From Desulfomarina profundi (GTDB lineage Bacteria > Desulfobacterota > Desulfobulbia > Desulfobulbales > Desulfocapsaceae), in the NCBI RefSeq assembly GCF_019703855.1, contig NZ_AP024086.1, forward strand, positions 682,001-746,000: a DNA stretch of 64,000 nt, given 5' to 3'. Numbering within the stretch: position 1 is the first letter of the stretch; every line of letters starts with the position of its first letter. This document shows positions 1 to 64,000 of this stretch, in pieces. The notes under the pieces were generated by a model. It worked only from the letters and a program-made list of their open reading frames with translations, ran no database searches and had not been told where the DNA came from. A program made the translations under genes and the position numbers.

Positions 1-1
1 A

Positions 2-1327
2 GAAAGGTTTGTCCCTGTGGAGACAAAGAGTTTTCGCCTGAGTATCCTGGAACGGGGAGTAGTTATTCCGGCAAAGGTTTCCCCGGTCAGTTCCAAAATA
101 TCAAGTAATCAGGCAAAAATCGTCTGGTTGATCAAAGAAGGTACAAGGGTGAAGAAGGGAACCCTGATTGCCAGGTTTGACACCAAGCCCTTTCTGGACA
201 AGCTGCTCAAGGCGGAACAGCTCTCTGCTGATGCGGAAGCAACTCTTCATGCAACTGAAAAATTGCTGTCTCTGCAGAAAGAAGAGGAAAACGGAAAGAT
301 CGAAGAGGCTGTCCGGAAACTTGAGATAGCCAAAATCCAGGCAAACAATATAGAAAACGGAACAGGCCCGTTGAAGAGGAAAATATTTGAACAAAAGTTC
401 CATCAATCTGAGAGGGTTCTGGCGCTGGACAGGAATGAACTTGCTGATCTCGATGTGTTGTTGAAGAAAGGGCATATCAGTGTCCGGGAAAGAGACAGAA
501 GTGCGGAAAAAGTCAAAACGGCTGAGGAGCAGGTTCAAGTTGCCCGGGCAGAGCTGAAAAACTTTAACAGGTACACCTGGCCCAAGCTGCTGCGGGAGGC
601 GGAATTGCTGGTCACGGGTGCTGAAAGTAATCTGCAGCGGGTCAGAAGGACTGCTGATTTACAGATACAGAACTGGAATGCCAAGGTGGAAAAGGCAAGG
701 CGCGCACTGGTAAATCGGAGAAAAATTCTCAAAAAAGCTCAAATGGATGTGGTGAACTGTGATATCTATTCTCCCACCGGAGGACTGCTTCTTTACGCTG
801 AGCTCCCCAGGGAAAACGGGAGAAGGAAGATACAGATCGGAGATTCAGTGTGGGAAGGGCAAACATTTCTAAAAGTGCCTGATACACGGGATCTTGTGGC
901 TGAAATCCGGGTTCGGGAAATTGATGTGGCAAAAATCGGAAACGGTATGGAGGCGGAAATTGAACTTGACGCTTTTCCGGGAAAGCTCTTTCCCGGCCGT
1001 GTTGAATCCATCGCATCCCTGGCAAGGGAAGACAGGAAGCACAGGGGAGTGCGTCGTTTTTACACCAGGATACGCTTTACTGGTGATACCGACAAGGTGC
1101 ATGTGGGTATGTCTGTTACCACAAGAATCATTTATCGTCTGGTGGAGGCCGTTCCCGCGATCCCGCAGGATGCTGTCGTGTATCATGGCGGCAGCACTTA
1201 CGTGAAGAGACTGGGAAACGAAGGGGTGGAACTGGTACCGGTCTCACTCGGCGCCCGGGGAGAAGAGTGGGTTGAAGTGATGAGTGGTTTACAGGCGGGA
1301 GACAAGATTTTCCGACGGGAGGAGTAG
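2..1327 (+). CDS. HlyD/MacA-type periplasmic adaptor of an ABC exporter (5' partial)
   Basis: Membrane-fusion adaptor that would bridge an inner-membrane ABC exporter to the outer membrane. The frame is open to the window's left edge, and the first visible residues already belong to the beta strand that follows the N-terminal membrane anchor in this family, so the start and anchor lie outside the window; the GTG at 17 is probably internal. A long charged alpha-helical hairpin (about residues 60-240) is followed by a lipoyl/beta-barrel region and a C-terminal permuted domain. The ATPase gene starts at the base after its stop, indicating one operon. Family assignment is confident; the substrate is not visible. 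Confidence 0.85.
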   Translation, partial: ERFVPVETKSFRLSILERGVVIPAKVSPVSSKISSNQAKIVWLIKEGTRVKKGTLIARFDTKPFLDKLLKAEQLSADAEATLHATEKLLSLQKEEENGKIEEAVRKLEIAKIQANNIENGTGPLKRKIFEQKFHQSERVLALDRNELADLDVLLKKGHISVRERDRSAEKVKTAEEQVQVARAELKNFNRYTWPKLLREAELLVTGAESNLQRVRRTADLQIQNWNAKVEKARRALVNRRKILKKAQMDVVNCDIYSPTGGLLLYAELPRENGRRKIQIGDSVWEGQTFLKVPDTRDLVAEIRVREIDVAKIGNGMEAEIELDAFPGKLFPGRVESIASLAREDRKHRGVRRFYTRIRFTGDTDKVHVGMSVTTRIIYRLVEAVPAIPQDAVVYHGGSTYVKRLGNEGVELVPVSLGARGEEWVEVMSGLQAGDKIFRREE

Positions 1328-2014
1328 ATGTCTGTCCTTCTGGAAGCCGTAAATATTTCGAGATCTTTCATTTCAGGGGACAGTCCATGCCTTGCGCTTG
1401 CACCCCTTTCTCTGGTTGTGGAAAAAGGGGAGTTTCTCGTCGTTACCGGACGCTCAGGTGCTGGAAAATCAACGCTTCTTCACCTTCTCAGTGGGCTGGA
1501 TCTTCCGTCACAAGGAGAAATCTTTTTTAAAAACAGATCACTTTCCAGGATGAATGAAATGGAAATAGCCCGGTTGCGTAACAGTTCTTTCGGATTTATT
1601 TTCCAGACACCTCATCTGTTATCCGACAGGACAATCCTTGAAAATGTGGCTATGCCGTTTTCCTACGGCGAACCGGTGGCACATGGAACTGTGGATAAAC
1701 GTTGTCGGGAACTTCTTGCTTACGCAGGTCTGGAAGAATTGATCCACCGTTTTCCCGGTACACTTTCAGGCGGAGAAATGCAACGCGTTGTTTTTGCCAG
1801 GGCACTGGTAAGAGAGCCGGAAATAATCTTTGCCGATGAACCAACCGGCAGTCTGGATGGAGGAAATTCCAGGAAGATAATGGAACTCCTGGCGAGACAG
1901 GTGAATAAAGGATGCACAGTTGTCATGGTGAGTCATGATCCGGAGGCTGGTTCTTTTGGAACCCGAACACTTCATCTTGAAAAAGTTGAATCAGCGGAAG
2001 GGGTACACTCTTGA
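1328..2014 (+). CDS. ABC transporter ATPase, LolD/MacB type
   Basis: Nucleotide-binding subunit that powers the exporter made with its two neighbours. It has Walker A (GRSGAGKST, about residue 41), signature LSGGEMQR, and Walker B with the DEPTGSLD extension typical of the LolD/MacB/FtsE branch, then the H-loop histidine in VSHD. Length 228 aa is normal. It begins directly after the adaptor stop and overlaps the permease start by 4 bp (ATGA type), so the three are translationally linked. Confidence 0.93.
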
Positions 2015-3255
2015 TGATTATCCATTGTCAGATTCATGATATGAGAGATGCCTGGCTGTCCCTGCGCCGCCGGCCACTTCGATCTCTATTGAGTAGTATT
2101 GGTATCGGAATTGGAGTGTCGGCCCTGATTGCCATGTTGTCAATCGGAGAGGGAGCCAGAAGAGCAGCACTGGACAAGATTGCCTCCCTTGGGGTGAATA
2201 CCCTTCGGATAGAAAATACCGGCCTGGGGCATCTTGCCGAAGGGGAAGGTTTTGCCAATATGACCAGGGGACTGGTAAGAGAAGATGCACGGTCACTGAA
2301 GTCCTGGCTTGGCAACAGGGGATATGTCGGAGCTTACGCAAGAGTCGATGATGTTACTGTTTTCTGGAACAATTCAACTGTCCAGGCAACGCTTCTCGGA
2401 GTCTCTGGTGAATGGTTTGACACGGAATCAATTGTTCCCGAAAGAGGGAGGTTGCTTGGCGAAGATGACATTGTCCGTCAAGAAAAAATCTGTGTGACGG
2501 GGAGTAGTGTCGCCAAAACCCTCGGGAGTGGGAACGGAGCGATTCTCAGAATTGACGGTCAACCTGTGGTGAGTGTGGGCCTCCTTCCACACAAAGGGAA
2601 ACTGCTCACTGAAGGAACCGGCCTTTCCTCACTTGATTTCGACAATACTGTGATTGTTCCCATATCGTTACTGCCTTCTCTGGGATATAATAAGGAAATT
2701 GATCATCTGGACGGTATTGTGATGACCTTGCGGGACGGAAGAAGGGGAATGATTACTGATCTGGCGTCTCAGGTGAAGGAGTTGCTGACTGTGAATCATC
2801 ATCGAATTGAAGATTTTACCCTGGTGGTTCCCGTGAATCTCCTTGAAGAAGAAAAAGAAAATCAAAGACTTTTTTCATTTATCATGGGGGCGATAGCCGG
2901 GCTGTCTCTTCTTGTTGGCGGAATAGGTGTAATGAATGTGATGCTTGCCAATATCGCCGAACAGACTCGGGAGATCGGTTTGAGAATGGCAATGGGAGCC
3001 TCGCGAATCCGAATTGTTTCCCTGTACCTTTGGAATGCGGTTCTATTGACCCTGTCAGGTGGAATATGGGGTATTGGCAGTGGCATTTTCCTGGCACTGG
3101 CTATTCAGAAATATGGGGGCTGGGATGTGGTAATTTCCTCCTTCAGCCTGATGATTGCCCCTTTCTCTGCTATAGTTGCGGGGGTAATTTTTGGCGTTCA
3201 TCCCGCAGTCAGGGCGGCTTCTCTCAGCCCGGCCCTGGCTTTGCGTGATTCCTGA
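2011..3255 (+). CDS. ABC transporter permease, MacB/FtsX family
   Basis: Inner-membrane permease of the MacAB-like system. It has an N-terminal membrane segment (about 22-45), a large periplasmic MacB_PCD domain, then three C-terminal membrane helices of the FtsX domain carrying the conserved region around EQTREIGLRMAMGA. At 414 aa without a fused ATPase it is the split form, with the ATPase encoded just upstream. Such systems export macrolides, peptides, lipoproteins or siderophores; nothing here fixes the substrate. Confidence 0.9.
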   Translation: MMIIHCQIHDMRDAWLSLRRRPLRSLLSSIGIGIGVSALIAMLSIGEGARRAALDKIASLGVNTLRIENTGLGHLAEGEGFANMTRGLVREDARSLKSWLGNRGYVGAYARVDDVTVFWNNSTVQATLLGVSGEWFDTESIVPERGRLLGEDDIVRQEKICVTGSSVAKTLGSGNGAILRIDGQPVVSVGLLPHKGKLLTEGTGLSSLDFDNTVIVPISLLPSLGYNKEIDHLDGIVMTLRDGRRGMITDLASQVKELLTVNHHRIEDFTLVVPVNLLEEEKENQRLFSFIMGAIAGLSLLVGGIGVMNVMLANIAEQTREIGLRMAMGASRIRIVSLYLWNAVLLTLSGGIWGIGSGIFLALAIQKYGGWDVVISSFSLMIAPFSAIVAGVIFGVHPAVRAASLSPALALRDS

Positions 3256-3294
3256 GATGTTGTAACCTGTCCGAATTATAACGGGTTATATTTG

Positions 3295-3457
3295 ATGATC
3301 TCGTAAAAAGTCGTTCAACGTTCTCAGATGGACTCTGGAAAAACTTCGATATACAAGGCGTGGTGGTGTCGTGTAAGCGCAGGCGTACATATAGTACGTC
3401 GAGCATTACACGATCACCCCACAACGCAGTAGATCGGAGTTTTTACGAGTCCATCAT
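3295..3457. repeat. MITE-like 163-bp dispersed element, copy 1
   Basis: A 163-bp block that recurs at 62558-62720 with three substitutions. Its ends are imperfect inverted repeats: ATGATCTCGTAAAAAGTC on the left and, reading the other strand, ATGATGGACTCGTAAAAACTC on the right. It encodes no plausible protein and lies between the permease stop and a small exported-protein gene. Size, termini and near-identity of two distant copies fit a miniature inverted-repeat element mobilised in trans. Confidence 0.8.
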
Positions 3458-3487
3458 ATTTTATGAAAAGAAATAAGGGAGGGGCCG

Positions 3488-3961
3488 ATGATCCGTGTTA
3501 AAAGGATGGTTGCAAATCTGATTATCTTTTTAGTCTGCTTTTCGCCGGTGACGACTTTTGCCGTAAACAATTCTCCGGCAGTTCCATCATATGTGTTATC
3601 CGGCCTGGCTCAATATGGAACCAATGGGTATAAAGCGGCCGTTCAGACATGGCTTGTCGGTTCTCCCTATGAAAACGCTACGGCAATGGCGTCAAATATA
3701 GCATTTTTTGTTAATTTTGAAAAACTGGCCGGTTCCTACAGATCATATGATATTCTGATGGTCAAGGAGACGGTGAGTTCCAATGTTACCTATATTCGTA
3801 TGAATTATGAGCGTCTTCCCTGCTATATTTTGTTTTCTTCTATCAAACGGGGGACACATGGGTTCTGGGGAGAATTCGCCTGGACCGGATGCAGCGGTTT
3901 GGGTCCACGAAATAGATCTGTTTTCACCCCGGAAGATCACCTGTTAACCACCCTCGCCTGA
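3488..3961 (+). CDS. Small secreted protein of unknown function
   Basis: 157-aa protein with a Sec-type signal peptide (positive N-terminus, hydrophobic core about 8-25, TTFA end). ATG at 3488 is preceded by an AGGGAGGGG ribosome site. The mature part is Tyr/Ser-rich with two cysteines (near residues 111 and 134) that could form a disulfide. I recognise no domain. Its 3' end overlaps the convergent SPOR gene by 25 bp, and MITE copy 1 sits 30 bp upstream of the start. Confidence 0.55.
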   Translation: MIRVKRMVANLIIFLVCFSPVTTFAVNNSPAVPSYVLSGLAQYGTNGYKAAVQTWLVGSPYENATAMASNIAFFVNFEKLAGSYRSYDILMVKETVSSNVTYIRMNYERLPCYILFSSIKRGTHGFWGEFAWTGCSGLGPRNRSVFTPEDHLLTTLA

Positions 3962-4692
3962 AGACCGTTTCTTCGCAGACCCGCCAGGAGTGATGCTGCG
4001 TCTGCTCTTGTTTTAAAAGCACCGAGGAGCAGTCTTATTTTTCTGTTCTTGTTTTTATCCAGGATATAACTCGTGTAAGGAAGGTAATTAAGAGAGGTCA
4101 CTTTTGTCTTTATCTGTCTGATATCCTCCATATTGCTGAAGGCACTGTCAATCTGAACTGCATAGGGGAGTTCCCGGATAAAACCGTCTGAAATTTCATC
4201 TTCTTCCAGGCTGTTTTTTATGACTTCAGCTTCAGCTCTTGTCGCAAAGGAGCCGATAAAAATTCTGTGCCATATACCTTTGTCCTTGAAATCAACCTCT
4301 GAGGTAAAGGCAGGGTACCCTGCACGACGCAGCATGGAGGCAACCCTGTAGCATTGGGATTTGACCTGGCTGGAACTGATCTGAACAGTATATGGCTGTT
4401 TCTGTTCCAGATTGAGAATCACTTTTTTGCCGAAATTAAAACGCGTTGTCTTTACACCCGGAAGAGCCTTTCTTGCCTTGATACCACCCGGCAGTACTGT
4501 TGCTTTAATTTCAACCGAACCGTTTTCCGGCAACTGTCCACTTGCGGTAACAGCCTCTTTATTGAGTTGATCCAATTCCTTCAACCTTTTTTCTATAAGA
4601 GTCAGGTTGCCGGATAGTGCCTGGACGGGGAAGGACAGAAGAAAAAGAACAAGAAAAAAAAGGGAAGAAAAAGAACTCACATGTTTCTCCAT
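3937..4692 (-). CDS. Exported protein with two SPOR domains
   Basis: 251-aa protein with a signal peptide or N-terminal anchor (hydrophobic 10-26) followed by two SPOR-like repeats, about 97-170 and 172-250. Both show the pattern in which YTVQI or YAVQID is followed by a helix and then the IGSFATRAEA or LGAFKTRADA strand. SPOR domains bind denuded septal peptidoglycan, so a periplasmic cell-wall role is likely. It leads into a leftward group of envelope genes on the same strand. Confidence 0.8.
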   Translation of the reverse strand: MEKHVSSFSSLFFLVLFLLSFPVQALSGNLTLIEKRLKELDQLNKEAVTASGQLPENGSVEIKATVLPGGIKARKALPGVKTTRFNFGKKVILNLEQKQPYTVQISSSQVKSQCYRVASMLRRAGYPAFTSEVDFKDKGIWHRIFIGSFATRAEAEVIKNSLEEDEISDGFIRELPYAVQIDSAFSNMEDIRQIKTKVTSLNYLPYTSYILDKNKNRKIRLLLGAFKTRADAASLLAGLRRNGLQARVVNR

Positions 4693-4815
4693 GGTTGAAG
4701 TGGTTTTTTGTCAACTCAGTCAAATATTCCAGCTTTACTTTCAACAAATTACTAAATACAAAACCTCAAAACCGTCACTGATTCAGGATTGAATGAAAAA
4801 AGAGGAGTATATAAG

Positions 4816-6600
4816 TTATTTATCATTTTCATCCCAATCCCATTCCGATGGTTTTTCTGTTGTTTTGGTTGCCCGGGGCGTTTCAGTGTATTTGTCCCAG
4901 TCATCATCTTCATTGGTTAGAGTTGGTTTTTGTTGTTTTCCCGGCATCAGCTTTTCAGTCTTGCCGACAGTGATGGCCGGATCCCTTACAAGTCTGAAGC
5001 CGATATAATTACTTTTTGTATTGGCCCACACGCCCAGGCGGGAAGAGGTGGATGTCTGTCTGACCGGAGAATTCCAGGCGCCGCCCCGGATCGTATAGTT
5101 GCCGCACTTTCCGCTGTATTTGCGTTCGGATTGATTGTCTGGAGCATTAATATAATTTTCTACCCAGCAGTCTTGAACCCATTCCCAGACATTGCCGACC
5201 ATGTCATGGTAGCCGAAACTATTGGGAGGAAAACTTCTTACCGGAGCGGTCTGTCTGCCATCCCATTCTGATCCGCATTTCTTGCAGTTGGCCATCCCTT
5301 TTTTGAAACTGTTTCCCCACGGATACTGGATATCCGAGCCTCCTTTGGCGGCCCATTCCCACTCAGTTTCATAAGGCAGCCTATAACCGATTCCCGTCTG
5401 GGAGGTCAGCCATTCAGCATAAGCCTGAGCGTCATGCCAGCTTACATTGACAACAGGTCTATCCCCCCTTCCCCAGGAAAAGTCGTCAGGGACGGGGTTG
5501 CCTGTATCCCGGCAGAAACGCTCATAATCTGCAAAAGTCACCTCAGAAACCATGAAATCAACCGGTCTGTCTATTTTAACGTAATGCTTCGGTTTTTCAG
5601 AAAAACGATGACCACCCATCATATAGAAACCGCTGGGAAGTGGCAGAACGGCTGGAGCCTGGCCGCCGGAAGAGAGATTATCCCTGTTACCTTTTGGAAA
5701 TTCAGTTCGAATGTATCCCTTTTTCTCCTTGCTGGCAGGTGGGGCTTTTTTTACGGTTTTTTCAGGACTGACCGGCTCTGTTTTTACCAGGACAGGTGGA
5801 GGCAGATGTTTGCGTACACTCTGGACAAGTTGCCCATAGAGAATTTTTTGACCTTTTTCTTCAGAGATAATTTCACCGCTGGCCACATTTGTGCGGATTT
5901 TTGTGACTTTAATCTTGCCCGTGAGAATCTGTTCGACCTCAAGAACCTCCCCTGTTTTGGGATGTTTTATTACTTCTCCTTCCTTGAAAACAATAAACTC
6001 CATGCCTGGCTGTAGACCGGAAGCAGCTCCCAGGTCAATAAGAACCGTTTTCCCTTTTCTTTTGACGACATAACCGGTAAGGGGAAAATTCTTTACAATT
6101 CTTTCAGTCAGCAGTTTCACGACTTTCTGCAGGTTGCTGTTGGAATTGCTCCTGATATTTTCCGCCGCTACAATAGACCCTGTTTTGACATTTATTATTC
6201 TTGCATTGACTTCAATGCTTTTACCAATCTGCAGAACAGAGCCGGTGATAATAGTTTTTACACCCAGTATCTGACCCAGCTGAGTGGAGGTTTTTTCATT
6301 TATCAACCCTGACATTCCCAGTTTCTGTTCTTCGATGATTTTCTGGAGAAGTGCCCGTTCTACTACTTCAAAGCGACCGTCATTTACGAGAGTTGTGGTA
6401 AACCATTCCGCCACAATTCCTCCCATATCCTTTGTTTTAAAACCGTCACCTTTCAATTCGAAATCAAGAACGGCAATTTTCGTTTTGTGGAAATCACCAT
6501 ATGAGGATACTACTGTGGAAAAAAACAGTACACAGAGGAGAATGAGATAATAGCAACATGATTTTTTAATGATCATTATCCTGGCAGATAGAATTTTCAT
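4816..6600 (-). CDS. CsgG-like N-terminus fused to formylglycine-generating-type (SUMF1) domain
   Basis: 594-aa exported fusion. After an N-terminal hydrophobic segment (about 14-33), residues 40-170 resemble CsgG/FlgT-type secretion lipoproteins (AVLDF start, then FEVVERALLQKIIEEQ). A small beta domain and a Pro/Lys linker follow. Residues 315-550 form an FGE-sulfatase/SUMF1 fold with YRLPYETEWEWAAKGG, DMVGNVWEWVQD and RGGAWNS. Many bacterial SUMF1 domains are non-catalytic lectin-like modules, so enzymatic activity is not implied. No lipobox is visible. The start could instead be the ATG at 6576. Its leftward neighbours are also exported, suggesting an envelope assembly. Confidence 0.82.
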   Translation of the reverse strand: MKILSARIMIIKKSCCYYLILLCVLFFSTVVSSYGDFHKTKIAVLDFELKGDGFKTKDMGGIVAEWFTTTLVNDGRFEVVERALLQKIIEEQKLGMSGLINEKTSTQLGQILGVKTIITGSVLQIGKSIEVNARIINVKTGSIVAAENIRSNSNSNLQKVVKLLTERIVKNFPLTGYVVKRKGKTVLIDLGAASGLQPGMEFIVFKEGEVIKHPKTGEVLEVEQILTGKIKVTKIRTNVASGEIISEEKGQKILYGQLVQSVRKHLPPPVLVKTEPVSPEKTVKKAPPASKEKKGYIRTEFPKGNRDNLSSGGQAPAVLPLPSGFYMMGGHRFSEKPKHYVKIDRPVDFMVSEVTFADYERFCRDTGNPVPDDFSWGRGDRPVVNVSWHDAQAYAEWLTSQTGIGYRLPYETEWEWAAKGGSDIQYPWGNSFKKGMANCKKCGSEWDGRQTAPVRSFPPNSFGYHDMVGNVWEWVQDCWVENYINAPDNQSERKYSGKCGNYTIRGGAWNSPVRQTSTSSRLGVWANTKSNYIGFRLVRDPAITVGKTEKLMPGKQQKPTLTNEDDDWDKYTETPRATKTTEKPSEWDWDENDK

Positions 6601-6661
6601 AAAGAGTATTTCTATATAATACTTCTCCAGATGTGCTTGTCAAATGGACGGCAGTCAACAA

Positions 6662-6707
6662 TTACAGGTTTACTCTGGATGAAAACACAGAGTTACAAAT
6701 CCTGTAA
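6662..6707. terminator. Intergenic hairpin between convertible envelope genes
   Basis: TTACAGG (6662-6668) pairs with CCTGTAA (6701-6707), and inside it ACTCTG pairs with CAGAGT. The two-part stem sits in the 128-bp gap between the PEGA lipoprotein stop and the start of the CsgG-SUMF1 gene. It lacks a clear T run, so terminator function is tentative. Confidence 0.4.
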
Positions 6708-6728
6708 CCAGCTACTGACAAGCTGGTG

Positions 6729-7409
6729 TTAATTGCTTCTCAGCCTATCCTGGATTTCTTCTATCATATTGGCGTGTTCAATGAAGATCCTGTTGTAGGG
6801 ATGCCATTGGACACCATTTCCGGACCATTCAGCCACGTCTTTTATCCTGTAAATGAGTGGTTCGGAGGAGACAAGTGTCGCGATCATCTGACAGCGGAGG
6901 AGGAATTCTCCATTCTGGGTGTCAAATTTCTTCACGGTGAACTTGGTCTGCAGATAGCCTGCTTCGTAGTTGAGCTCCTTTATATTGGCCGAACGTTTTA
7001 TTACCGCATCAACCATGATCTGCCAGGCCATTTTTGCAGTCAGTTCTCCTCCCACGAGAACCTGAACCCAGTTGTTTGTGGCCGGTGAAAAAGTGGTAGC
7101 TTCCCAGAGGGGGCTCGGTGTCAGTTTTATGAGGATCTTGCCCTTTTTGAGTAAGGGATAATTTTTGTTGACGATGACTTCTTTCTGGAAATATCCGTCC
7201 CTGTCCACGAGAAGCGTGTATTCCTGGTTGTTCGCGAAATCAAATTTATAGCTGAAGGGTGTAACTTCGGGTTGCTGGATGCCGTCGATAGTGATAGTTG
7301 CACCGGCGGGTCTGGTTTTAATTACTGTGTCCATTGTACTTTTCTGAGCACAACCGGAGAGAATAAGGACAAGAAAAAGAAGGGAATAAATAAACAGTGT
7401 TTGACGCAT
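6729..7409 (-). CDS. PEGA-domain lipoprotein
   Basis: 226-aa lipoprotein: a signal peptide ends in the lipobox LSGC (Cys about 20). A PEGA-type surface domain (RPAGATITIDG, about 32-75) is followed by an unrecognised mixed alpha/beta C-terminal region ending in a helical segment. I chose the ATG at 7409 because it has a GGGAG ribosome site and puts the signal peptide at the N-terminus; the frame runs further upstream to 7463. It lies upstream of the CsgG-SUMF1 gene on the same strand, and lipoprotein plus CsgG-like protein suggests a shared outer-membrane role. Confidence 0.75.
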   Translation of the reverse strand: MRQTLFIYSLLFLVLILSGCAQKSTMDTVIKTRPAGATITIDGIQQPEVTPFSYKFDFANNQEYTLLVDRDGYFQKEVIVNKNYPLLKKGKILIKLTPSPLWEATTFSPATNNWVQVLVGGELTAKMAWQIMVDAVIKRSANIKELNYEAGYLQTKFTVKKFDTQNGEFLLRCQMIATLVSSEPLIYRIKDVAEWSGNGVQWHPYNRIFIEHANMIEEIQDRLRSN

Positions 7410-7490
7410 AATCTCACTCCCTGAAGATTGACAATGATAGAATACTTCAATACCGGTGTTCACCGGCGAACAGTTTCCTGGAAATTTTCG

Positions 7491-7808
7491 TTAAAAAATG
7501 ATCAGTTTTTTCTGATAGGTGATGAAAAACCCTTTAAAATCACCATCATAATTATAAGTGGCAATATTAAAAAGTTCCCATCCTTTTTTGGCATACTCTT
7601 TATTTGAAGTATTCAGTAGATCTGTCGCCCTTTTCGGATCTTCTTCTTCTATGAAGATTGTTACTGTCTTTTTATCTGCAGCCATCTGGGAAAGTGCTTC
7701 GAGGCTTTCAGGCAGAAGCATTTTCTGTTCTGCCGCAAAACTGTTTATCGGATTGTTTCCCAGTGAAAACAAACTGAAAAATATTGCAGTCAGTATGAGA
7801 CGTTTCAT
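7491..7808 (-). CDS. Small exported protein, unknown function
   Basis: 105-aa protein with a clear signal peptide (MKRLILTAIFF start, cleavage near SFAAEQ) and a strong AGGAGGGG ribosome site. The mature part, about 80 aa, is a small alpha/beta domain with IFIEEEDP and GFFITYQKK strands. No family recognised. First gene of the leftward envelope cluster, 81 bp from the next. Confidence 0.6.
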   Translation of the reverse strand: MKRLILTAIFFSLFSLGNNPINSFAAEQKMLLPESLEALSQMAADKKTVTIFIEEEDPKRATDLLNTSNKEYAKKGWELFNIATYNYDGDFKGFFITYQKKLIIF

Positions 7809-8020
7809 GAGTCCCCCCTCCTGAAAAGTTGAATGAATAAAAACAGAACAGATTGTTCTCTCTCAGTCTATGGTACTTCGTTTGTATCTTCCTTTCAATC
7901 CCATTATTTTATGAGAATTTCGTGTGTCCAAATCTGTTTCAGGCAAAAAAGCCTTCGGGAGAACCGGTTCCACGACCCTTGCGTCATTGGCTGGATGTAC
8001 TTAGAGTTGTCTTTGACCTA

Positions 8021-8136
8021 AACCCTGCAATTGGCAAATTTGCCGGAGATGCGAGGCATCAAGGGTGCAGACGTATTAACATACTTCAAGCCCTTGATAA
8101 CGAGGCAGATTCGGTAAAATTGCCAATCCCGCAGGG
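8021..8136. repeat. Inverted-repeat element in gene-free stretch 7809-8361
   Basis: The 550-bp gap between the small exported protein and the ferredoxin holds no convincing gene. It contains an inverted repeat with CCCTGCAATTGGCAAATTT on the left and AAAATTGCCAATCCCGCAGGG on the right. The right arm and following 40 bp (ending in a CTCACTCGGATAGTGAG hairpin) are related to 57176-57245, so this is a dispersed family. Confidence 0.55.
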
Positions 8137-8271
8137 CAAGGGAATAAAGAAAAAACAATCTCACTCGGATAGTGAGTAGTACAGCCCTTACTGCGACATG
8201 ATAATTATGTGTTTATACAGTATAAATATTATTTCTTTATTCTCGAAGTGTAGGATTTAGGTTTGAAGTTT

Positions 8272-8316
8272 TTCGGACGGTCAGGGGAAGGTATCCCCCG
8301 GAAAAGTATGTCCGAA
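8272..8316 (+). promoter_or_regulatory. Structured leader upstream of ferredoxin
   Basis: TTCGGAC (8272-8278) pairs with GTCCGAA (8310-8316), and GGGG pairs with CCCC inside it, giving a two-layer hairpin ending about 45 bp before the ferredoxin ATG. It could be a transcript leader, an attenuator or the end of an upstream transcript; I do not recognise a riboswitch class. Confidence 0.35.
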
Positions 8317-8349
8317 TTTTTCGGCATGATCGTAATTTGCTGAACCTGA

Positions 8350-8556
<207 letters not shown>

Positions 8557-8621
8557 TAAAAAAACAAATCCGGCAATCAGCAAGTTTGGAGTCTACGCTT
8601 ACCTGCCGGAGATGTGAAGTA

Positions 8622-8710
8622 TTAACCCGCAGTTCTCATCAGTTCAGGCGGCTTCAGGGGAGTCTTCGCTTGCTCAAGATTGACACGATGTTCATGAGAA
8701 ATGTGGGTTA
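8622..8710. repeat. Short inverted-repeat element family 2, copy A
   Basis: An 89-bp element starting TAACCCGCAGTTCTCATC and ending GTTCATGAGAAATGTGGGTTA; the ends are imperfect inverted repeats of about 20 bp. A longer relative with the same ends lies at 56950-57175. It sits between the ferredoxin and the NlpC/P60-like gene and is non-coding. Confidence 0.65.
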
Positions 8711-8714
8711 GTTT

Positions 8715-9482
8715 CTACTTGCTGCTCCAATGAAGTGCATGTGGGTTAAAACCGCACTCCAGGGTGGGTTTGATTATTCTGAAATAAGGAGAAACGTCAA
8801 AATCCCTGGGAGTAAAGAGACTGTGATGTCGGATATGCAGGAGTTCACGCTGACATTTCAGGCCGGATGCTGTGTTTACCTCTTCCAGTACTGTTTTAGG
8901 AAGAATCGGGTATTTGATAGACTGGAAAGCTCTGGCTATAAGGGAAGAACAAATTGCTCTTGTGGGGTCTCCGCTGCCGAGGGAGAGCAACCGCCTTCGG
9001 AAACGGGAAGGAACTGGCGGTGTAGGGAGGAGATAACGCACAAGATCCACGATGTTTCTCAAATCATATTGATTGCCGAGACGACTGGTTGCAAAGGTGA
9101 CGACTTTTTCTATTTCGTCCTGGCTTAATCCTACCGGACGGCAGATACGGGTATGAAAAGGAGCGTACATTGAGAGTTCCACACCTCTGACTCCATCAAT
9201 TATATCCGCTTCAACAAGCACTTTAAGTCTTCCGGTGGTATTGTCAGCAGGAAGCGAGTCCTCGCCAACAAAAAGAGCAGCATGTGACCAGCTGGACTGG
9301 GTCAGATACTTGATGGCTGTACTGAAAGTGCTGCTCCCGTCAACCAGCAGTACGTCACCTTTTCTGAGACTTTGGGCAAGTTTTTCCGGGGTGGTTGTTG
9401 CCACCTGAACATTGTCATCCTTTGATCTGGAGAGATATTTCGCCAGACTTCTACCGATTTTATGCAGAATTTTCATAAGCAT
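8715..9482 (-). CDS. YiiX/YebB-like permuted NlpC/P60 cysteine peptidase family protein
   Basis: About 255 aa. Features of the circularly permuted papain-like (YiiX, DUF830-type) group are visible: GDVLLVDG followed by SSWSHAALFVG with the conserved His, an acidic strand (LVEADIIDGV), and the catalytic-Cys segment AICSSLIARAF. Members act on lipids, peptides or peptidoglycan-like amides. No signal peptide is visible, but the basic amphipathic N-terminus could attach to membrane. Start uncertain: ATG 9482 or 9476, with no clear ribosome site. It is the last host gene before the prophage. Confidence 0.72.
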   Translation of the reverse strand: MLMKILHKIGRSLAKYLSRSKDDNVQVATTTPEKLAQSLRKGDVLLVDGSSTFSTAIKYLTQSSWSHAALFVGEDSLPADNTTGRLKVLVEADIIDGVRGVELSMYAPFHTRICRPVGLSQDEIEKVVTFATSRLGNQYDLRNIVDLVRYLLPTPPVPSRFRRRLLSLGSGDPTRAICSSLIARAFQSIKYPILPKTVLEEVNTASGLKCQRELLHIRHHSLFTPRDFDVSPYFRIIKPTLECGFNPHALHWSSK

Positions 9483-9494
9483 TTCTGTTTGCAA

Positions 9495-9736
9495 GCTGTG
9501 TATTCAACAGTTTGTATGTTGAGTGTGGAGAATTATTTTCCCGCTTTATTTCAAGGTGGCCTGATTATAATATAGGCATGCAGAGTGTAACATGGGAGAA
9601 TTAATTCAGGTTTTCAGGGATAAAAACTTGAAAAAAGGGAATAAAATGGGGAATTCAAGACTCGGGGGGTGAGTGGAAAATACAAGCAGGGAACAAAACG
9701 TCAAGCTGAACGCCCTGTTTATAGAGGAAAATGAGG
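9495..9736. other. Gene-free host flank downstream of the original tRNA-Arg
   Basis: No gene seen. From 9671 the sequence is an imperfect copy of 50542-50610 (for example CAAGCAGGGA and GAACGCCCTGTTTATA in both), continuing the attachment repeat outward. It is the chromosomal sequence that originally followed the tRNA gene. Confidence 0.6.
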
Positions 9737-9804
9737 AAAAACAACGCTAAATCAGTGGTACACCCGGAGGGATTCGAACCCCCGACACCCGGATTCGAAG
9801 TCCG
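9737..9804. repeat. Prophage left attachment site (3' tRNA-Arg remnant)
   Basis: 68 bp identical to 50611-50678. It contains the 3' half of a tRNA-Arg on the minus strand (CCA end, T arm, part of the anticodon arm) but diverges within the anticodon stem, so it is not a functional tRNA gene. The break point defines the left prophage boundary. Confidence 0.92.
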
Positions 9805-9902
9805 TAGAATAATTGCATTAATTAGTTGTATTCAGAGGATTATTTGAAGAAATCGTAGAATATGGGTACAAATAAAGGTACATAAATAATTAAATTGTAG
9901 GA

Positions 9903-10115
9903 TTAAGATGTTATTTTTCCATCTTGAACCTCGGAAGGCTTGTAACTCCAATGTAACTGGATTTCAGGATGTTCTCTTTTTAATAAGGCAAGAATTGAAC
10001 CAGAATTTTCCAGTATATCTCTCGAAATAGTTTCAAGATTTTTTGATATAATTTCTCGTTGTTTCTCGGTTGAAGTATCTTTTGAATAAATTTTTAAAAA
10101 GTTAACTTTTTTCAT
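9903..10115 (-). CDS. 70-aa protein, third gene of cargo operon
   Basis: Small protein, no recognised family, mostly helical and charged (TEKQREIISKNLETISRDIL region) with a short C-terminal tail. Its start lies inside the 3' end of the GAF membrane-protein gene (14-bp overlap), indicating translational coupling and the same operon. It is the last gene before attL. AT-rich like its two partners. It could be a regulator or accessory subunit of the module; this is inferred from position only. Confidence 0.5.
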   Translation of the reverse strand: MKKVNFLKIYSKDTSTEKQREIISKNLETISRDILENSGSILALLKREHPEIQLHWSYKPSEVQDGKITS

Positions 10116-11730
10116 GAGTTTTCCTTGTTTTCTTTAGAGATGAAATCATTTCGTAAACAACGCAATTAACGAAAGGTAATATTTCGATTAAATTCGTTTG
10201 ATGTGAGTGTTCACAAAAATAATTTGAATCATCAGAATCAACAGTCAATACACCAATAATTTCATCAATGTCGTATCCATTGTTTCTAGTGAGTTCAATT
10301 AGGTTTCTATCTAATTCAAGTGGTATTGCAATCATAGACTTCAAATATTTTTTCTGTTTTTCGTGAAAATATGGTATTTGATTATTACAAGCACTTATCG
10401 GAGCTTTTTTTTGAAAAGAGCGAGAAGCTATTGAATCACTTGTATAAGATAGTTTATCTTTAATTTTTTTATCTTTAAAAGAAATGAAACATTCATTGAT
10501 GAATGGTATGCAAATTAAAGGTTCTAAAATGTTATTTTGATCATTTTTAACAAAAAGAGTACATCTGAAACGTATTTCATCATGATTTATTACTTTTAAC
10601 ATTTTGATCATGGCAATTAGAATTGCTATTAAGGGTTTCTTGTCTCCTGGTAACCTAGAATTGCCCAGAATAAGCTTTTTAATATTTTGTTTAACAATAT
10701 TGTCCAAACAACCTAATACAGTTATTAATCGTTGGATTTTATATCCTGACAGATGGGAGACATCTTTTGAATTATACTGTACAAATTTGTGTTCTTTATC
10801 TCCATATTTACAAACCGTACTCGTAAATGCTGCTTTGAAATTATCTGAGTGGAAAATATTATTCACAATCTCAGAGAATTGACCCCAAAATCCACGTGTA
10901 CGTTCATTATTTGGTGAATTAAAAAGACCTATAACTATGCCGAAAATAATTAGCAATATAATATAATACAATAGTAAGTAGTTAATAGAAGCGAGGTTAA
11001 CACCATAAAGTTCAAATATTCGGGAAAAAATATAAACAAAAGATAAAAAAAACGCAGAAGCCCAAACACTATATCTTAAGAAAAAAATGAACCGACATTT
11101 ATGTGTATGGTATAATAATTCATTAATATAAGATGGTGACAATTTAGCCACTATACTATTCCAGTGATATAAAGTCTTGTCTTCACCGTATGCTAGTCTA
11201 TTGCCACAAGCAGGAGTATCACATGAACTGCATCTACTTGGCAAACGGTTTGAAGGAAGGTTTTCTGCGTAAAAGTTAATTTCTGACATGAAACGAAACA
11301 ATCCTGGGGGACGAAAATTCTTAGATTTTTTTTCTAGGTTTCTTAATAAGATACTATCGCTTAATGGATCATTGCTTAAAAAATGAATTGATACGACCAA
11401 AAAGATAATAAAAAGCATGGCAAATTTCAACCCTTTGCCGGTGTAAATTGGAAGTTGCTCTTCTTTGTCAAAATTTTGTATAAATATTTTTTTCAGCCAA
11501 TGATTCTCAATTATAGTTTTTAATATATCAGAATTCTCAATCGCTCTTTCAACAATTATTGTTGTTGTACTATATTCTGGACTTGAAAACTCTATTCCTA
11601 TTACAATTAGAATTGAAGTAAAAATAGCAAAAAAAAATCTGAGTGTGAACTTTTTATTATCCCACTTCTTGCGGATTTCATAATTTTCTAATTTATGAAT
11701 ATTGATAGGGTTTTTAAAAAGAAAAAGCAT
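10102..11730 (-). CDS. Four-TM membrane protein with Cys cluster and GAF-like sensor domain
   Basis: 542 aa. Hydrophobic helices at about 28-46, 102-118, 213-238 and 248-270. Between the second and third lies a cytosolic or periplasmic segment with C167-x2-C170-x4-C175 and nearby His residues (208, 210), which may bind metal or form disulfides. The C-terminal part (about 385-535) looks like a GAF domain: helices, an LICIPF strand, then LKSMIAIPLEL and DEIIGVLTVDSDD strands. GAF domains sense small ligands or redox state. Middle gene of a leftward operon with the HEPN-like gene 45 bp upstream and the 70-aa gene overlapping its end. Strong AT bias compared with phage core genes suggests separate acquisition. 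No known defence family is recognised. Confidence 0.6.
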   Translation of the reverse strand: MLFLFKNPINIHKLENYEIRKKWDNKKFTLRFFFAIFTSILIVIGIEFSSPEYSTTTIIVERAIENSDILKTIIENHWLKKIFIQNFDKEEQLPIYTGKGLKFAMLFIIFLVVSIHFLSNDPLSDSILLRNLEKKSKNFRPPGLFRFMSEINFYAENLPSNRLPSRCSSCDTPACGNRLAYGEDKTLYHWNSIVAKLSPSYINELLYHTHKCRFIFFLRYSVWASAFFLSFVYIFSRIFELYGVNLASINYLLLYYIILLIIFGIVIGLFNSPNNERTRGFWGQFSEIVNNIFHSDNFKAAFTSTVCKYGDKEHKFVQYNSKDVSHLSGYKIQRLITVLGCLDNIVKQNIKKLILGNSRLPGDKKPLIAILIAMIKMLKVINHDEIRFRCTLFVKNDQNNILEPLICIPFINECFISFKDKKIKDKLSYTSDSIASRSFQKKAPISACNNQIPYFHEKQKKYLKSMIAIPLELDRNLIELTRNNGYDIDEIIGVLTVDSDDSNYFCEHSHQTNLIEILPFVNCVVYEMISSLKKTRKTHEKS

Positions 11731-11775
11731 TACACAGTCCTTTAAGTGAAACTAGTGAATAATTAGTGATTATTA

Positions 11776-12948
11776 TTATGTAAATAATTCTGCTTTTTGA
11801 ATAAAGTTTGATGGAAAACTATTTATTATTAATTGTCGTAAATAGCCATATTTTTTAAGATATCGGTTGTCCGAATTGTTTGTTGCGCTATACTCGAATA
11901 AAATCTCATGGTTATAATCAAAAACCTCAATAGAAAAAAGACCAAAAGTCGGTTTGTGTATCGAATGATTACCTGCAATACTTATTAAGGAAATAGTTTT
12001 TTCGATGAGATCTGGAGTAAATATTTTTAGGGAGCGATTGTTTAACAACAATTTGATGAAACCATCTTTCGAAAACTTTATTTCAATAGAATTTGAATAG
12101 TTATTGTTGGGTATAGAAATTATTTCGTGTTTTTTTGAATTGATCATTAAATAAAGATTAAATCTATTGTCTTCATCCATGTCTTTAGATAAAGAAAGAA
12201 TCTCTTCATTTTTGTTTATCATAAAACTAATTATGTTTCCTTTGTTTGAGCAGGATGGACTGTGTTTGAATTGAAAAATAAATTTCACCGTAAAGTCCAT
12301 TAACGGCTTATCTTCAAAAGAAATATAAGCTGAAGAAACTCCATCAAAGAATAAAATATTTTGAGTTTTTTCTTCGGAGTGATTGACAAAATCATTAAAA
12401 ATTATATTTGAACAAGGATTAGAACAATAATCAACTGCGTCAACTAATGTTCGTAAATATTGCAAGATACTTATATAATAATATCTTAATTCACTAACGT
12501 TATTCCATATTTTAGATTTGAATATAAGCTTATCAAATTTTTTAAGTTCTTTTGGAATTTTGATTTTTTTTCTTAGTTCTTTAATATGTGTTTCAACTTT
12601 GTGGCTATCTAGTGTGATGCTTAATCGATGTGCATAACAATTTCTAATATTTCTTATAGATTCAAAAGCATCGTAAGCTGTTTTGTCAATTAGATCTGAG
12701 AAAAATGCAAATCTAATTTTATAATATAATGAATTAATGCCAATCTTATTCAAAGTATTTATTTCTTTTTTAAAATGATATTTTAATATCAATCTTCCTA
12801 GTAGTAATTCAATCATCGATGCTAAAATTAGTATTGCTTCAAGCTCGCTATCGACCGAAAAATGATGAATGGATTGATAATACTCTTCATACATATCTCC
12901 TATGAAAAGCCCTTTAAGTGAAGAAGAATTTGTATTTTCAATTGTCAT
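11776..12948 (-). CDS. HEPN/MltR-like domain fused to LamG-like jelly roll
   Basis: 390 aa. Residues about 12-130 are all-alpha and resemble the MltR/DUF4145 HEPN clan: an LFIGDMYEEYY start, helix ELEAILILASMIELLLGRLIL, then ESIRNIRNCYAHRLS, in which R102-N-C-Y-A-H107 matches the R-x4-H motif that is catalytic in HEPN RNases. Residues about 198-355 look like a LamG/concanavalin jelly roll (FFDGVSSAYISF, then DFTVKFIFQFKH, ending FGLFSIEVFDY). First gene of the leftward cargo operon and read in the same direction as the repressor. MltR itself is a regulator, so RNase activity is inferred. The combination with a beta-sandwich is unfamiliar to me. Confidence 0.6.
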   Translation of the reverse strand: MTIENTNSSSLKGLFIGDMYEEYYQSIHHFSVDSELEAILILASMIELLLGRLILKYHFKKEINTLNKIGINSLYYKIRFAFFSDLIDKTAYDAFESIRNIRNCYAHRLSITLDSHKVETHIKELRKKIKIPKELKKFDKLIFKSKIWNNVSELRYYYISILQYLRTLVDAVDYCSNPCSNIIFNDFVNHSEEKTQNILFFDGVSSAYISFEDKPLMDFTVKFIFQFKHSPSCSNKGNIISFMINKNEEILSLSKDMDEDNRFNLYLMINSKKHEIISIPNNNYSNSIEIKFSKDGFIKLLLNNRSLKIFTPDLIEKTISLISIAGNHSIHKPTFGLFSIEVFDYNHEILFEYSATNNSDNRYLKKYGYLRQLIINSFPSNFIQKAELFT

Positions 12949-13200
12949 AAGTTTAATTAAGTTGTGTTTTTCGAAAAATTAAATCTATCTCGTTCCCCTG
13001 GGGCGGAGTGTAAGGCCATATCTCTCCTTTATCTTCCCAGAACCATTAAAAATTGCATTCAAGAGCTAAAGATATGCGAAGGCAACTGGATCGATTTGGG
13101 GCTGGTGTACCTCTTAATCATCTACTAACTGTAGGTCTTTGTAGTCCTATTAATATTACGTAGAAAAGAAAATACCTTTTCTTTTGATCAATATGATTAC
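12949..13200. other. Gene-free spacer upstream of the cargo operon
   Basis: No convincing reading frame. AT-rich at both ends with a less AT-rich core at about 12990-13130. It lies between the HEPN-like gene start and the dead nuclease fragment, so it should hold the cargo operon promoter; I could not single out -35/-10 boxes confidently. Confidence 0.4.
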
Positions 13201-13620
13201 TGATAATAAAAAATAGCAATTTTATTTGATCGGAAAAATTATACAAATCATTAAAGTTACTGATCGAGAATTTTGTTTCTTTCTTGTTTTCGTCGAAAAC
13301 ATCAAGATATTAATGTGAAGTATTAAAATGGAGTCGACAAAATGGTTTTCTGTTATTTTTATCAAGTAATATTCCGAAATAACTCTTAGTGTCACGATGG
13401 TATACTCGTTCAATATCGAAAACTTCCCGCATGATTGCTTTAACTACTAGAAATCCTTCCAATTCTTCTTCAGTTGAAATGATGCCTTATCGTCAATTCC
13501 AAATTGTTCATCATTTCGTTCTTCTGCGGCAGGGATTTCGGTTTCTTTCGCCCCATGGTCTGATAAGGCAGTTCTGAGACGATTGTTTAAATGATCGTTT
13601 ATAACTGATTTTAATGCACT
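13201..13620 (-). pseudogene. Decayed C-terminal part of an HsdR-N-type restriction nuclease-like protein
   Basis: Read on the minus strand in pieces, the DNA gives ALKSVINDHLNNRLRTAL, then after a one-base frameshift near 13480 EEELEGFLVVKAIMREVF, RDTKSYFGILLDKNNRKP and CRLHFN. A TAA nonsense codon at about 13310 follows, and then YLDVFDENKKET and DLYNFSDQIK. This order is characteristic of the C-terminus of type I restriction R-N (HSDR_N_2) family proteins found as stand-alone nucleases. The N-terminal nuclease half is absent, so this is a dead fragment. It shows that the slot between repressor and attL has held defence-type cargo before. Confidence 0.7.
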
Positions 13621-13657
13621 TTTTTAAATAAAATATAGATATTTATACCCAATAACT

Positions 13658-14188
13658 TTATTTCTGATTTGCAATTAAATTATCCTGCTCATCAGTTTGT
13701 AAATTTTTCCTGGCTGCTTTTTTTTCCCTGATATAGTCGCGATAATTGGCAAAGCCTTTGTGCAGATCATCCATAAACAGATCAACCCCTTCTTTATCAG
13801 GGCCATAATATTCAGCTACAAATTCAAATAATTCGTCAAAAAAACCGAGGCACTGTTGTTTGAAGAACAATAACCTGGCCTTTTCGTTTTCCTTCCCTAT
13901 ATCACTGGCCCTTTTATATGTGCCGAAGTCTAGTGTTTTCTCTGCTGTTTTAATTTCATTTTGTGGATACGGATAGCCCTTTCCTGTTTGTAACCAATCA
14001 ATATTGCATTCAAAAAAATAAGCAATTTTAACAATTGTTGATCGTCTTGGCGACTTAACTACACGGTTCAGCCATTTGCTTATTTGGGTTTCCGAAATTC
14101 CTGTTTCTTTAGAAAATTTCCTCTGATCAATTTTTTTTAAGTCAATAAGTTGTTGTAATCTGGCGGCAAAATCATTTCTACTTGTCAT
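13658..14188 (-). CDS. Phage repressor, XRE-type helix-turn-helix
   Basis: 176 aa from ATG 14188 (an in-frame GTG at 14221 would add 11 residues). The N-terminal HTH_3/XRE domain has FSKETGISETQISKWLNR as turn and recognition helix, and a second small motif, IDWLQTGKG, typical of Cro/CI-family regulators. The C-terminal part is helical and charged with no LexA/S24 peptidase signature, so induction by RecA-type self-cleavage is not evident. Divergent from the Cro-like gene across a short operator region. Expected to hold the lysogenic state. Confidence 0.82.
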   Translation of the reverse strand: MTSRNDFAARLQQLIDLKKIDQRKFSKETGISETQISKWLNRVVKSPRRSTIVKIAYFFECNIDWLQTGKGYPYPQNEIKTAEKTLDFGTYKRASDIGKENEKARLLFFKQQCLGFFDELFEFVAEYYGPDKEGVDLFMDDLHKGFANYRDYIREKKAARKNLQTDEQDNLIANQK

Positions 14189-14253
14189 TGATTTAATCAC
14201 GTTTAATTTAACACTTGCCACTGCTTTAATTAACGGTTATCATTGTAGCCATT
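14189..14253 (+). promoter_or_regulatory. Repressor/Cro divergent operator and rightward promoter
   Basis: A rightward promoter is visible as TTGCCA (14215-14220), 17 bp, TATCAT (14238-14243). Transcription would start within a few bases of the Cro-like ATG at 14254, giving a very short or no leader. Two similar blocks, TTTAATTTAAC at 14202 and CTTTAATTAAC at 14224, are candidate operators 22 bp apart, the second lying between the -35 and -10 boxes. Confidence 0.5.
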
Positions 14254-14466
14254 ATGACACCTACACAGATAAAAGGCGCAATAATGCTGGCCACTGGTTT
14301 AACCATTGATGAGTTCGCAAAAAAACAAGGTTATCAAAAAGCATCGTTCTATCGGACCATCAAAGGAACGAGACGCTCAAAAAAAATACGGGCGATCATT
14401 GAGCGCACATGCGCCCATATAATAAAGATTGACTGGCCTGAACCGGCCAAGGAAAAAACAGAATAA
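14254..14466 (+). CDS. Small Cro-like DNA-binding protein
   Basis: 70-aa protein opposite the repressor, in the position of Cro/Ner. An HTH can be read as TIDEFAKKQGYQKASFYRTIKG (second part as recognition helix), followed by a basic stretch (TRRSKKIRAIIER). First gene of the rightward early operon. A large hairpin follows its stop. Confidence 0.68.
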   Translation: MTPTQIKGAIMLATGLTIDEFAKKQGYQKASFYRTIKGTRRSKKIRAIIERTCAHIIKIDWPEPAKEKTE

Positions 14467-14473
14467 GAAAAGT

Positions 14474-14534
14474 CCTTTCCCCGGACGCAGTTCAGGATAT
14501 GTCGCTGGCACTTCATATCCTAACCGGGGAAAGG
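14474..14534 (+). terminator. Large two-part hairpin after the Cro-like gene
   Basis: CCTTTCCCCGG (14474-14484) pairs with CCGGGGAAAGG (14524-14534), and inside it CAGGATATG pairs with CATATCCT. The 61-bp structure lies in the 139-bp gap before the next gene. The nearest T-rich tract is weak, so it may be an attenuator, a regulatory RNA fold or a protein site rather than a simple terminator. Confidence 0.6.
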
Positions 14535-14605
14535 CATTTTGCAAGAATATTTTTATAGATGGCACTACTTACCACTAAGCCAAAAAAAACATTTGAGAGG
14601 AAGCT

Positions 14606-15115
14606 GTGATACCAAGGGAAAAGAAATACCCCAGGGACTATCAGGTGATGGATGACGTTCTCAACCGTGGTGATGCTGTTGAACTTGCGAGGTTGCTTTC
14701 AGTTTCTCCCCAGCATGTACGCTCCTGGTGTCGTGCCCCTGAAACCGAAGATGAATTCGCTACTGGTCGTTTTGGCCCTCTTGCCCGCATTCGTACCATG
14801 ATATCAATGATAAGAGATGATGATGGCGTTCCTGACCGGGCTTTTCCTATTGCTCAGTATATAGCACAGCTGTGCAAAGGGACATTTGTTCCTGACCTGC
14901 AACTGACCGAATCCATGGAATCTGACATCGTGCGTGATATATCCGCTGTTTTTAAGGAAACCGGCGAGGCTATCGAGGTCACCCGGAAAAATTGGCTGGA
15001 AAGAAACGGTAAAAACACGGAGCAGCAAAAGGCTCAGTGCCGCAGAGAAATAAACGAAGCTCTGGTGGCTTTGCTGCAACTCAGAGAGCATCTGGAGAGG
15101 CCAAGAGAACTATGA
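14606..15115 (+). CDS. Phage early regulatory protein (HTH at N-terminus)
   Basis: 169 aa starting at GTG 14606 with GAGAGG upstream. The N-terminal region (MDDVLNRGDAVELARLLSVS, then QHVRSWC) reads as an HTH of the kind found in CII-like or small phage regulators. The rest is helical, with an ISAVFKETGEAIEV segment. It overlaps the next gene by 4 bp (ATGA). A degenerate duplicate of its 5' end lies at 16064-16168. Specific function unknown. Confidence 0.6.
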   Translation: MIPREKKYPRDYQVMDDVLNRGDAVELARLLSVSPQHVRSWCRAPETEDEFATGRFGPLARIRTMISMIRDDDGVPDRAFPIAQYIAQLCKGTFVPDLQLTESMESDIVRDISAVFKETGEAIEVTRKNWLERNGKNTEQQKAQCRREINEALVALLQLREHLERPREL

Positions 15116-15435
15116 CGAATACACATGAAGAAATACGCGTTATGCGGATAGAACTGAGTGAACTCAAACAACTTCTCCTTGATCTCAGAGAAAAGATTCA
15201 TCAGCAATACCTGCAAGAAGATGAAATTCTCACCGTAAATGAAGCAGCGGCCCTGTTAAAGGTGTCAAAATCGACTTTGTTTCGATATGTGGCCAATCGA
15301 TCAATTCCATATTCGAGACCATCGGGGAAAGCGAAAGGTGATCTGCGCTTTTCAAAGCGTGCTCTGTTGGAAACGATTCCACCGAAAAAGCATAAACGGC
15401 GGGGTAGAAAGACTCGGGAGATAACGGTGTTATGA
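15112..15435 (+). CDS. MerR/excisionase-type HTH protein
   Basis: 107 aa from ATG 15112, which overlaps the upstream stop (ATGA). An N-terminal helical segment is followed by an HTH_17 excisionase-type DNA-binding domain: ILTVNEAAALLKVSKSTLFRY, then SRPSGKAKGDLRFSKRALLE. The basic tail is KKHKRRGRKTR. It could be an excisionase or an early regulator; the integrase is at the far end, so an Xis role is plausible but not shown. Confidence 0.72.
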   Translation: MTNTHEEIRVMRIELSELKQLLLDLREKIHQQYLQEDEILTVNEAAALLKVSKSTLFRYVANRSIPYSRPSGKAKGDLRFSKRALLETIPPKKHKRRGRKTREITVL

Positions 15436-15689
15436 AAAGAAAAACAAATCATTACAAACTGGAGGCTATAGTGGATATCGCAAAATTAATAGGCAAACAG
15501 TGTTCATATCGCCGTATTTACCAGAACGAGAGAACGGTTAGCGTCATTAGATCCATTGAAACAGTAGTTGAAGTTATCTCCAGCAAGGCAACCCCTGTTG
15601 AACATAAAATTTTATGTATGAAGAACGGTGATAAGGTTGCTCTTCAGTCCGTCTGGTTTGACTCCTCTATCGACTGTTTCAGCTCTTGA
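15432..15689 (+). CDS. Small phage protein, unknown
   Basis: 85 aa, start overlapping the previous stop (ATGA at 15432), so co-translated. Basic N-terminus; no recognised domain. Its last 46 bp overlap the convergent small gene at 15644-15874. Confidence 0.45.
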   Translation: MKRKTNHYKLEAIVDIAKLIGKQCSYRRIYQNERTVSVIRSIETVVEVISSKATPVEHKILCMKNGDKVALQSVWFDSSIDCFSS

Positions 15690-15874
15690 ATTGCGCTGGA
15701 TATCCCATCAAGCGAGGCTGTGATGCTACTGGTGGCGTCCTTGATTTCTATTGTCAGCCCTTCAATGGCTCCAATTCCATTCGGGTTATATGCATTACCA
15801 AAGCCTATTTTTTGCAGCTGATCGGAAATCTCGGCGGTGGCCTCTTTAATAAGTTTTTTAAGCTTCTCATCCAT
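15644..15874 (-). CDS. Small helical protein on opposite strand
   Basis: 76 aa from ATG 15874, chosen for its GAGGAGGATTG ribosome site; the open frame runs further upstream without one. The protein is amphipathic-helical (MDEKLKKLIKEATAEISDQL and later SITASLDGISSAIQEL), suggesting a coiled coil. It is the only leftward gene in the early rightward operon and overlaps the preceding gene tail to tail. A lysogeny-expressed extra gene or antisense control are both possible. Confidence 0.5.
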   Translation of the reverse strand: MDEKLKKLIKEATAEISDQLQKIGFGNAYNPNGIGAIEGLTIEIKDATSSITASLDGISSAIQELKQSIEESNQTD

Positions 15875-16063
15875 CGTCAATCCTCCTCTTGTTAGGTCAA
15901 AATCATGAATTAAGCACAGGTCCTCGTCCTCCGAACACAACTAAGGCGTTACAGGTGGTACTGGGTATCCTAATTGGATGGCGGGTGTTTTTGCAAATAA
16001 AAAAACACATGAGGTGGCACTGCTCAACCTTATTAAACCGAACAAAATCAAACAAGTGAAGCT

Positions 16064-16168
16064 GTGATAAAAAGGGAAAAGAAACATCCATGGTTGTGAG
16101 AAGTCCTCGATGCAGTCTTAAACAAAAGCGATGCTATAGAGCTGTCCAGGCGCTTATTCCTGCCCTGA
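16064..16168 (+). pseudogene. Degenerate duplicate of the early regulator's N-terminus
   Basis: Translating from GTG 16064 gives VIKREKKHPWL, a stop, then EVLDAVLNKSDAIELSRRL, aligning with MIPREKKYPRDYQ and MDDVLNRGDAVELARLL at 14606. The upstream bases (GAAGCTGTGATA) are also alike. It ends at a TGA at 16166. This is a decayed second copy, from tandem duplication or from recombination with a related phage. Confidence 0.75.
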
Positions 16169-16178
16169 AAAGAACAAC

Positions 16179-16376
16179 GTGCGGTCGTTTTTGCAGCCGC
16201 CTTTTTTCGATGGCAGAGAAAACAACAAGGTCTACACCCTCCAACACTATCACGGGTCCTTCCTGGAGAATTGGAGGTACGGGTATGACGCCGCCCGGCG
16301 GTTTCTCGTGGATATATTTTTAAAAGTATCGGAAAAACGGAACGTTATTTCATTTTTTTTTAGGGTGCAGACTTGA
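16179..16376 (+). CDS. Doubtful short frame between regulator remnant and zinc-ribbon gene
   Basis: 65-aa frame starting with GTG. It contains an aromatic-rich stretch (PPFFDGRENNKVYTLQHYHG) that looks more protein-like than random, but there is no good ribosome site. It may be the 3' remnant of a lost gene joined to the duplicated regulator. The segment 15875-16063 before it has no gene that I can support. Confidence 0.25.
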   Translation: MRSFLQPPFFDGRENNKVYTLQHYHGSFLENWRYGYDAARRFLVDIFLKVSEKRNVISFFFRVQT

Positions 16377-16651
16377 TTGATAGAAATGAAAAAAAGACCA
16401 CTGCCTGTCCGCGTTGCGGGAGTCAGGAGTTGTGGCGTCACGGGAAAAACGGTGCGGGAAACCGACAGTGGCTTTGCCGCACCTGTGGACGGGTATTTGT
16501 CCTGAAGCCGTTTGGTATTACAGACGAAGTGAAAACAATTACCGACAGGCTGATAGGGGAGGGAATCCCTGTGCCTGTTATCACAAGGGTTATGGGAGGC
16601 TATGTTTCCCGCCGGTGGATCTATAACAGGAAGAGATTGATCAATGGTTGA
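16373..16651 (+). CDS. Zinc-ribbon protein, InsA-like N-terminus
   Basis: 92 aa, apparent TTG start at 16373 after AGGGTG. CPRCGS, then 18 residues later CRTCGR, and the pattern WRHGKNGAGNRQWLC match the zinc ribbon that precedes the HTH in IS1 InsA and related transposase helpers. A helical part with GIPVPVITRVMG could be an HTH. In phages such proteins are small DNA-binding regulators. It overlaps the helicase gene by 8 bp. Confidence 0.65.
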   Translation: MIDRNEKKTTACPRCGSQELWRHGKNGAGNRQWLCRTCGRVFVLKPFGITDEVKTITDRLIGEGIPVPVITRVMGGYVSRRWIYNRKRLING

Positions 16652-18227
16652 CAACATAACGCCAGAACCGGCTGAAAATATCCCATCTAAATTTGTCCTG
16701 GAATGTCTGGCGACTGAAGCAGAAGGTGATGGGGCGTTGTATGGCGCACTTTTTGCCGACAAGTTGTTATATGCGAAAACATCGGACACCTGGTTTATCT
16801 GGAACGGGAATTATTGGATACGTGACCGGGTTGATATGGCTATCGGCCTGGTGAAGTGTGTGGTCGAAAGGTATGGGGAGGAGATTATCGGTTTTGAAGA
16901 AAAAATCGATAAATCGAAAAAAGAAAATGACCCGGAAGACCATAAGGTCTTCAAAAAAAGTTGGGAAAATAAAATAAAATCGCTACAGGCAAAAATTAAG
17001 CAGCTCCGGCAGACGAAGGGCAGGAATGCCTGCCTGGATTTTGCCAAGAAAAATCTTGGAAATCCTCTCACCATAGTTGGTGACGAGTTTGACCAGGATC
17101 CCTGGCTCCTGGGTGTCACCAATGGAGTTATCGACCTCAAATCAGGGGAGCTGTATCCAGGCAAACCTGATCAAATGATTTCCAAAAGCTGCGCCTGCGA
17201 ATATCTCGGCCTCGATGTTGATACATCGAGGTGGACAAATTTCCTGGAAACAATTTATGACGGTGACCAGGAGATTATAGAGTTTATGCAGCGCCTGCTC
17301 GGATATGGTCTCACCGGGCTCACCACGGAACACGTGTTCCCTTTCCTCCTGGGCTCCGGCCGCAATGGCAAATCTCTCCTGATGGAATCAATTATGCGGG
17401 TCATGGGCGACTATGCCGCGGTGATTCCATCAGACCTCTTTCTTCAGACAAACGCGCCCAGGAGTGCCTCCCAGGCGGACCCGGCAATCATGAAACTGGA
17501 AGGCCTCCGCCTGGCTGTTTCCTCAGAAGTTGAGGAAGGCAGCCGTTTTTCCGGTCTGCAGGTAAAAAAGCTCACGGGTGGCGACACCCTGGAGGGTCGA
17601 AACCCATACGACAAGGAACTCCGTAATTTCCGGCCAACCCACCTGGTGATGATGATCGGCAACCACGAACCGGCCCCACCATCAGGGGATCCAGCCTTTT
17701 GGGACAGGACCTTTCTCATCAAACACAAAATCAGGTTTGTAAAAACCGAGCCAGCAAAAAGCAACGAGCGACCGGCTGATCCAGATATCGCCGACAAGCT
17801 GGCCGAACTCGACACGGAGATCCTCTCCTGGCTGGTGGAGGGCTGCCTGAAATGGCAGGCGAATGGGAAAAAACTCAATCCTCCATCGTCAGTCCTCAAG
17901 GCCACGGAAGAATATGAGGAGGACGCCGACTTCATCGGCCAGTTTATCGAGTCATGCTGCCGGGTGGATGACTCCAACATAACCATAAGCAGCTCAGAGC
18001 TGTATATGGCTTTCACCATCTGGTTTAGGGAGACGATCAACGCCAAAAAGAACTATACACCCTCCCAGCGGGCCTTCGGGATCAAGCTCAAGGCCCGTGA
18101 CGAGTTTAAGCGAATAAAGAAAAAAGGGGTGGTTTTTTACAAGGGAATCGCCCTTAACGCTGCGTGGATACAGAGAATTTTCACAGAAGATGACCAATCT
18201 TCTGTATCTGCAGGGGGGAGGAAGTAG
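16644..18227 (+). CDS. P4-family D5-type replicative helicase
   Basis: 527 aa. A D5_N region (about 130-220, with FDQDPWLLGVTNGVIDLKSG) precedes a superfamily 3 helicase: Walker A GSGRNGKS at 237-244, Walker B region in SSEVEEGS, and the sensor segment HLVMMIGNHEPAP. It lacks the N-terminal primase domain of full P4-alpha proteins; a separate primase is encoded 195 bp downstream. Expected to unwind the phage origin as a hexamer. Confidence 0.9.
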   Translation: MVDNITPEPAENIPSKFVLECLATEAEGDGALYGALFADKLLYAKTSDTWFIWNGNYWIRDRVDMAIGLVKCVVERYGEEIIGFEEKIDKSKKENDPEDHKVFKKSWENKIKSLQAKIKQLRQTKGRNACLDFAKKNLGNPLTIVGDEFDQDPWLLGVTNGVIDLKSGELYPGKPDQMISKSCACEYLGLDVDTSRWTNFLETIYDGDQEIIEFMQRLLGYGLTGLTTEHVFPFLLGSGRNGKSLLMESIMRVMGDYAAVIPSDLFLQTNAPRSASQADPAIMKLEGLRLAVSSEVEEGSRFSGLQVKKLTGGDTLEGRNPYDKELRNFRPTHLVMMIGNHEPAPPSGDPAFWDRTFLIKHKIRFVKTEPAKSNERPADPDIADKLAELDTEILSWLVEGCLKWQANGKKLNPPSSVLKATEEYEEDADFIGQFIESCCRVDDSNITISSSELYMAFTIWFRETINAKKNYTPSQRAFGIKLKARDEFKRIKKKGVVFYKGIALNAAWIQRIFTEDDQSSVSAGGRK

Positions 18228-18422
18228 ACGGAAATCACATAGAAGTTTTTGCACGGAGGGCGGGGGGAGAAATATTTCTTTTAATTATAAGGTCTACATC
18301 CTCCCCCCTAAAAAAAAGAATAAAGAAAAAGAGTAAAAATAACATGATTTTAAATTAGACCATCCGAGGGGAGGATATACAAATTATCCTCCCCCCAAGG
18401 TCTACATCATCATCTGAGAGAA
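18228..18422. other. Origin-like spacer between helicase and primase genes
   Basis: 195 bp without a gene. It contains two copies of AAGGTCTACATC (18289-18300, 18397-18408), each next to a C-rich tract, and a 10-bp-stem hairpin GGGGAGGATA/TATCCTCCCC at 18368-18394 with a 7-nt loop. Between them is an A-rich stretch of about 50 bp. Repeats, hairpin and a meltable tract between helicase and primase genes are what a phage replication origin would look like; this is inferred. Confidence 0.45.
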
Positions 18423-19898
18423 ATGACAGACATTTTAACGTACCTTGAATCAGCCATTGGCTATACGCCTAAAAAAATTTCTACAGCCGACGGCGGCGAA
18501 TATGCTTCCGCCTGCCCGGCATGTGGAGACGGCGGGAAAGGTCGAAAGTCCGACCGGTTTCACATCTGGCCGGAAAAGGAAAACAAGGGGCTGTGCAAGG
18601 GTCGTTTCTGGTGTCGCCAGTGCGGCATCTCAGGGGATACTATTTCATTCCTGCAAAAATTCGTAAACATGAATTTTCAGCAGGCATGCTCGGAGCTGGG
18701 CATAGTCCTGCCCAAAAACACGGGCGGTCGGAAACGAGGGTATCAGCCATCGGCATCACTGCCCGAGGCAGGCCCTGCGTGGCGGCCTAAAACATATCCT
18801 CACCCTGCCCCAAAATGGCAGGAAAAGGCAGAAAACCTCCTGGCTGACTGCCGGGATCGGCTGAAATCAGACGAAAACAGCCTTGCATGGCTGGCCGATA
18901 GAGGAATAACAGCGGAAATGGCCGATATATTCCGCCTCGGCTATAACCAGGGTTCCAGAGGTGGCGACCGATACCGCCCGACATCCGCCTGGGGGCTGCC
19001 TGAAAGGCAGGGCAAAGACGGCAGGCCAGGCCGTATCTGGATCCCCCGCGGCTGGGTAATCCCGGCATATGATGACCAGGGGCATATTATCCAGGTCAGG
19101 ATCCGCCGCCTGGACGAAGATATCAAAAAATTTGCCGGAAATATCAAATATTACCCGGTCTCAGGGTCGTCGATGGCAACCATGGTCATCTACCCGTCTG
19201 CAGACGTTTTTGTTGTGGTCGAATGCGGGTTCGACGCCATCCTGATTGCCGGGGCAATGGGCGGTGGCCGGGTCGGCGCGATCACGACCTGGAATGTTTC
19301 AGCCAGACCGGACACCAGGGCACACGGGATACTGTCATCAGCCAGCCTCATCCTCAACGGCCTGGACTACGACAGGGCAGGAGAAAAAGAACAGTCCTGG
19401 TGGAACAAAACATACCCGCAAAACCGCCGCCTGCCGCAACCGAAAAACGGGATAAATGACCCTGGAGAGGCGTTTTCGGCCGGAGTGAATATCCAGGCAT
19501 GGATAAAAGACTCCCTGCCGCGCGGCCTGCGCATCAAGCTGGGATATGAGGCAAATAAACCAGGGGTCGCAAAGACGGTTGCTGGTAATAACAAGCAACA
19601 ACCAGCAGGGGATGATATGGCGCCAGATGTCCAGCGGCCCCTGGTCACGGAAATGACCCTGTCAAACGGCAAGGTTATCTATCTTACCGATGATCGTGAA
19701 GAATGGAAAAAACTAACCAGAATGAAAAAACCGGTTTTCACCGCGCGTGAACTGGCCAGCCTGAAAAAGGCGACATCAACCATGGACGAAAAAGAACGGC
19801 TGGCGGCGGCAATGCAGGTTATCGAATTAAAGGAAACTATCAGCGGATTTATCAGGGATGGTAGAGTTTTTGACAAAGGGGTTAAAACCGATGGCTGA
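18423..19898 (+). CDS. DnaG-type primase with CHC2 zinc finger and Toprim
   Basis: 491 aa. The N-terminal zinc-binding domain has C31-PA-C34 and C64-RQ-C67 in the CHC2 pattern (ACPACG, FWCRQCG). A central region includes YKWLADRGI-like ENSLAWLADRGITAEM, and the Toprim core reads VFVVVECGFDAILIAG then LILNGLDYDRAG, with acidic catalytic residues. It makes RNA primers for the phage helicase. Its 3' end overlaps the terminase small subunit start by 8 bp. Confidence 0.86.
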   Translation: MTDILTYLESAIGYTPKKISTADGGEYASACPACGDGGKGRKSDRFHIWPEKENKGLCKGRFWCRQCGISGDTISFLQKFVNMNFQQACSELGIVLPKNTGGRKRGYQPSASLPEAGPAWRPKTYPHPAPKWQEKAENLLADCRDRLKSDENSLAWLADRGITAEMADIFRLGYNQGSRGGDRYRPTSAWGLPERQGKDGRPGRIWIPRGWVIPAYDDQGHIIQVRIRRLDEDIKKFAGNIKYYPVSGSSMATMVIYPSADVFVVVECGFDAILIAGAMGGGRVGAITTWNVSARPDTRAHGILSSASLILNGLDYDRAGEKEQSWWNKTYPQNRRLPQPKNGINDPGEAFSAGVNIQAWIKDSLPRGLRIKLGYEANKPGVAKTVAGNNKQQPAGDDMAPDVQRPLVTEMTLSNGKVIYLTDDREEWKKLTRMKKPVFTARELASLKKATSTMDEKERLAAAMQVIELKETISGFIRDGRVFDKGVKTDG

Positions 19899-20430
19899 AA
19901 CACTCTTTTCCTCAAAAATCAAGGCATGGGAATACCTCGTAGACAACGGCTGGCAGATATCCCGTTCCCAATTTTACGAACATTGCCGGGACGGGCTCCT
20001 GCGGCCGCGGAAAAGTGACGGCGCGTACACCGTAAAGGCGGTGGAAAAGTACGCCACACTCCATGTCAAAAAGGCGGAGACAGGCAGGAAGGTGTCCGAA
20101 TACGAGGACAAAATCAGGGAAGAAAAAATGAAAATCTCCCTGGAGCGCGAGCGGGTCGGGCTGGAAAAAGAAAAATTCGACCTGGCTGCAAAGCAGAGCA
20201 AATTCGTTCCGCGGGACGAATTCGAGCTGGCCATCGTCGCCCGCGCCGTGGCCTTTATGGCCCACCTGAACCATACCGTCCAGCAGAACGTGCCGGACTG
20301 GATCGCCCTGGTGGACGGCAACCAGTCCAGCGCCCCGGAACTGGTGGAGGCCATTGTCCGGGCAATCGAACAGCGCATGGGTGATTTCGCGGCCGATGCC
20401 GAGATAGATGTCATCATGGAGGCCGACTGA
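19891..20430 (+). CDS. Terminase small subunit, Nu1/DUF1441-like
   Basis: 179 aa from ATG 19891, preceded by AAAGGGG; an upstream in-frame ATG at 19858 is less likely. An N-terminal winged-helix-like DNA-binding segment (WQISRSQFYEHCRDGLL) is followed by a coiled coil (about 60-110, rich in E/K) and a helical C-terminus, the Nu1 plan. It recognises the packaging site and recruits the large subunit, whose gene overlaps by one base. Confidence 0.8.
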   Translation: MAETLFSSKIKAWEYLVDNGWQISRSQFYEHCRDGLLRPRKSDGAYTVKAVEKYATLHVKKAETGRKVSEYEDKIREEKMKISLERERVGLEKEKFDLAAKQSKFVPRDEFELAIVARAVAFMAHLNHTVQQNVPDWIALVDGNQSSAPELVEAIVRAIEQRMGDFAADAEIDVIMEAD

Positions 20431-22334
20431 TGGGCAGAATCGCGCCGGTTACCGACATCAGCAGGACAAAGACAGTGCGCCTGCGCACCTCGCCGACCTG
20501 GCTGCCGGAAAAATACCGCAACCGACAGGGCCGGGTCCGGATATCATTTAAGCCCACCGCAGGAGAAAAGCGGTTCTTCCGCCGCCGAAAGCATATCCTC
20601 CCCTCCGTCTGGGCACCAAAATACAGGGTTGTGACCTATGGCCCTCTGGAAGGCTCCAGGTGGGATAACGACTTCATGCCCCATATGCGGGGCATCATGG
20701 ACGCCAGTTTTTTTCCATCGGTGCGCTATATCGGTAACTGCAAGTCGCCCCAGGGCGGCAGCTCCGCGGGGGCCGAAACCATCCTGGCATATATTTCCGA
20801 CATGCAGCCCGGCCCCGCCTTTGTGGTCTACCCCGACAGGGATACCGGCACCAAGCGGTTTACCGATTATCTCCAGCCGGTCTTCAAAAAATCACCACGC
20901 CTGCGCCGGCTCCTCACCGGAACGTCATCGGATATGGCATCGATGCGGATAAAACTCCTCACCATGCTGATCTACCTTGGCTGGTCCGGCTCGGTCTCCT
21001 CCCTGGGCAATATCTCCGCCAGGTACCTGATCGGGGACGAGGTGGACAAATGGGTGAAATACGCCTCAAAAAAAGAGGCCACAACCCTCAAGCTCTTTTT
21101 CGAGCGCTTTCGCTCGTATGTCTACGGCGGTAAGTGCTGGTTGATCTCCACCCCGTCCGATCCGGATGGCCCGATCTGGCACTATATGACCAAAGAGGCC
21201 CAGGTCGTTTTCGAATATTACATCCCGTGCCCCGGCTGCGGCACTATCGGCCAGGTCGAATTTAAGAACATCAGGTTTGGCGATTGCCGGGACCCGGAGG
21301 AAATCGAGGAAAAAGACCTGGCAAAATACGTCTTCCCCTGCTGCGGCCTGGTGGGTGACGACAGGGTCAGGATAGCGGCGCTTAGAAAGGGGCTGTGGTA
21401 CGAAAAACTGTCGGAAGAGAAAATAAAAGAAGGCACAAAACCACGGGAGCTCTTCGCCTGTCTGCGCGCAGAAAAGCCCCGGAAAATCTGCTTTCACTCC
21501 CCCGGCTGGATTTCTCCCCTGGTCACCAACTCGGAAATAGCTGCAGCCTTCCTCCGCGGCCTGAAAAACCCGGAGGACATGCACTATTTTGACAATCAGA
21601 TCGCGGCAAAAGCCCACAGGCCATTTCGCCAGGCCAGGCAGACCGAGGCCATACTCGCCCTGCGGGATGATCGGCCGGAAGGACTTGTCCCCGGTGGCGG
21701 GCAGGTCGCCGCCCTGGTGGCAGGGATAGACACCCAGGACAACTCGTTTTTCTTTACCGTCCGGGCATTTGGCTGGGGGCTGGCTCAGGAATCATGGTTG
21801 ATCAGGCACGGGGAGTTGGACAGTTTTGCGGCCCTTGAAGAGATCCTCTTTAACTCTGAATACCGGGATGCAGACGGCCTCTACTACCCGGTACACCTGG
21901 CCGTGATAGACTCCGGTGGCCACCGGACATCCGAGGTCTACGACTTTACCCGGATGCACCCCAACAGGGTGCTGGCCTATAAGGGCGCGTCAGGCCGTAA
22001 GGCAAAACCGTACACAAAATCGGTCATCGACACCTACCCCGGCACAAACACAAAAATACCAGGCGGGGTGGAGCTCTATATCTGCGACACCCACCACTAC
22101 AAGGACCGGATGGCGGCAAAACTGCGTATCAAGCCGGACACCCCTGGGGCCTACCATCTCCACGCGGACACAACGGAAGAGTTTGCCGCCCATTACTGCG
22201 CGGAATATGTGGACGACCGCCGCCTCTGGCAGTGCCCGAAAAACAAAGCAAACCACTATTTTGACTGCGGAGTCATGGAAATGGTGGCCTCGGATATCCT
22301 CGGCATAAAATTTTTAAACAGGGAAGGAGAATAA
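20430..22334 (+). CDS. Terminase large subunit, lambda GpA family
   Basis: 634 aa, the GpA/Terminase_GpA family length. GNCKSPQGGSSAGAETIL and AFVVYPDRDTGTKRF lie in the packaging ATPase region, YLIGDEVDKW gives the acidic Walker B, and the nuclease half starts near VAGIDTQDNSFFFTVRAFGWG with LAVIDSGGH. It cuts and packages concatemeric DNA into proheads. The lambda type suggests cohesive ends. Confidence 0.93.
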   Translation: MGRIAPVTDISRTKTVRLRTSPTWLPEKYRNRQGRVRISFKPTAGEKRFFRRRKHILPSVWAPKYRVVTYGPLEGSRWDNDFMPHMRGIMDASFFPSVRYIGNCKSPQGGSSAGAETILAYISDMQPGPAFVVYPDRDTGTKRFTDYLQPVFKKSPRLRRLLTGTSSDMASMRIKLLTMLIYLGWSGSVSSLGNISARYLIGDEVDKWVKYASKKEATTLKLFFERFRSYVYGGKCWLISTPSDPDGPIWHYMTKEAQVVFEYYIPCPGCGTIGQVEFKNIRFGDCRDPEEIEEKDLAKYVFPCCGLVGDDRVRIAALRKGLWYEKLSEEKIKEGTKPRELFACLRAEKPRKICFHSPGWISPLVTNSEIAAAFLRGLKNPEDMHYFDNQIAAKAHRPFRQARQTEAILALRDDRPEGLVPGGGQVAALVAGIDTQDNSFFFTVRAFGWGLAQESWLIRHGELDSFAALEEILFNSEYRDADGLYYPVHLAVIDSGGHRTSEVYDFTRMHPNRVLAYKGASGRKAKPYTKSVIDTYPGTNTKIPGGVELYICDTHHYKDRMAAKLRIKPDTPGAYHLHADTTEEFAAHYCAEYVDDRRLWQCPKNKANHYFDCGVMEMVASDILGIKFLNREGE

Positions 22335-22592
22335 ATGGCCAGACCAACCATCAGCAAAATCGCCCTGGCAAAGAACAGGGCCGCAAACGGGGTTGATTAT
22401 TCCCCCAGGCTTGGCGGCCTCTGTCCCTGGTGCGGGGAGAAATCGAGAATTTACAAAACAACGCCCTGGGAAGGGAACACGAGGATCCGGTATCACCGCT
22501 GTAAAAACCCAGGCTGCGTCCTGGCGGCCATGAAGATAACCATCAAATCAATAGAGGTGGATACATCAAATGTCGACACTGAAACAGTATAA
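22335..22592 (+). CDS. Ogr/Delta-like zinc-finger protein
   Basis: 85 aa directly after the terminase stop. CPWCG and, after about 18 residues, CKNPGC match the spacing of the Ogr/Delta zinc finger that activates late promoters in P2-like phages. The surrounding residues are not strictly conserved, so late-gene activation is a suggestion. Confidence 0.6.
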   Translation: MARPTISKIALAKNRAANGVDYSPRLGGLCPWCGEKSRIYKTTPWEGNTRIRYHRCKNPGCVLAAMKITIKSIEVDTSNVDTETV

Positions 22593-23058
22593 AAAAATCA
22601 GGATAGTAACCAGGAAAAACAGGCTCCATATCCAGGCAGACGGCCAGGTCTTTTCCCCCACGGAGTTCGGCCGCATCCACCGCGACCTGAATCTGAACAG
22701 GGTGAGATCATTACTGAAAAAGCGGCGCCCGTCAGCTCTGCTCAGCTATATCAACGACAGTTTGTACCTGGAGCATCGCGGCCAGCCACAAGGTGCGACG
22801 ATATACCGGTTTTCAGATGGCCGGCGATTCACTGTGCACGACCTTGTCGAGACAACCGGCCTGGAAATACCATCGGTCTATACCAGGCTGAAAAAATGGC
22901 AGAAGAAAAACCTGCCGGACAGTTACCTGACCAGTAAAAAAAATGCCGGATACCTGTCAGATAAAAGTCTGTTAAAGCAGCTGTCCGGTCGCAGGCGGAT
23001 AAGCCTGGCCGCTATCCCAGGCCCCACCAGCCTGGAGCAAAAATATTTTGGAGGATAA
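22570..23058 (+). CDS. Phage protein with winged-helix-like repeats, unknown
   Basis: 162 aa, start overlapping the previous gene by 23 bp. Basic throughout. Segments SPTEFGRIHRDLNLNRVRSLL and TVHDLVETTGLEIPSVYTRL both look like HTH units, suggesting DNA binding. Lies between terminase and HNH genes. No family recognised. Confidence 0.5.
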   Translation: MSTLKQYKKIRIVTRKNRLHIQADGQVFSPTEFGRIHRDLNLNRVRSLLKKRRPSALLSYINDSLYLEHRGQPQGATIYRFSDGRRFTVHDLVETTGLEIPSVYTRLKKWQKKNLPDSYLTSKKNAGYLSDKSLLKQLSGRRRISLAAIPGPTSLEQKYFGG

Positions 23059-23061
23059 ACG

Positions 23062-23295
23062 ATGAAAAACAAAATCACTGATTTAAACAACCATCTTTTT
23101 GAACAAATTGAACGTCTCAACGATGATGATTTAACAGGGGATAAACTCAGCGAAGAGATTGCCAGAGGAAAAGCAATATCAGGTATAGCCAAAGACATTA
23201 CAGCAAATGCAAAGTTGGAACTTGAGGCCAGAAAAATAGCATGGGAGTGGAACAGGGAAAAGGGGGATCTGCCAAAAATGCTGGAGGCGGAGTAG
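23062..23295 (+). CDS. Small conserved phage protein next to HNH
   Basis: 77 aa with a pattern recurrent in tailed phages: KITDLNNHLFEQIERLND, then LSEEIARGKAISGIAKDI. All-helical, often beside HNH nucleases and DNA-packaging genes. Function unknown. The next ATG follows its stop immediately. Confidence 0.6.
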   Translation: MKNKITDLNNHLFEQIERLNDDDLTGDKLSEEIARGKAISGIAKDITANAKLELEARKIAWEWNREKGDLPKMLEAE

Positions 23296-24096
23296 ATGGG
23301 ACGTTTCAGATACACTCCTGAAATGATATTGTTTTTGCGAGATGGTTTTAAAAAACACAGACTGCGGATGCTGACGGCTCTGTTTAACAAACAATTCGGG
23401 ACTGAAAAAAGCGAAAGTCAGATAAAATCATGCCTGAAAAACAATAAAATAAAAAGCGGTCGGAAAAAAGGGTTTAAGAAAGGTGAAAACATATGCCTCC
23501 TTACACCCGAGCAAGTTGATTTTGTAAGGAATGGTTATAAAAAAATGTCAAGAAAAGACCTGACGTCAGCACTCAACGAAAAATTCGGACTATCATTGAA
23601 GGTGAGTCAAGTTATTTCGTTCGTTAAAAATCATAAAATTCGTTCCGGGCGCACAGGGTTTTTTAAAAAAGGCGGCCAGAGTTGGAACAGAGGGACAAAG
23701 GGTTATACGGGCGCCAACAGGACCAGTTTCAAAAAGGGACATATGCCGAAAAATCACCGGCCTGTAGGTAGCGAACGCATAGACAAGGATGGATATATCC
23801 TGGTGAAGGTGTCTGAACGTAACCCATACAGCAGCAGCAATTCAGGTTGGTACAGACACAAGCATGTTGTTTTGTGGGAGAAATACAACGGTACTGTCCC
23901 TGTAGGTCACTGTGTCCGCTTCAAGGACGGTGACCGGACAAATATAACAATCGAAAACCTGGTGCTGGTCTCCAGGGGTGAAAATGCCAGGTTGACAAAA
24001 ATGGAATACGGACAGCAACCCAATGAAATTAAACCGGTGCTGTTGAATATTGCCAGAATAGATCAGGCGATATTTGAGAGATCAAAGTCAAGCTAA
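23296..24096 (+). CDS. HNH endonuclease with two N-terminal HTH repeats
   Basis: 266 aa. Two related HTH modules (about 1-50 and 65-115), each ending KIRSGR or KIKSGR, precede a linker with FKKGHMPKNHRPVGSERI and the HNH core: RHKHVVLWEKYNG, then GHCVRFKDGDRTNITIENLV. Phage HNH proteins near terminase help packaging or act as homing nucleases. IS1182-family DNA starts six bases after its stop. Confidence 0.82.
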   Translation: MGRFRYTPEMILFLRDGFKKHRLRMLTALFNKQFGTEKSESQIKSCLKNNKIKSGRKKGFKKGENICLLTPEQVDFVRNGYKKMSRKDLTSALNEKFGLSLKVSQVISFVKNHKIRSGRTGFFKKGGQSWNRGTKGYTGANRTSFKKGHMPKNHRPVGSERIDKDGYILVKVSERNPYSSSNSGWYRHKHVVLWEKYNGTVPVGHCVRFKDGDRTNITIENLVLVSRGENARLTKMEYGQQPNEIKPVLLNIARIDQAIFERSKSS

Positions 24097-24102
24097 CGAG
24101 CA

Positions 24103-25940
24103 TGTAGAAAAACAGCCCAGGCAACTGCAATTTTCCCACATATCTTTTCAAAAAAATTCAAATTTCAAAACAATTCAAAAAATATCCTGATGTAAAATTA
24201 CTTTTTTCTCTAACATCCTCAATAAAGCAATTTATCTCACCAATTTCCAGCTTTTCCTAACCATTTTCCAGCAATCTACACAAAACCCATTCCATATGCA
24301 TGCACCTTTTTAAGGTTATGGATAATGCAGAAAAGGTTCCACTGGATATTCACCTTCTTTTTCGATCTCAGGGTGAACCTGTTCAGACCGATTGTTGATC
24401 TGATATGGGCAAAAGGTGGTTCTCCTATTGCCAATCGCATGGAATAGATGGCCCTGCCAGCGGCTGAATCTATTTTTCGCTTCATCTTTTCTGCACAACT
24501 GGTTTTCTTCTTTTTATCCATGCGCCCAGTAAAATAGGCAACCTGACGTGTTTTGGTGCGATCAGGATAGCGAAGACATTTTGACCTCAGTTTGCAGGGA
24601 ACACAGGCGGATTGGGGTGCCTGGAACCGGACAGAATGATGGCCTTTGGTAAAGATATTCCCACCACTTCTATAGAGCCGTTTCCCGGCAGGACAGATAC
24701 AGTAACTCAGATCTTCGGGAAAGGTAAAATCAGCAGGTACAAAGAGGTTCTTTCTGCCTTCTCGTTTGGCCCGTTCTTTTCTTGTTCGATCCTTATATCT
24801 GCCGTAATCTTTGAACCTGGGATCCCGTTTTCTGAACTGGTTATCGGCTACATACGCGTCTATCTCTTTTTCTGCCAGCATCTCCATATTTTTATTTGCA
24901 TGGTATCCGCTGTCTGCCAGGAGTTTTGCATCTTTAAAGACATCGTTGTCTTTTCCGGTTTCCTGTAAATTTTCGCTGATTTTGTCTATCATCGGTTCCA
25001 GCAGGTCCTGCTCACTGCCTTGACCATAGGCTTCGGCGGCTACTATCACCTGGGTTTTACTGTCCACGGCGGTAACACCGTTATAGCCCTGGATAACACC
25101 TTTTGAGGTCTTCATCTTGGCGGATTCATTGTCGGTAATATTGGATTTGACAGGTCTTTTGCCTTTTCCTCTCCGATCATCATTATTATCCAGCCATTTC
25201 CGTACCTTCTTTATATTTTTACGCAGGGATTTTACATATTTTTCTTTTTTCTCTTTGATATTTTCATCACTCTTTTCCTGGTCATTCATATGATGGTGGT
25301 TGACCATATTTGCTATAGCTGTTTCCATCTTCGTTACTTTTTTCTGAAAATCAGCCCTGGTTCCGCTCCAGGTAACAGAGGCGTTGCTGGGCATTTTGCA
25401 GCCGTCAATGGCAAACATCTCTCTGCCGATCAATTTCTGTTCATCGCAAACCAGAAGTACTTCAAGAAACAGTGAGACTATTTCCTTGTCCATGCTGGAA
25501 ATAAAATCTGCAATTGTGGTGAAATGGGGACGACTGTCGGCAGACAGTGCCATAAAGATTACATTCTCACGACAGGCTCTCTCTATTTTACGGCTGCTCA
25601 CAATCCCTCTGGAATAGGCAAAGAGAATGATTTTAAGCAGAATCTTCGGATCATAGGCCGGGGCACCGGAATCATCATTGTGATAGCGATCATTAAAGAT
25701 GGAAAGATCAAGTTCATGATCAATGAGATAATTCAGCGTATATTCAAATGTGCCGGGAAGGATCTGATTTGCAAAATGGATGGGAATGAACTTGCCCTGA
25801 GCATAGGAATAAGGTTTATACCGTGCCATTGCAGCTCCATTTATCGAAGGTAAGGGGTATTTCGATCAATTTGCGACAGCAGTATAACATTTTTACACGT
25901 ATTATTCAGTAGTTAATTTGTTTTGTTGACTTTTTCTACA
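24103..25940. mobile_element. IS1182-family insertion sequence
   Basis: 1,838 bp with 10-bp terminal inverted repeats TGTAGAAAAA (24103-24112) and TTTTTCTACA (25931-25940), one transposase gene and short AT-rich ends. Size and gene fit the IS1182 family. No target duplication was evident beside the ends. It lies between the HNH and radical SAM genes. Confidence 0.85.
24276..25829 (-). CDS. IS1182-family transposase
   Basis: 517 aa, full length for the family. DUF772-like N-terminal region (AYDPKILLKIILFAYSRGI), catalytic region starting MFAIDGCKMPSN with a candidate first Asp, GYNGVTAVDSKTQVIVAAEA with a candidate second acidic residue, and a Cys-rich C-terminal DDE segment (CICPAGKRLYRSGG, CVPCKLRSKC). 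Appears intact, so the element may be active. Confidence 0.93.
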   Translation of the reverse strand: MARYKPYSYAQGKFIPIHFANQILPGTFEYTLNYLIDHELDLSIFNDRYHNDDSGAPAYDPKILLKIILFAYSRGIVSSRKIERACRENVIFMALSADSRPHFTTIADFISSMDKEIVSLFLEVLLVCDEQKLIGREMFAIDGCKMPSNASVTWSGTRADFQKKVTKMETAIANMVNHHHMNDQEKSDENIKEKKEKYVKSLRKNIKKVRKWLDNNDDRRGKGKRPVKSNITDNESAKMKTSKGVIQGYNGVTAVDSKTQVIVAAEAYGQGSEQDLLEPMIDKISENLQETGKDNDVFKDAKLLADSGYHANKNMEMLAEKEIDAYVADNQFRKRDPRFKDYGRYKDRTRKERAKREGRKNLFVPADFTFPEDLSYCICPAGKRLYRSGGNIFTKGHHSVRFQAPQSACVPCKLRSKCLRYPDRTKTRQVAYFTGRMDKKKKTSCAEKMKRKIDSAAGRAIYSMRLAIGEPPFAHIRSTIGLNRFTLRSKKKVNIQWNLFCIIHNLKKVHAYGMGFV

Positions 25941-26090
25941 GCTTGAACGGTTGAAATAAGGGGAAACAAGCGGCGTCCGCCTCCCAATACGGCAGTTATG
26001 GTGATTGGTTGGTAAAATCGGATGTAGCCTGAAAACCGCACTGCTTGTTTTCCCTCTTAATTGACTTGTTGTATTTACGTAACGGAAACT

Positions 26091-26963
26091 ATGAAAATAG
26101 CACTACACGATAGCGAAGGTAAGGGCCACAAATACCCGAATCTTGCCTTGATGAAACTGAGTGCATGGCACAAAGCCCAAGGTGATACTGTAGCGTGGTT
26201 TAATCCTCTATTCGCTGACTACGACAAAGTGTATTCGTCGAAAGTTTTCACTTGGACACCGGAAGACCCTTATCTGCCGAAAGACACCATAAAAGGTGGC
26301 ACTGGTTACGGGATTAAAATAGAGCTGCCAGAAGAAGTTGAGCATATTTGCCCTGATTATTCGCTTTATAACTGCCAAAAAAGTTACGGTTTTCTTACCC
26401 GTGGGTGTCCGAATAAATGCCAGTGGTGTTTTGTACCTGAAAAAGAAGGAGACATTAGAGGCCACGCAGATATTGAAGAGTTTATAAGACATAAAGAGGT
26501 TGTTTTGATGGACAACAACGTGCTTGCTGATACCCACGGGTTAAACCAAATCGTCAAGATCGGCAAAATGGGTATAAAGGTTGATTTCAACCAGGGTCTT
26601 GATGCAAGACTGATTGATAATGGTATAGCTAAGTGTCTTGGAAAGGTGAAATGGATTCGTCATATTCGGCTGGCCTGTGATTCTGTGAGTCAGATAGAGC
26701 CGATCCGCAAGGCTGTTGAATTATTACGCTGGCATAACGCCTGCCCAGCAGAGTTGTTTTGTTATGTGCTGGTTAAGGATATTGATGATGCGCTAGAAAG
26801 AGTCCGATTTTTAAAAGGCCTGTATGTGATTCCTTTCGCCCAACCATACAGAGATCCTGAAGGGAATGAACCTGCCCAAGAGTTAAAAGATTTTGCCCGG
26901 TGGGTGAATCACCGAGCAATTTACAAAAAGATACCATGGGAAGATTACAGGCACGCTGTGTGA
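26091..26963 (+). CDS. Phage-borne radical SAM protein
   Basis: 290 aa from ATG 26091. The N-terminal part (MKIALHDSEG, LALMKLSAWHKAQGD) resembles the B12-binding-like leader of radical SAM enzymes, and RGCPNKCQWCF carries the cluster motif C106-x3-C110-x2-C113. It is shorter than bacterial MiaB/RimO types and matches a group found in phages and mobile elements with unknown substrates. Between the IS and the restriction cargo. An upstream in-frame TTG at 26061 is less likely. Confidence 0.75.
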   Translation: MKIALHDSEGKGHKYPNLALMKLSAWHKAQGDTVAWFNPLFADYDKVYSSKVFTWTPEDPYLPKDTIKGGTGYGIKIELPEEVEHICPDYSLYNCQKSYGFLTRGCPNKCQWCFVPEKEGDIRGHADIEEFIRHKEVVLMDNNVLADTHGLNQIVKIGKMGIKVDFNQGLDARLIDNGIAKCLGKVKWIRHIRLACDSVSQIEPIRKAVELLRWHNACPAELFCYVLVKDIDDALERVRFLKGLYVIPFAQPYRDPEGNEPAQELKDFARWVNHRAIYKKIPWEDYRHAV

Positions 26964-27134
26964 TCGTCCACTTAACGGCTGAGCTAACCTGCCCCAAGCA
27001 TTTTACCAACCAAATTGGCACGAAGATGTGAGCATGGATAGCCTGCCAAGTTTATTTGAAAAACCGCCGTGCTTGGGGTCAGAGTTAAGCGATTTGTTCT
27101 GTGATTTTATGCAGTTGATTTTTTCAGTATATCC
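26964..27134. other. Short spacer before the cargo promoter
   Basis: Contains an inverted pair CCCCAAGCA (26992) and TGCTTGGGG (27069). A frame from about 26986 to 27138 with SMDSLPSLFEKPPCLGSELS looks protein-like but lacks a credible start; it may be a gene remnant. Confidence 0.3.
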
Positions 27135-27164
27135 TTGACAGTATATTACCATAAGGTGTATATT
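27135..27164 (+). promoter_or_regulatory. Strong sigma70-type promoter for zinc-ribbon/RM pair
   Basis: TTGACA (27135-27140), 18 bp, TATATT (27159-27164): nearly consensus. Start of transcription would fall at or near the ATG at 27171, implying a leaderless or very short-leader mRNA. It gives the cargo pair its own promoter independent of phage late transcription. Confidence 0.65.
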
Positions 27165-27170
27165 TTGGGT

Positions 27171-27343
27171 ATGAAAAAAAATATTTCAGACAACTTCGGT
27201 GCAAATGTTTTGATAATAGGACATCGTTGTTACCGATGCAAGCATGAATGGAAGCCCAATAATATGGAAAAACCCCTCGGGTCTGCCCTAAATGTAAATC
27301 CCCATACTGGGATAAGCCAAGAACAAATGGAGCAGGAAAATGA
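27171..27343 (+). CDS. Zinc-ribbon microprotein, frameshifted, coupled to RM gene
   Basis: The first frame gives MKKNISDNFGAN then GHRCYRCKHEWKPN. One base appears missing in a CCCC run (27273-27276); in the other frame it continues RVCPKCKSPYWDKPRTN and ends at a TGA overlapping the RM start (ATGA, 27340-27343). The joined product, about 57 aa, has two CxxC pairs and the typical CPKCKSPYWDKPR ending of small zinc-ribbon proteins in mobile elements. Stop/start overlap shows the joined frame is the real one. It may be a controller or partner of the RM enzyme. Confidence 0.65.
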
Positions 27344-29913
27344 GCGAAGAGTTGATACAAAAAGATTTAATTGAGAATCCGGGTAAAATTGGAAAGTGGG
27401 ACTTTTATAACATTGGCGCAACTACCATAAAGCAACTCAAGGAAAATAGAATTATCAGGAATGTGGATTACGGCCAAGAGGAAAAAAAGAAAGTGGACGC
27501 TTTAATAGTCCAAAATAAAAATGTAATTGCTGTAATTGAATACAAAAAACCTTCCCAGTTTAATACAACTCCTAAAAAGAAAAAAGCTGTTAAGCAAGAA
27601 TTGATTGTTGCTCAAAAACTAAAAGCAAATGTGCTGATAGCAACCGATAAGCAAGAGAGTATCTGGATTAATGTATTAACGGGGAATGAAATAAAAGACG
27701 ATGAAGGGAGAAAGATACAATACAATTTTGATTTCAATGACGACAACCTCCCCAAATTGATAGAAAAAATCATAGACTCAGTTAATCAAAGAAATGATCA
27801 AATAAAGCCTAGGGATTTAGTGAACCCAACTAGGCTTGCTAAACAAATATGGCAGGATATATGGTCGGTGAGCGGGGCAACTCCAGAAAATTGTTTATAT
27901 ACTTTCGTTGAGTTGTTCATTTTTAAATATTTAAGTGACCTGTCTGTGTTGAAAGGGATTTATAGTTTTAATAGTTTAATTAAAAGCTACGAAACGAACA
28001 CGGAAGAGGAAGTGTTAGAAAATTATGCTCAAATTATTAGGCCTAAAATCAAAGAACTATTTCCAGAAAGCCATGACGATAAAACTACAATAATTAACGG
28101 GACTATTTTTGTTAGTAAGGCTCAAAAAGCTGTAAAGGGCTATAGCACTGTCTTTAAGAAAGTTTTGTTTAAATTCAATAACTATGGAAAATTAGAACAC
28201 ATTGATTATGACTTTAAAAGCCAGTTGTTTGAAAGCTTCCTGAAAGAAAGCATAAGTAAGAAAAATTGGGGCCAATTCTTTACACCTATAAAGGTGGTTC
28301 GGGCCATTGTTGAAATGGCAAAAGATGATATTAAAAATAGTGCGAGAATTTGCGACCCTGCTTGTGGTGTCGGAAAATTTCTTTTAGAGCCGATTAAGAC
28401 AAGGCTGGATCAGTTCTATAAAATTAATAAAAATGGTATTGTACCCAAAATAACTATTCATGGCTTCGATAAAGGTTTTGATAAAGATGAGCAAAAAACA
28501 ATCATATTGGCAAAAGCCAATATGTTGATTTATTTTTCTGACTTAATCAAAGAGAACTCTGGAATAACTAAGAATTTTGCCCAACTATTTAATGAAAGTT
28601 TTACGTTAAAAACAAACTCAATTCTAGGTACGCTTGCAGAGCCGGTAAAGGAAAAATATGATTTAATTTTAACAAACCCTCCTTACGTGACAAGCGGTAG
28701 TAGTAATTTAAAAGATGAAATAAAAAAAGATGGCGAATTAGAGAATTATTATAAAATTAATGCGATGGGGGTTGAGGGCTTATTTATGGAATGGATCATA
28801 AAGGCCTTGAAATCTGATGGGAAAGCTTTTGTAGTTGTACCTGATGGGATTTTTAACCGTCAAAATGATGCTAAATTGCGTAAATTTATTATTGAAGAAT
28901 GCTTTTTGGATGCAATAATCTCATTGCCAGAAAAAACATTTTTTACCACACCCAAAAAAACGTACATTCTTGCTTTAACAAAAAAATCTAACAAAGAAAC
29001 AAAACAAACCGAGCCAGTTTTTACATATTTTGTAAGCGAGATAGGTGAAACAAGGGATATTTACCGTTTTGATATGGAACAAAACGACTTGCAAGAAGCT
29101 GTTACCTTATTTACCTTTTTTAAAGGGAACAAAACACATTTTAGCAAAATCAATACTGACGAAAGATGTAAGATACAGCACATTGATAAATTTCACCCAG
29201 AAGATCATTGGTCTGTTGATAGATGGTGGACAAAAGATGAAAAAATTAAAATAGGTATAGTAGAGAAAGACAAATTGGTAACGCCAATAGAATTTAGCGA
29301 AAATATTAAAGATATTGCTGAATCCTTAAATGAATATAGCGATATAATAAAAGAAGCTTCTGTGAAAAACAAAAAAGTAAACGAGTTTAAGGAAGTCTGC
29401 TTAAATGATATTGGATACTTTAGATTATTTATCGGGAAAAGGTTATTAAAAAAAGATTTAATTAAAATACATGGTGATATACCTATTTATAGTGCCAATG
29501 TTTTTAAACCAATAGGTTTTCATGAGGAAAGCAACGTGTTGGATTTTAGTAATAATTTTGTTCTATGGGGGATAGATGGAGACTTTGATTTTAATTCATT
29601 ACCCAAGGATACACCATTTGTTACCACAGACCACTGTGGAGCAATAAGAATATTGACAGACGATTTGTTGCCTGACTACTTGATGATACAATTAGAAAAC
29701 GTTAAATCGTTATACGGATTTGATCGTGGGCTAAGGGCATCATTGAAGAATATGAAAAAAATTAAAATTTCAATCCCATTTAACCGTAGCGGTAAGATTG
29801 ATATCGAGAAGCAATATGAAATAGTTGAAAAATACAAATCAATTCAAGAAATAAAAGAACAAATTGAAAAATTTAAAGAACAGATTGATTCATCAAAGAT
29901 TGATTTTCGTTGA
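27340..29913 (+). CDS. Single-chain restriction-modification enzyme (type IIG-like: nuclease, N6-MTase, specificity)
   Basis: 857 aa. N-terminal HsdR_N-like PD-(D/E)xK nuclease: D53 and E67-Y-K69 in VDALIV and AVIEYKK. Helical N6_N region, then GQFFTP (311), motif I DPACGVGKF (339) and the catalytic NPPY (446-449) of an adenine-N6 methylase. Residues about 640-857 look like an HsdS-type target recognition domain ending in a coiled coil. One protein would methylate and cut. Markedly AT-rich compared with adjacent structural genes, with its own promoter and a 20-bp-stem terminator, so it is a self-contained cargo cassette inserted between HNH and gpW. Confidence 0.85.
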   Translation: MSEELIQKDLIENPGKIGKWDFYNIGATTIKQLKENRIIRNVDYGQEEKKKVDALIVQNKNVIAVIEYKKPSQFNTTPKKKKAVKQELIVAQKLKANVLIATDKQESIWINVLTGNEIKDDEGRKIQYNFDFNDDNLPKLIEKIIDSVNQRNDQIKPRDLVNPTRLAKQIWQDIWSVSGATPENCLYTFVELFIFKYLSDLSVLKGIYSFNSLIKSYETNTEEEVLENYAQIIRPKIKELFPESHDDKTTIINGTIFVSKAQKAVKGYSTVFKKVLFKFNNYGKLEHIDYDFKSQLFESFLKESISKKNWGQFFTPIKVVRAIVEMAKDDIKNSARICDPACGVGKFLLEPIKTRLDQFYKINKNGIVPKITIHGFDKGFDKDEQKTIILAKANMLIYFSDLIKENSGITKNFAQLFNESFTLKTNSILGTLAEPVKEKYDLILTNPPYVTSGSSNLKDEIKKDGELENYYKINAMGVEGLFMEWIIKALKSDGKAFVVVPDGIFNRQNDAKLRKFIIEECFLDAIISLPEKTFFTTPKKTYILALTKKSNKETKQTEPVFTYFVSEIGETRDIYRFDMEQNDLQEAVTLFTFFKGNKTHFSKINTDERCKIQHIDKFHPEDHWSVDRWWTKDEKIKIGIVEKDKLVTPIEFSENIKDIAESLNEYSDIIKEASVKNKKVNEFKEVCLNDIGYFRLFIGKRLLKKDLIKIHGDIPIYSANVFKPIGFHEESNVLDFSNNFVLWGIDGDFDFNSLPKDTPFVTTDHCGAIRILTDDLLPDYLMIQLENVKSLYGFDRGLRASLKNMKKIKISIPFNRSGKIDIEKQYEIVEKYKSIQEIKEQIEKFKEQIDSSKIDFR

Positions 29914-29949
29914 CACAGAACAGTATTAATACATAGAAATCCCGCGGGG

Positions 29950-29995
29950 ACAGGAAAAAAGCCGATTCCAACACAGGAATCGGCTTTTTTCCTGT
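29950..29995 (+). terminator. Rho-independent terminator with 20-bp stem
   Basis: A perfect 20-bp stem (left arm ACAGGAAAAAAGCCGATTCC) with a 6-nt loop, the right arm containing six T's. It ends the restriction cassette; the A and T tracts make it work on both strands. Confidence 0.92.
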
Positions 29996-30039
29996 ACTCC
30001 AATAAAATAGCAAAAATCATGCCGGTGCACAAAACCGAG

Positions 30040-30070
30040 TACCACCGGTGGTAAATTACCACCAGTGGTA
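30040..30070. promoter_or_regulatory. Two tandem 14-bp palindromes upstream of the head operon
   Basis: TACCACCGGTGGTA (30040-30053) is a perfect palindrome and TACCACCAGTGGTA (30057-30070) is nearly so, centres 17 bp apart. They lie 100 bp before gpW, between the cargo terminator and the late head genes. Likely a dimeric regulator's operator or late-gene activator site. Confidence 0.55.
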
Positions 30071-30168
30071 GTGGCCCTCTTTTTTTTTCCTCTTTTTCCC
30101 CCTACCCTCCAGACATAGCCCAGCGCTTCATTTTCGTAAAAAATATTTTTACCGGGAAAAGCCTGCAT

Positions 30169-30390
30169 ATGTCTCGCCTCACAGAACTCAGAGAAAGAAA
30201 AGCCCTCTACATTGCCAAGGAAAAAGCCCTGCTGGAAGGGTTGCAGTCATGGACCAGCCAGGATGGCATGGCAAACGAGCATGCCGCCCTGCGTGATGTT
30301 CGGGCGGAAATCAAATACCTTGACCGCGAAATAGCCCTGCTGGATGGCAGCGGCTTTGCGGCACAACCCTGTTTTTTTCCCGGACGGTAG
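30169..30390 (+). CDS. gpW-like head-tail joining protein
   Basis: 73 aa between terminase/cargo and portal, the gpW position and size. Helical-hairpin sequence (LTELRERKALYIAKEKALLEG, then RAEIKYLDREIALLDG). gpW completes the portal vertex before tail attachment. Assignment rests on size, position and helical pattern. Confidence 0.65.
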   Translation: MSRLTELRERKALYIAKEKALLEGLQSWTSQDGMANEHAALRDVRAEIKYLDREIALLDGSGFAAQPCFFPGR

Positions 30391-30392
30391 CC

Positions 30393-31967
30393 ATGGCAAA
30401 CACGAAAAAAACCATATCGTCCAGGATCTCTCACTGGTACACCAGGGCCACCGGAGCAGTGCTGGCCCTGGTCTCTCCGGCAATGGCCTCCCGGTGGATG
30501 TTCGGCCGCGAGATGTATCGCGGCTTTGTGGCCGGGTCTCTCCGTGATGCCGATAGCAAGTTTATCCCGCGTTCCACGTCGGCAGATGCCGACGTCAAAA
30601 AAGCCTATAAAATTGTTGCTGCCCGCTGCCGCGACCAGGTGGCCAACAATTCGCTCATTTCCGGCGGCATCAACCGCATCTGCAATAACGTTGTGCGCGG
30701 GGGCATCCTCCCCCAGTTTAAATTTCGCACGCGCGACGGCAAGCTGGACCGCGACACAAACAGCAAGTGGCGGGTGCTCTTTACCCGCTGGACAAAATAT
30801 TGCGATATAACCGGGCACGACTCCTATGGCTCGCTCCAGCGGCTCGGTCTTCGCCATATGTGGTCAGATGGCCAGTACCTTATCCACCGGGTATACGATA
30901 CATCCCTGCCGGGCATTGTCCCTTTGCGCCTGGAGCTGATCGAATGCGACCAGCTCGACGCCCTGGTCGATGGCATTCTCCCCGGCGGTAACGTGGCCAG
31001 AAAGGGTATCGAATACGATGCCGCAACAGGCCGCCCGGTAGCCTATCATATTCTGCCGGAACACCCAGGCGATTACCTGGCCCTGGGCCGCAGAACCAAG
31101 TCGACTAGGATCCCGGCAACAGAGATTATCCATGTCTGGCGCCGGGACAGGATTTCCCAATACTCCGGGATCGCCTGGCTGGTGGCGGTGGTGATGGAGT
31201 CTTACCGCATGGAGGATTTCCGCCATATCACCCAGGATGCTGCCCGGATCCAGGCCACCTTCGCCGCGTTTTTAAAGTCCGCTTACCCCGGTTTCACGCT
31301 GGGTGGCGGCCTGAGTTTCGGCGGCCAGGCGGAACCGATCAGCCCGGCATCAACCGGGGAGAATGTCGAGGCACCGGAAGAGATCCGTCACAATGTTATC
31401 CAGCCATTGCCCACCGGCACCGATATCACCTTTGCCGCCCCCTCACACCCCGGCGACAATTACGAGCCCTTTGTCAAGGACTCCCAGCGCTGGCAGTCCG
31501 GCGGTCTCGGCATGTCGTTTGAGGCCTACGCCAACAACTATACCGATGCAAGCTATGCCTCGTCCCGCTCGGGCGCCCTGGAAGAGCGACTCAGCTACCA
31601 GGCCCAGCAGCAGTTTCTCGAAGAACAGATGAACCGCAAGGTCCTGGCCTGGTTTATAGAGGCGGCCTATATCGCCGGTCTCGCTCCTGGACGGATGGCC
31701 GGATATGCCCGCGACCCGCAACTCTATCACGAAATGGCAGAGGGGCAGTTCCCCGGCTGGTCATGGGTGGACCCGCGCAACGATGCCACGGCCTCGGAAA
31801 AAATACTCGACCTCAACCTGGACACCCACCGCAACCTGGCCGCCCAGCGTGGCCTCGACTGGTACGCCACCATCGAGGAGCTGATCGAGGAAGAACAACA
31901 CCTCCTGGAGCTGGAAACGGTGCGCCAGGCCAGAAAAAAAATCGAGGAAGAAAACAATGCAGAATAG
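30393..31967 (+). CDS. Portal protein, lambda gpB family
   Basis: 524 aa. Matches the lambda-portal family: ANNSLISGGINRICNNVV, LRLELIECDQLD, IIHVWRRDRISQYSGIAWL, and the C-terminal region with ASYASSRSGALEERLSYQ. It forms the dodecameric DNA channel. It overlaps the protease gene by 11 bp. Confidence 0.93.
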   Translation: MANTKKTISSRISHWYTRATGAVLALVSPAMASRWMFGREMYRGFVAGSLRDADSKFIPRSTSADADVKKAYKIVAARCRDQVANNSLISGGINRICNNVVRGGILPQFKFRTRDGKLDRDTNSKWRVLFTRWTKYCDITGHDSYGSLQRLGLRHMWSDGQYLIHRVYDTSLPGIVPLRLELIECDQLDALVDGILPGGNVARKGIEYDAATGRPVAYHILPEHPGDYLALGRRTKSTRIPATEIIHVWRRDRISQYSGIAWLVAVVMESYRMEDFRHITQDAARIQATFAAFLKSAYPGFTLGGGLSFGGQAEPISPASTGENVEAPEEIRHNVIQPLPTGTDITFAAPSHPGDNYEPFVKDSQRWQSGGLGMSFEAYANNYTDASYASSRSGALEERLSYQAQQQFLEEQMNRKVLAWFIEAAYIAGLAPGRMAGYARDPQLYHEMAEGQFPGWSWVDPRNDATASEKILDLNLDTHRNLAAQRGLDWYATIEELIEEEQHLLELETVRQARKKIEEENNAE

Positions 31968-32550
31968 AGCAGCAGGAGAAATACAGAAGATCCTCCGCGG
32001 TGCCGGAATCCACCGCGGCATGTGGGCCCGGTCGGCCGAGATCATAACCAGGGCCGAAGCGGGTGCGGATGGCGGCTTTGACTGGGTCCTCACCACGGAA
32101 AAACCAACCATCATTTTTGACTGGGAGCGCTGGGAGTTTGTCGAGGAAATTCTCCTGGCAGACGGGATGCTGGTCCCGGCCTCCGGACAGGTGGTGCTGC
32201 TGGACAGCCACAGCAGGACATCGGTTAAGGATGTCCTCGGCCACGTCCGGGATTTTAAGGAAACCACCTCCGGCGAATTCGCGGCCCGCTCCGGCACGGT
32301 CTTTTTTGCCGAAGATTCGGCCAGCGCAGATGCCAGGAAAAAGGTGGAAGGCGGCCATATCACGGACGGGTCTGTCGGCTACCAGCCAAAAAAATCAATA
32401 TGGGTTCCGGAGGACCACGAGGTAACAGTGTCCGGCCGGACATTTGTCGGCCCGGTCAGGGTCACATACGAGTGGATTTTAAAAGAATTTTCCATCACGC
32501 CCATCGGGGCAGATGTCCTGGCCAAGGTACGTTTACTCTGCGGCGCATAG
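31957..32550 (+). CDS. Prohead maturation protease, U35/HK97 type
   Basis: 197 aa. The catalytic His is in LLDSHSR (about 88) and the Ser in ITDGSVGYQP (about 135), the U35 arrangement. It cleaves scaffold and capsid during head maturation. Lies between portal and capsid genes as expected. Confidence 0.82.
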   Translation: MQNRAAGEIQKILRGAGIHRGMWARSAEIITRAEAGADGGFDWVLTTEKPTIIFDWERWEFVEEILLADGMLVPASGQVVLLDSHSRTSVKDVLGHVRDFKETTSGEFAARSGTVFFAEDSASADARKKVEGGHITDGSVGYQPKKSIWVPEDHEVTVSGRTFVGPVRVTYEWILKEFSITPIGADVLAKVRLLCGA

Positions 32551-32590
32551 TCCGCTCAAATAGAAAAATCTCTTATCAGGGAGAAAAAAG

Positions 32591-34183
32591 ATGAATGAAA
32601 AACTGAGAAAATTTTTGGAAGCAAACGGGCTTCGTGCGGACGCGACAGAGCAGCAGGCATGGGACCTCTACTACCAGCTGAAAGACGACGGCATTGACCT
32701 TCCGGGAATCGACCCCGGTCAGCGATCCGCCCCAGGCGACCCTGGCGAAACAGGTGGTCGTGGCGACGGTAATGGCGACTCCGATCCCGGCCCTGGCGCT
32801 GGCGACCCGGCAGCCGTCCAGACCAGCCAGGCGGGGAGCCGCAGCTACAGCAAAGAAGAGCTGGACGAGATAGTCAACCAGCAGACAGTACGCGCCCTGG
32901 CTGCCGATGCCGAGCGGAGGTCTGCCGTCCAGTCCCTTATCAACGTGGCAGGAGTGGCCGACCTGGATAATGGTGATTTTGCCAGGTCCCTGGTCAACAA
33001 CCCGGAAATCACCGCGGAACGGGCCTCGAACCTCATCCTCACCGAACTGCAGAAACGCAACAAACCCCTGGGCACCGGCACCATGTCCGCCCAGGTCGGC
33101 ATGGAGGCAGGAGAAAAACTGCGGTCCGCTGTAACCCACGGCCTGATGATGCGCTCCGGGATTGCAGTGGAAGAGCCCGCGGCCGGAGCCGGAGAGTTCC
33201 GCGGCCGCTCCCTGCTGGAAATCTGCCGGGAGCTGCTGGAGATGGATGGCGTCAACTGCCGGGCCATGTCCAGGCTGGAGATTGCAGGCCGCGCCCTTGC
33301 CGCCAACTCCACTTCCGACTTTCCCCATATCTTCGCGGCCCTGGTCAACAAAACCCTGCTGGCGGCCTATAACGAGTGGCCCGCCACCTGGCGGCCATTT
33401 GTCGCCGTCACCTCGGCCATGGATTTTAAGGAAATCCACGCCATCAAGCTCTCGGGTTCTCCAGACCTCAAGGGGCTGGGGGAGAACGGGGAGTATAAAC
33501 GGGCAGAATTCAGCGATGCCCAGGAATCCTACAAGATCATCACCAAGGGTATCCTGGTGGCGCTCACCCGCCAGATGATCATCAATGACGACCTGCGGGC
33601 CTTTACCCGCATCCCGCAGCTCTTCGGCGTTTCGGCCCGCCGGTTTGAGTCCGCCGCAGTCTACGCGCTGATTACCGGCAACCCGACAATGTCGGACGGC
33701 AAGGCGCTGTTCCACGCCGACCATAAAAACCTGGCCTCCAGCGGCACGGCGCTCACCTCGGCCTCGCTCGGTGTTGGCCGGGCCGCCATGCGCAAGCAAA
33801 AGGGGCTGGCTGGCGAGTCCATAGATGTCCAACCCGCCTTTCTCCTCACCCCGGTGGTCAAGGAAACCGACGCGGAGGTCCTGCTCAGGTCCTCGGCCCT
33901 GCCGGAGTCGAACATGTCTGCCGGAGTCCATAATCCATGGGCCGGAAAACTCACCCCCATTGCCGATCCACTGCTGGACGCGGCATCGGAGACGGCCTGG
34001 TACCTCCTGGCCCATCCGAACCAGGTGCCGGTCATCGAGGCCGCCTACCTGGAGGGCGAAGAGCAGCCATACGTCGAGGAGCAGATCGACTTCAAATCTG
34101 ACGCCCTGGAGATCAAGTGCCGCCATGACTTCGGCACCGGAGTAGTTGACCACGTGGGCGCCTATAAAAACCCCGGCGCGTAA
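32591..34183 (+). CDS. Major capsid protein, Mu gpT-like, with N-terminal scaffold-like region
   Basis: 530 aa. Residues 1-90 include a Gly/Pro/Asp-rich linker and helices resembling a scaffold (delta) domain. Residues 230-530 match Mu-like major head subunits: DFKEIHAIKLSGSPDLKGLG, ALFHADHKNLASSG, LLTPVVKETDAEVLLRSS, and the ending RHDFGTGVVDHVGAYKNPGA. The adjacent U35 protease may remove the N-terminal part. AGGGAGAAA ribosome site. Confidence 0.88.
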   Translation: MNEKLRKFLEANGLRADATEQQAWDLYYQLKDDGIDLPGIDPGQRSAPGDPGETGGRGDGNGDSDPGPGAGDPAAVQTSQAGSRSYSKEELDEIVNQQTVRALAADAERRSAVQSLINVAGVADLDNGDFARSLVNNPEITAERASNLILTELQKRNKPLGTGTMSAQVGMEAGEKLRSAVTHGLMMRSGIAVEEPAAGAGEFRGRSLLEICRELLEMDGVNCRAMSRLEIAGRALAANSTSDFPHIFAALVNKTLLAAYNEWPATWRPFVAVTSAMDFKEIHAIKLSGSPDLKGLGENGEYKRAEFSDAQESYKIITKGILVALTRQMIINDDLRAFTRIPQLFGVSARRFESAAVYALITGNPTMSDGKALFHADHKNLASSGTALTSASLGVGRAAMRKQKGLAGESIDVQPAFLLTPVVKETDAEVLLRSSALPESNMSAGVHNPWAGKLTPIADPLLDAASETAWYLLAHPNQVPVIEAAYLEGEEQPYVEEQIDFKSDALEIKCRHDFGTGVVDHVGAYKNPGA

Positions 34184-34261
34184 TACGGCACGGGAATAAA
34201 GATTCGGCAGGTCTGTTTCGGCCTGCCGTAAAAAAGAGCGGAAAAAACAGAGGAAAAGAAA

Positions 34262-34594
34262 ATGGCAAAAAATCATATACAGGAAGGCGTAGTAATTGAC
34301 TGGACAAACGGCACCGGATCCGACGTGACGTCAGGCTCCGCTGTTGTCATCGGTGTCCTGGTCTGTGTTGCCCTGGGCAATATCGCCAACGGCGAAACCG
34401 GCCGGGTGGCAACCGAGCAGGTCTTCGAGCTCCCCAAGAACACCAGCCTGGCCATCAACCAGGGCGACAGGTGTTACTGGGACGTGGCCGACGGCAATAT
34501 CAATAAAACCGCGGTGGACAATATCGACGCAGGGGTCGCCGTGGCCGATGCCGGGACAAGTGACGCCACGGTAAGAATCAAACTCAACGCGTAA
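34262..34594 (+). CDS. DUF2190 capsid decoration-like protein
   Basis: 110 aa, beta-rich: EGVVIDWTNGTGSDVTSGSAVV, VCVALGNIANGETG, DRCYWDVADGNI. This is the DUF2190 pattern found next to capsid genes, thought to form capsid-stabilising trimers. Confidence 0.85.
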   Translation: MAKNHIQEGVVIDWTNGTGSDVTSGSAVVIGVLVCVALGNIANGETGRVATEQVFELPKNTSLAINQGDRCYWDVADGNINKTAVDNIDAGVAVADAGTSDATVRIKLNA

Positions 34595-34606
34595 ACAGAA
34601 AAAGAG

Positions 34607-34915
34607 ATGGCAACCGCACGGGAACATATGCTGGCCGACGCCAGGGCACTCTTCGACAGCGCGGACGGACCGGCAGTCGACGAGGTCGTGGACGGCGTTC
34701 CCCTGCGGGCCATTGTCCGCGGCCTTGAGCCGGATCCGGCAAAATATGACCGGCTCTTTGTGGAACGGGTTGCCCTCTGGCTTTTCCCAGGGGACCTTGA
34801 TCCTTTTCCCCGCACGGGTGCCAGGGTGTTATTTCGTGGTCATGATTTTAAGGTGGAGATGAGTTCGGAATCTTCATTTTCTGATCATCTTATCCTTGTG
34901 AGGTTTGTAAACTGA
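34607..34915 (+). CDS. Head-tail joining protein, gpFII-like
   Basis: 102 aa, beta-barrel-like (ERVALWLFPGDLDPFPRTG, RGHDFKVEMSSES) in the FII/stopper position. Its stop overlaps the gpZ-like start (TGATG). Confidence 0.62.
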   Translation: MATAREHMLADARALFDSADGPAVDEVVDGVPLRAIVRGLEPDPAKYDRLFVERVALWLFPGDLDPFPRTGARVLFRGHDFKVEMSSESSFSDHLILVRFVN

Positions 34916-35574
34916 TGGGGCTTAATTTCGAAACTGAGTTTGACACTTCAGCATGGCAGGCAGGGCTTAATGCTCTCACCAAAAAAAGAATGAAGCTCGC
35001 TATGGGCGGTGCCCTGCAGAAGACGGCCAGCTTTGCCGGAAAGAAGGTAAAACGCGATATAGCCACCCGGCTGAAGCTGCCACAGAAGGCCCTGGAGAAT
35101 CGTATCCATGTTCGCACCTTCAAAAAAGATGGTGTCCTGCGGGTGTGGATAGGTACTGAACACCTTTTCCCTTACAGTGTTGGAGTACCGTCCGTCTATG
35201 GCAAAACAAGAAAGAGTGGCGGGGTCAAGGTAAGGCGGTTGCGCTGGCCGGGAGCGTTTATGCCGAAAAAAGCCTTTAACCCTGGAAGTGTCTGGATCCG
35301 GATGAGTTCTGCGAAGTACACACCGGAGCTCTATCCTGGTAAAGGTTTTACGGCACGTGGGAAGTATGATGATCCACGTTTTCCAATTGTCCAGGCTGTC
35401 ATCGAGATAGAAGACCTTGTCGAGGAGGCTTTTGGGCCGTTGCGTGATGAGATTGTGCAAAAATTTGAAACCCTGTTGTCAGCCGAAATCGACAAACAGA
35501 TCATGATGAAAAAAGAGGCAGGGAGGGAGCAGGCTGCTTTCCGGGCCCGTTTCGAGGAGGCGGTCGGGAAATGA
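34915..35574 (+). CDS. Minor tail protein Z-like
   Basis: 219 aa of the gpZ family: KTASFAGKKVKRDIATRLKLP, then RIHVR and VRRLRWPGAFMPKKAF. It completes the tail end that joins the head. Overlaps the next gene by 4 bp (ATGA). Confidence 0.8.
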   Translation: MGLNFETEFDTSAWQAGLNALTKKRMKLAMGGALQKTASFAGKKVKRDIATRLKLPQKALENRIHVRTFKKDGVLRVWIGTEHLFPYSVGVPSVYGKTRKSGGVKVRRLRWPGAFMPKKAFNPGSVWIRMSSAKYTPELYPGKGFTARGKYDDPRFPIVQAVIEIEDLVEEAFGPLRDEIVQKFETLLSAEIDKQIMMKKEAGREQAAFRARFEEAVGK

Positions 35575-36044
35575 ACAGGACCTTTGCCGATATGCTGAAC
35601 AGTCGCCTGGCCGAACTGACATCCGGCCTCCTCTTTGACTATCAGCCGGACAACAGCACCGGCAGCAGGCCGATAACTATAACCGAATCAATGTTGGCTG
35701 ATCCGTCCCGTGATGAGCCGGAAGGATCGGAGTTCCCTTTTGTGCGCTGGGCAATTTACCGGGGTTCTTTTGATTATCGCAGACCGGCACCGTTCAAGGT
35801 TGTAGTGGATGGTGCCATCTGGACTGCGGGAAATATTACTGACGGTACCAGGGACATTCAGACCCTGACTGTAGCCCTCGGCAAGATCACGGAAAAACGT
35901 GGTTTCCCGCCCTATCGCTTGAAAACCCCGATCGATTTTGTAACAGGTAACCCGGCCAGGGGTCACGAGGGGATTCAGCCCCACCCCTGGTATTACACAA
36001 GACTCTATCTTGAATTTTTGGTGCCATGGCACCGGGAGGAATAA
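35571..36044 (+). CDS. Probable tail terminator
   Basis: 157 aa, no clear sequence signature. Position between gpZ and the tail tube gene, size, and a strand-rich fold (FPFVRWAIYRGSFDYRRP, YTRLYLEFLVPW) fit a gpU-type terminator that caps the tail tube. Confidence 0.5.
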   Translation: MNRTFADMLNSRLAELTSGLLFDYQPDNSTGSRPITITESMLADPSRDEPEGSEFPFVRWAIYRGSFDYRRPAPFKVVVDGAIWTAGNITDGTRDIQTLTVALGKITEKRGFPPYRLKTPIDFVTGNPARGHEGIQPHPWYYTRLYLEFLVPWHREE

Positions 36045-36046
36045 CA

Positions 36047-36787
36047 ATGGAAAAAAAAGCGTGGTCAGCAACAGGGACAGTATACCTGGCGGCCCTGGAT
36101 GAGAACAAGAATCCCGTCGGAGGTTTCAGGGAGGTGGGTAATGTCTATCCCCTGTCGCTGAAAGTGGAGACAGAGATAAAAAAACAGATATCAAGAATGA
36201 AAGGGACAGCCGGTCAGACCCTGCATACCAAGGCCAGTATCAAGGATATCACGGGCACTATGAATGTCCGGGAATGGAACGCGAAAAACCTGGCCTGGGC
36301 ACTGTCCGGTGAGGAAGTGGCAATGACCGCTACGGCAGGTTCCGTTGCCGCGGAGTCCATTACTGTCGTCCTTGATGAATGGATCAAGCTGGGCCATGAG
36401 GATATCTCCAATCTTGCCGTGACCGGGCATACAGCCGGAACTGATTTTCTGGTAAATGAATCTCTTGGTTTGTTCAAGGCGCTCTCCAGTGGTGGTATTA
36501 GTGCCGGAGATCTGGATGTCGCTTATGACTATGCTGCAGAGTCCGGATATCGGGTGGATATAGGTACCAGGCCTCTGATCAGGGTGGCCATGCTGGTGGA
36601 TGGTGAAAATGAATACGACGGCAGCCCGTTTATCGCAAAATTTGATGCCGTTGTGCTTTCGGCCAACGCGGAGATCAGCTTTATTTCCGATCCTGGCAGT
36701 GAGTATGACGAGTTGCCGTTTTCACTCAGTTTTGAAACACTGCCAGGCAAAACAAGCCCCGGTAGTATCAACAAGATAGCGATGTAG
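36047..36787 (+). CDS. Major tail tube protein
   Basis: 247 aa from ATG 36047, which follows GGGAGGA; an earlier in-frame ATG at 36026 lacks such a site. Beta-rich with VREWNAKNLAWALSGEE and VAMLVDGENEYDGSPFIAKF, typical of tail-tube subunits. Precedes the gpG/gpGT pair, the standard order. Confidence 0.76.
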   Translation: MEKKAWSATGTVYLAALDENKNPVGGFREVGNVYPLSLKVETEIKKQISRMKGTAGQTLHTKASIKDITGTMNVREWNAKNLAWALSGEEVAMTATAGSVAAESITVVLDEWIKLGHEDISNLAVTGHTAGTDFLVNESLGLFKALSSGGISAGDLDVAYDYAAESGYRVDIGTRPLIRVAMLVDGENEYDGSPFIAKFDAVVLSANAEISFISDPGSEYDELPFSLSFETLPGKTSPGSINKIAM

Positions 36788-36852
36788 CCATCCGGCTGAA
36801 TGAGAAAGAATATGGCTGGACCTGATGGTTCAGCCATAACGAGTAAATAAAA

Positions 36853-37179
36853 ATGCGTAAATCAAAAATTATTTCGTTCAACGAAAAGGAAGTCACAGTC
36901 AAGGAGCTGACTGTGGCTGAGGTTGTCAGTGTCATTGAAGATATGGGAAATTACGAACCGCATGTTCTTGATATCCTGATGGACTTTGATATTCCAGTTT
37001 CAGTGGTGCTGCTTTCCACCGGGCTTGAGGAAAAGGATTTGATGGAAGGGGTTTCCCCATCAGGCCTTATCCCGCTTTATGAGGCTGTAGTCGAGGTAAA
37101 CCCCACCTTGGCCGCGATGGCGGCGCGGCTGAGAAAAGTGGTGGAAAAAACAGCCTTGTCCGTACCGCCTGCAGGCTGA
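36853..37179 (+). CDS. Tail assembly chaperone gpG-like
   Basis: 108 aa, helical: ITFNEKEVTVKELTV-like start, VAEVVSVIEDM, and a hydrophobic C-terminus. It lies between the tail tube and the tape measure, as for lambda gpG. A second, longer product is possible through a -1 shift near its end. Confidence 0.75.
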   Translation: MRKSKIISFNEKEVTVKELTVAEVVSVIEDMGNYEPHVLDILMDFDIPVSVVLLSTGLEEKDLMEGVSPSGLIPLYEAVVEVNPTLAAMAARLRKVVEKTALSVPPAG

Positions 37180-37259
37180 TTATGCTGGGGCACCACCGGG
37201 TCTGGGACTACGGTATGTCCCTGTTTGTTACGGCGGTAAGGGAGGCGAACAGGAGCTAG
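36853..37259 (+). CDS. gpGT-like frameshift product of the chaperone gene
   Basis: A -1 shift on the A6 run (37145-37150, codons GAA AAA ACA) would fuse gpG to NSLVRTACRLIMLGHHRVWD and YGMSLFVTAVREANRS, ending at TAG 37257-37259. The LGHHRVWDYG motif is typical of gpT-type extensions. The slip site is not the classical GGGAAAG heptamer. The ending matches a known class, so the fusion is likely real. Confidence 0.66.
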
Positions 37260-37417
37260 TCCCACCACGGTTCGCCGATGATGTAGTAAATAGGATAACC
37301 CAGCAGCCAGAGAACAACCGACCAGGCGACAAAATGGACCATGATCGGGAAGGCGGTCATCAGCATGGCCGCCAAAAGAAAGAGCAGCAGGTGCAGTTGC
37401 GCCAGTTTTTTTACCAT
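37256..37417 (-). CDS. Small two-TM membrane protein, convergent with gpGT
   Basis: 53 aa from ATG 37417 with an excellent AAAGGAGG site. Hydrophobic helices about 8-28 and 31-48, short polar ends, PWWD tail. On the opposite strand to all tail genes. Its stop shares the CTAG palindrome with the gpGT stop. A lysogen-expressed extra gene such as a superinfection-exclusion factor is possible. Confidence 0.6.
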   Translation of the reverse strand: MVKKLAQLHLLLFLLAAMLMTAFPIMVHFVAWSVVLWLLGYPIYYIIGEPWWD

Positions 37418-37463
37418 ATGATCCTCCTTTAACCTTGTACTGATATCAATATACAACAGGACC

Positions 37464-40400
37464 ATGACAACCGCAAAGAAACTTGTCTATACCCTCAAGG
37501 CAGTATACGAAGGCGAGAGCGAGGTGGCCAGGCTCAATAAGGATCTCAAAACGCTCGGGACCATCAAGGCTCTTGAGGGTATACAGAGAGATTTTGCGAG
37601 CACAAACAAGGAGTTTGTGGCCGCAAAGAAGCGGTTGCGTGATCTGAAAAAAGAGCTGCAAAGCTCAAAAGATCCGAAGCTTGCTCAATCACTGGCAAAG
37701 GTGGCCCTGCGGTCTGAGGAGCTGAGTATCCGCCATGAAAATCAGCAGGCGGCACTGTCCCGGTTAGAAACGGAACTTGAATCCGCCAGGTTAAAACAGG
37801 CTGCCTACGGCGGAGACACAAAGAAGAACACGGCCCTGGTCGCAGCCCTTACCCGGCGGCACGAGAGACAGAAGGCAGCGTTGGTCAATACCGGCGCGGC
37901 CCTGAAAAAGACCTCGTTGCGCGCCCAAGAGCTTGGCGAGGCATGGCAGAAGTCGTCTGATCCTAAAATTCTCAATGCCTATAAAAAGGCTGAATACCAG
38001 GTAAAAAAACTTTCCGGCAGTATCAGGAAACAGAAACAGTCCATGGACGAAGCCCGCACCTCACTGAAGGCTGCGGGTGTGGCCGCGGGTGATCTTGCCG
38101 GGGAATATAAACGGCTGGAAATCGCAACAACAGAGCAGGGTAGACAGATGGCCGCCATGTCCCATCTTGGTGTGCGATCTTTTGCGGAAATTGAAAAAGA
38201 AATACATGGACTGCGGCAGGCATATCGTGAACTGGAAAGAAGCGGCACCATGTCTTTCCGGGAACTTGGTGTGGCCAAGGACAGGATGCGGTCCAAGATT
38301 TCGGCCCTGAAGGAGCAGACCAACGGATGGACAAAACATATAGGCAGGGTACAGCAGGCCTGGGGCGGGGTACTCGGGGTGATTACCGCTGTTGCTGGTG
38401 CGGCAAAAGGTTTACAGCTCTTTGCCGGGTTTGATGATTCCATGCGGAGAGTTAAGGCGGTTTCTGGTGCAACAAAGAAGGATTTGCGGGATCTGACGGC
38501 TCTTGCCAAAAAAATGGGCCGGGAAACGCGGTTTTCCGCGACAGATGCAGCGCAAGGCATGGAGGAGTTGGCTCAGTCCGGCCAGTCCGTACGCGAGATA
38601 TATTCCACCCTGCCACACGCCATGAATATGGCCGCCATTGCCGGAGGCACGATTAAGGAATCAGCCGACCTGAGCACCGACACCCTCAAGCAGTTCAACC
38701 TGACGGCGGACAGGACAGGTCATGTCACCGATGTGCTGACCAGGGGGTATACCCAGGCCAGCACATCCCTTACCCAGCTTGGAGAAGCCCTGACCTATGC
38801 GGGACCAGTGGCTTCGTCTTTCGGCTACAGCCTTGAAGATACGGTGGCTATTCTTGATGCTTATGCTGAGGCCGGGTTCAAGGGAAGCCGTGGAGGTACG
38901 GCCATGGTGGGCGGCCTGACACGGCTGGTTAAGCCGTCTCAGGAGGCGGCGGCAGTTCTGGAAAAATACAACATCCAGGTCTTTGACGGGGCCGGCAAGG
39001 TGAAAAATTTTGCTGATATCATTGAGGACCTGGGTCGCGCTGCTCTCTCTCCCACGGAAATGATGACCCTCTTCGGCCAGGAGGCTGGACCCGGAATGGC
39101 AGGCCTCCTGGCCCAGGGCGCCGGGGCCATCAGGGGTTTCCGGGCCGGGCTTGAAGATGTGGATGGCACAGCCGCAAAACTGGCAACGGACATGGAGTCT
39201 GGTCTCGGTGGTGCTCTTCGCAGCCTCGGCTCCAGCCTCAGTGCTGTGACCCTGGCCTTTGCCGCAACATTGGCACCGGCAATAAAGGTAGTGGCACAAC
39301 TGCTCACCGTTCTTGCCAGAAGTATCTCTGCCCTGCCGGAGCCTTTAAAGGTGCTGGTCGGCGTGACAGGTGGCCTGGTAATGGCCTTTGCCGCCTGGCA
39401 CCTGGGGCTGAAACATCTCTCCGCCGCCCTGCGGCTGGCTGTTCTTGATGTGGGTGCTCTTATTGGAAAGGGGAGGGCCCTGATTGGCTGGCTCAGTGAA
39501 TTGAGCGGCGCGCTGGGCGGGGTTACTCAGGTTCTTGTCGCCTTTACCGTCGGCTGGGCAATCGGCAAGATGCTTAATCAGTTTGATGCAGTGAAACGGG
39601 CCGGGGTGCTGATGGCTGAGGGGCTGACCATTGCCTTTCTCAAGGTCAAACAGGCCTGGGCCTGGCTTTCAGGTGGTGATACTGCCGCCATCCAGAGAGA
39701 GATTGATGAGACAAAGCGGATCTATAACGAGATGTTTGACGAGATCGGCAGAAAGGCCACGGAAACGGCCGGGATTGTCCAGGATGCGCATCGGAAAATG
39801 ACAACGGTGCCACCGCCAACCCAGCCACCGCCGAGCCAGCCGTCATCGGGCCAGAATCCACCGTCCCTGTCGGGTGATCAGTCGGGTAGCACCCCGGCCG
39901 CCGGGAATTCAGGTGCAGGCAATATCGGCCCCGCATCGCCTGAACAGCAGGCAGCGCGGGTAAAAAAAGCGACACTGTCCATGCTTGGGAGTTACACAAA
40001 GTTCAGGGAGAAATCCACAGCACTCATGGAATCGGCCATGAAAGACCAGATGGAAACCTTCTCCGGGTCCATGGATGAGATGGGGGATAAGTTCAAAAAG
40101 TTTGACGAAGGGTTCAGGGATATGCTTGGCGGGTTGCAGTCCGGCATGAAAAAATTTGCTTCCATGGGGATGGATATGGGCGTCTTCTCCGGCAAATCGC
40201 ATGGAATGAATGTCGGGGGCGGATCAAAAAGGCAGCAGCCGGTGCAGAAAACACCGACCATAAAAGAGAAGGCCGAAAGTATTGACCCGGATCATATCCT
40301 TTCGGAAGATGTTCGTCAGGAACTGGCAAAGGAGGACTCATCACGATACAGGCACAAGGTCCGGGTAAAAGGAGTTCCTTCCGCAAGATCCATCCAGCCA

Positions 40401-40547
40401 GGTGGACAGTCCGGCCCTGAAAAGCCCGGAAAGAAACAACCGGAAAAAGTAGTGGAGGTCCGATTTAAGTCCGGCTCCCTTTATGGTGATGAATCCGCGG
40501 CGACAAAGGTCGTGGATGAGCTGCAGCGACTGGGGCAGATGGCATGA
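37464..40547 (+). CDS. Tail tape measure protein
   Basis: 1,027 aa, the largest phage protein. Long coiled coil (about 20-260), then the TP901-type minor tail core: SGATKKDLRDLTALAKKMG, SATDAAQGMEELAQSGQS, and GFKGSRGGTAMVGGL. Hydrophobic segments about 610-700, a Pro/Ser linker (about 775-815), and a helical C-terminus. It sets tail length and helps DNA entry. Its length suggests a tail of roughly 150 nm, using the usual 0.15 nm per residue. Confidence 0.93.
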   Translation: MTTAKKLVYTLKAVYEGESEVARLNKDLKTLGTIKALEGIQRDFASTNKEFVAAKKRLRDLKKELQSSKDPKLAQSLAKVALRSEELSIRHENQQAALSRLETELESARLKQAAYGGDTKKNTALVAALTRRHERQKAALVNTGAALKKTSLRAQELGEAWQKSSDPKILNAYKKAEYQVKKLSGSIRKQKQSMDEARTSLKAAGVAAGDLAGEYKRLEIATTEQGRQMAAMSHLGVRSFAEIEKEIHGLRQAYRELERSGTMSFRELGVAKDRMRSKISALKEQTNGWTKHIGRVQQAWGGVLGVITAVAGAAKGLQLFAGFDDSMRRVKAVSGATKKDLRDLTALAKKMGRETRFSATDAAQGMEELAQSGQSVREIYSTLPHAMNMAAIAGGTIKESADLSTDTLKQFNLTADRTGHVTDVLTRGYTQASTSLTQLGEALTYAGPVASSFGYSLEDTVAILDAYAEAGFKGSRGGTAMVGGLTRLVKPSQEAAAVLEKYNIQVFDGAGKVKNFADIIEDLGRAALSPTEMMTLFGQEAGPGMAGLLAQGAGAIRGFRAGLEDVDGTAAKLATDMESGLGGALRSLGSSLSAVTLAFAATLAPAIKVVAQLLTVLARSISALPEPLKVLVGVTGGLVMAFAAWHLGLKHLSAALRLAVLDVGALIGKGRALIGWLSELSGALGGVTQVLVAFTVGWAIGKMLNQFDAVKRAGVLMAEGLTIAFLKVKQAWAWLSGGDTAAIQREIDETKRIYNEMFDEIGRKATETAGIVQDAHRKMTTVPPPTQPPPSQPSSGQNPPSLSGDQSGSTPAAGNSGAGNIGPASPEQQAARVKKATLSMLGSYTKFREKSTALMESAMKDQMETFSGSMDEMGDKFKKFDEGFRDMLGGLQSGMKKFASMGMDMGVFSGKSHGMNVGGGSKRQQPVQKTPTIKEKAESIDPDHILSEDVRQELAKEDSSRYRHKVRVKGVPSARSIQPGGQSGPEKPGKKQPEKVVEVRFKSGSLYGDESAATKVVDELQRLGQMA

Positions 40548-40939
40548 TAACACTCGATACCATAGAGCTGCCTGAAGAGCTCTACTGGCAGGATGAAACG
40601 GCATGGGTACCTGTTCAGCAGCCGGAGCCGGCTCGGAGCCTTGACGGATCACTGCTGGTGGAACCGGCCACCATGCAGGGCGGCAGACCGATTACCCTGG
40701 TGGGGGGTGAAGACTCTGCCTGGGTGAGTTACGCCACTGTCAAGGCCCTGCTGGCCTACGCCTCCGTCGCAGGCAAGGTGATGACACTGACCCTGGGTGA
40801 TGGCCGCGAATTTGATGTGATGTTCCGCTACCACGACGGTGGTCCCGTTTCGGCCACGCCGCTGTTTGACAGTCTGCCCCTGGCGGATGACGATGAATTT
40901 ATACTGACCCTGCGACTGATGGAGGTAATAACATCCTGA
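40544..40939 (+). CDS. Tail tip protein, gpM-like position
   Basis: 131 aa, beta-rich, overlapping the tape measure stop. GRPITLVGGEDSAWVSYATV and TLTLGDGREFDVMFRYHD suggest a small tail-tube-like fold. Function assigned by position only. Confidence 0.5.
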   Translation: MITLDTIELPEELYWQDETAWVPVQQPEPARSLDGSLLVEPATMQGGRPITLVGGEDSAWVSYATVKALLAYASVAGKVMTLTLGDGREFDVMFRYHDGGPVSATPLFDSLPLADDDEFILTLRLMEVITS

Positions 40940-40940
40940 T

Positions 40941-42914
40941 ATGGCAATTACAAAAACAGATATAAAACTGATGGCTTCAGAACGTCTCGACGACTCCGTT
41001 GACGGCGGTGGCCGCATGACCGGCACCGAGATTGTTGACGGGAATGTCAATAATCTTTTTCCGGATATCTCCAGACTTGACCGGGTTATGGGGCGGGTCA
41101 GCCTGCGCAAGGGTTTTGTCGCCGTGCTGACCGAGAACCAGGATACCTATTACGGTGTCAACGTGATTATTACCGACCCGGCAGAAGACCCGCTGGTCTC
41201 CGTCTGCATGTTCACCACCGACAATCCCTTTGACAAACGGGTGGGCGCCCGGGACAGAATAGAGAGTTATGTTGTCCAGGGTACCCGGTTTGCCGGTTAT
41301 CTCTGGGGTCGGCATATCGCTGGAGCACGGGCCATTGCCCTGATCATGGAACCGAAAGAGGAACTGCCCGGTGTGGGCGATGTGTTGTACCTGGTTGAAG
41401 GTGACAATAGCCAGTATGTACGGATCACCGATGTATCGTCAAATAGTACCGCTTTTGATTCCACGGTTAAAAATGTTGTCACCTGCGGCATATCCGACCC
41501 CCTGCGCTTTGATTTTTACGGCTACGAGGTGGCGGATGCGAATAAGTCTGACAAGTCCCTGGTCTATACCACGCTGGTGGCCGATGCCGCTGCTTACTTC
41601 GGAGTGATGCGACCGACAGCCCAGATGAACAAGGGGGATCTGGTCGTTAATGTAGATTCCATCTATACCCACCTGGTACCAAGTGCCCAGTCCGAAAGCC
41701 CCATTGTGGACGTGACCGCGGGGACGGTGCCTGCCAGCTTCGCCTCCGGTGATGGTACGGATTTTCAGTACAGTTCTGCCCTGTATCAGCAGCCTGGTAT
41801 ATCAAACTACCTGCCTGTGCCAGCCGTCCCCGGAACCCTGACATTTGGTGGCCAGGGCCACTATTTTCATACCGTGGGTGACAAGGTCATTTACGACAAT
41901 AACGGCCAGGAGGTGGGAACCATTGACCATGCCTCCGGCCGCATTGATTATTATCCCAATATTGCTCCTGTCCTCACCGGCAATACCGGATCGCTGACAT
42001 TTCAACCGGCGGCAGGTGGTCTGCGCATCGGTAACTCAAAGGCCCTGCCCGTGCTGCTCTCCAACCGTGGTTATAACTATGTGACGTCCCTCGTTCCCCT
42101 GCCTGACCCCGGATCCGTGGTTGTGGATTATATGGCCCAGGGGAAATGGTATCGCCTGAAAGATGACGGCAACGGTGTTTTGCGGGGGATCTCTGGTTCC
42201 GGATCCGTTGATTACGGGACGGGCTCACTCATTATCACCTGTGGTGCCCTGCCCGATGCCGATACGGCTATCATGATCAACTGGGGCAATCCCATTGAAT
42301 ATATCAACCGGGGCGGCAAGACCCTCACCAACCGCTTTGTGCTCAACCATACGGTTGCCGAAGGATCTATTAACCCCGGATCGTTGCAGATCAAATGGTG
42401 GCAGGGCGGCCAGGAGCTGACCGCCACCGATGACGGCAGTGGTGCGATAACGGGCAGTGATGCCGGTGGGACAGTCATCTATGCCAGGGGCGAGATCCGC
42501 TTTACGCCGGCAGTGACCCCGGATGACGGCTCCCAGATCAGCTTTGAATATGAACAGTTCGCCAAGGTGATCCACAGCCAGGGAGTTTCCAGCGGGAACA
42601 ACAGTTTTACCCTGCCATCATTTCCTGTAAAGCCCGGAACCCTGCATATGCAAATGGACTATTCCGGCCACGGTTATACCCGCACAGTGGATCTCCATGA
42701 TGACGGCGCGGGCCATATCATCTGCGACCCGCCCCTGATCACCGTGGGAAAACCCCTGGGGCATGACTCGTGGGAAGGATCAACCAAAATTACAGTCCTG
42801 GAGACGGCGGGCACCATTGATTACAACACCGGGCAAATATTCTTTTATGGTACGGCCTCTGGCCTGGTGAAGTGGATTGAAAAGCAGATGAAAACCGAAA
42901 CAGTGGAGGTTTGA
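40941..42914 (+). CDS. Tail tip protein with four beta-sandwich-like repeats
   Basis: 657 aa. After an N-terminal domain, four units at about 297-338, 390-433, 479-522 and 565-637 share PGS/PGT, then DDGxG, then GTIDYxTGxI. Examples: PGSVVVDY with DDGNGVLRG and GSVDYGTGSL; PGSLQIKWW with DDGSGAITG. The next gene's product has related units, suggesting one repeated module spreading through the tip genes. Probable baseplate or tail-wall protein. Confidence 0.62.
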   Translation: MAITKTDIKLMASERLDDSVDGGGRMTGTEIVDGNVNNLFPDISRLDRVMGRVSLRKGFVAVLTENQDTYYGVNVIITDPAEDPLVSVCMFTTDNPFDKRVGARDRIESYVVQGTRFAGYLWGRHIAGARAIALIMEPKEELPGVGDVLYLVEGDNSQYVRITDVSSNSTAFDSTVKNVVTCGISDPLRFDFYGYEVADANKSDKSLVYTTLVADAAAYFGVMRPTAQMNKGDLVVNVDSIYTHLVPSAQSESPIVDVTAGTVPASFASGDGTDFQYSSALYQQPGISNYLPVPAVPGTLTFGGQGHYFHTVGDKVIYDNNGQEVGTIDHASGRIDYYPNIAPVLTGNTGSLTFQPAAGGLRIGNSKALPVLLSNRGYNYVTSLVPLPDPGSVVVDYMAQGKWYRLKDDGNGVLRGISGSGSVDYGTGSLIITCGALPDADTAIMINWGNPIEYINRGGKTLTNRFVLNHTVAEGSINPGSLQIKWWQGGQELTATDDGSGAITGSDAGGTVIYARGEIRFTPAVTPDDGSQISFEYEQFAKVIHSQGVSSGNNSFTLPSFPVKPGTLHMQMDYSGHGYTRTVDLHDDGAGHIICDPPLITVGKPLGHDSWEGSTKITVLETAGTIDYNTGQIFFYGTASGLVKWIEKQMKTETVEV

Positions 42915-42923
42915 TTACAGAAC

Positions 42924-44615
42924 ATGGCCACCTATACATCTACAGGATACGCCCCTGGGTTCCCAAAGCCCCAGGTGCCGGACCCAAACACGCAGACCGA
43001 CTCCAGGATAAAAACGAAAAGTGTCCAGGTCGAAAAGGTTGTCGCAAAAGAAGAACCCCTTGCCGGGTTTGGTGCCTCCGGCAACGCGTATATCACATAC
43101 GCCCTTGCGAGTGCGGCCATAACAGCCGAGAGCGAATCGATAAACACGCCGCCGATCAGGCTCAACCTGACACCGGACACGGGCCAGCCGATTGTGGCCG
43201 GTTCGGTGCTGTTTTCTTTTTCGTCTGATATACAGGATGTGTACTACGACAGAAACGGCCTGCTCTACAGGAATATGGATATCCGTACCGGGGCCGGGAT
43301 CGAATGCGGCACGGTGAATTACGCCACAGGGGAAGTGGTCATCAACAACTCGCGGGCCGGATCCGCAATTGCATCGGTAGAACTGCAATCCCTGGTGACA
43401 AAGTCGGGTACCCAGGTGGTGACCGAAGCCCATTTCAGAACGCCGGGTGCACCTGTCCGTCCGGGCTCGTTGTATGTACAGGGTACCCTGGTTGACGGCA
43501 CACCTTTTAACGCCACCGCAGCCTTTGACGGTGATATTACCGGGGACTGTGTCCAGGGCGGGATTGACGTGGAGACAGGGATTGTCAATCTCTATTTCGG
43601 CTGCACCACTGACCCGGCAGGGAACGAAAATGAGGAATGGTACGATGCCGCCAATATCCGAACGGATGGTAAGCTCTGGGTGCCCATCCCGGTGGCGGCG
43701 GAGTCGATTACCTTTAATTGCGTAATTTACTCCTACCTGCCTCTGGATGCCGACCTGATCGGTATCGACCCGGTGCGGCTGCCGACTGATGGCCGGGTGC
43801 CGATTGTGAAAAAGGGCAATGTGGTGGTTATCCATAATAGTGTCAACGATACCCTGCCCGCGCCCCTTTCATCCGGTCAGGTGATTACTCTTTCCAGGGA
43901 TAATGTCTCCCTGGTGGAGCTCTATGACGCGGATGGTGTCTTTGTCCCTTCAGCCGGAAATTATACCGTTGATCTGGCGGAGGGCAAGATCACCATGGAC
44001 GCCTCTCTGGACCTGTCACCGTTTACCGAACCCCTGACCGCCATGCACCGCAGGGAAGATCGTTGTCTGGTGACCGATGTGCAGATAAACGGTCAGCTGG
44101 CCTTGGCCTCTGCCCTGTCCCACGATTATCCGGTGGCGGGCACCTATGTTTCCAGTGCCCTGGTTTTTGGTGATATTGCCGCCAGGGTCACCAACATGTT
44201 TGACCAGGTGACCTGGACAGGGCAATGGTCGGATCAACTGATAGGTGATGGCTGTGTGGCCAACTACAACGCAGTCAATTTCCCCTTTGTGGTGACCAAC
44301 CGGGGGGCCATTGCCGAGAGATGGATGGTCAAGTTTACCTCGGCCACCACCTTTGACGTCATCGGCGAGAATGTCGGGGTGATTGCCTCGGGGGCCACCA
44401 CCAACACCTGTGCGCCCATCAATCCCGCCACAGGTGTACCCTATTTTACAATTCCAAAGGAAGGGTGGGGCTCCGGCTGGGCAACGGGTAATATCCTGCG
44501 ATTCAACACCCTGGCTGCCAACCCCCATATCTGGTTCTGCCGGACAACATTGTCGGGGCCGGTCACCGAACCTGATGACCAGTTTACCTTACAAATAAGA
44601 GGAGACGCGGACTGA
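42924..44615 (+). CDS. Tail tip protein sharing the repeated beta module
   Basis: 563 aa. Contains units such as AGSVLFSF with GTVNYATGEVVINN (about 92-140) and PGSLYVQG with GGIDVETGIVNLYFG (about 180-227), like those in the upstream protein. The C-terminal part (about 430-560) contains FDQVTWTGQWSDQLIGDG, resembling carbohydrate-binding or fibre-attachment domains. Start ATG 42924 follows the upstream stop by ten bases. Confidence 0.56.
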   Translation: MATYTSTGYAPGFPKPQVPDPNTQTDSRIKTKSVQVEKVVAKEEPLAGFGASGNAYITYALASAAITAESESINTPPIRLNLTPDTGQPIVAGSVLFSFSSDIQDVYYDRNGLLYRNMDIRTGAGIECGTVNYATGEVVINNSRAGSAIASVELQSLVTKSGTQVVTEAHFRTPGAPVRPGSLYVQGTLVDGTPFNATAAFDGDITGDCVQGGIDVETGIVNLYFGCTTDPAGNENEEWYDAANIRTDGKLWVPIPVAAESITFNCVIYSYLPLDADLIGIDPVRLPTDGRVPIVKKGNVVVIHNSVNDTLPAPLSSGQVITLSRDNVSLVELYDADGVFVPSAGNYTVDLAEGKITMDASLDLSPFTEPLTAMHRREDRCLVTDVQINGQLALASALSHDYPVAGTYVSSALVFGDIAARVTNMFDQVTWTGQWSDQLIGDGCVANYNAVNFPFVVTNRGAIAERWMVKFTSATTFDVIGENVGVIASGATTNTCAPINPATGVPYFTIPKEGWGSGWATGNILRFNTLAANPHIWFCRTTLSGPVTEPDDQFTLQIRGDAD

Positions 44616-45556
44616 TGGGAGCACCGAAAATTTACAGATGGGATGATACGGACGCGCCGATCGGCAACGGGGCACGGGGATCATTGATCAATATCCTGAA
44701 AGCCTGCCTGGTGGATGGGTATGGCAGTAAACAGGCGGCGGGCTGGACTATGCCCTTTGTCAACGCTGCCGGAAGCCAGGCAGCCTTCAGGAATAATCCG
44801 ACCAGCGGAACCGGATTTTTTCTCCATGTGGATAATGAATCGCCGACCGATTACTACCAGTACCAGAACAAGATCCAGGCGTATGAATCCATGTCGGACT
44901 ATCAGACCGGTCTGGGCCAGTTTAACAGCGGCACTCAGTGGTATTTTTTGCCGAGCACCGTCGTCAATGGTGACGCGTCACCCAGGCCATGGCTGATAAT
45001 TGCGGATGACAGATGTTTTTATCTCTGGTCCTGGGCCTCCAAAACAGATAACACGGTGGGAGCGGCAGATTACCAGACCCCGTTTCTCTTTTTCGGGGAT
45101 ATCATCTGCCGTGATCAAAATGATACCTGGGGGTGTGTCCTGAACGCCGATGCCAGTGTGTCGTTATATTCGAACAATCCATGGGCAATGTATGCATCAG
45201 GTACAGCGGGGAGCGCAAGCTGGCGGGCTCCACGTAAAGCAGATGGTACCGGATCCGCCTGGCAACTGGCAATGATCCATGGAGGCGGGCCATGCAATAC
45301 TCCGCCGGGAAACTTTGGATTGCCCTATACCCAGGGAGGACCGCTCTACCTGTCCAGACCGTTTTTTAATGACGGGGTGGCCTACACCTTCCGTGGCCAT
45401 CTACCGGGCCTGTATTTCCCCTGTCATTCTGGTTTCCCCTTTGACAACTTCCAGGAGCTTGATGTCGACGGAAAAACAATGATGGCGGTGAACTGCTATA
45501 ACTATGCCTCGCACGCCCTTGTCCTGATCGATATCTCAGCCAGTTTCAGACCATAG
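44615..45556 (+). CDS. Putative receptor-contact tail protein
   Basis: 313 aa, start overlapping the previous stop. Rich in Gly, Trp, Tyr and Asn; GSLINILKACLVDGYGSK at the N-terminus recurs in phage tip proteins. The remainder looks like a beta-sandwich with GQFNSGTQWYFLPS and WLIIADDRCFYLWSW. Possible receptor-binding role by position. Confidence 0.5.
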   Translation: MGAPKIYRWDDTDAPIGNGARGSLINILKACLVDGYGSKQAAGWTMPFVNAAGSQAAFRNNPTSGTGFFLHVDNESPTDYYQYQNKIQAYESMSDYQTGLGQFNSGTQWYFLPSTVVNGDASPRPWLIIADDRCFYLWSWASKTDNTVGAADYQTPFLFFGDIICRDQNDTWGCVLNADASVSLYSNNPWAMYASGTAGSASWRAPRKADGTGSAWQLAMIHGGGPCNTPPGNFGLPYTQGGPLYLSRPFFNDGVAYTFRGHLPGLYFPCHSGFPFDNFQELDVDGKTMMAVNCYNYASHALVLIDISASFRP

Positions 45557-45559
45557 ACT

Positions 45560-45862
45560 ATGAGTGCTTTTATCTTTGATTTTATCCGGGCGGGAGGCGA
45601 TGTCCCCGCCAGAACAGACCGTCACTACCTGGCCGGAAAGGTAACGGTAAACGGCAGTCCTGCGGCCAGACGGGTAGTTGTTTTGGACCGTGATACTTTT
45701 ACCTACCGTGGTTCCACCTGGTCGGATGCGACCACGGGGGACTGGGAACTGTCAGGCTTACCGGAGCATGAACCGGAGAGCCTTGTTGTACTTGCCCTGG
45801 ATGAGGCGGGGGATTTTAACGCCGAGGTGGCTGACCATATCAGCCAGGTGATTCATACGTAA
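45560..45862 (+). CDS. Small tail protein with carboxypeptidase-regulatory-like domain
   Basis: 100 aa. GKVTVNGSPAARRVVVLDRD followed by TTGDWELSGLP is the transthyretin/carboxypeptidase-regulatory beta-sandwich pattern. Common next to tip proteins, probably decorating the baseplate. Confidence 0.6.
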   Translation: MSAFIFDFIRAGGDVPARTDRHYLAGKVTVNGSPAARRVVVLDRDTFTYRGSTWSDATTGDWELSGLPEHEPESLVVLALDEAGDFNAEVADHISQVIHT

Positions 45863-45874
45863 AAGGATACCAAT

Positions 45875-47842
45875 GTGGCCTATGTTCCTCAACAGGGAGA
45901 TAAACTGCGACACGACCTCACGTCCTATACCCCGATACAGGGTAACGGGCTGCTGTTCAGGCTCGCTGATGCAGGCCGGGTCTGTGAATATTTTGTGCCG
46001 CAGAACGGGCGCGAGATCCTCCTTGATCTCGAAGTATCTCCGGATGCTCCCCTTGATTTTGTCTTTGCCCGCAACTGTTATCCGCAAGAAACCGGTGAGA
46101 CTCCGGATGAACCTCCCACCGAGGAGGGGGTGCCTCTTCTTCGGCCAGGTGTTTCCATGCCATGGGGGAATGGACCCGGCAAAGAAAGAAACTACGTCAG
46201 CCGCTGGCGTGATGCCGGGCATGTCTCTTCTCACAATAGATTGCGATGGCAGAATGACAGGAAGCATCAGGACAACGACCATGGTTTTCCCTGGGGAAAA
46301 CTGGCAACTCCGGGTGGGCACTGGCGGGTTCTGTTTTCCAGGCTGGCCCGCTGTCCGGAAGTGGATATCAATGGTCTTTTCGGCTTTCCCCCCGAGCAGA
46401 AGAAAAAAACGGCGCTGCCCTGGGATGAGCTCAAGCTGCTCGAAGACAAGAACAGGATCCCCTTTCGATACCCGCCACGAAGAGAACATCAGTCTGAGCT
46501 GCCATGGCAGGAGAGTGGTAAATATCTTGATCCTGAAAAGCAGGTACCGTACAGGATCGGCCTCGCCAATGACCACCATCACACCACCCGGTGGGGAAAG
46601 AAATTTTACAAAGAGATCTGTCTGCGGGACTATCGGCTGGAAAAAGCGGCCGGAACAGCTCTGCTCTTTGATCTTGACACACCCATTGACCAGGTGGATG
46701 ACGGTGCCCTTATCCGTTTTCATTTTGACTCACTCTCCTATGATCTGCGCTGCTCTCACCGGGAACCGTCCGGCTTTCGGGACGCCTATATCTATGTGCC
46801 ATCGCCATTTGTGCCCGTCACTCCAACCAGGGGGCTGCATATCATTATGAACAATGTCCTGCTCACCAGGGTCAGTGATGATAAACCCCTGGACGCAACA
46901 TCCATCTCCCTGACAACGAATTTCGGCTCGTGGTGCTGGGGTTTCGAGGCGACACTCAAAACCCTGGAATCCTATCTGGCCGCCAGACCGGACACATCCG
47001 GTAATAAAACCGTCAGGGCAACCGTCAATGGCTATGATTTCCTGTTCGAAATCGATGGGGCAAGCGAACAGGAACGGTTCGGAGAAAAGAGCTGGTCGGT
47101 CAGGGGACGGTCAATATCAGCTGAACTGGCACGGCCGGGAGCGGTGGCCGTCTCCTATACGGAGGGCAGTGACAGGAACGCGGTACAGCTGGCGGAGCGG
47201 GAACTTGAAAATACGGGCTGGACCATAGACTGGCAGACGGTGGACTGGCTGGTGAGCGCTGGAGCGTTTTCCTATACCGACAAGGTAAAAATGGAGGCGA
47301 TCATCCGCATTGCCGAGGCTGTCGGTGCCCAGGTCCAGACAATAAGGGATGAAAAAAAGCTGGTTGTGTTGCCACGGTACAACGGATCTCCGTGGAACTG
47401 GGATACTGCCACCCCCGACCTGATCATTACCGAATCGGTGGTCAGACAGATCAGTCATGAGTGGGCACCGGGACCAGGCTATAACGGGATCTTTGTTACC
47501 GGCACCGCCCAGGGGGTTATGGCAAAGGTCAAGCGCACCGGTTCCGCAGGAGACCGGCTCGCTCCGATGGTTACTGACGCCCTGATAACACAGACCGCCG
47601 CCGCACGGGAGCGGGGACGTGTTGCACTGGCGGCAAGCGGGTCATGGCAGAATCTATCCATTGTCCTGCCGCTCTTTGCCCCTCCGGGTCAGCCTGGATT
47701 ATTGCTGCCCGGTGCCCTGGTGAAGGTAGTGCGCCCGAGGGGAACATGGGTGGGCCAGGTGACCGGCAACCGGATCACCGGCATGAGAAACAACGGCCTC
47801 TCAGTGCGCCAGGTCATCAATGTGGAGCGGTGGCGTGGCTGA
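45875..47842 (+). CDS. Large tail hub-like protein with periodic aromatic repeats
   Basis: 655 aa, GTG start after AAGGA. An N-terminal jelly-roll-like region is followed by about 100-270 with a roughly 15-residue period: MPWG, LRWQ, FPWG, LPWD, IPFR, LPWQ, VPYR, TRWG. Residues 300-655 look like a tail hub (FGSWCWGFEATLKT, GYDFLFEIDGAS, then APGPGYNGIFVTGT). It probably links the tape measure tip to fibres. Confidence 0.55.
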   Translation: MAYVPQQGDKLRHDLTSYTPIQGNGLLFRLADAGRVCEYFVPQNGREILLDLEVSPDAPLDFVFARNCYPQETGETPDEPPTEEGVPLLRPGVSMPWGNGPGKERNYVSRWRDAGHVSSHNRLRWQNDRKHQDNDHGFPWGKLATPGGHWRVLFSRLARCPEVDINGLFGFPPEQKKKTALPWDELKLLEDKNRIPFRYPPRREHQSELPWQESGKYLDPEKQVPYRIGLANDHHHTTRWGKKFYKEICLRDYRLEKAAGTALLFDLDTPIDQVDDGALIRFHFDSLSYDLRCSHREPSGFRDAYIYVPSPFVPVTPTRGLHIIMNNVLLTRVSDDKPLDATSISLTTNFGSWCWGFEATLKTLESYLAARPDTSGNKTVRATVNGYDFLFEIDGASEQERFGEKSWSVRGRSISAELARPGAVAVSYTEGSDRNAVQLAERELENTGWTIDWQTVDWLVSAGAFSYTDKVKMEAIIRIAEAVGAQVQTIRDEKKLVVLPRYNGSPWNWDTATPDLIITESVVRQISHEWAPGPGYNGIFVTGTAQGVMAKVKRTGSAGDRLAPMVTDALITQTAAARERGRVALAASGSWQNLSIVLPLFAPPGQPGLLLPGALVKVVRPRGTWVGQVTGNRITGMRNNGLSVRQVINVERWRG

Positions 47843-48062
47843 TCTCTGGAGCAGATTCAGGGCATTGTTGCCATCCAGCCCCGTACTTGTCGGCACGGTG
47901 ACGACCCTGCACGGCAACGGGACCTGTACTGTCACCATGCCTGGAGGTGGCACGGTGCGGGTTGTAGGGGAATCCGTTGCCGCTGGTAAAAAGGCTTTTA
48001 TTAAAGATGGCATCGTTCAGGGTGAGGCCCCGAACCTGCCCTACTATGAATTGGAGGTTTGA
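47835..48062 (+). CDS. Small OB-like tail tip protein
   Basis: 75 aa from GTG 47835, which has GGAG upstream; ATG 47820 is possible. VLVGTVTTLHGNGTCTVTMP and GGGTVRVVGESVA suggest an OB/beta-barrel domain as in small spike or hub proteins. Overlaps the hub gene end. Confidence 0.5.
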   Translation: MADLWSRFRALLPSSPVLVGTVTTLHGNGTCTVTMPGGGTVRVVGESVAAGKKAFIKDGIVQGEAPNLPYYELEV

Positions 48063-48064
48063 AG

Positions 48065-48340
48065 ATGAAAGAGAAAATGACAAGAATAACCTGGATCTGG
48101 ACGGTATTGCTACTCTGGCTGGTATGGCTCTTTGTTGCAGCCTGCGCAGACAGCTCAACTAAAGGTGATATCAGGGATGTTGAGACGGATGTCACAATAA
48201 AGATCGAGCATAACTATGGAGAGATAAAACTCTCCCCGGATCTGGCCCTGGAGAGCAAGTCAAAAACCAGCCAGAAAACAAAGAACCAGGCGACCCAGAA
48301 AACACCAACTGATGCAAATATCAGTGTAATCCCAAAATAA
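48065..48340 (+). CDS. Small lipoprotein, spanin-like position
   Basis: 91 aa from ATG 48065. TM-like N-terminus ending in FVAAC, a usable lipobox. Mature part polar, Lys/Thr-rich. Just before holin- and endolysin-like genes, so it could be an outer-membrane spanin, but no inner-membrane partner is clear. Confidence 0.5.
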   Translation: MKEKMTRITWIWTVLLLWLVWLFVAACADSSTKGDIRDVETDVTIKIEHNYGEIKLSPDLALESKSKTSQKTKNQATQKTPTDANISVIPK

Positions 48341-48341
48341 A

Positions 48342-48419
48342 ATGATCTGCCCAAACTGCGGATTGTCATTCACCGGCCCATGCTGCCCACGCTGCGGCTG
48401 GTCGGATGACGACTGCTGA
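48342..48419 (+). CDS. 25-residue zinc-ribbon microprotein
   Basis: ATG 48342 to TGA 48417-48419 encodes a 25-aa peptide beginning MICPNCG, with CPRCG 14 residues later and ending in Cys. Two CxxC pairs at zinc-ribbon spacing fill almost the whole frame, unlikely by chance. It overlaps the preceding intergenic spacing closely and precedes the holin-like gene. The ribosome site is weak, so expression is uncertain. Confidence 0.5.
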   Translation: MICPNCGLSFTGPCCPRCGWSDDDC

Positions 48420-48456
48420 TAATTTCAAAATCAAAATTTTCTCCGGGAGGGAAAAA

Positions 48457-48615
48457 ATGCATGTGAAAACAATGAGAATTTTAAAAGCAGCGGCGGCTCT
48501 TTTGTCTGTGGCTGGAATTACGGTATCGCCAGAAAATCTACAGGCTATCAATTCCGGTTTTTTGGCTCTGTATGCCATTTTTTCGGCAGTTCAGGCGTTA
48601 ATTGACAATAAATAA
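48457..48615 (+). CDS. Small membrane protein, holin-like
   Basis: 52 aa from ATG 48457 with GGGAGG upstream; the same frame extends back to 48406. It has a hydrophobic helix (about 8-22), SPENLQ, and a second one (FLALYAIFSAVQALI), ending DNK. This pattern occurs in small lysis-cassette proteins. Confidence 0.55.
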   Translation: MHVKTMRILKAAAALLSVAGITVSPENLQAINSGFLALYAIFSAVQALIDNK

Positions 48616-48672
48616 AAATAAATAAAAAACAAGGCTGGTCCTCCCTGCACGGGAGCTTGGAGCAAAACTGAT

Positions 48673-48963
48673 ATGATCGAACTGTTACGGGAGTATTGGG
48701 CCATGGTTGTGGGTTTTTTCGGTATAGCGATATTCCAGGGCAGACTGAGTCAAAGGGTTAAGGCTCTGGAAGAAAAACCGGAATGCGTACCAGAGACAGT
48801 CTGTAGTGATCGACGGGATGCGTGCCAGAAAATGCAGGAAAAAGAGTTTGCCCATGGCAGTACCGAATTCGGCGATATCAAAAAACTCATTATGCAGGTA
48901 AAACGGTGTAGTGAAGAGCAGCATAAAATGATTATGGAACATCTCTTGAAAATGCATGAATAA
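48673..48963 (+). CDS. Membrane-anchored coiled-coil lysis protein
   Basis: 96 aa: one N-terminal membrane helix (about 5-22), then RLSQRVKALEEKP and a helical C-terminus with paired cysteines. Resembles phage holin/i-spanin accessory proteins. Stop overlaps the endolysin start (48963). Confidence 0.5.
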   Translation: MIELLREYWAMVVGFFGIAIFQGRLSQRVKALEEKPECVPETVCSDRRDACQKMQEKEFAHGSTEFGDIKKLIMQVKRCSEEQHKMIMEHLLKMHE

Positions 48964-49328
48964 TGGGTGATATATCAAAAAACTTCAGCCGCCGGGAATT
49001 CGCATGCCATTGCGGATGCGGATTTGATACAGTTGATGCCGAGCTGCTGCACCTGCTGCAGACGGATATTCGGGATTACTATAATCAGCCGGTGACAATC
49101 CTTTCAGGTTGCCGCTGTTTTCAACACAACCTCAATACACCTGGTGCGGCCAGCGACTCCAGGCACATGGAAGCAAAGGCGGCAGATATCATAGTCTGTT
49201 CAGTCTCGCCCAGGGCGCTGTATCATTACCTGGACAGGAAGTATAAAAAGAAGTACGGACTGGGGTTATACCTGGATCGTATCCATGTAGATGTTCGCCC
49301 GTTTCGTGCCCGCTGGAAGAAGTGTTGA
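48963..49328 (+). CDS. Endolysin, M15-type peptidase
   Basis: 121 aa, Peptidase_M15_3/VanY-like. FSRREFACHCGCG at the N-terminus, ILSGCRCFQHN, zinc ligands in SRHMEAKAADI and HVDVR. It cuts peptide cross-links in peptidoglycan. Small size and lack of a signal peptide fit holin-dependent release. Confidence 0.88.
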   Translation: MGDISKNFSRREFACHCGCGFDTVDAELLHLLQTDIRDYYNQPVTILSGCRCFQHNLNTPGAASDSRHMEAKAADIIVCSVSPRALYHYLDRKYKKKYGLGLYLDRIHVDVRPFRARWKKC

Positions 49329-49336
49329 AAACAGGC

Positions 49337-50437
49337 TCAGGTGCCCAGGTGGTCAATTTTGTCTATGACTTCCAGGCGGTAGCTGTCCAGGGTATGGGTG
49401 TATCTCATCGCCATTTTCAGTGTTGAATGACCAAGGATGTCAGCGATAACCCTGATGTCTACACCGGCCATCAGCAGGTGGGATGCTGCAGTATGGCGGA
49501 TATCATGGGGCTTGAAATGGGGTATTACTGGAAATCCAGGATAGGCTTGCTGGTCTTCCGCTTTGTTTTTAAGCTGTCGCCAGACCTGTTGCCAGCAGGA
49601 GCGGAAAATGCTGCCCGGTCGGAGCATGGTAGATGAAGAATGGCGATGTTCCGGTTTCAGAAAAAAAAAGCCGTCTTTCCCCGGTTCCAGAGAAGCAAGG
49701 GCTTCCGCCACTGTTTTTGTCATCGGGACGGTGCGGGGACGGCCCGATTTTGTTTTTTCGATTACAATATATCGTTTTTCCAGATTGATGTTGTCCTGGT
49801 GCAGCCTGGCGGCTTCACCCGTCCGCATACCAGTATGCATTAGAAGAACGACAAAAGGATAGAATTTCCTGTTTCTCAGAGTCTTGGCTTCCTGTATGAC
49901 CAGGCGTGCCTCTTCGGAGGTCAGAAAACGCTGTCTGCCAGGGGTTGGAGGAATGCGATCCACATCATCCACCGGATTGTCCACGGGGATTTTCCATGTT
50001 TTTCTGGCAATGCGAAACATTTTGGACAACATTGCCAGTTCCTGCCGTATTGACGAATTTGATGCATTTTCCCTGATGCGCTGATTCTGGTAAATGTTGA
50101 CCAGAGCACCATCAATATCCCCGAGCGGAGTATTTTTGCCAAGAATGCGCTCCAGGTGGCGTTTGCTGTAGCGTTCACGGTCCAACGTGGAGACAGCCTT
50201 ACCCTTTGCCCTGCACTCTTCTCTATATTTGTCCAGAGCTTTACCAAGCAGTGCCTGTTGAGCAAGCCTGGGATCCTTGAATCTCTTTGCCCGTATAAGG
50301 GCTTCCTGCTCGGAGGCCCACGTCTTTGCATCACCTTTCAGGTCAAAGGTTTTCTTTATCGGCCGAAACCCTTTTCTGCGAATCACTGCCTGCCAGCAGA
50401 TTCCATTTTTTCGCTCAACTTTAACAAAAGTTGCCAT
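49337..50437 (-). CDS. int: Tyrosine integrase
   Basis: 366 aa from ATG 50437 (a TTG at 50458 would add seven). SAM-like core-binding domain (about 80-165) and catalytic domain with Arg in HTGMRTGE, the HxxR of HDIRHTAASHLL, a second His in ILGHST, and Tyr in MRYTHT. It recombines attP with the tRNA-Arg gene 190 bp away. Leftward orientation places its start next to attR. Confidence 0.96.
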   Translation of the reverse strand: MATFVKVERKNGICWQAVIRRKGFRPIKKTFDLKGDAKTWASEQEALIRAKRFKDPRLAQQALLGKALDKYREECRAKGKAVSTLDRERYSKRHLERILGKNTPLGDIDGALVNIYQNQRIRENASNSSIRQELAMLSKMFRIARKTWKIPVDNPVDDVDRIPPTPGRQRFLTSEEARLVIQEAKTLRNRKFYPFVVLLMHTGMRTGEAARLHQDNINLEKRYIVIEKTKSGRPRTVPMTKTVAEALASLEPGKDGFFFLKPEHRHSSSTMLRPGSIFRSCWQQVWRQLKNKAEDQQAYPGFPVIPHFKPHDIRHTAASHLLMAGVDIRVIADILGHSTLKMAMRYTHTLDSYRLEVIDKIDHLGT

Positions 50438-50610
50438 CGCTTCTGACTCTTGACTCAAATTATATGATTATGTAAACAGCAGTCGGGTACATTTTCGGGT
50501 ACACTTATCTTGAAAATATATAAAAACATTTAATCACATATGAGTGAAAAATACAAGCAGGGAGGAAAAAACAGAAGACAGAACGCCCTGTTTATAAAGG
50601 GAAAATGAGA
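50438..50610. other. Integrase upstream region with phage copy of the tRNA downstream flank
   Basis: Between integrase start and the attachment core. From 50542 it is an imperfect copy of the chromosomal flank 9671-9736, so the phage carries about 65 bp of diverged tRNA downstream sequence beyond the core, including the GAACGCCCTGTTTATA block. Confidence 0.6.
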
Positions 50611-50678
50611 AAAAACAACGCTAAATCAGTGGTACACCCGGAGGGATTCGAACCCCCGACACCCGGATTCGAAGTCCG
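50611..50678. repeat. Prophage right attachment site
   Basis: 68 bp identical to 9737-9804, covering the 3' half of the tRNA-Arg gene and 19 bp of downstream sequence. Here it completes the functional tRNA. Confidence 0.92.
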
Positions 50679-50706
50679 GTGCTCTATCCAGCTGAGCTAC
50701 GGGTGC
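50630..50706 (-). tRNA. tRNA-Arg(TCG)
   Basis: Minus-strand cloverleaf of 77 nt: acceptor GCACCCG/CGGGTGT, D arm with AGCTCAGCTGGATAGAGC, anticodon arm CCGGA-CTTCGAA-TCCGG giving anticodon TCG, T arm with GGTTCGAATCC, discriminator A and encoded CCA. Reads CGA. The prophage integrated into its 3' half and restored it. Confidence 0.97.
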
Positions 50707-50776
50707 ACATTGGTTGTGCAGTTGGATACCATGTTCGCCGGTTGAGGTCAACGGTAATATCTCTCCGGCGTATATT

Positions 50777-52008
50777 TCAGAGGGAGTCGGGAACCGTGCA
50801 GCCGATCAGGCGGGCCTGGGTTATGAAATAATCATCAGTCATTCCTGCAATAAAATCACAGATTTTTTTCTCATGTTTTAATTGATCCGGGTAAATGAAA
50901 TCCAGGTCCGCCATCAGGTCAACGCCTGGTGGCAGGTTTTCTGGATTATTTTTCAGGCAATCAAGATAGAAGGCAAAAAGGGCCTGGTAGCAGTCCCGGA
51001 TCAGGGGATGTTCCGTTTGGTCTCAGGGGCAAGATAGATTCGTTCGTAATTGAATTGTTTCAGCTCAAACAGGAGATCCGACACCTCTTCCCCAAAACCG
51101 ATTCGAATTGCCTCCGGGTCTGTAAGGTTGCTGTTGCTGATGAGGTCCGTGACCAGATTGAAGACGATTGTTCCGTTGGTCCTGCCCAGTTTTTCCCCGC
51201 AGTTTTTCGGGATGTCATCGCGCCTGATCAGGTCGAGGATAATGGCGTCTTCAATATCCTTGCCGATATAGGCTATGGTATCTGCCAGGCGGACGACGCA
51301 CCCTTCCGGAGTTGCTGGCAGGACAGCCAGTTCCGGGTCTTTTTCCTTGGCGGCCAGGCGCCTGTCAAATTCATTGAAATCTGAGATGGGCTGTGGTGAC
51401 AATCGGCGTGAGTGCACTTCGCCGTCATGACACAGAATTCCGTCCAGGACCTGAAGTGTCAGGTTCCAGCCTCTTCCCTTGCGCTCCAGTTTATCAAGAA
51501 ATCTAACGGACTGGATATTATGCTGGAAAGGGGAAAGGCCGTGCTCACGGCACAGTTCTGCGAGGAATTTTTCTCCGTCATGGCCAAAGGGCGGATGGCC
51601 GAGATCATGGCCAAGGGCTATTGCCTCTATAAGGTCCTCGTTAAGGCCGAGAAACCGGCCGATGGTTCTGGCTATTCTGGACACGAGCTGCACGTGGAGA
51701 ACCCGGTGGGTGATATGGTCGTTATCCACAAGATGAAAAACCTGGGTTTTATCGATATAGCGGATATAGGCCCGGGAGTGGAGGATACGATCTGCGTCCA
51801 GGGCAAACTGCTGTCGGTATCCAGGTTTTTTTTCGGGATATCTCCTGATACCTTCGTTGCTTTTTGTGGCCGAAAATACGAGATTTTTCATCTCGTTCCC
51901 GTCGAGCTTTTCCAGAATTTTGAAAAGCGGGGATTGTTTTCTCATGGTCTTCATTTTATCGGGTTTTACGATTGCGATGTTGTGAAAAAATGAATACAGT
52001 TGCTCCAA
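50777..52008 (-). CDS. dgt: dGTPase-like HD-domain triphosphohydrolase (one apparent frameshift)
   Basis: HD-superfamily dNTP hydrolase. FALDADRILHSRAYIRYIDK, HVQLVSRIARTIGRFLG, HDLGHPPFGHDGE and VVRLADTIAYIGKDIEDA carry the metal ligands. The frame breaks at an A run (51016-51018): adding one base continues PETKTEHPLIRDCYQALF and then IAGMTDDYFITQARLIG, the expected C-terminus, to a TGA at 50777. Length is then about 410 aa. Start uncertain (TTG 52008 or ATG 51954). The gene is probably whole in the organism. Confidence 0.82.
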
Positions 52009-52041
52009 ATGAGATTTAAAACCATTTCAGGGAGATTGACC

Positions 52042-52262
52042 ATGAAAATTTCGATAGAATACTGTACGAAGTGAAACTACGAACCGCGTGCCTCCAGTCT
52101 GGGGAAGAACTGAAGAAGAAGTTTAACGCAGAAATTGAATTGATTTCATCTTCAGGTGGTGTTTTTGAAATTACAGCCGATGGCAAACTGCTTTTCTCCA
52201 AAAAGAGCCTGGGGCGTTTTCCTGAAGATGGAGAAGTCGAGAGACTTATTCAATCCGGCTGA
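52042..52262 (+). CDS. SelW/Rdx-type selenoprotein with in-frame TGA (one apparent frameshift)
   Basis: ATG 52042 gives MKISIEYCTK, then TGA (52072-52074) where the family has the redox Cys/Sec, then NYEPRASSLG; after a missing G in a G4 run (52101-52104) it continues EELKKKFNAEIELISSSGGV and ends KSLGRFPEDGEVERLIQSG. The CxxU site and GGVFEI and RFP segments identify the SelT/SelW/SelH thioredoxin-like family. A small hairpin about 21 nt after the TGA is a possible bacterial SECIS. GGGAG ribosome site upstream. Confidence 0.82.
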
Positions 52263-52295
52263 ATGAAAAAAGAATTCAGGGGCAGTGGCGGGGGA

Positions 52296-52802
52296 TTAAT
52301 TTTCCTTGTGTTCAGGATCCAGGCAACCTGAGATACAGGAACTGCATTTTTCCTCCTGTCTGCCCTCGGTGCAGTATTCGGCAAAACCCCTGATGAGATC
52401 ATCGCCTCCCCTCGGGCATTCTTTGATGAATTTGGTGAAGCTGATCATCCTGGCTATGATTTCCGGTGGTGCTGAATGTTCAATCCTGCAGGCACCTTCT
52501 TCGGCAATGGTTGTGTCTATTGCCAGCACTTCAATAAAAAAGCGTTTCAGTGCATCGTGACGAAAAATGACATCTTCCGCCACTGTTTTTCCATTGTCAG
52601 TCAGGGTGATGGCCTCGTAAGGGGCATAGTTGATAAGGCCTTTTTTAGACAGGGCTCTCAATGCTTCAGTGACGGAAGCCCGGCTGACATCAAGTTTTGC
52701 AGCAATTTCCTTACTGCGGGCAACAAGCTTTTCATCAATAATGTGATAGATAGCTTCTATGTAATCTTCCAGGCTTGCACTGAGATCCGCTTTCTCTTTC
52801 AT
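52296..52802 (-). CDS. DtxR/MntR-type metal-dependent regulator
   Basis: 168 aa. Winged HTH of the DtxR family: ASLEDYIEAIYHIID, SKEIAAKLDVSRASVTEALRAL, YEAITLTDNGKTVAEDVIFRH. Dimerisation region with EEGACRIEH. The C-terminus adds a Cys-rich tail (EKCSSCISGC) not usual in DtxR and able to bind a metal. Represses metal uptake when iron or manganese is plentiful. Confidence 0.88.
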   Translation of the reverse strand: MKEKADLSASLEDYIEAIYHIIDEKLVARSKEIAAKLDVSRASVTEALRALSKKGLINYAPYEAITLTDNGKTVAEDVIFRHDALKRFFIEVLAIDTTIAEEGACRIEHSAPPEIIARMISFTKFIKECPRGGDDLIRGFAEYCTEGRQEEKCSSCISGCLDPEHKEN

Positions 52803-53189
52803 GTTGATCTGTTGGTGAATAATGGGTATTGAGAGTGGACCGTTTTTACCGGTTGCGTGGCACTGGACGGTTCAGTCGCATTCTGTTTAACCTGAATCCG
52901 CGGGGCGGACTCTTTCGCAGGGAGGCAAGTGTTTTCCTGATCGTGCTTGGTTATGTTTTTATAACTGTGGTTCAGTATGATATTGTAATGATCACGAAGT
53001 TGCCACAGGTTGAGATGTAAAGTACAGTTCTTTCGGGGGAGAGTCAAGTCGGGACATGAGGACTGCTCTTGCTTTCCTTTGAATCAACTGGCATGTTTTC
53101 AGGTATTTTTATATATTATTTATACTGAATATTCAATATGTTATTAATAAAATATCACGGAGCCTTCGTGGGGCTGAAGTACTGTTATT
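52803..53189. other. Gap between regulator and recN
   Basis: 387 bp. A 63-aa plus-strand frame (52829-53020) with a membrane-like helix (SVFLIVLGYVFITVVQY) exists but has a weak start, and an 82-aa minus frame overlaps it. I see no decisive gene. An AT-rich stretch (53100-53150) probably holds the recN promoter. Confidence 0.4.
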
Positions 53190-54875
53190 ATGCTTTGTGA
53201 ACTGCGAATAAAAAATCTTGCATTGATTGAAACCCTGGACCTTGATTTCGATCGTCGAAATAGTGTTAATCTTGTTGTGATGACAGGAGAAACAGGTGCC
53301 GGAAAATCAATCATGCTGCGGGCCATTCATCTTCTGACCGGCGGTCGGGCGTCTCTTGACTGGGTACGAAACGGTGCCCAATCTTGTGAAATTGAAGCCC
53401 TTTTTGAGTTGAACCCCGCCCATTCCCATCTACTGAAAAAACTGGACGAGGCCGGTTTCGGCAATGACTGTCAGGTTATCATAAAAAGAGTAATCACCCG
53501 ATCCGGACGATCAAGGCTTTATGTCAATGGTTCTCTGGCAACAGCCAGAACCGTTTCAGATCTGACTGCGGATATGTTGAGTGTCGCGGGTCAGCACGAT
53601 CATCAGAAACTGCTGCAGCCAGCTCTGCACCTGGATATTCTTGATACACTGGGAGAACACTGGCCGATGCGCAGGGAACTGGGTAATCTTTTTGCCGAAT
53701 GGCAGGACAGGAAAACCCGGCTGTCCCGGTTGCGTGAAGAAGAGCAGGAAAAGGAGCAGAAACGGGATTTCCTTAAATTTCAGGTAAATGAAATCAGAGA
53801 AGCGGAGCTTGAACCAGGTGAGGATGAGTCGCTGGCACTGGAAAAGAAACGGCTTAAAAGTGCGGACATCCTTATAAAGGTGAGTCGGGAAAGTTACCGT
53901 CTGCTGTCTGCTGAGTTGATGGATGGACTGATCCGGCTGCGCAGAAATATGGAACAGCTTGCCGAGCTTGACCCCGGTGCAGAAAAAATCAGGGAGGAAA
54001 TCAGCGGTTTCACTTATCTTGCCGAGGATCATGTCCACGAACTGCGATATTACAGGGATTCCCTGGAGAGTGATCCTCTCCGTCTGGAAATTGTCAGTGA
54101 GCGATTGGATATGATCCGACGCCTCAAGCGGAAATATGGTGAAAGCCTGGATGAAATTCTTGAATTTGCACACAAAGGTGAAAAGGAGTTACAGCGCCTT
54201 GACAATATGGACAGGCAGATAGAAGAGCTGGAGGCGGAAGTTGACAGGGCGGAGCGGGCTGCCTGCAGGGTTGCGCGGGACTTATCTCTGGCCCGCAGGA
54301 AGACGGCCCTGGCCATGGAGGAGGCCATGGAAAAGGAATTGCGCTCTCTGGCCTTTGATAACGCCGGGTTTCATGTCAACTGGCAGGATGTGGAACAGGT
54401 ACCTGAAAAATTGCGGGCAACGGGATGGGATCGTGGCGAATTCTTTTTTTCCGCCAATCCGGGGGAGCCACCTAAACCCTTGGCGAAAGTCGCTTCCGGT
54501 GGTGAACTGTCCCGGTTGATGCTGGCCATGAAATGTCTTCTGGCCAGAAAAGATATGGTTGAAACAGTTATCTTTGACGAGGTGGATGCTGGAATCGGTG
54601 GCGAAGCAGCGGAGGCGGTTGCCAGAAAAATCAGAGAGCTGGCCGAACATCATCAGGTTTTCTGCATTACCCACCTGCCCCAGATTGCCGCACGGGGGAC
54701 ACTTCACTTCCGGGTCAAAAAGGAGGTTGCTGACGGTCGGACTCAGTCTGCGGTGGAACCTCTCGGCTCCGCACAGCGGGTGGAAGAACTGATGCGGATG
54801 CTGGCAGGTGAGTCGGCAACGGAACAGACAAGGATCTGGGCTGAACAGCTTTTGACTGCGGGAAGTGAATCATGA
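53190..54875 (+). CDS. recN: DNA repair protein RecN
   Basis: 561 aa. SMC-like ATPase: LRIKNLALIETLDLDF, Walker A GETGAGKS, central coiled coils, signature LAKVASGGELSRLMLAMK and Walker B VIFDEVDAGIGG, then HLPQIAARG. Acts in double-strand break repair. Overlaps the next gene by 4 bp. Confidence 0.97.
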   Translation: MLCELRIKNLALIETLDLDFDRRNSVNLVVMTGETGAGKSIMLRAIHLLTGGRASLDWVRNGAQSCEIEALFELNPAHSHLLKKLDEAGFGNDCQVIIKRVITRSGRSRLYVNGSLATARTVSDLTADMLSVAGQHDHQKLLQPALHLDILDTLGEHWPMRRELGNLFAEWQDRKTRLSRLREEEQEKEQKRDFLKFQVNEIREAELEPGEDESLALEKKRLKSADILIKVSRESYRLLSAELMDGLIRLRRNMEQLAELDPGAEKIREEISGFTYLAEDHVHELRYYRDSLESDPLRLEIVSERLDMIRRLKRKYGESLDEILEFAHKGEKELQRLDNMDRQIEELEAEVDRAERAACRVARDLSLARRKTALAMEEAMEKELRSLAFDNAGFHVNWQDVEQVPEKLRATGWDRGEFFFSANPGEPPKPLAKVASGGELSRLMLAMKCLLARKDMVETVIFDEVDAGIGGEAAEAVARKIRELAEHHQVFCITHLPQIAARGTLHFRVKKEVADGRTQSAVEPLGSAQRVEELMRMLAGESATEQTRIWAEQLLTAGSES

Positions 54876-55920
54876 GAAAAATAAAAGCGCTGGCCCTTTT
54901 TTCCGGCGGCCTGGACTCTATTCTGGCAACCCGTCTGGTGATGTCCCAGGGGATTGATGTCACTGCCATTCAGTTTGTGACTCCGTTTTTCAATTACAGG
55001 ATTCTGGCGGACAGAGAGGCTCACCGCAAAAGAATGTACAAGCTCTACGGCATTCATGTGGATTTGTTTGATATCAGTTCAGAATATCTAGAACTTTTGA
55101 AGAATCCGGTCCACGGATTCGGCAAAAATTTCAATCCCTGTATTGACTGCAAGATTTTCATGCTGTCAAAAGCAAAAGAAATGATGGATGAAAGGGGGGC
55201 AAAATTCCTGATTACCGGCGAAGTTCTCGGGCAGCGTCCCATGTCCCAGCGCAGGGATACCTTGAATGTGATCGAGAGAGATTCAGGGACCAGGTCCTTT
55301 CTTTTAAGGCCGCTCAGTGCAAAGCTCATGGTGGAAACAGAAGCGGAAAAGAAAGGCTGGGTGGACAGGGAGAAACTTCTTGATTTTAGCGGTCGAGGGC
55401 GTTCCCGGCAGATTTCCCTGGCAAAAGAGTATGGTATTGCCGATTTTCCGGCACCGGCCGGAGGGTGTATTCTGGCCGACCCCATCCTCAGCCGCAGGAT
55501 AAGCCAGCTTTACTCCGATGATTCCCCCTGTCTGCTGCCGAAATCACAACTGAAGATGTGCGACTGCTGCTGGTCGGCAGACAGTTTCTCCTGCCCGGTG
55601 GTGGATGGTTGGTTCTCGGCCGGGATGAACGGGACAATGACAGACTGGAAACACTTGCTGGAGAAGATGACGCGCTCCTGTGGATGGAACAGCGACCTGG
55701 TCCGACAGCCCTGTTGAGAAGAGCGGCTACATGGTACGGGGACCCCAAGGCTCTGGCTCGAGATCTGAAACTGGCGGCACGTCTTGTTGTCCGCTACGGT
55801 CGAAAAATTGACGGCAGACGCCCCCCCGGTGAAGTGACGATCACCCTGGCTGAACGTTCGGAAAAAACTGTTGTTCCTTTTCTGGAAGATTCTGTTTTCA
55901 GGGACTGGATGATGCAGTAG
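54872..55920 (+). CDS. PP-loop tRNA-thiolation-type protein (one apparent frameshift)
   Basis: Adenylating PP-loop enzyme: ALFSGGLDSILA (SGGxDS), FNPCIDCKIFMLSKA, FLITGEVLGQRPMSQRRD. It resembles ThiI/MnmA-like thiouridylases. One base seems missing in a C5 run (55524-55528); the shifted frame continues LSAAEITTEDVRLLLVGRQF and adds a C-terminal NFACT-R/DUF814-like domain ending EDSVFRDWMMQ. Total about 349 aa. Substrate base not assignable. Confidence 0.78.
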
Positions 55921-55945
55921 CCGGTGAACTGATGAGAAATACAGG

Positions 55946-56905
55946 TTACAGGTCAAAAATCTCCCTGATACTTTCCTCAAAGGCGTAAACGGTGCTGCTT
56001 TTTTTCAGTTTTTTGAACGGTTTCTTCTTTTCCGGAAAAGAGGCAATAAGGTAAAGCCACAGCTGCTTCATTCGACCGAGAAGGTGACCCGGCCCGCTCA
56101 ATCGTTCCCTGTACCCGGTGTAGAGTTCTTCGTGAAAGGCGAAAAGCCTGGTTCTTCTTTCTTCCCGGTTTTCGCTCTGCAGCCCCTTGATTTCCTCCGC
56201 CAGAAACGGGTTCATGAGCAGTCCCCGGCCGATCATCCAGGTGGAGGTATCAGGAAAGTGGTGAGCCAGTTCTGTAAATCCGTTCCTGGTTGTAATATCC
56301 CCATTGTACACAAGAATATGGTGGCTCAGCTCCAGACAGGTGGCAAAACTTTTGGGGTCGGTTTGTCCCCTGTACTGCTGTTTTCCCAGGCGGGTGTGAA
56401 TGATGATTTCCTTCAGTGGAAAATCGTTGAGACGGGGCAGGAGGTGGAAGAGTTCCTCTTTTTGTTGATAGCCAAGACGTGTTTTTATGGACAGTTTCAT
56501 CTGTGTCCTGCTGGTGACTTTTTCCAGCAGAAACAGTATTTTCTCGGGATAAGGGAGCAGGCCTGAACCTCTTTTTTTTCTGGCAACCATGGGAGCTGGA
56601 CAGCCCAGGTTCCAGTTGATATGGCAATAACCGAGATCGGCCAGGCGACCGGCCAGGACAAGAAAGTCATCGGGATCCGTGTGGAGAAGTTGAGGGATGG
56701 GCGGAATGTTGTTGGTTTCCGGCAATATATCCTGGAGCATTCTGTCGTTGTACTGGCAGTTTTTCTGGGGATTGATGAAAGGGGCAACTGCCGCATCAAT
56801 CCCGTTGAAATGACGAAAAAAGGTGTTGCGAAACAGGACATCTGTTACTCCTCTGATGGGAGCCAGGTAAATGAAGGGTTGTCTGCTGTTTTGAGAAGTG
56901 TCCAT
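55946..56905 (-). CDS. tRNA-dihydrouridine synthase
   Basis: 319 aa, Dus TIM barrel: YLAPIRGVTDVLFRNTF, INWNLGCPAP with the catalytic Cys usually a few residues later replaced here by KKRGSG context, IKTRLGYQ, IIIHTRLGKQQYRG and MIGRGLLMNPF. Reduces uridine in tRNA with FMN/NADPH. The active-site Cys position should be checked: ARKKRGSGLL has no Cys where many Dus have one. Confidence 0.86.
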   Translation of the reverse strand: MDTSQNSRQPFIYLAPIRGVTDVLFRNTFFRHFNGIDAAVAPFINPQKNCQYNDRMLQDILPETNNIPPIPQLLHTDPDDFLVLAGRLADLGYCHINWNLGCPAPMVARKKRGSGLLPYPEKILFLLEKVTSRTQMKLSIKTRLGYQQKEELFHLLPRLNDFPLKEIIIHTRLGKQQYRGQTDPKSFATCLELSHHILVYNGDITTRNGFTELAHHFPDTSTWMIGRGLLMNPFLAEEIKGLQSENREERRTRLFAFHEELYTGYRERLSGPGHLLGRMKQLWLYLIASFPEKKKPFKKLKKSSTVYAFEESIREIFDL

Positions 56906-56949
56906 TTTAACTGTGTATGATAGAGAACCACTATGCTATAATTATTACC

Positions 56950-57175
56950 TAACCCGCATTTTTCATCAGTTCAGGCGGCGTCAGCTACAAAATTTTCAAG
57001 AGTAAATAATAGTTGTCTATATTTACTGTTGAAATATTGCAGAAGATGGCGTCGCCTGGGCTGACCTTGGGTGAACATTGTGTCAATTTTGTTCGACTAC
57101 TGATAGTTGGCTAATTATTTGTATTCTACAGCTCATCTCAAAATTGACACAATGTTCATGAGAAATGCGGGCTAA
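56950..57175. repeat. Short inverted-repeat element family 2, copy B (226 bp)
   Basis: Ends TAACCCGCATTTTTCATC and GTTCATGAGAAATGCGGGCTAA, matching 8622-8710 at both ends but with a longer middle. Inside, GAACATTGTGTCAATTTTG (57073-57091) is perfectly inverted at 57139-57157, giving a 19-bp stem with a 47-nt loop. The stretch 56906-57360 has no gene. Confidence 0.7.
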
Positions 57176-57245
57176 ATCCTGCAATTGCCAGTCCCGCAGG
57201 GCAGGAAAATGAAGAAAAAATCGTCTCATGCAATCGGTGAGCCGA
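57176..57245. repeat. Partial copy of the 8021-8136 repeat
   Basis: CCTGCAATTGCCAGTCCCGCAGGGCA followed by an A-rich stretch and CTCATGCAATCGGTGAG resembles 8023-8172, lacking its central part. It directly abuts element family 2 copy B, so the two repeat families are nested or adjacent as they are near the ferredoxin. Confidence 0.55.
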
Positions 57246-57360
57246 AAAGAACACGTTTCTTCAATACCATACCGATCAGGTAAGGGAATTTTTTTTCTTA
57301 TCATTTTTTAAGTGCAGGTTAAGAGAAAGTATTTTTGTGGAATGTAGGGGAAAATGAGAA

Positions 57361-58885
57361 GTGTGTAAAGTAAAACTCCAGAACCTGGCCCGTCTGTCTG
57401 CATATTATCCGGAGCGGCTGCTGAAAGCCCTCGCGGAAGCGGCCGGTCGTGATGGAATCGAGCTGCATGTCGTGGGGGGAACGGTACGGGATATGCTTAT
57501 GGGAAAGCATCCGGGAGATCTGGATATTGCCCTGGAAAAAGGTGCGATTCCCTTTGTTCATACCGTTATCTCCACTCTGGGCGGGGGAGCTTTGTTGATC
57601 TTTCCGGTCCTGAGGCTGAAGGGGCCCGCCTGGTCTGGCAGAACATCCAGATAGACGTAGCCGATTACAGAAAGAATGCATCCACCATTGAGGAAGATCT
57701 GTTGCGGCGGGATTTTACCATAAACAGTATGGCCGTACCTTTTGAAAATCTTTCTGGTGATGGGCTCAAAGCGGATCTGCTGGACCCGGCCGGCGGTTTG
57801 ACGGATCTGCAGGGCGGAGTACTGCGCCATTGCGGGGGTGCCTTTGCTGATGACCCGGTCCGTATGGTCCGCGGTTTTCGCTTTCAGGCTACGATGGGGT
57901 TTTCTCTGGTGCCGGAAACAATGTCGGCAGTTCAGGAAAATTGCTCACTGATCAGTCGAGTGGCACCGGAGAGAATCCGTGTTGAACTGGATATGATTTT
58001 TTCCTCGAATAAAACCGCAGCAACCCTGAAAGATATGCACGCGACCACCCTTCTTGAAAAACTGTTGCCGGAACTGTATTGGGGAAGGGGTGTTGCCCAG
58101 CCGAGATTTCATCGCCTGGATGTTTTTGATCACAATATGCTGGCGCTGGAGATGATGGAGGAGCTGATTGCCTCCCCCGAAACATATTTTCCGAAAGCGG
58201 GTGAGAACTTGAAACAATATCTCAAGGATGAACATGTGGTCTGCGGGCTGAAATGGGCTGCACTTCTGCACGATATCGGCAAGCCGGGAACCAGGGGGAA
58301 AAGTGAAAAGGAGGCTGGACGGGTGACCTTTTACGGCCACGATGAGGCAGGAAAAAACCATTTCTCCGACTTTGCAAAACGGATGCGCTGGAGTGGCAGG
58401 GATACTGATTTTGTTGCTTCTCTCATTGGCATGCACATGCATCCCTTTCATCTCTGTAACAATGTCAGAACAGGAGGGATTACAAAAAGGGCCGCTCTAA
58501 AACTCTGTAAACGGGCCGGCGACAGGCTGCCTGCTCTTTTTCTTCTGGCCATGGCAGACAGCCTGGCCGGCAGGGGGAGCAGAAACCCGAGAATATGGAA
58601 CAGGAGATAGCATTGCTTTTTGATGAAGTGTGCAGAGAGTACAGGGAGAGTATAAGGCCGGTACTCAAGGGCCCGCGTCTGCTCACCGGAACCGATCTGA
58701 AAGAGTTGTTCGGTCTGGCTCCCGGTCCTTTTTTTTCCACAATCCTTGACGGGCTGGAAACAGCCAGAGTGGAAAGTGAGGTGAGAGATCGGAGTTCCGC
58801 CATCAGTTGGGTGGAGACATTTCTGGGAAATGCGGGATACGTCTTGTCAAAGAAAAATAAATGGACTAAAACGTGCGTAAAGTAA
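57361..58885 (+). CDS. cca: CCA-adding/poly(A) polymerase-type nucleotidyltransferase with HD domain (two apparent frameshifts)
   Basis: Class II tRNA nucleotidyltransferase fold: VVGGTVRDMLMGKHPGDLDI, RRDFTINSMAVPF, and the HD segment WAALLHDIGKPGTR. One base appears lost at a T run (57591-57593), restored by VDLSGPEAEGARLVW, and another at a G5 run (58573-58577), restored by QKPENMEQEIALLFDEVC. Joined length about 508 aa. GTG start with AGGGG upstream. Repairs tRNA 3' ends, or adds poly(A). Confidence 0.83.
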
Positions 58886-59487
58886 ACGATTACTATGCTA
58901 AGAAGGCCAGAAAGAATAAGTTTCCAGCCAGGTCTGTCTATAAACTGGAAGAGGCCCAGCAAAAATATAAATTTATTCGTAAGAGGGACAGTGTTCTGGA
59001 TCTCGGCTGTTATCCGGGGAGCTGGTCGCTCTATGCCTCGGAAATAGTCGGCCCGAAAGGTATAGTGGTCGGGGTGGACCTGCAGCAGGCTGATTGCAGT
59101 CCCCGTCCCGGGGGGGCACCTATCCACTGGCTCTGCCAGGATATTACTGCTCCAGAACTGGTGCCCATGGTTCGCAGGTTCAGGCCTGCTTTCCGTGTGC
59201 TGATCTCGGACCTTGCACCGAGAACCTCAGGGAGTCGCTGGGTGGATGCCCAGAGGTCTCTTGACCTTGTCAATACAACCCTGTCCCTGGCCGAACTGCT
59301 GTTATTGAATAAGGGGCATTATATCTGCAAAGTCTTTCAGGGAGAGGATTTTCCCGATTTTGTGAAAAAGATGAGAAGCCAATTCGGTATGGTCAAGGTG
59401 ATAAAGCCGAAAAGCTCCCGGGTTGAGAGCAGGGAAGTTTTTGTGCTTGGAATGGAATACAGGAAACCTGCAGGTTCTTCCAGGTAA
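58873..59487 (+). CDS. rlmE: 23S rRNA 2'-O-methyltransferase RlmE (FtsJ)
   Basis: 204 aa, RrmJ/FtsJ fold: YAKKARKNKFPARSVYKLEE (catalytic Lys), LDLGCYPGSWSLYA (SAM loop), VLISDLAPRTSG (catalytic Asp), ICKVFQGEDF (catalytic Lys). Methylates U2552. GTG start overlaps the cca end. Confidence 0.93.
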   Translation: MRKVNDYYAKKARKNKFPARSVYKLEEAQQKYKFIRKRDSVLDLGCYPGSWSLYASEIVGPKGIVVGVDLQQADCSPRPGGAPIHWLCQDITAPELVPMVRRFRPAFRVLISDLAPRTSGSRWVDAQRSLDLVNTTLSLAELLLLNKGHYICKVFQGEDFPDFVKKMRSQFGMVKVIKPKSSRVESREVFVLGMEYRKPAGSSR

Positions 59488-59624
59488 GTCATATGATAGA
59501 CCTGGATCCGTGACAATGTTTTTTTTGATTTTAAGGAATACGCTGAAAATAATCACTTGTTGCCCTGCGGGGCATCTGTTCACGGGTTCAGGATAGATTT
59601 ATTAATTATCAACAGGTATAAAAT

Positions 59625-60374
59625 ATGTCAGGACACTCAAAGTGGTCAACGATCAAGAGGAAAAAAGGAGCCAATGATGCCAGGCGGGGCAAGATCTTCA
59701 CCCGGCTTATCAAGGAGATTACTGTTGCTGCAAGAACCGGTGGCGGGGACCCGGAGGGTAATCCCAGGCTGAGGGCGGCAATAGCCTCGGCCAAGGCGGA
59801 AAATATGCCCAAGGATAATATTGCCAGGGCAATCAAAAAAGGCACCGGTGAAATAGCCGGTGAAGTTTATGATGAAATCCTCTACGAAGGATATGGTCCG
59901 GGCGGAGTTGCCGTGCTGGTGGAGTGTATGACCGACAACCGGAACAGGACCGTGGCTGATGTGCGGCATTACTTCACCAAGAGTAACGGGAATCTGGGAG
60001 AGTCCGGCTGTGTTGCCTGGATGTTTGAAAAAAAGGGTCTGATTCTTGTGGACAAGGAGACCGTGTCCGAAGAAGAATTGATGGATCACGCCCTGGAGGC
60101 GGGTGCCGATGATATCATTGAGGAAGAAAGTGAATTCCAGATTCTGACACCACCGGAAGATATGGACGATGTCCGCAGTGGGCTCGAAGAGGCCGGTATC
60201 AGTTTTATAGAGGCTTCCATTTCCATGATTCCCAAGAATACAGTGGATGTGACAGATGAAAAGGTGGCACGATCCCTCCTGAAACTGCTTGAAAACCTCG
60301 AAGATCATGATGATGTGCAGAAAGTGCACGCCAATTTTGATATTGACGATGAGCTGATGGAACAGCTCTCGTAA
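59625..60374 (+). CDS. YebC/PmpR family translation/transcription factor
   Basis: 249 aa: [35 protein letters not shown]-type [14 protein letters not shown], and [21 protein letters not shown]. Usually upstream of ruvC, as here. Newer work links the family to relief of stalled ribosomes. Confidence 0.96.
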
Positions 60375-60399
60375 AGTCGGACCGGGAGTCGGAAAAAAA

Positions 60400-60873
60400 G
60401 TGGAACGTATCCTCGGGATTGATCCCGGCAGCAGGATTACCGGATATGGCGTTATAGACGCTGAAAGAAACGGGCTTTCCTTTGTCGCCTGTGGTGTTAT
60501 TAAAACAACGACGGATTATCCGTTTTCTTTCCGACTCAACGAGATATTTGAAGGAATTAACGAAGTTATCCAGGTTCATAATCCCGTTATCGGAGCTGTA
60601 GAGGATGTGTTTCTGGCCACGAACCCACGTTCGGCACTGAAGCTGGGGCATGCCCGTGGAGCGGCTGTCGTGGCGGCCATGCAGAATGGGCTGACTGTCT
60701 ATGATTATAGTCCCCGGGCGGTAAAGCAGGCTGTGGCCGGTTACGGGCAGGCGGAAAAACCTCAGGTGCTTCATATGGTCAAGGCTCTGCTGTCCCTGAA
60801 TGGTTCACCCAGCCCGGATGCGGCTGATGCACTGGCTGTGGCTATTTGTCATGCCAATCAATTTCACCTGTAA
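60400..60873 (+). CDS. ruvC: Holliday junction resolvase RuvC
   Basis: 157 aa, GTG start. ILGIDPGSRITGYGV (catalytic Asp), AVEDVFLATNPRSALKLGHAR (Glu), DAADALAVAICH (Asp). Works with RuvAB encoded directly downstream. Confidence 0.97.
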   Translation: MERILGIDPGSRITGYGVIDAERNGLSFVACGVIKTTTDYPFSFRLNEIFEGINEVIQVHNPVIGAVEDVFLATNPRSALKLGHARGAAVVAAMQNGLTVYDYSPRAVKQAVAGYGQAEKPQVLHMVKALLSLNGSPSPDAADALAVAICHANQFHL

Positions 60874-60884
60874 ATATAAAAATA

Positions 60885-61507
60885 ATGATTGCAGCACTTA
60901 CCGGCAGAGTTTTCTCAATACAGGCGGACAGGGCGGTTATCGATGTCGCTGGGGTGGGTTACGAGGTTTTTCTGGCCACAGACAGTGTGGCCCGGCTGCC
61001 GGAAGTGGGGGAGGAAATTCTTCTCCATATCCATACCAATGTCCGGGAAGATGCCATCACTCTTTACGGTTTCCTGGAACCTGAGGCAAAAGAGCTTTTC
61101 CTTATCCTGAAAACGGTGTCCGGAATCGGTCCCAAGCTGGCCCTTGCCATGCTGTCTGGACTTCATGTTGCAGATCTCTGTCGGGCAATAACAGAAGGGG
61201 ATATCAAGACGTTGACCACTCTTCAGGGAGTTGGCAGGAAAACAGCCGAGCGGGTCTGTGTCGATTTAAAGGAAAAAGTCGGACACCTGGTGCAGGGGGA
61301 GTGAGCCTCACGTCTGTTCATCAGCCGGTGGTTCCGGTGGCCGGTTCACCGGTGGCGGATGCCATCTCTGCTCTGGTCAATCTCGGGTATTCTGATCCCG
61401 TGGCAAGAGAAACTCTCGGTTCGGTCAAAAAAAGGCTGGGTAATGATTCTTTCGGGGAGATGGGAGTGGAAGAACTGATCCGTGAGGCGTTGAGGACTCT
61501 TGTATGA
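60885..61507 (+). CDS. ruvA: Holliday junction protein RuvA (one apparent frameshift)
   Basis: MIAALTGRVFSIQADRAVI, then the HhH motifs VSGIGPKLALAML and LQGVGRKTAERVCVDL. One base seems missing in a G5 run (61295-61299); the other frame continues VSLTSVHQPVV and domain III ([28 protein letters not shown]), which binds RuvB. Joined length about 207 aa, normal. Confidence 0.93.
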
Positions 61508-62558
61508 ATATTGAGGAAAATATTTCGGCGGATGAACGACTGGTCAGTCCGAAACCGGCCGGCAGAGAGCCATCCGGTGATACCGGGCTTCGTCCCAGGA
61601 GCCTGGAGGAGTATATCGGCCAGGAAACCCTGTGCAAAAGCCTTTCTATTTTTATCCAGGCGGCCAGGGGCGGGGTGAGCCGCTGGATCATGTTCTTTTT
61701 CATGGTTTTCCAGGCCTTGGCAAAACAACCCTGTCCTATATCATCGCCAACGAGATGGGGGCCGGCATCAAGATGACCTCTGGTCCTGTCATTGAAAAGC
61801 AGGGAGATCTCGCGGCGATCCTGACCAGTCTTCAGGAGGGGGATGTCCTCTTTATTGATGAAATTCACAGGCTCAATCATGTGGTGGAAGAAGTTCTTTA
61901 TCCTGCCATGGAGGATTTTCAGCTGGATCTTATTATCGGTCAGGGGCCCGGGGCTCGCTCGGTGAAAATGGATCTTCCCAGGTTCACCCTGGTGGGGGCC
62001 ACCACGAGGACCGGCCTGCTGACACCGCCCCTGCGTGATCGTTTCGGGGTGATTCTCCGACTGGAATTTTATTCTCCAGAGGAGCTTGTCAGTATCGTGA
62101 TGCGATCGGCAACTATTCTCGGAGTGAAAATAGATCAATCCGGAGCCCTGGAGCTCGGCAGGCGTTCCCGGGGAACACCGAGGATTGCCAACCGGCTGCT
62201 CAGGAGGGTTCGGGACTTCGCCCAGGTGGGCAGGCATAAGGTGGTCAATGCGGAAGTTGCAGGTGAAGCGCTTAACCTGCTTGGGGTTGATCAGTACGGT
62301 CTGGATGATATGGATCGTCGCATCATGCTGACTGTAATTGATAAGTTCCAGGGCGGGCCCATTGGTCTGGATACCTTGGCAACCGTGGTCTGCGAAGAGA
62401 AAAATACCCTGGAGGATGTCTACGAACCGTTTCTCATCCAGTCCGGATTTTTGAAACGGACACCACGTGGGCGGGTGGCCACGGCAACCGCCTATGAACA
62501 CTTCGGTAGAACCTCACCGCAGATCAGGGGAAATCAAAAGTCACTTTTTGATGAATGA
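61504..62558 (+). CDS. ruvB: Holliday junction helicase RuvB (one apparent frameshift)
   Basis: [16 protein letters not shown], then one base missing in a G4 run (61667-61670), then [20 protein letters not shown] (Walker A with F where P is usual), [11 protein letters not shown] (Walker B), [19 protein letters not shown] (sensor/arginine finger) and a winged-helix C-terminus ending [16 protein letters not shown]. About 351 aa. Its stop TGA merges into MITE copy 2. Confidence 0.93.
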
Positions 62559-62720
62559 TGATCTCGTAAAAAGTCGTTCAACGTTCTCAGATGGACTCTG
62601 GAAAAACTTCGATATACAAGGCGTGGCGGTGTCGTGTAAGCGCAGGCGTACATATGGTACGTCGAGCATTGCACGATCACCCCACAACGCAGTAGATCGG
62701 AGTTTTTACGAGTCCATCAT
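62558..62720. repeat. MITE-like 163-bp dispersed element, copy 2
   Basis: 160 of 163 bases identical to 3295-3457, same inverted termini. It starts on the last base of the ruvB stop codon and ends 22 bp before the panB ATG, so it separates these two genes and forms part of panB's 5' leader. Confidence 0.8.
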
Positions 62721-62742
62721 GAATAAGGAAAGGGAGAGTACT

Positions 62743-63573
62743 ATGGGAAGGTCGGTGACTGAAATTCGGGCGATGAAAGCTGAAAAGAAAAAAATAACCG
62801 TGCTGACCGCCTATGATGCGGCAATGGCCCGTCTTTTGAGCGATTGCGGAGTGGATGCCCTGCTTGTCGGGGATTCTCTCGGTATGGTTGTTCTGGGATA
62901 TGACTCCACTGTTCCGGTGACCATGGATGAGATGATTCATCACGCCAAAGCGGTTCGTCGCGGTGCGCCTGACACCTTTATTATCGGTGACATGCCTTAC
63001 GGTTCCTATCAGACGGGGGTGAGGGATGCCGTTTTGAACGGTATACGATTTATCAAGGATGCCGGTTGTGATGCGGTCAAGCTTGAAGGCGGTGTTTCCG
63101 TATGTCCTGTAGTCAAAGGGCTTGTTGAAGCCGGAGTGTCTGTCATGGGACATATCGGGCTTACACCTCAGAGTGCCGGTCAACTGGGTGGCTACAAGGT
63201 CCAGGGGCGTGGGCTTGATGACGCCAGGAGAATGCTATACGAAGCAAGAGCACTGGAGGAAGCCGGAGTCTTTTCCATGGTGATTGAATGTGTACCGGAC
63301 AGCCTGGTCAAGGTGATCACCGAATCGGTTTCTGTTCCGACCATCGGTATCGGGGCGGGAATTCACTGTGACGGCCAGGTTCTGGTGACCCATGATCTGG
63401 TGGGGATGTTTGAGAAGTTTACCCCGAAATTCGTCAAAAAATATGCCAATCTTTCTCCGCTGATCAAGGAGGCTGTGACAGCGTTTCATGATGAAGTGAG
63501 GGCTGAAAAGTATCCCGAGGAAGAGCACAGTTTTACCAGTAAGGTGGATTATCGTCAGTTACTCGATGAGTAA
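62743..63573 (+). CDS. panB: 3-methyl-2-oxobutanoate hydroxymethyltransferase
   Basis: 276 aa, first step of pantothenate synthesis (ketopantoate formation). ITVLTAYDAAMARLLSDCGV, LLVGDSLGMVVLGYDSTVPV (metal ligand), GDMPYGSYQ, VKLEGG, MGHIGLTPQS, IGIGAGIHCDGQVLV. ATG 62743 follows AAGGGAGAG; the open frame extends upstream through the MITE but is not protein-like there. Confidence 0.95.
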   Translation: MGRSVTEIRAMKAEKKKITVLTAYDAAMARLLSDCGVDALLVGDSLGMVVLGYDSTVPVTMDEMIHHAKAVRRGAPDTFIIGDMPYGSYQTGVRDAVLNGIRFIKDAGCDAVKLEGGVSVCPVVKGLVEAGVSVMGHIGLTPQSAGQLGGYKVQGRGLDDARRMLYEARALEEAGVFSMVIECVPDSLVKVITESVSVPTIGIGAGIHCDGQVLVTHDLVGMFEKFTPKFVKKYANLSPLIKEAVTAFHDEVRAEKYPEEEHSFTSKVDYRQLLDE

Positions 63574-63577
63574 CCGT

Positions 63578-63630
63578 GGTGGTGTAAAGTGGGGTATTAT
63601 TCTTGCCCCACTTTACACCACCCTGTTTTT
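63578..63630 (+). terminator. Rho-independent terminator after panB
   Basis: GGTGGTGTAAAGTGGGG (63578-63594) pairs perfectly with CCCCACTTTACACCACC (63606-63622), 11-nt loop, then CTGTTTTTTT. Sits 4 bp after the panB stop. Confidence 0.93.
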
Positions 63631-64000
63631 TTCTGTTTTTCTCCTCTGTTATACCTTTCCTTAAAATCCTTCAATAACAGCGTCTTAGAGGTAGATGCAG
63701 GGAAACTGTTTGTTGGGCAGTTGTGACGGTTTTTTTGCTGCTTTCTACCATATATTGTGTATCTGTCCAGGTGCATATCCTTTATATTGTGTTTTCCCTC
63801 TTCGTGTTATTGCTCTTATCCTCCTGAAGTTCCACAAGTTTTTTTCTTGACACATTCATGTGCCCTGTTATAAAAGATAAGGTAGTGGTGGTGTAAAGTG
63901 GGTTGTAGTCCCTATTTGTGGTGTTGAGTGGCAAGGAGAAACTTCGGTGATCAGGAATCGTTTTCGTGGCAGTTCGGATCATGTTCTGGACAACAAGGGA
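63631..64000. other. Gene-free end of window with a repeat of the terminator arm
   Basis: No convincing gene; a 66-aa minus frame (63782-63982) lacks a ribosome site and protein-like features. GTGGTGGTGTAAAGTGGG recurs at 63885-63902, copying the left terminator arm at 63576 in the same orientation. Confidence 0.5.

Follow-up and report, generated by a model that had tools for sequence, protein, structure and literature searches.

Bacterial immune responses commonly end in the action of HEPN ribonucleases, many of which are carried by prophages. HEPN toxins with a downstream antitoxin, as in the HEPN-MNT (HepT/MntA) systems, are likewise established. HEPN domains that retain an Rx4-6H motif are predicted to be metal-independent endoribonucleases and are often toxins or abortive-infection (Abi) effectors, and many HEPN proteins of the MtlR family are thought to be noncleaving (Anantharaman et al. 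2013; PMC3710099). According to the same survey, MtlR represses the mannitol operon, DNA binding by MtlR was undetected, and many members of the family are without the motif. A prophage-encoded protein of the same fold, HepS of Salmonella Gifsy-1, has been solved both by itself (9oij) and in complex with the J tail tip of lambda (9oik), as stated in the titles of the PDB entries, and it is from these titles alone that we regard HepS as a defense protein. As for the location of such genes, Rousset et al. 2022 (PMC9122126) describe prophage hotspots carrying defense systems, one of which lies between cI and the integrase.

Here, we analyzed 64,000 nucleotides of Desulfomarina profundi (contig NZ_AP024086.1, positions 682,001 to 746,000), referred to below as the window, in which a tRNA-Arg-integrated prophage carries three intact leftward genes with attL on one side and the repressor on the other (Table 1). 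It is plausible to regard this three-gene module as a candidate phage defense cassette. We consider the chances about even that the prophage has here an exchangeable piece of cargo built around a HEPN-type abortive-infection RNase, with a putative membrane partner.

Table 1. Features of the prophage and the three-gene module (positions in the window)
Feature	Position	Strand	Remarks
Prophage, tRNA-Arg-integrated	about 9708-50678		~41 kb
attL	9708..9804		Copy of tRNA-Arg 3' region; 97% identity to 50581-50678
70-aa protein	9903..10115	-	From ORF list; AAGGA Shine-Dalgarno-like site upstream
542-aa membrane protein	10102..11730	-	Four predicted TM segments; Cx2Cx4C; GAF-like motifs at C-terminal end (not significant)
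390-aa HEPN protein	11776..12948	-	HEPN at residues ~20-180; RNCYAH at 102-107; beta-rich C-terminal region at ~190-365
Decayed type I restriction endonuclease-like C-terminal remnant	~13130..13620	-	Frameshifts and stops; minus-strand frames read
Phage repressor, HTH Cro/C1 type	13658..14221	-	Pfam HTH_26, 1.3e-10
Tyrosine integrase	49337..50458	-	At attR end; ORF with integrase motifs; phmmer matches to integrases of L018, L039, and L042
attR repeat	50581..50678		Spans 3' part of tRNA-Arg(tcg), 50630-50706

The first-pass annotation of this DNA had described three tightly packed, AT-rich leftward genes between the repressor and attL, the last of them small and overlapping its neighbor, and this description holds. 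The ORFs lie in that interval, the GC content of the module is 26 to 29% versus 42 to 59% across most of the prophage, and attL is one copy of a near-identical repeat. It follows from the ORF coordinates that a 45-bp gap separates the genes of the 390-aa and 542-aa proteins and that the start of the 70-aa gene overlaps the end of the 542-aa gene by 14 bp. When the module stretch was simulated 300 times with an order-1 Markov model, the longest open frame had a median of 81 and a maximum of 147 codons; since chance gives nothing near such length, the 390- and 542-codon frames are real. The label "lysogen-expressed" found no support, as promoter-like sites at the module were at chance level (29 versus 24.6 +/- 5.2 by chance) and no convincing terminator was found there. 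No structured RNA was found across positions 9500 to 15000. The start of the HEPN gene (12894-12948, minus strand) is uncertain, the listed ATG being without a Shine-Dalgarno site and an AGGAG lying just 5' of Met19. The packing, the common strand, and the common composition are the sole basis for proposing that the three genes function together.

Once the phage genome is circular, the module would be flanked by the integrase and the repressor. Related phages, whose replication genes are common with those of the window prophage at 48 to 70% identity, carry differing cargo at this slot: in L018 nothing lies between integrase and repressor, in L039 and L114 the slot holds two genes for membrane proteins with TM segments, one of them DUF4760, and in L041 (6567-13368, plus strand) it holds an AT-rich gene for a 799-aa PHP/AAA protein that matches several defense models, together with a C5-methyltransferase and Vsr. 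L040, which ends just past the repressor, and L042, in which no repressor match was found, stood outside this comparison. Besides, the 709 bp separating the module from the repressor are occupied by the restriction remnant, which shows about 44 to 60% identity (tblastn) to plasmid genes annotated as type I restriction endonuclease, and its presence beside the module is a sign of cargo turnover. These observations agree with the earlier description of the interval as a slot for anti-phage cargo. The P2-like and K139-like hotspots are comparable in having variable restriction and Abi cargo between the repressor and the integrase or att site, although they belong to another phage family and the excerpted text describing them (PMC9122126) mentions no HEPN system with a GAF-like membrane protein. 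The variable slot with its turnover of defense genes is the best evidence that the module may have a role in defense.

The same prophage carries a second AT-rich (~32% GC) defense-like cargo gene between terminase and portal (27340-29913, plus strand), which encodes an 857-aa N6 methyltransferase with an N-terminal nuclease-like region and with PADLOC type I/IIG and mads_2 matches; an IS1182-like transposase, judged by eye from its ORF (24276-25829, minus strand), adjoins it. In L039, another three-gene operon (8713-10493, minus strand; 263, 195, and 138 aa) lies beyond the integrase by tRNA-Pro, and its 138-aa protein looks HEPN-like (NRAYYAAL; PADLOC HEPN_IX, E 0.012).

Against Pfam, the 390-aa protein gave a match to DUF4145 under the cutoff (E = 8.4e-4) and none to PF05068 (MtlR) at E <= 1. 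PF05068 was matched by three single-domain HEPN relatives from the same phylum as the window (L003, L004, and L006), and a profile of these three with the 390-aa protein found the solved MtlR proteins 6kcr (3e-10) and 3brj (8e-6), the match to HepS being marginal (E 0.029). Across 14 aligned sequences, I101, R102, N103, A106, and H107 were invariant and an acidic residue upstream of Rx4H was mostly conserved, so that the site has the Rx4-6H form with a polar residue after the arginine (R102 N103 ... H107). A structure model built from this alignment was good for about residues 30 to 180, where pLDDT in the core was mostly 80 to 90, and unreliable in the C-terminal half, where it fell below 50 beyond about residue 180. 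The fold of the model matched MtlR proteins at Z 11.5 to 12.6 over about 140 residues (best 3brj, 12.6) and HepS at Z 12.4 (9oij; 153 residues, 12% identity) and 10.8 (9oik), although Z values of 12 to 13 are in a range where helical bundles may match through arrangement alone. Lower Z values were obtained for the HEPN toxins of MntA-HepT complexes (about 8) and for the HEPN domains of Csm6 (about 7), and all of these matches rank above the background of unrelated helical proteins. Because the Foldseek E values were weak (best, 0.069), the HEPN fold assignment depends on the fold in combination with the motif and the sequence profile. The DUF4145 match, the all-helical model core, and the fold matches support the assignment of the N terminus to the MtlR/DUF4145 type of HEPN domain, in which the Rx4H motif is intact. 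Thus, the R-x4-H motif in an MtlR-like helical domain reported earlier was confirmed, and the structural match to HEPN proteins that the first-pass annotation had proposed to look for was obtained, with MtlR and HepS at Z about 12 from a model of fair confidence.

Since the catalytic motif is kept, the 390-aa protein is predicted to be an active RNase (PMC3710099). The protein shares with MtlR (PF05068; 3brj, 6kcr, and 3c8g) the HEPN-type helical fold, and its single-domain relatives match the MtlR family, whereas it differs in having Rx4H, a long C-terminal extension, and a prophage setting rather than a mannitol operon. It is conceivable that the HEPN domain is a noncleaving regulator, which would bind RNA like MtlR and tune lysogeny or a host pathway, as MtlR is the closest family and many of its members have lost the motif (PMC3710099). 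However, RNCYAH is intact here and lost in 6kcr (LREELNHD) and 3brj (LKNHLNSD), and the slot favors cargo over core phage regulators; we consider such a regulator very unlikely.

The proposed RNase also resembles HepS in being prophage-encoded, in its fold, and in its motif, RNCYAH aligning with IRNKYAHK of HepS (IRNxYAHK/R in common). HepS, in contrast, has about 212 residues and is without the C-terminal region. This beta-rich region is possibly concanavalin- or LamG-like, to judge from LamG-like words in the C-terminal half (FDG...YISF...FTVKF and GLFSIEVFD), and the first-pass annotation had called it jelly-roll-like. The motifs are indeed visible, whereas the statistics fall short: the hhalign score to LamG was equalled by 7 of 150 shuffles (about p 0.05), and no Pfam match was found at E <= 10. 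The region was absent from all 31 HEPN relatives inspected (14 viral, 14 cellular, and L003, L004, and L006). By analogy with HepS and the lambda J tail tip, as given in the PDB titles, the C-terminal region of the 390-aa protein may recognize the trigger.

A small overlapping downstream gene is typical of toxin-antitoxin operons. The module might accordingly be an addiction pair stabilizing the prophage, with the HEPN protein as the toxin and the membrane or 70-aa protein as the antidote, and the Z of about 8 between the model and HepT-type HEPN subunits would fit this, as would the HEPN fold with an Rx4H-type site and the toxin-first operon layout common to HEPN-MNT systems. Unlike those systems, the module contains no nucleotidyltransferase partner, family searches having found none among the neighbors of the 390-aa gene. 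Furthermore, neither partner resembled MNT or any known antitoxin in these searches, and a four-TM antitoxin of 542 aa would be unusual, so that an addiction pair appears quite unlikely. The 70-aa protein had no significant match in family libraries, nor was it found among the neighbors of the HEPN relatives.

Turning to the membrane protein, hydropathy placed TM segments at residues 28-46, 100-118, about 214-240, and 252-270 of the 542-aa protein, with C167, C170, and C175 forming Cx2Cx4C between the second and third segments, in agreement with the earlier description of four TM segments and a cysteine cluster. The GAF-like end proposed at the same time is another matter. GAF-like words can be seen at the C-terminal end (ASRSFQKKAPI, LKSMIAIPL, and IIGVLTVDSDDSNYF), although the likeness was not significant: the hhalign score of this end against a GAF profile from the same genome (17.8) was equalled by 4 of 150 shuffles (4 to 7 of 150 for GAF overall), and the protein had no Pfam GAF match at E <= 10. 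A single-sequence structure model was unusable (pLDDT 36). We regard the LamG-like and GAF-like ends as plausible leads rather than findings.

The idea of an infection-sensing membrane protein in control of the HEPN effector had been drawn from gene order and found no support in our analysis. In its fullest form, this idea would make the module a new defense system, in which a membrane ligand sensor of the GAF type, with four TM segments and a cysteine cluster, releases a HEPN RNase that has its own lectin-like recognition domain. We consider this unlikely, and the striking part of the proposal, in which a HEPN-LamG effector is under the control of a GAF sensor in the membrane, stands mostly without proof. 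The proposed combination of sensor, effector, and lectin-like domain occurred in no other locus examined. It is also unlike named defense systems, as the first-pass annotation had remarked: PADLOC 2.0.0, which covers systems up to 2023, contained no family matching the three proteins at E <= 10, and NCBIfam and PHROGs held no models matching them.

We found no relatives of the 542-aa protein in pattern scans of IMG/VR that used either its full length or its C-terminal part, in plasmids and phages (tblastn), in a GTDB pattern scan, or in about 1,300 whole genomes altogether (395 of the phylum, 93 of the family, 13 hosts of HEPN relatives, and 299, 296, and 244 from three other phyla). Because pattern scans detect close relatives only, this means that the protein has no close relative in these collections. 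Weak local matches were all that was seen, and the aligned ones from Bacteroidota were rejected because they looked like chance. Across the same phages, plasmids, IMG/VR and GTDB pattern scans, and genomes, the three genes did not turn up together a second time. The HEPN relatives at 14 viral and 14 cellular loci were all short and single-domain, with no relative of the membrane protein beside them; L005, L010, and others, among them histidine kinases, had been dropped from the relatives because they matched by chance. Thus, the module as a unit is known only here, as no relatives of the 542-aa and 70-aa proteins were detected and 31 of 31 HEPN relatives are without the C-terminal domain. A conserved gene neighborhood, which the first-pass annotation had itself chosen as a test of its proposal, was not seen, there being no second set and no relative of the membrane gene; on present data the test fails because the membrane protein was not found elsewhere, and co-inheritance of the membrane and small genes with the HEPN gene cannot be established as these genes have no known relatives.

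The distribution of the HEPN relatives, which stand alone at 14 viral and 14 cellular loci, would suit a reading in which the slot holds two unrelated cargo items, namely, a self-contained HEPN RNase sensing a phage component through its own C-terminal domain, and separate membrane and small proteins that exclude superinfecting phages or damage the membrane. The solution of HepS with a phage tail tip, according to the PDB titles, and the mixture of unrelated cargo in the slots of related phages also fit. Nevertheless, the 45-bp gap, the common strand, and the common extreme AT-richness suggest a single transfer and a single transcript, and two unrelated items seem to us somewhat unlikely.

Under the preferred reading, a HEPN abortive-infection RNase with a membrane partner, we infer that a phage serves as the trigger, that the 390-aa protein acts as an RNase, and that the three proteins cooperate. 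The HEPN domain would be inactive in the lysogen until, most likely, a second phage infects the cell and thereby activates it, the C-terminal beta-rich region probably recognizing the trigger or positioning the enzyme. Once active, the HEPN domain would cleave RNA of the host, with tRNA or mRNA as the probable target, and growth would halt before phage maturation; such abortive infection would shield both the resident prophage and the population of lysogens. The four-TM protein, probably cotranscribed, is the best candidate for a partner of the HEPN protein, as a regulator or a membrane anchor, and the 70-aa protein would be an accessory.

These 3 kb are a candidate for a new arrangement of trigger and sensing, in which a HEPN domain is combined with an additional domain at the C terminus and with a putative membrane partner that is an orphan. 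Should the partners turn out to have no part in this, the locus would be one further member of a known HEPN kind. If the module works, it would strengthen the case that hosts are armed by their prophages against competitors.
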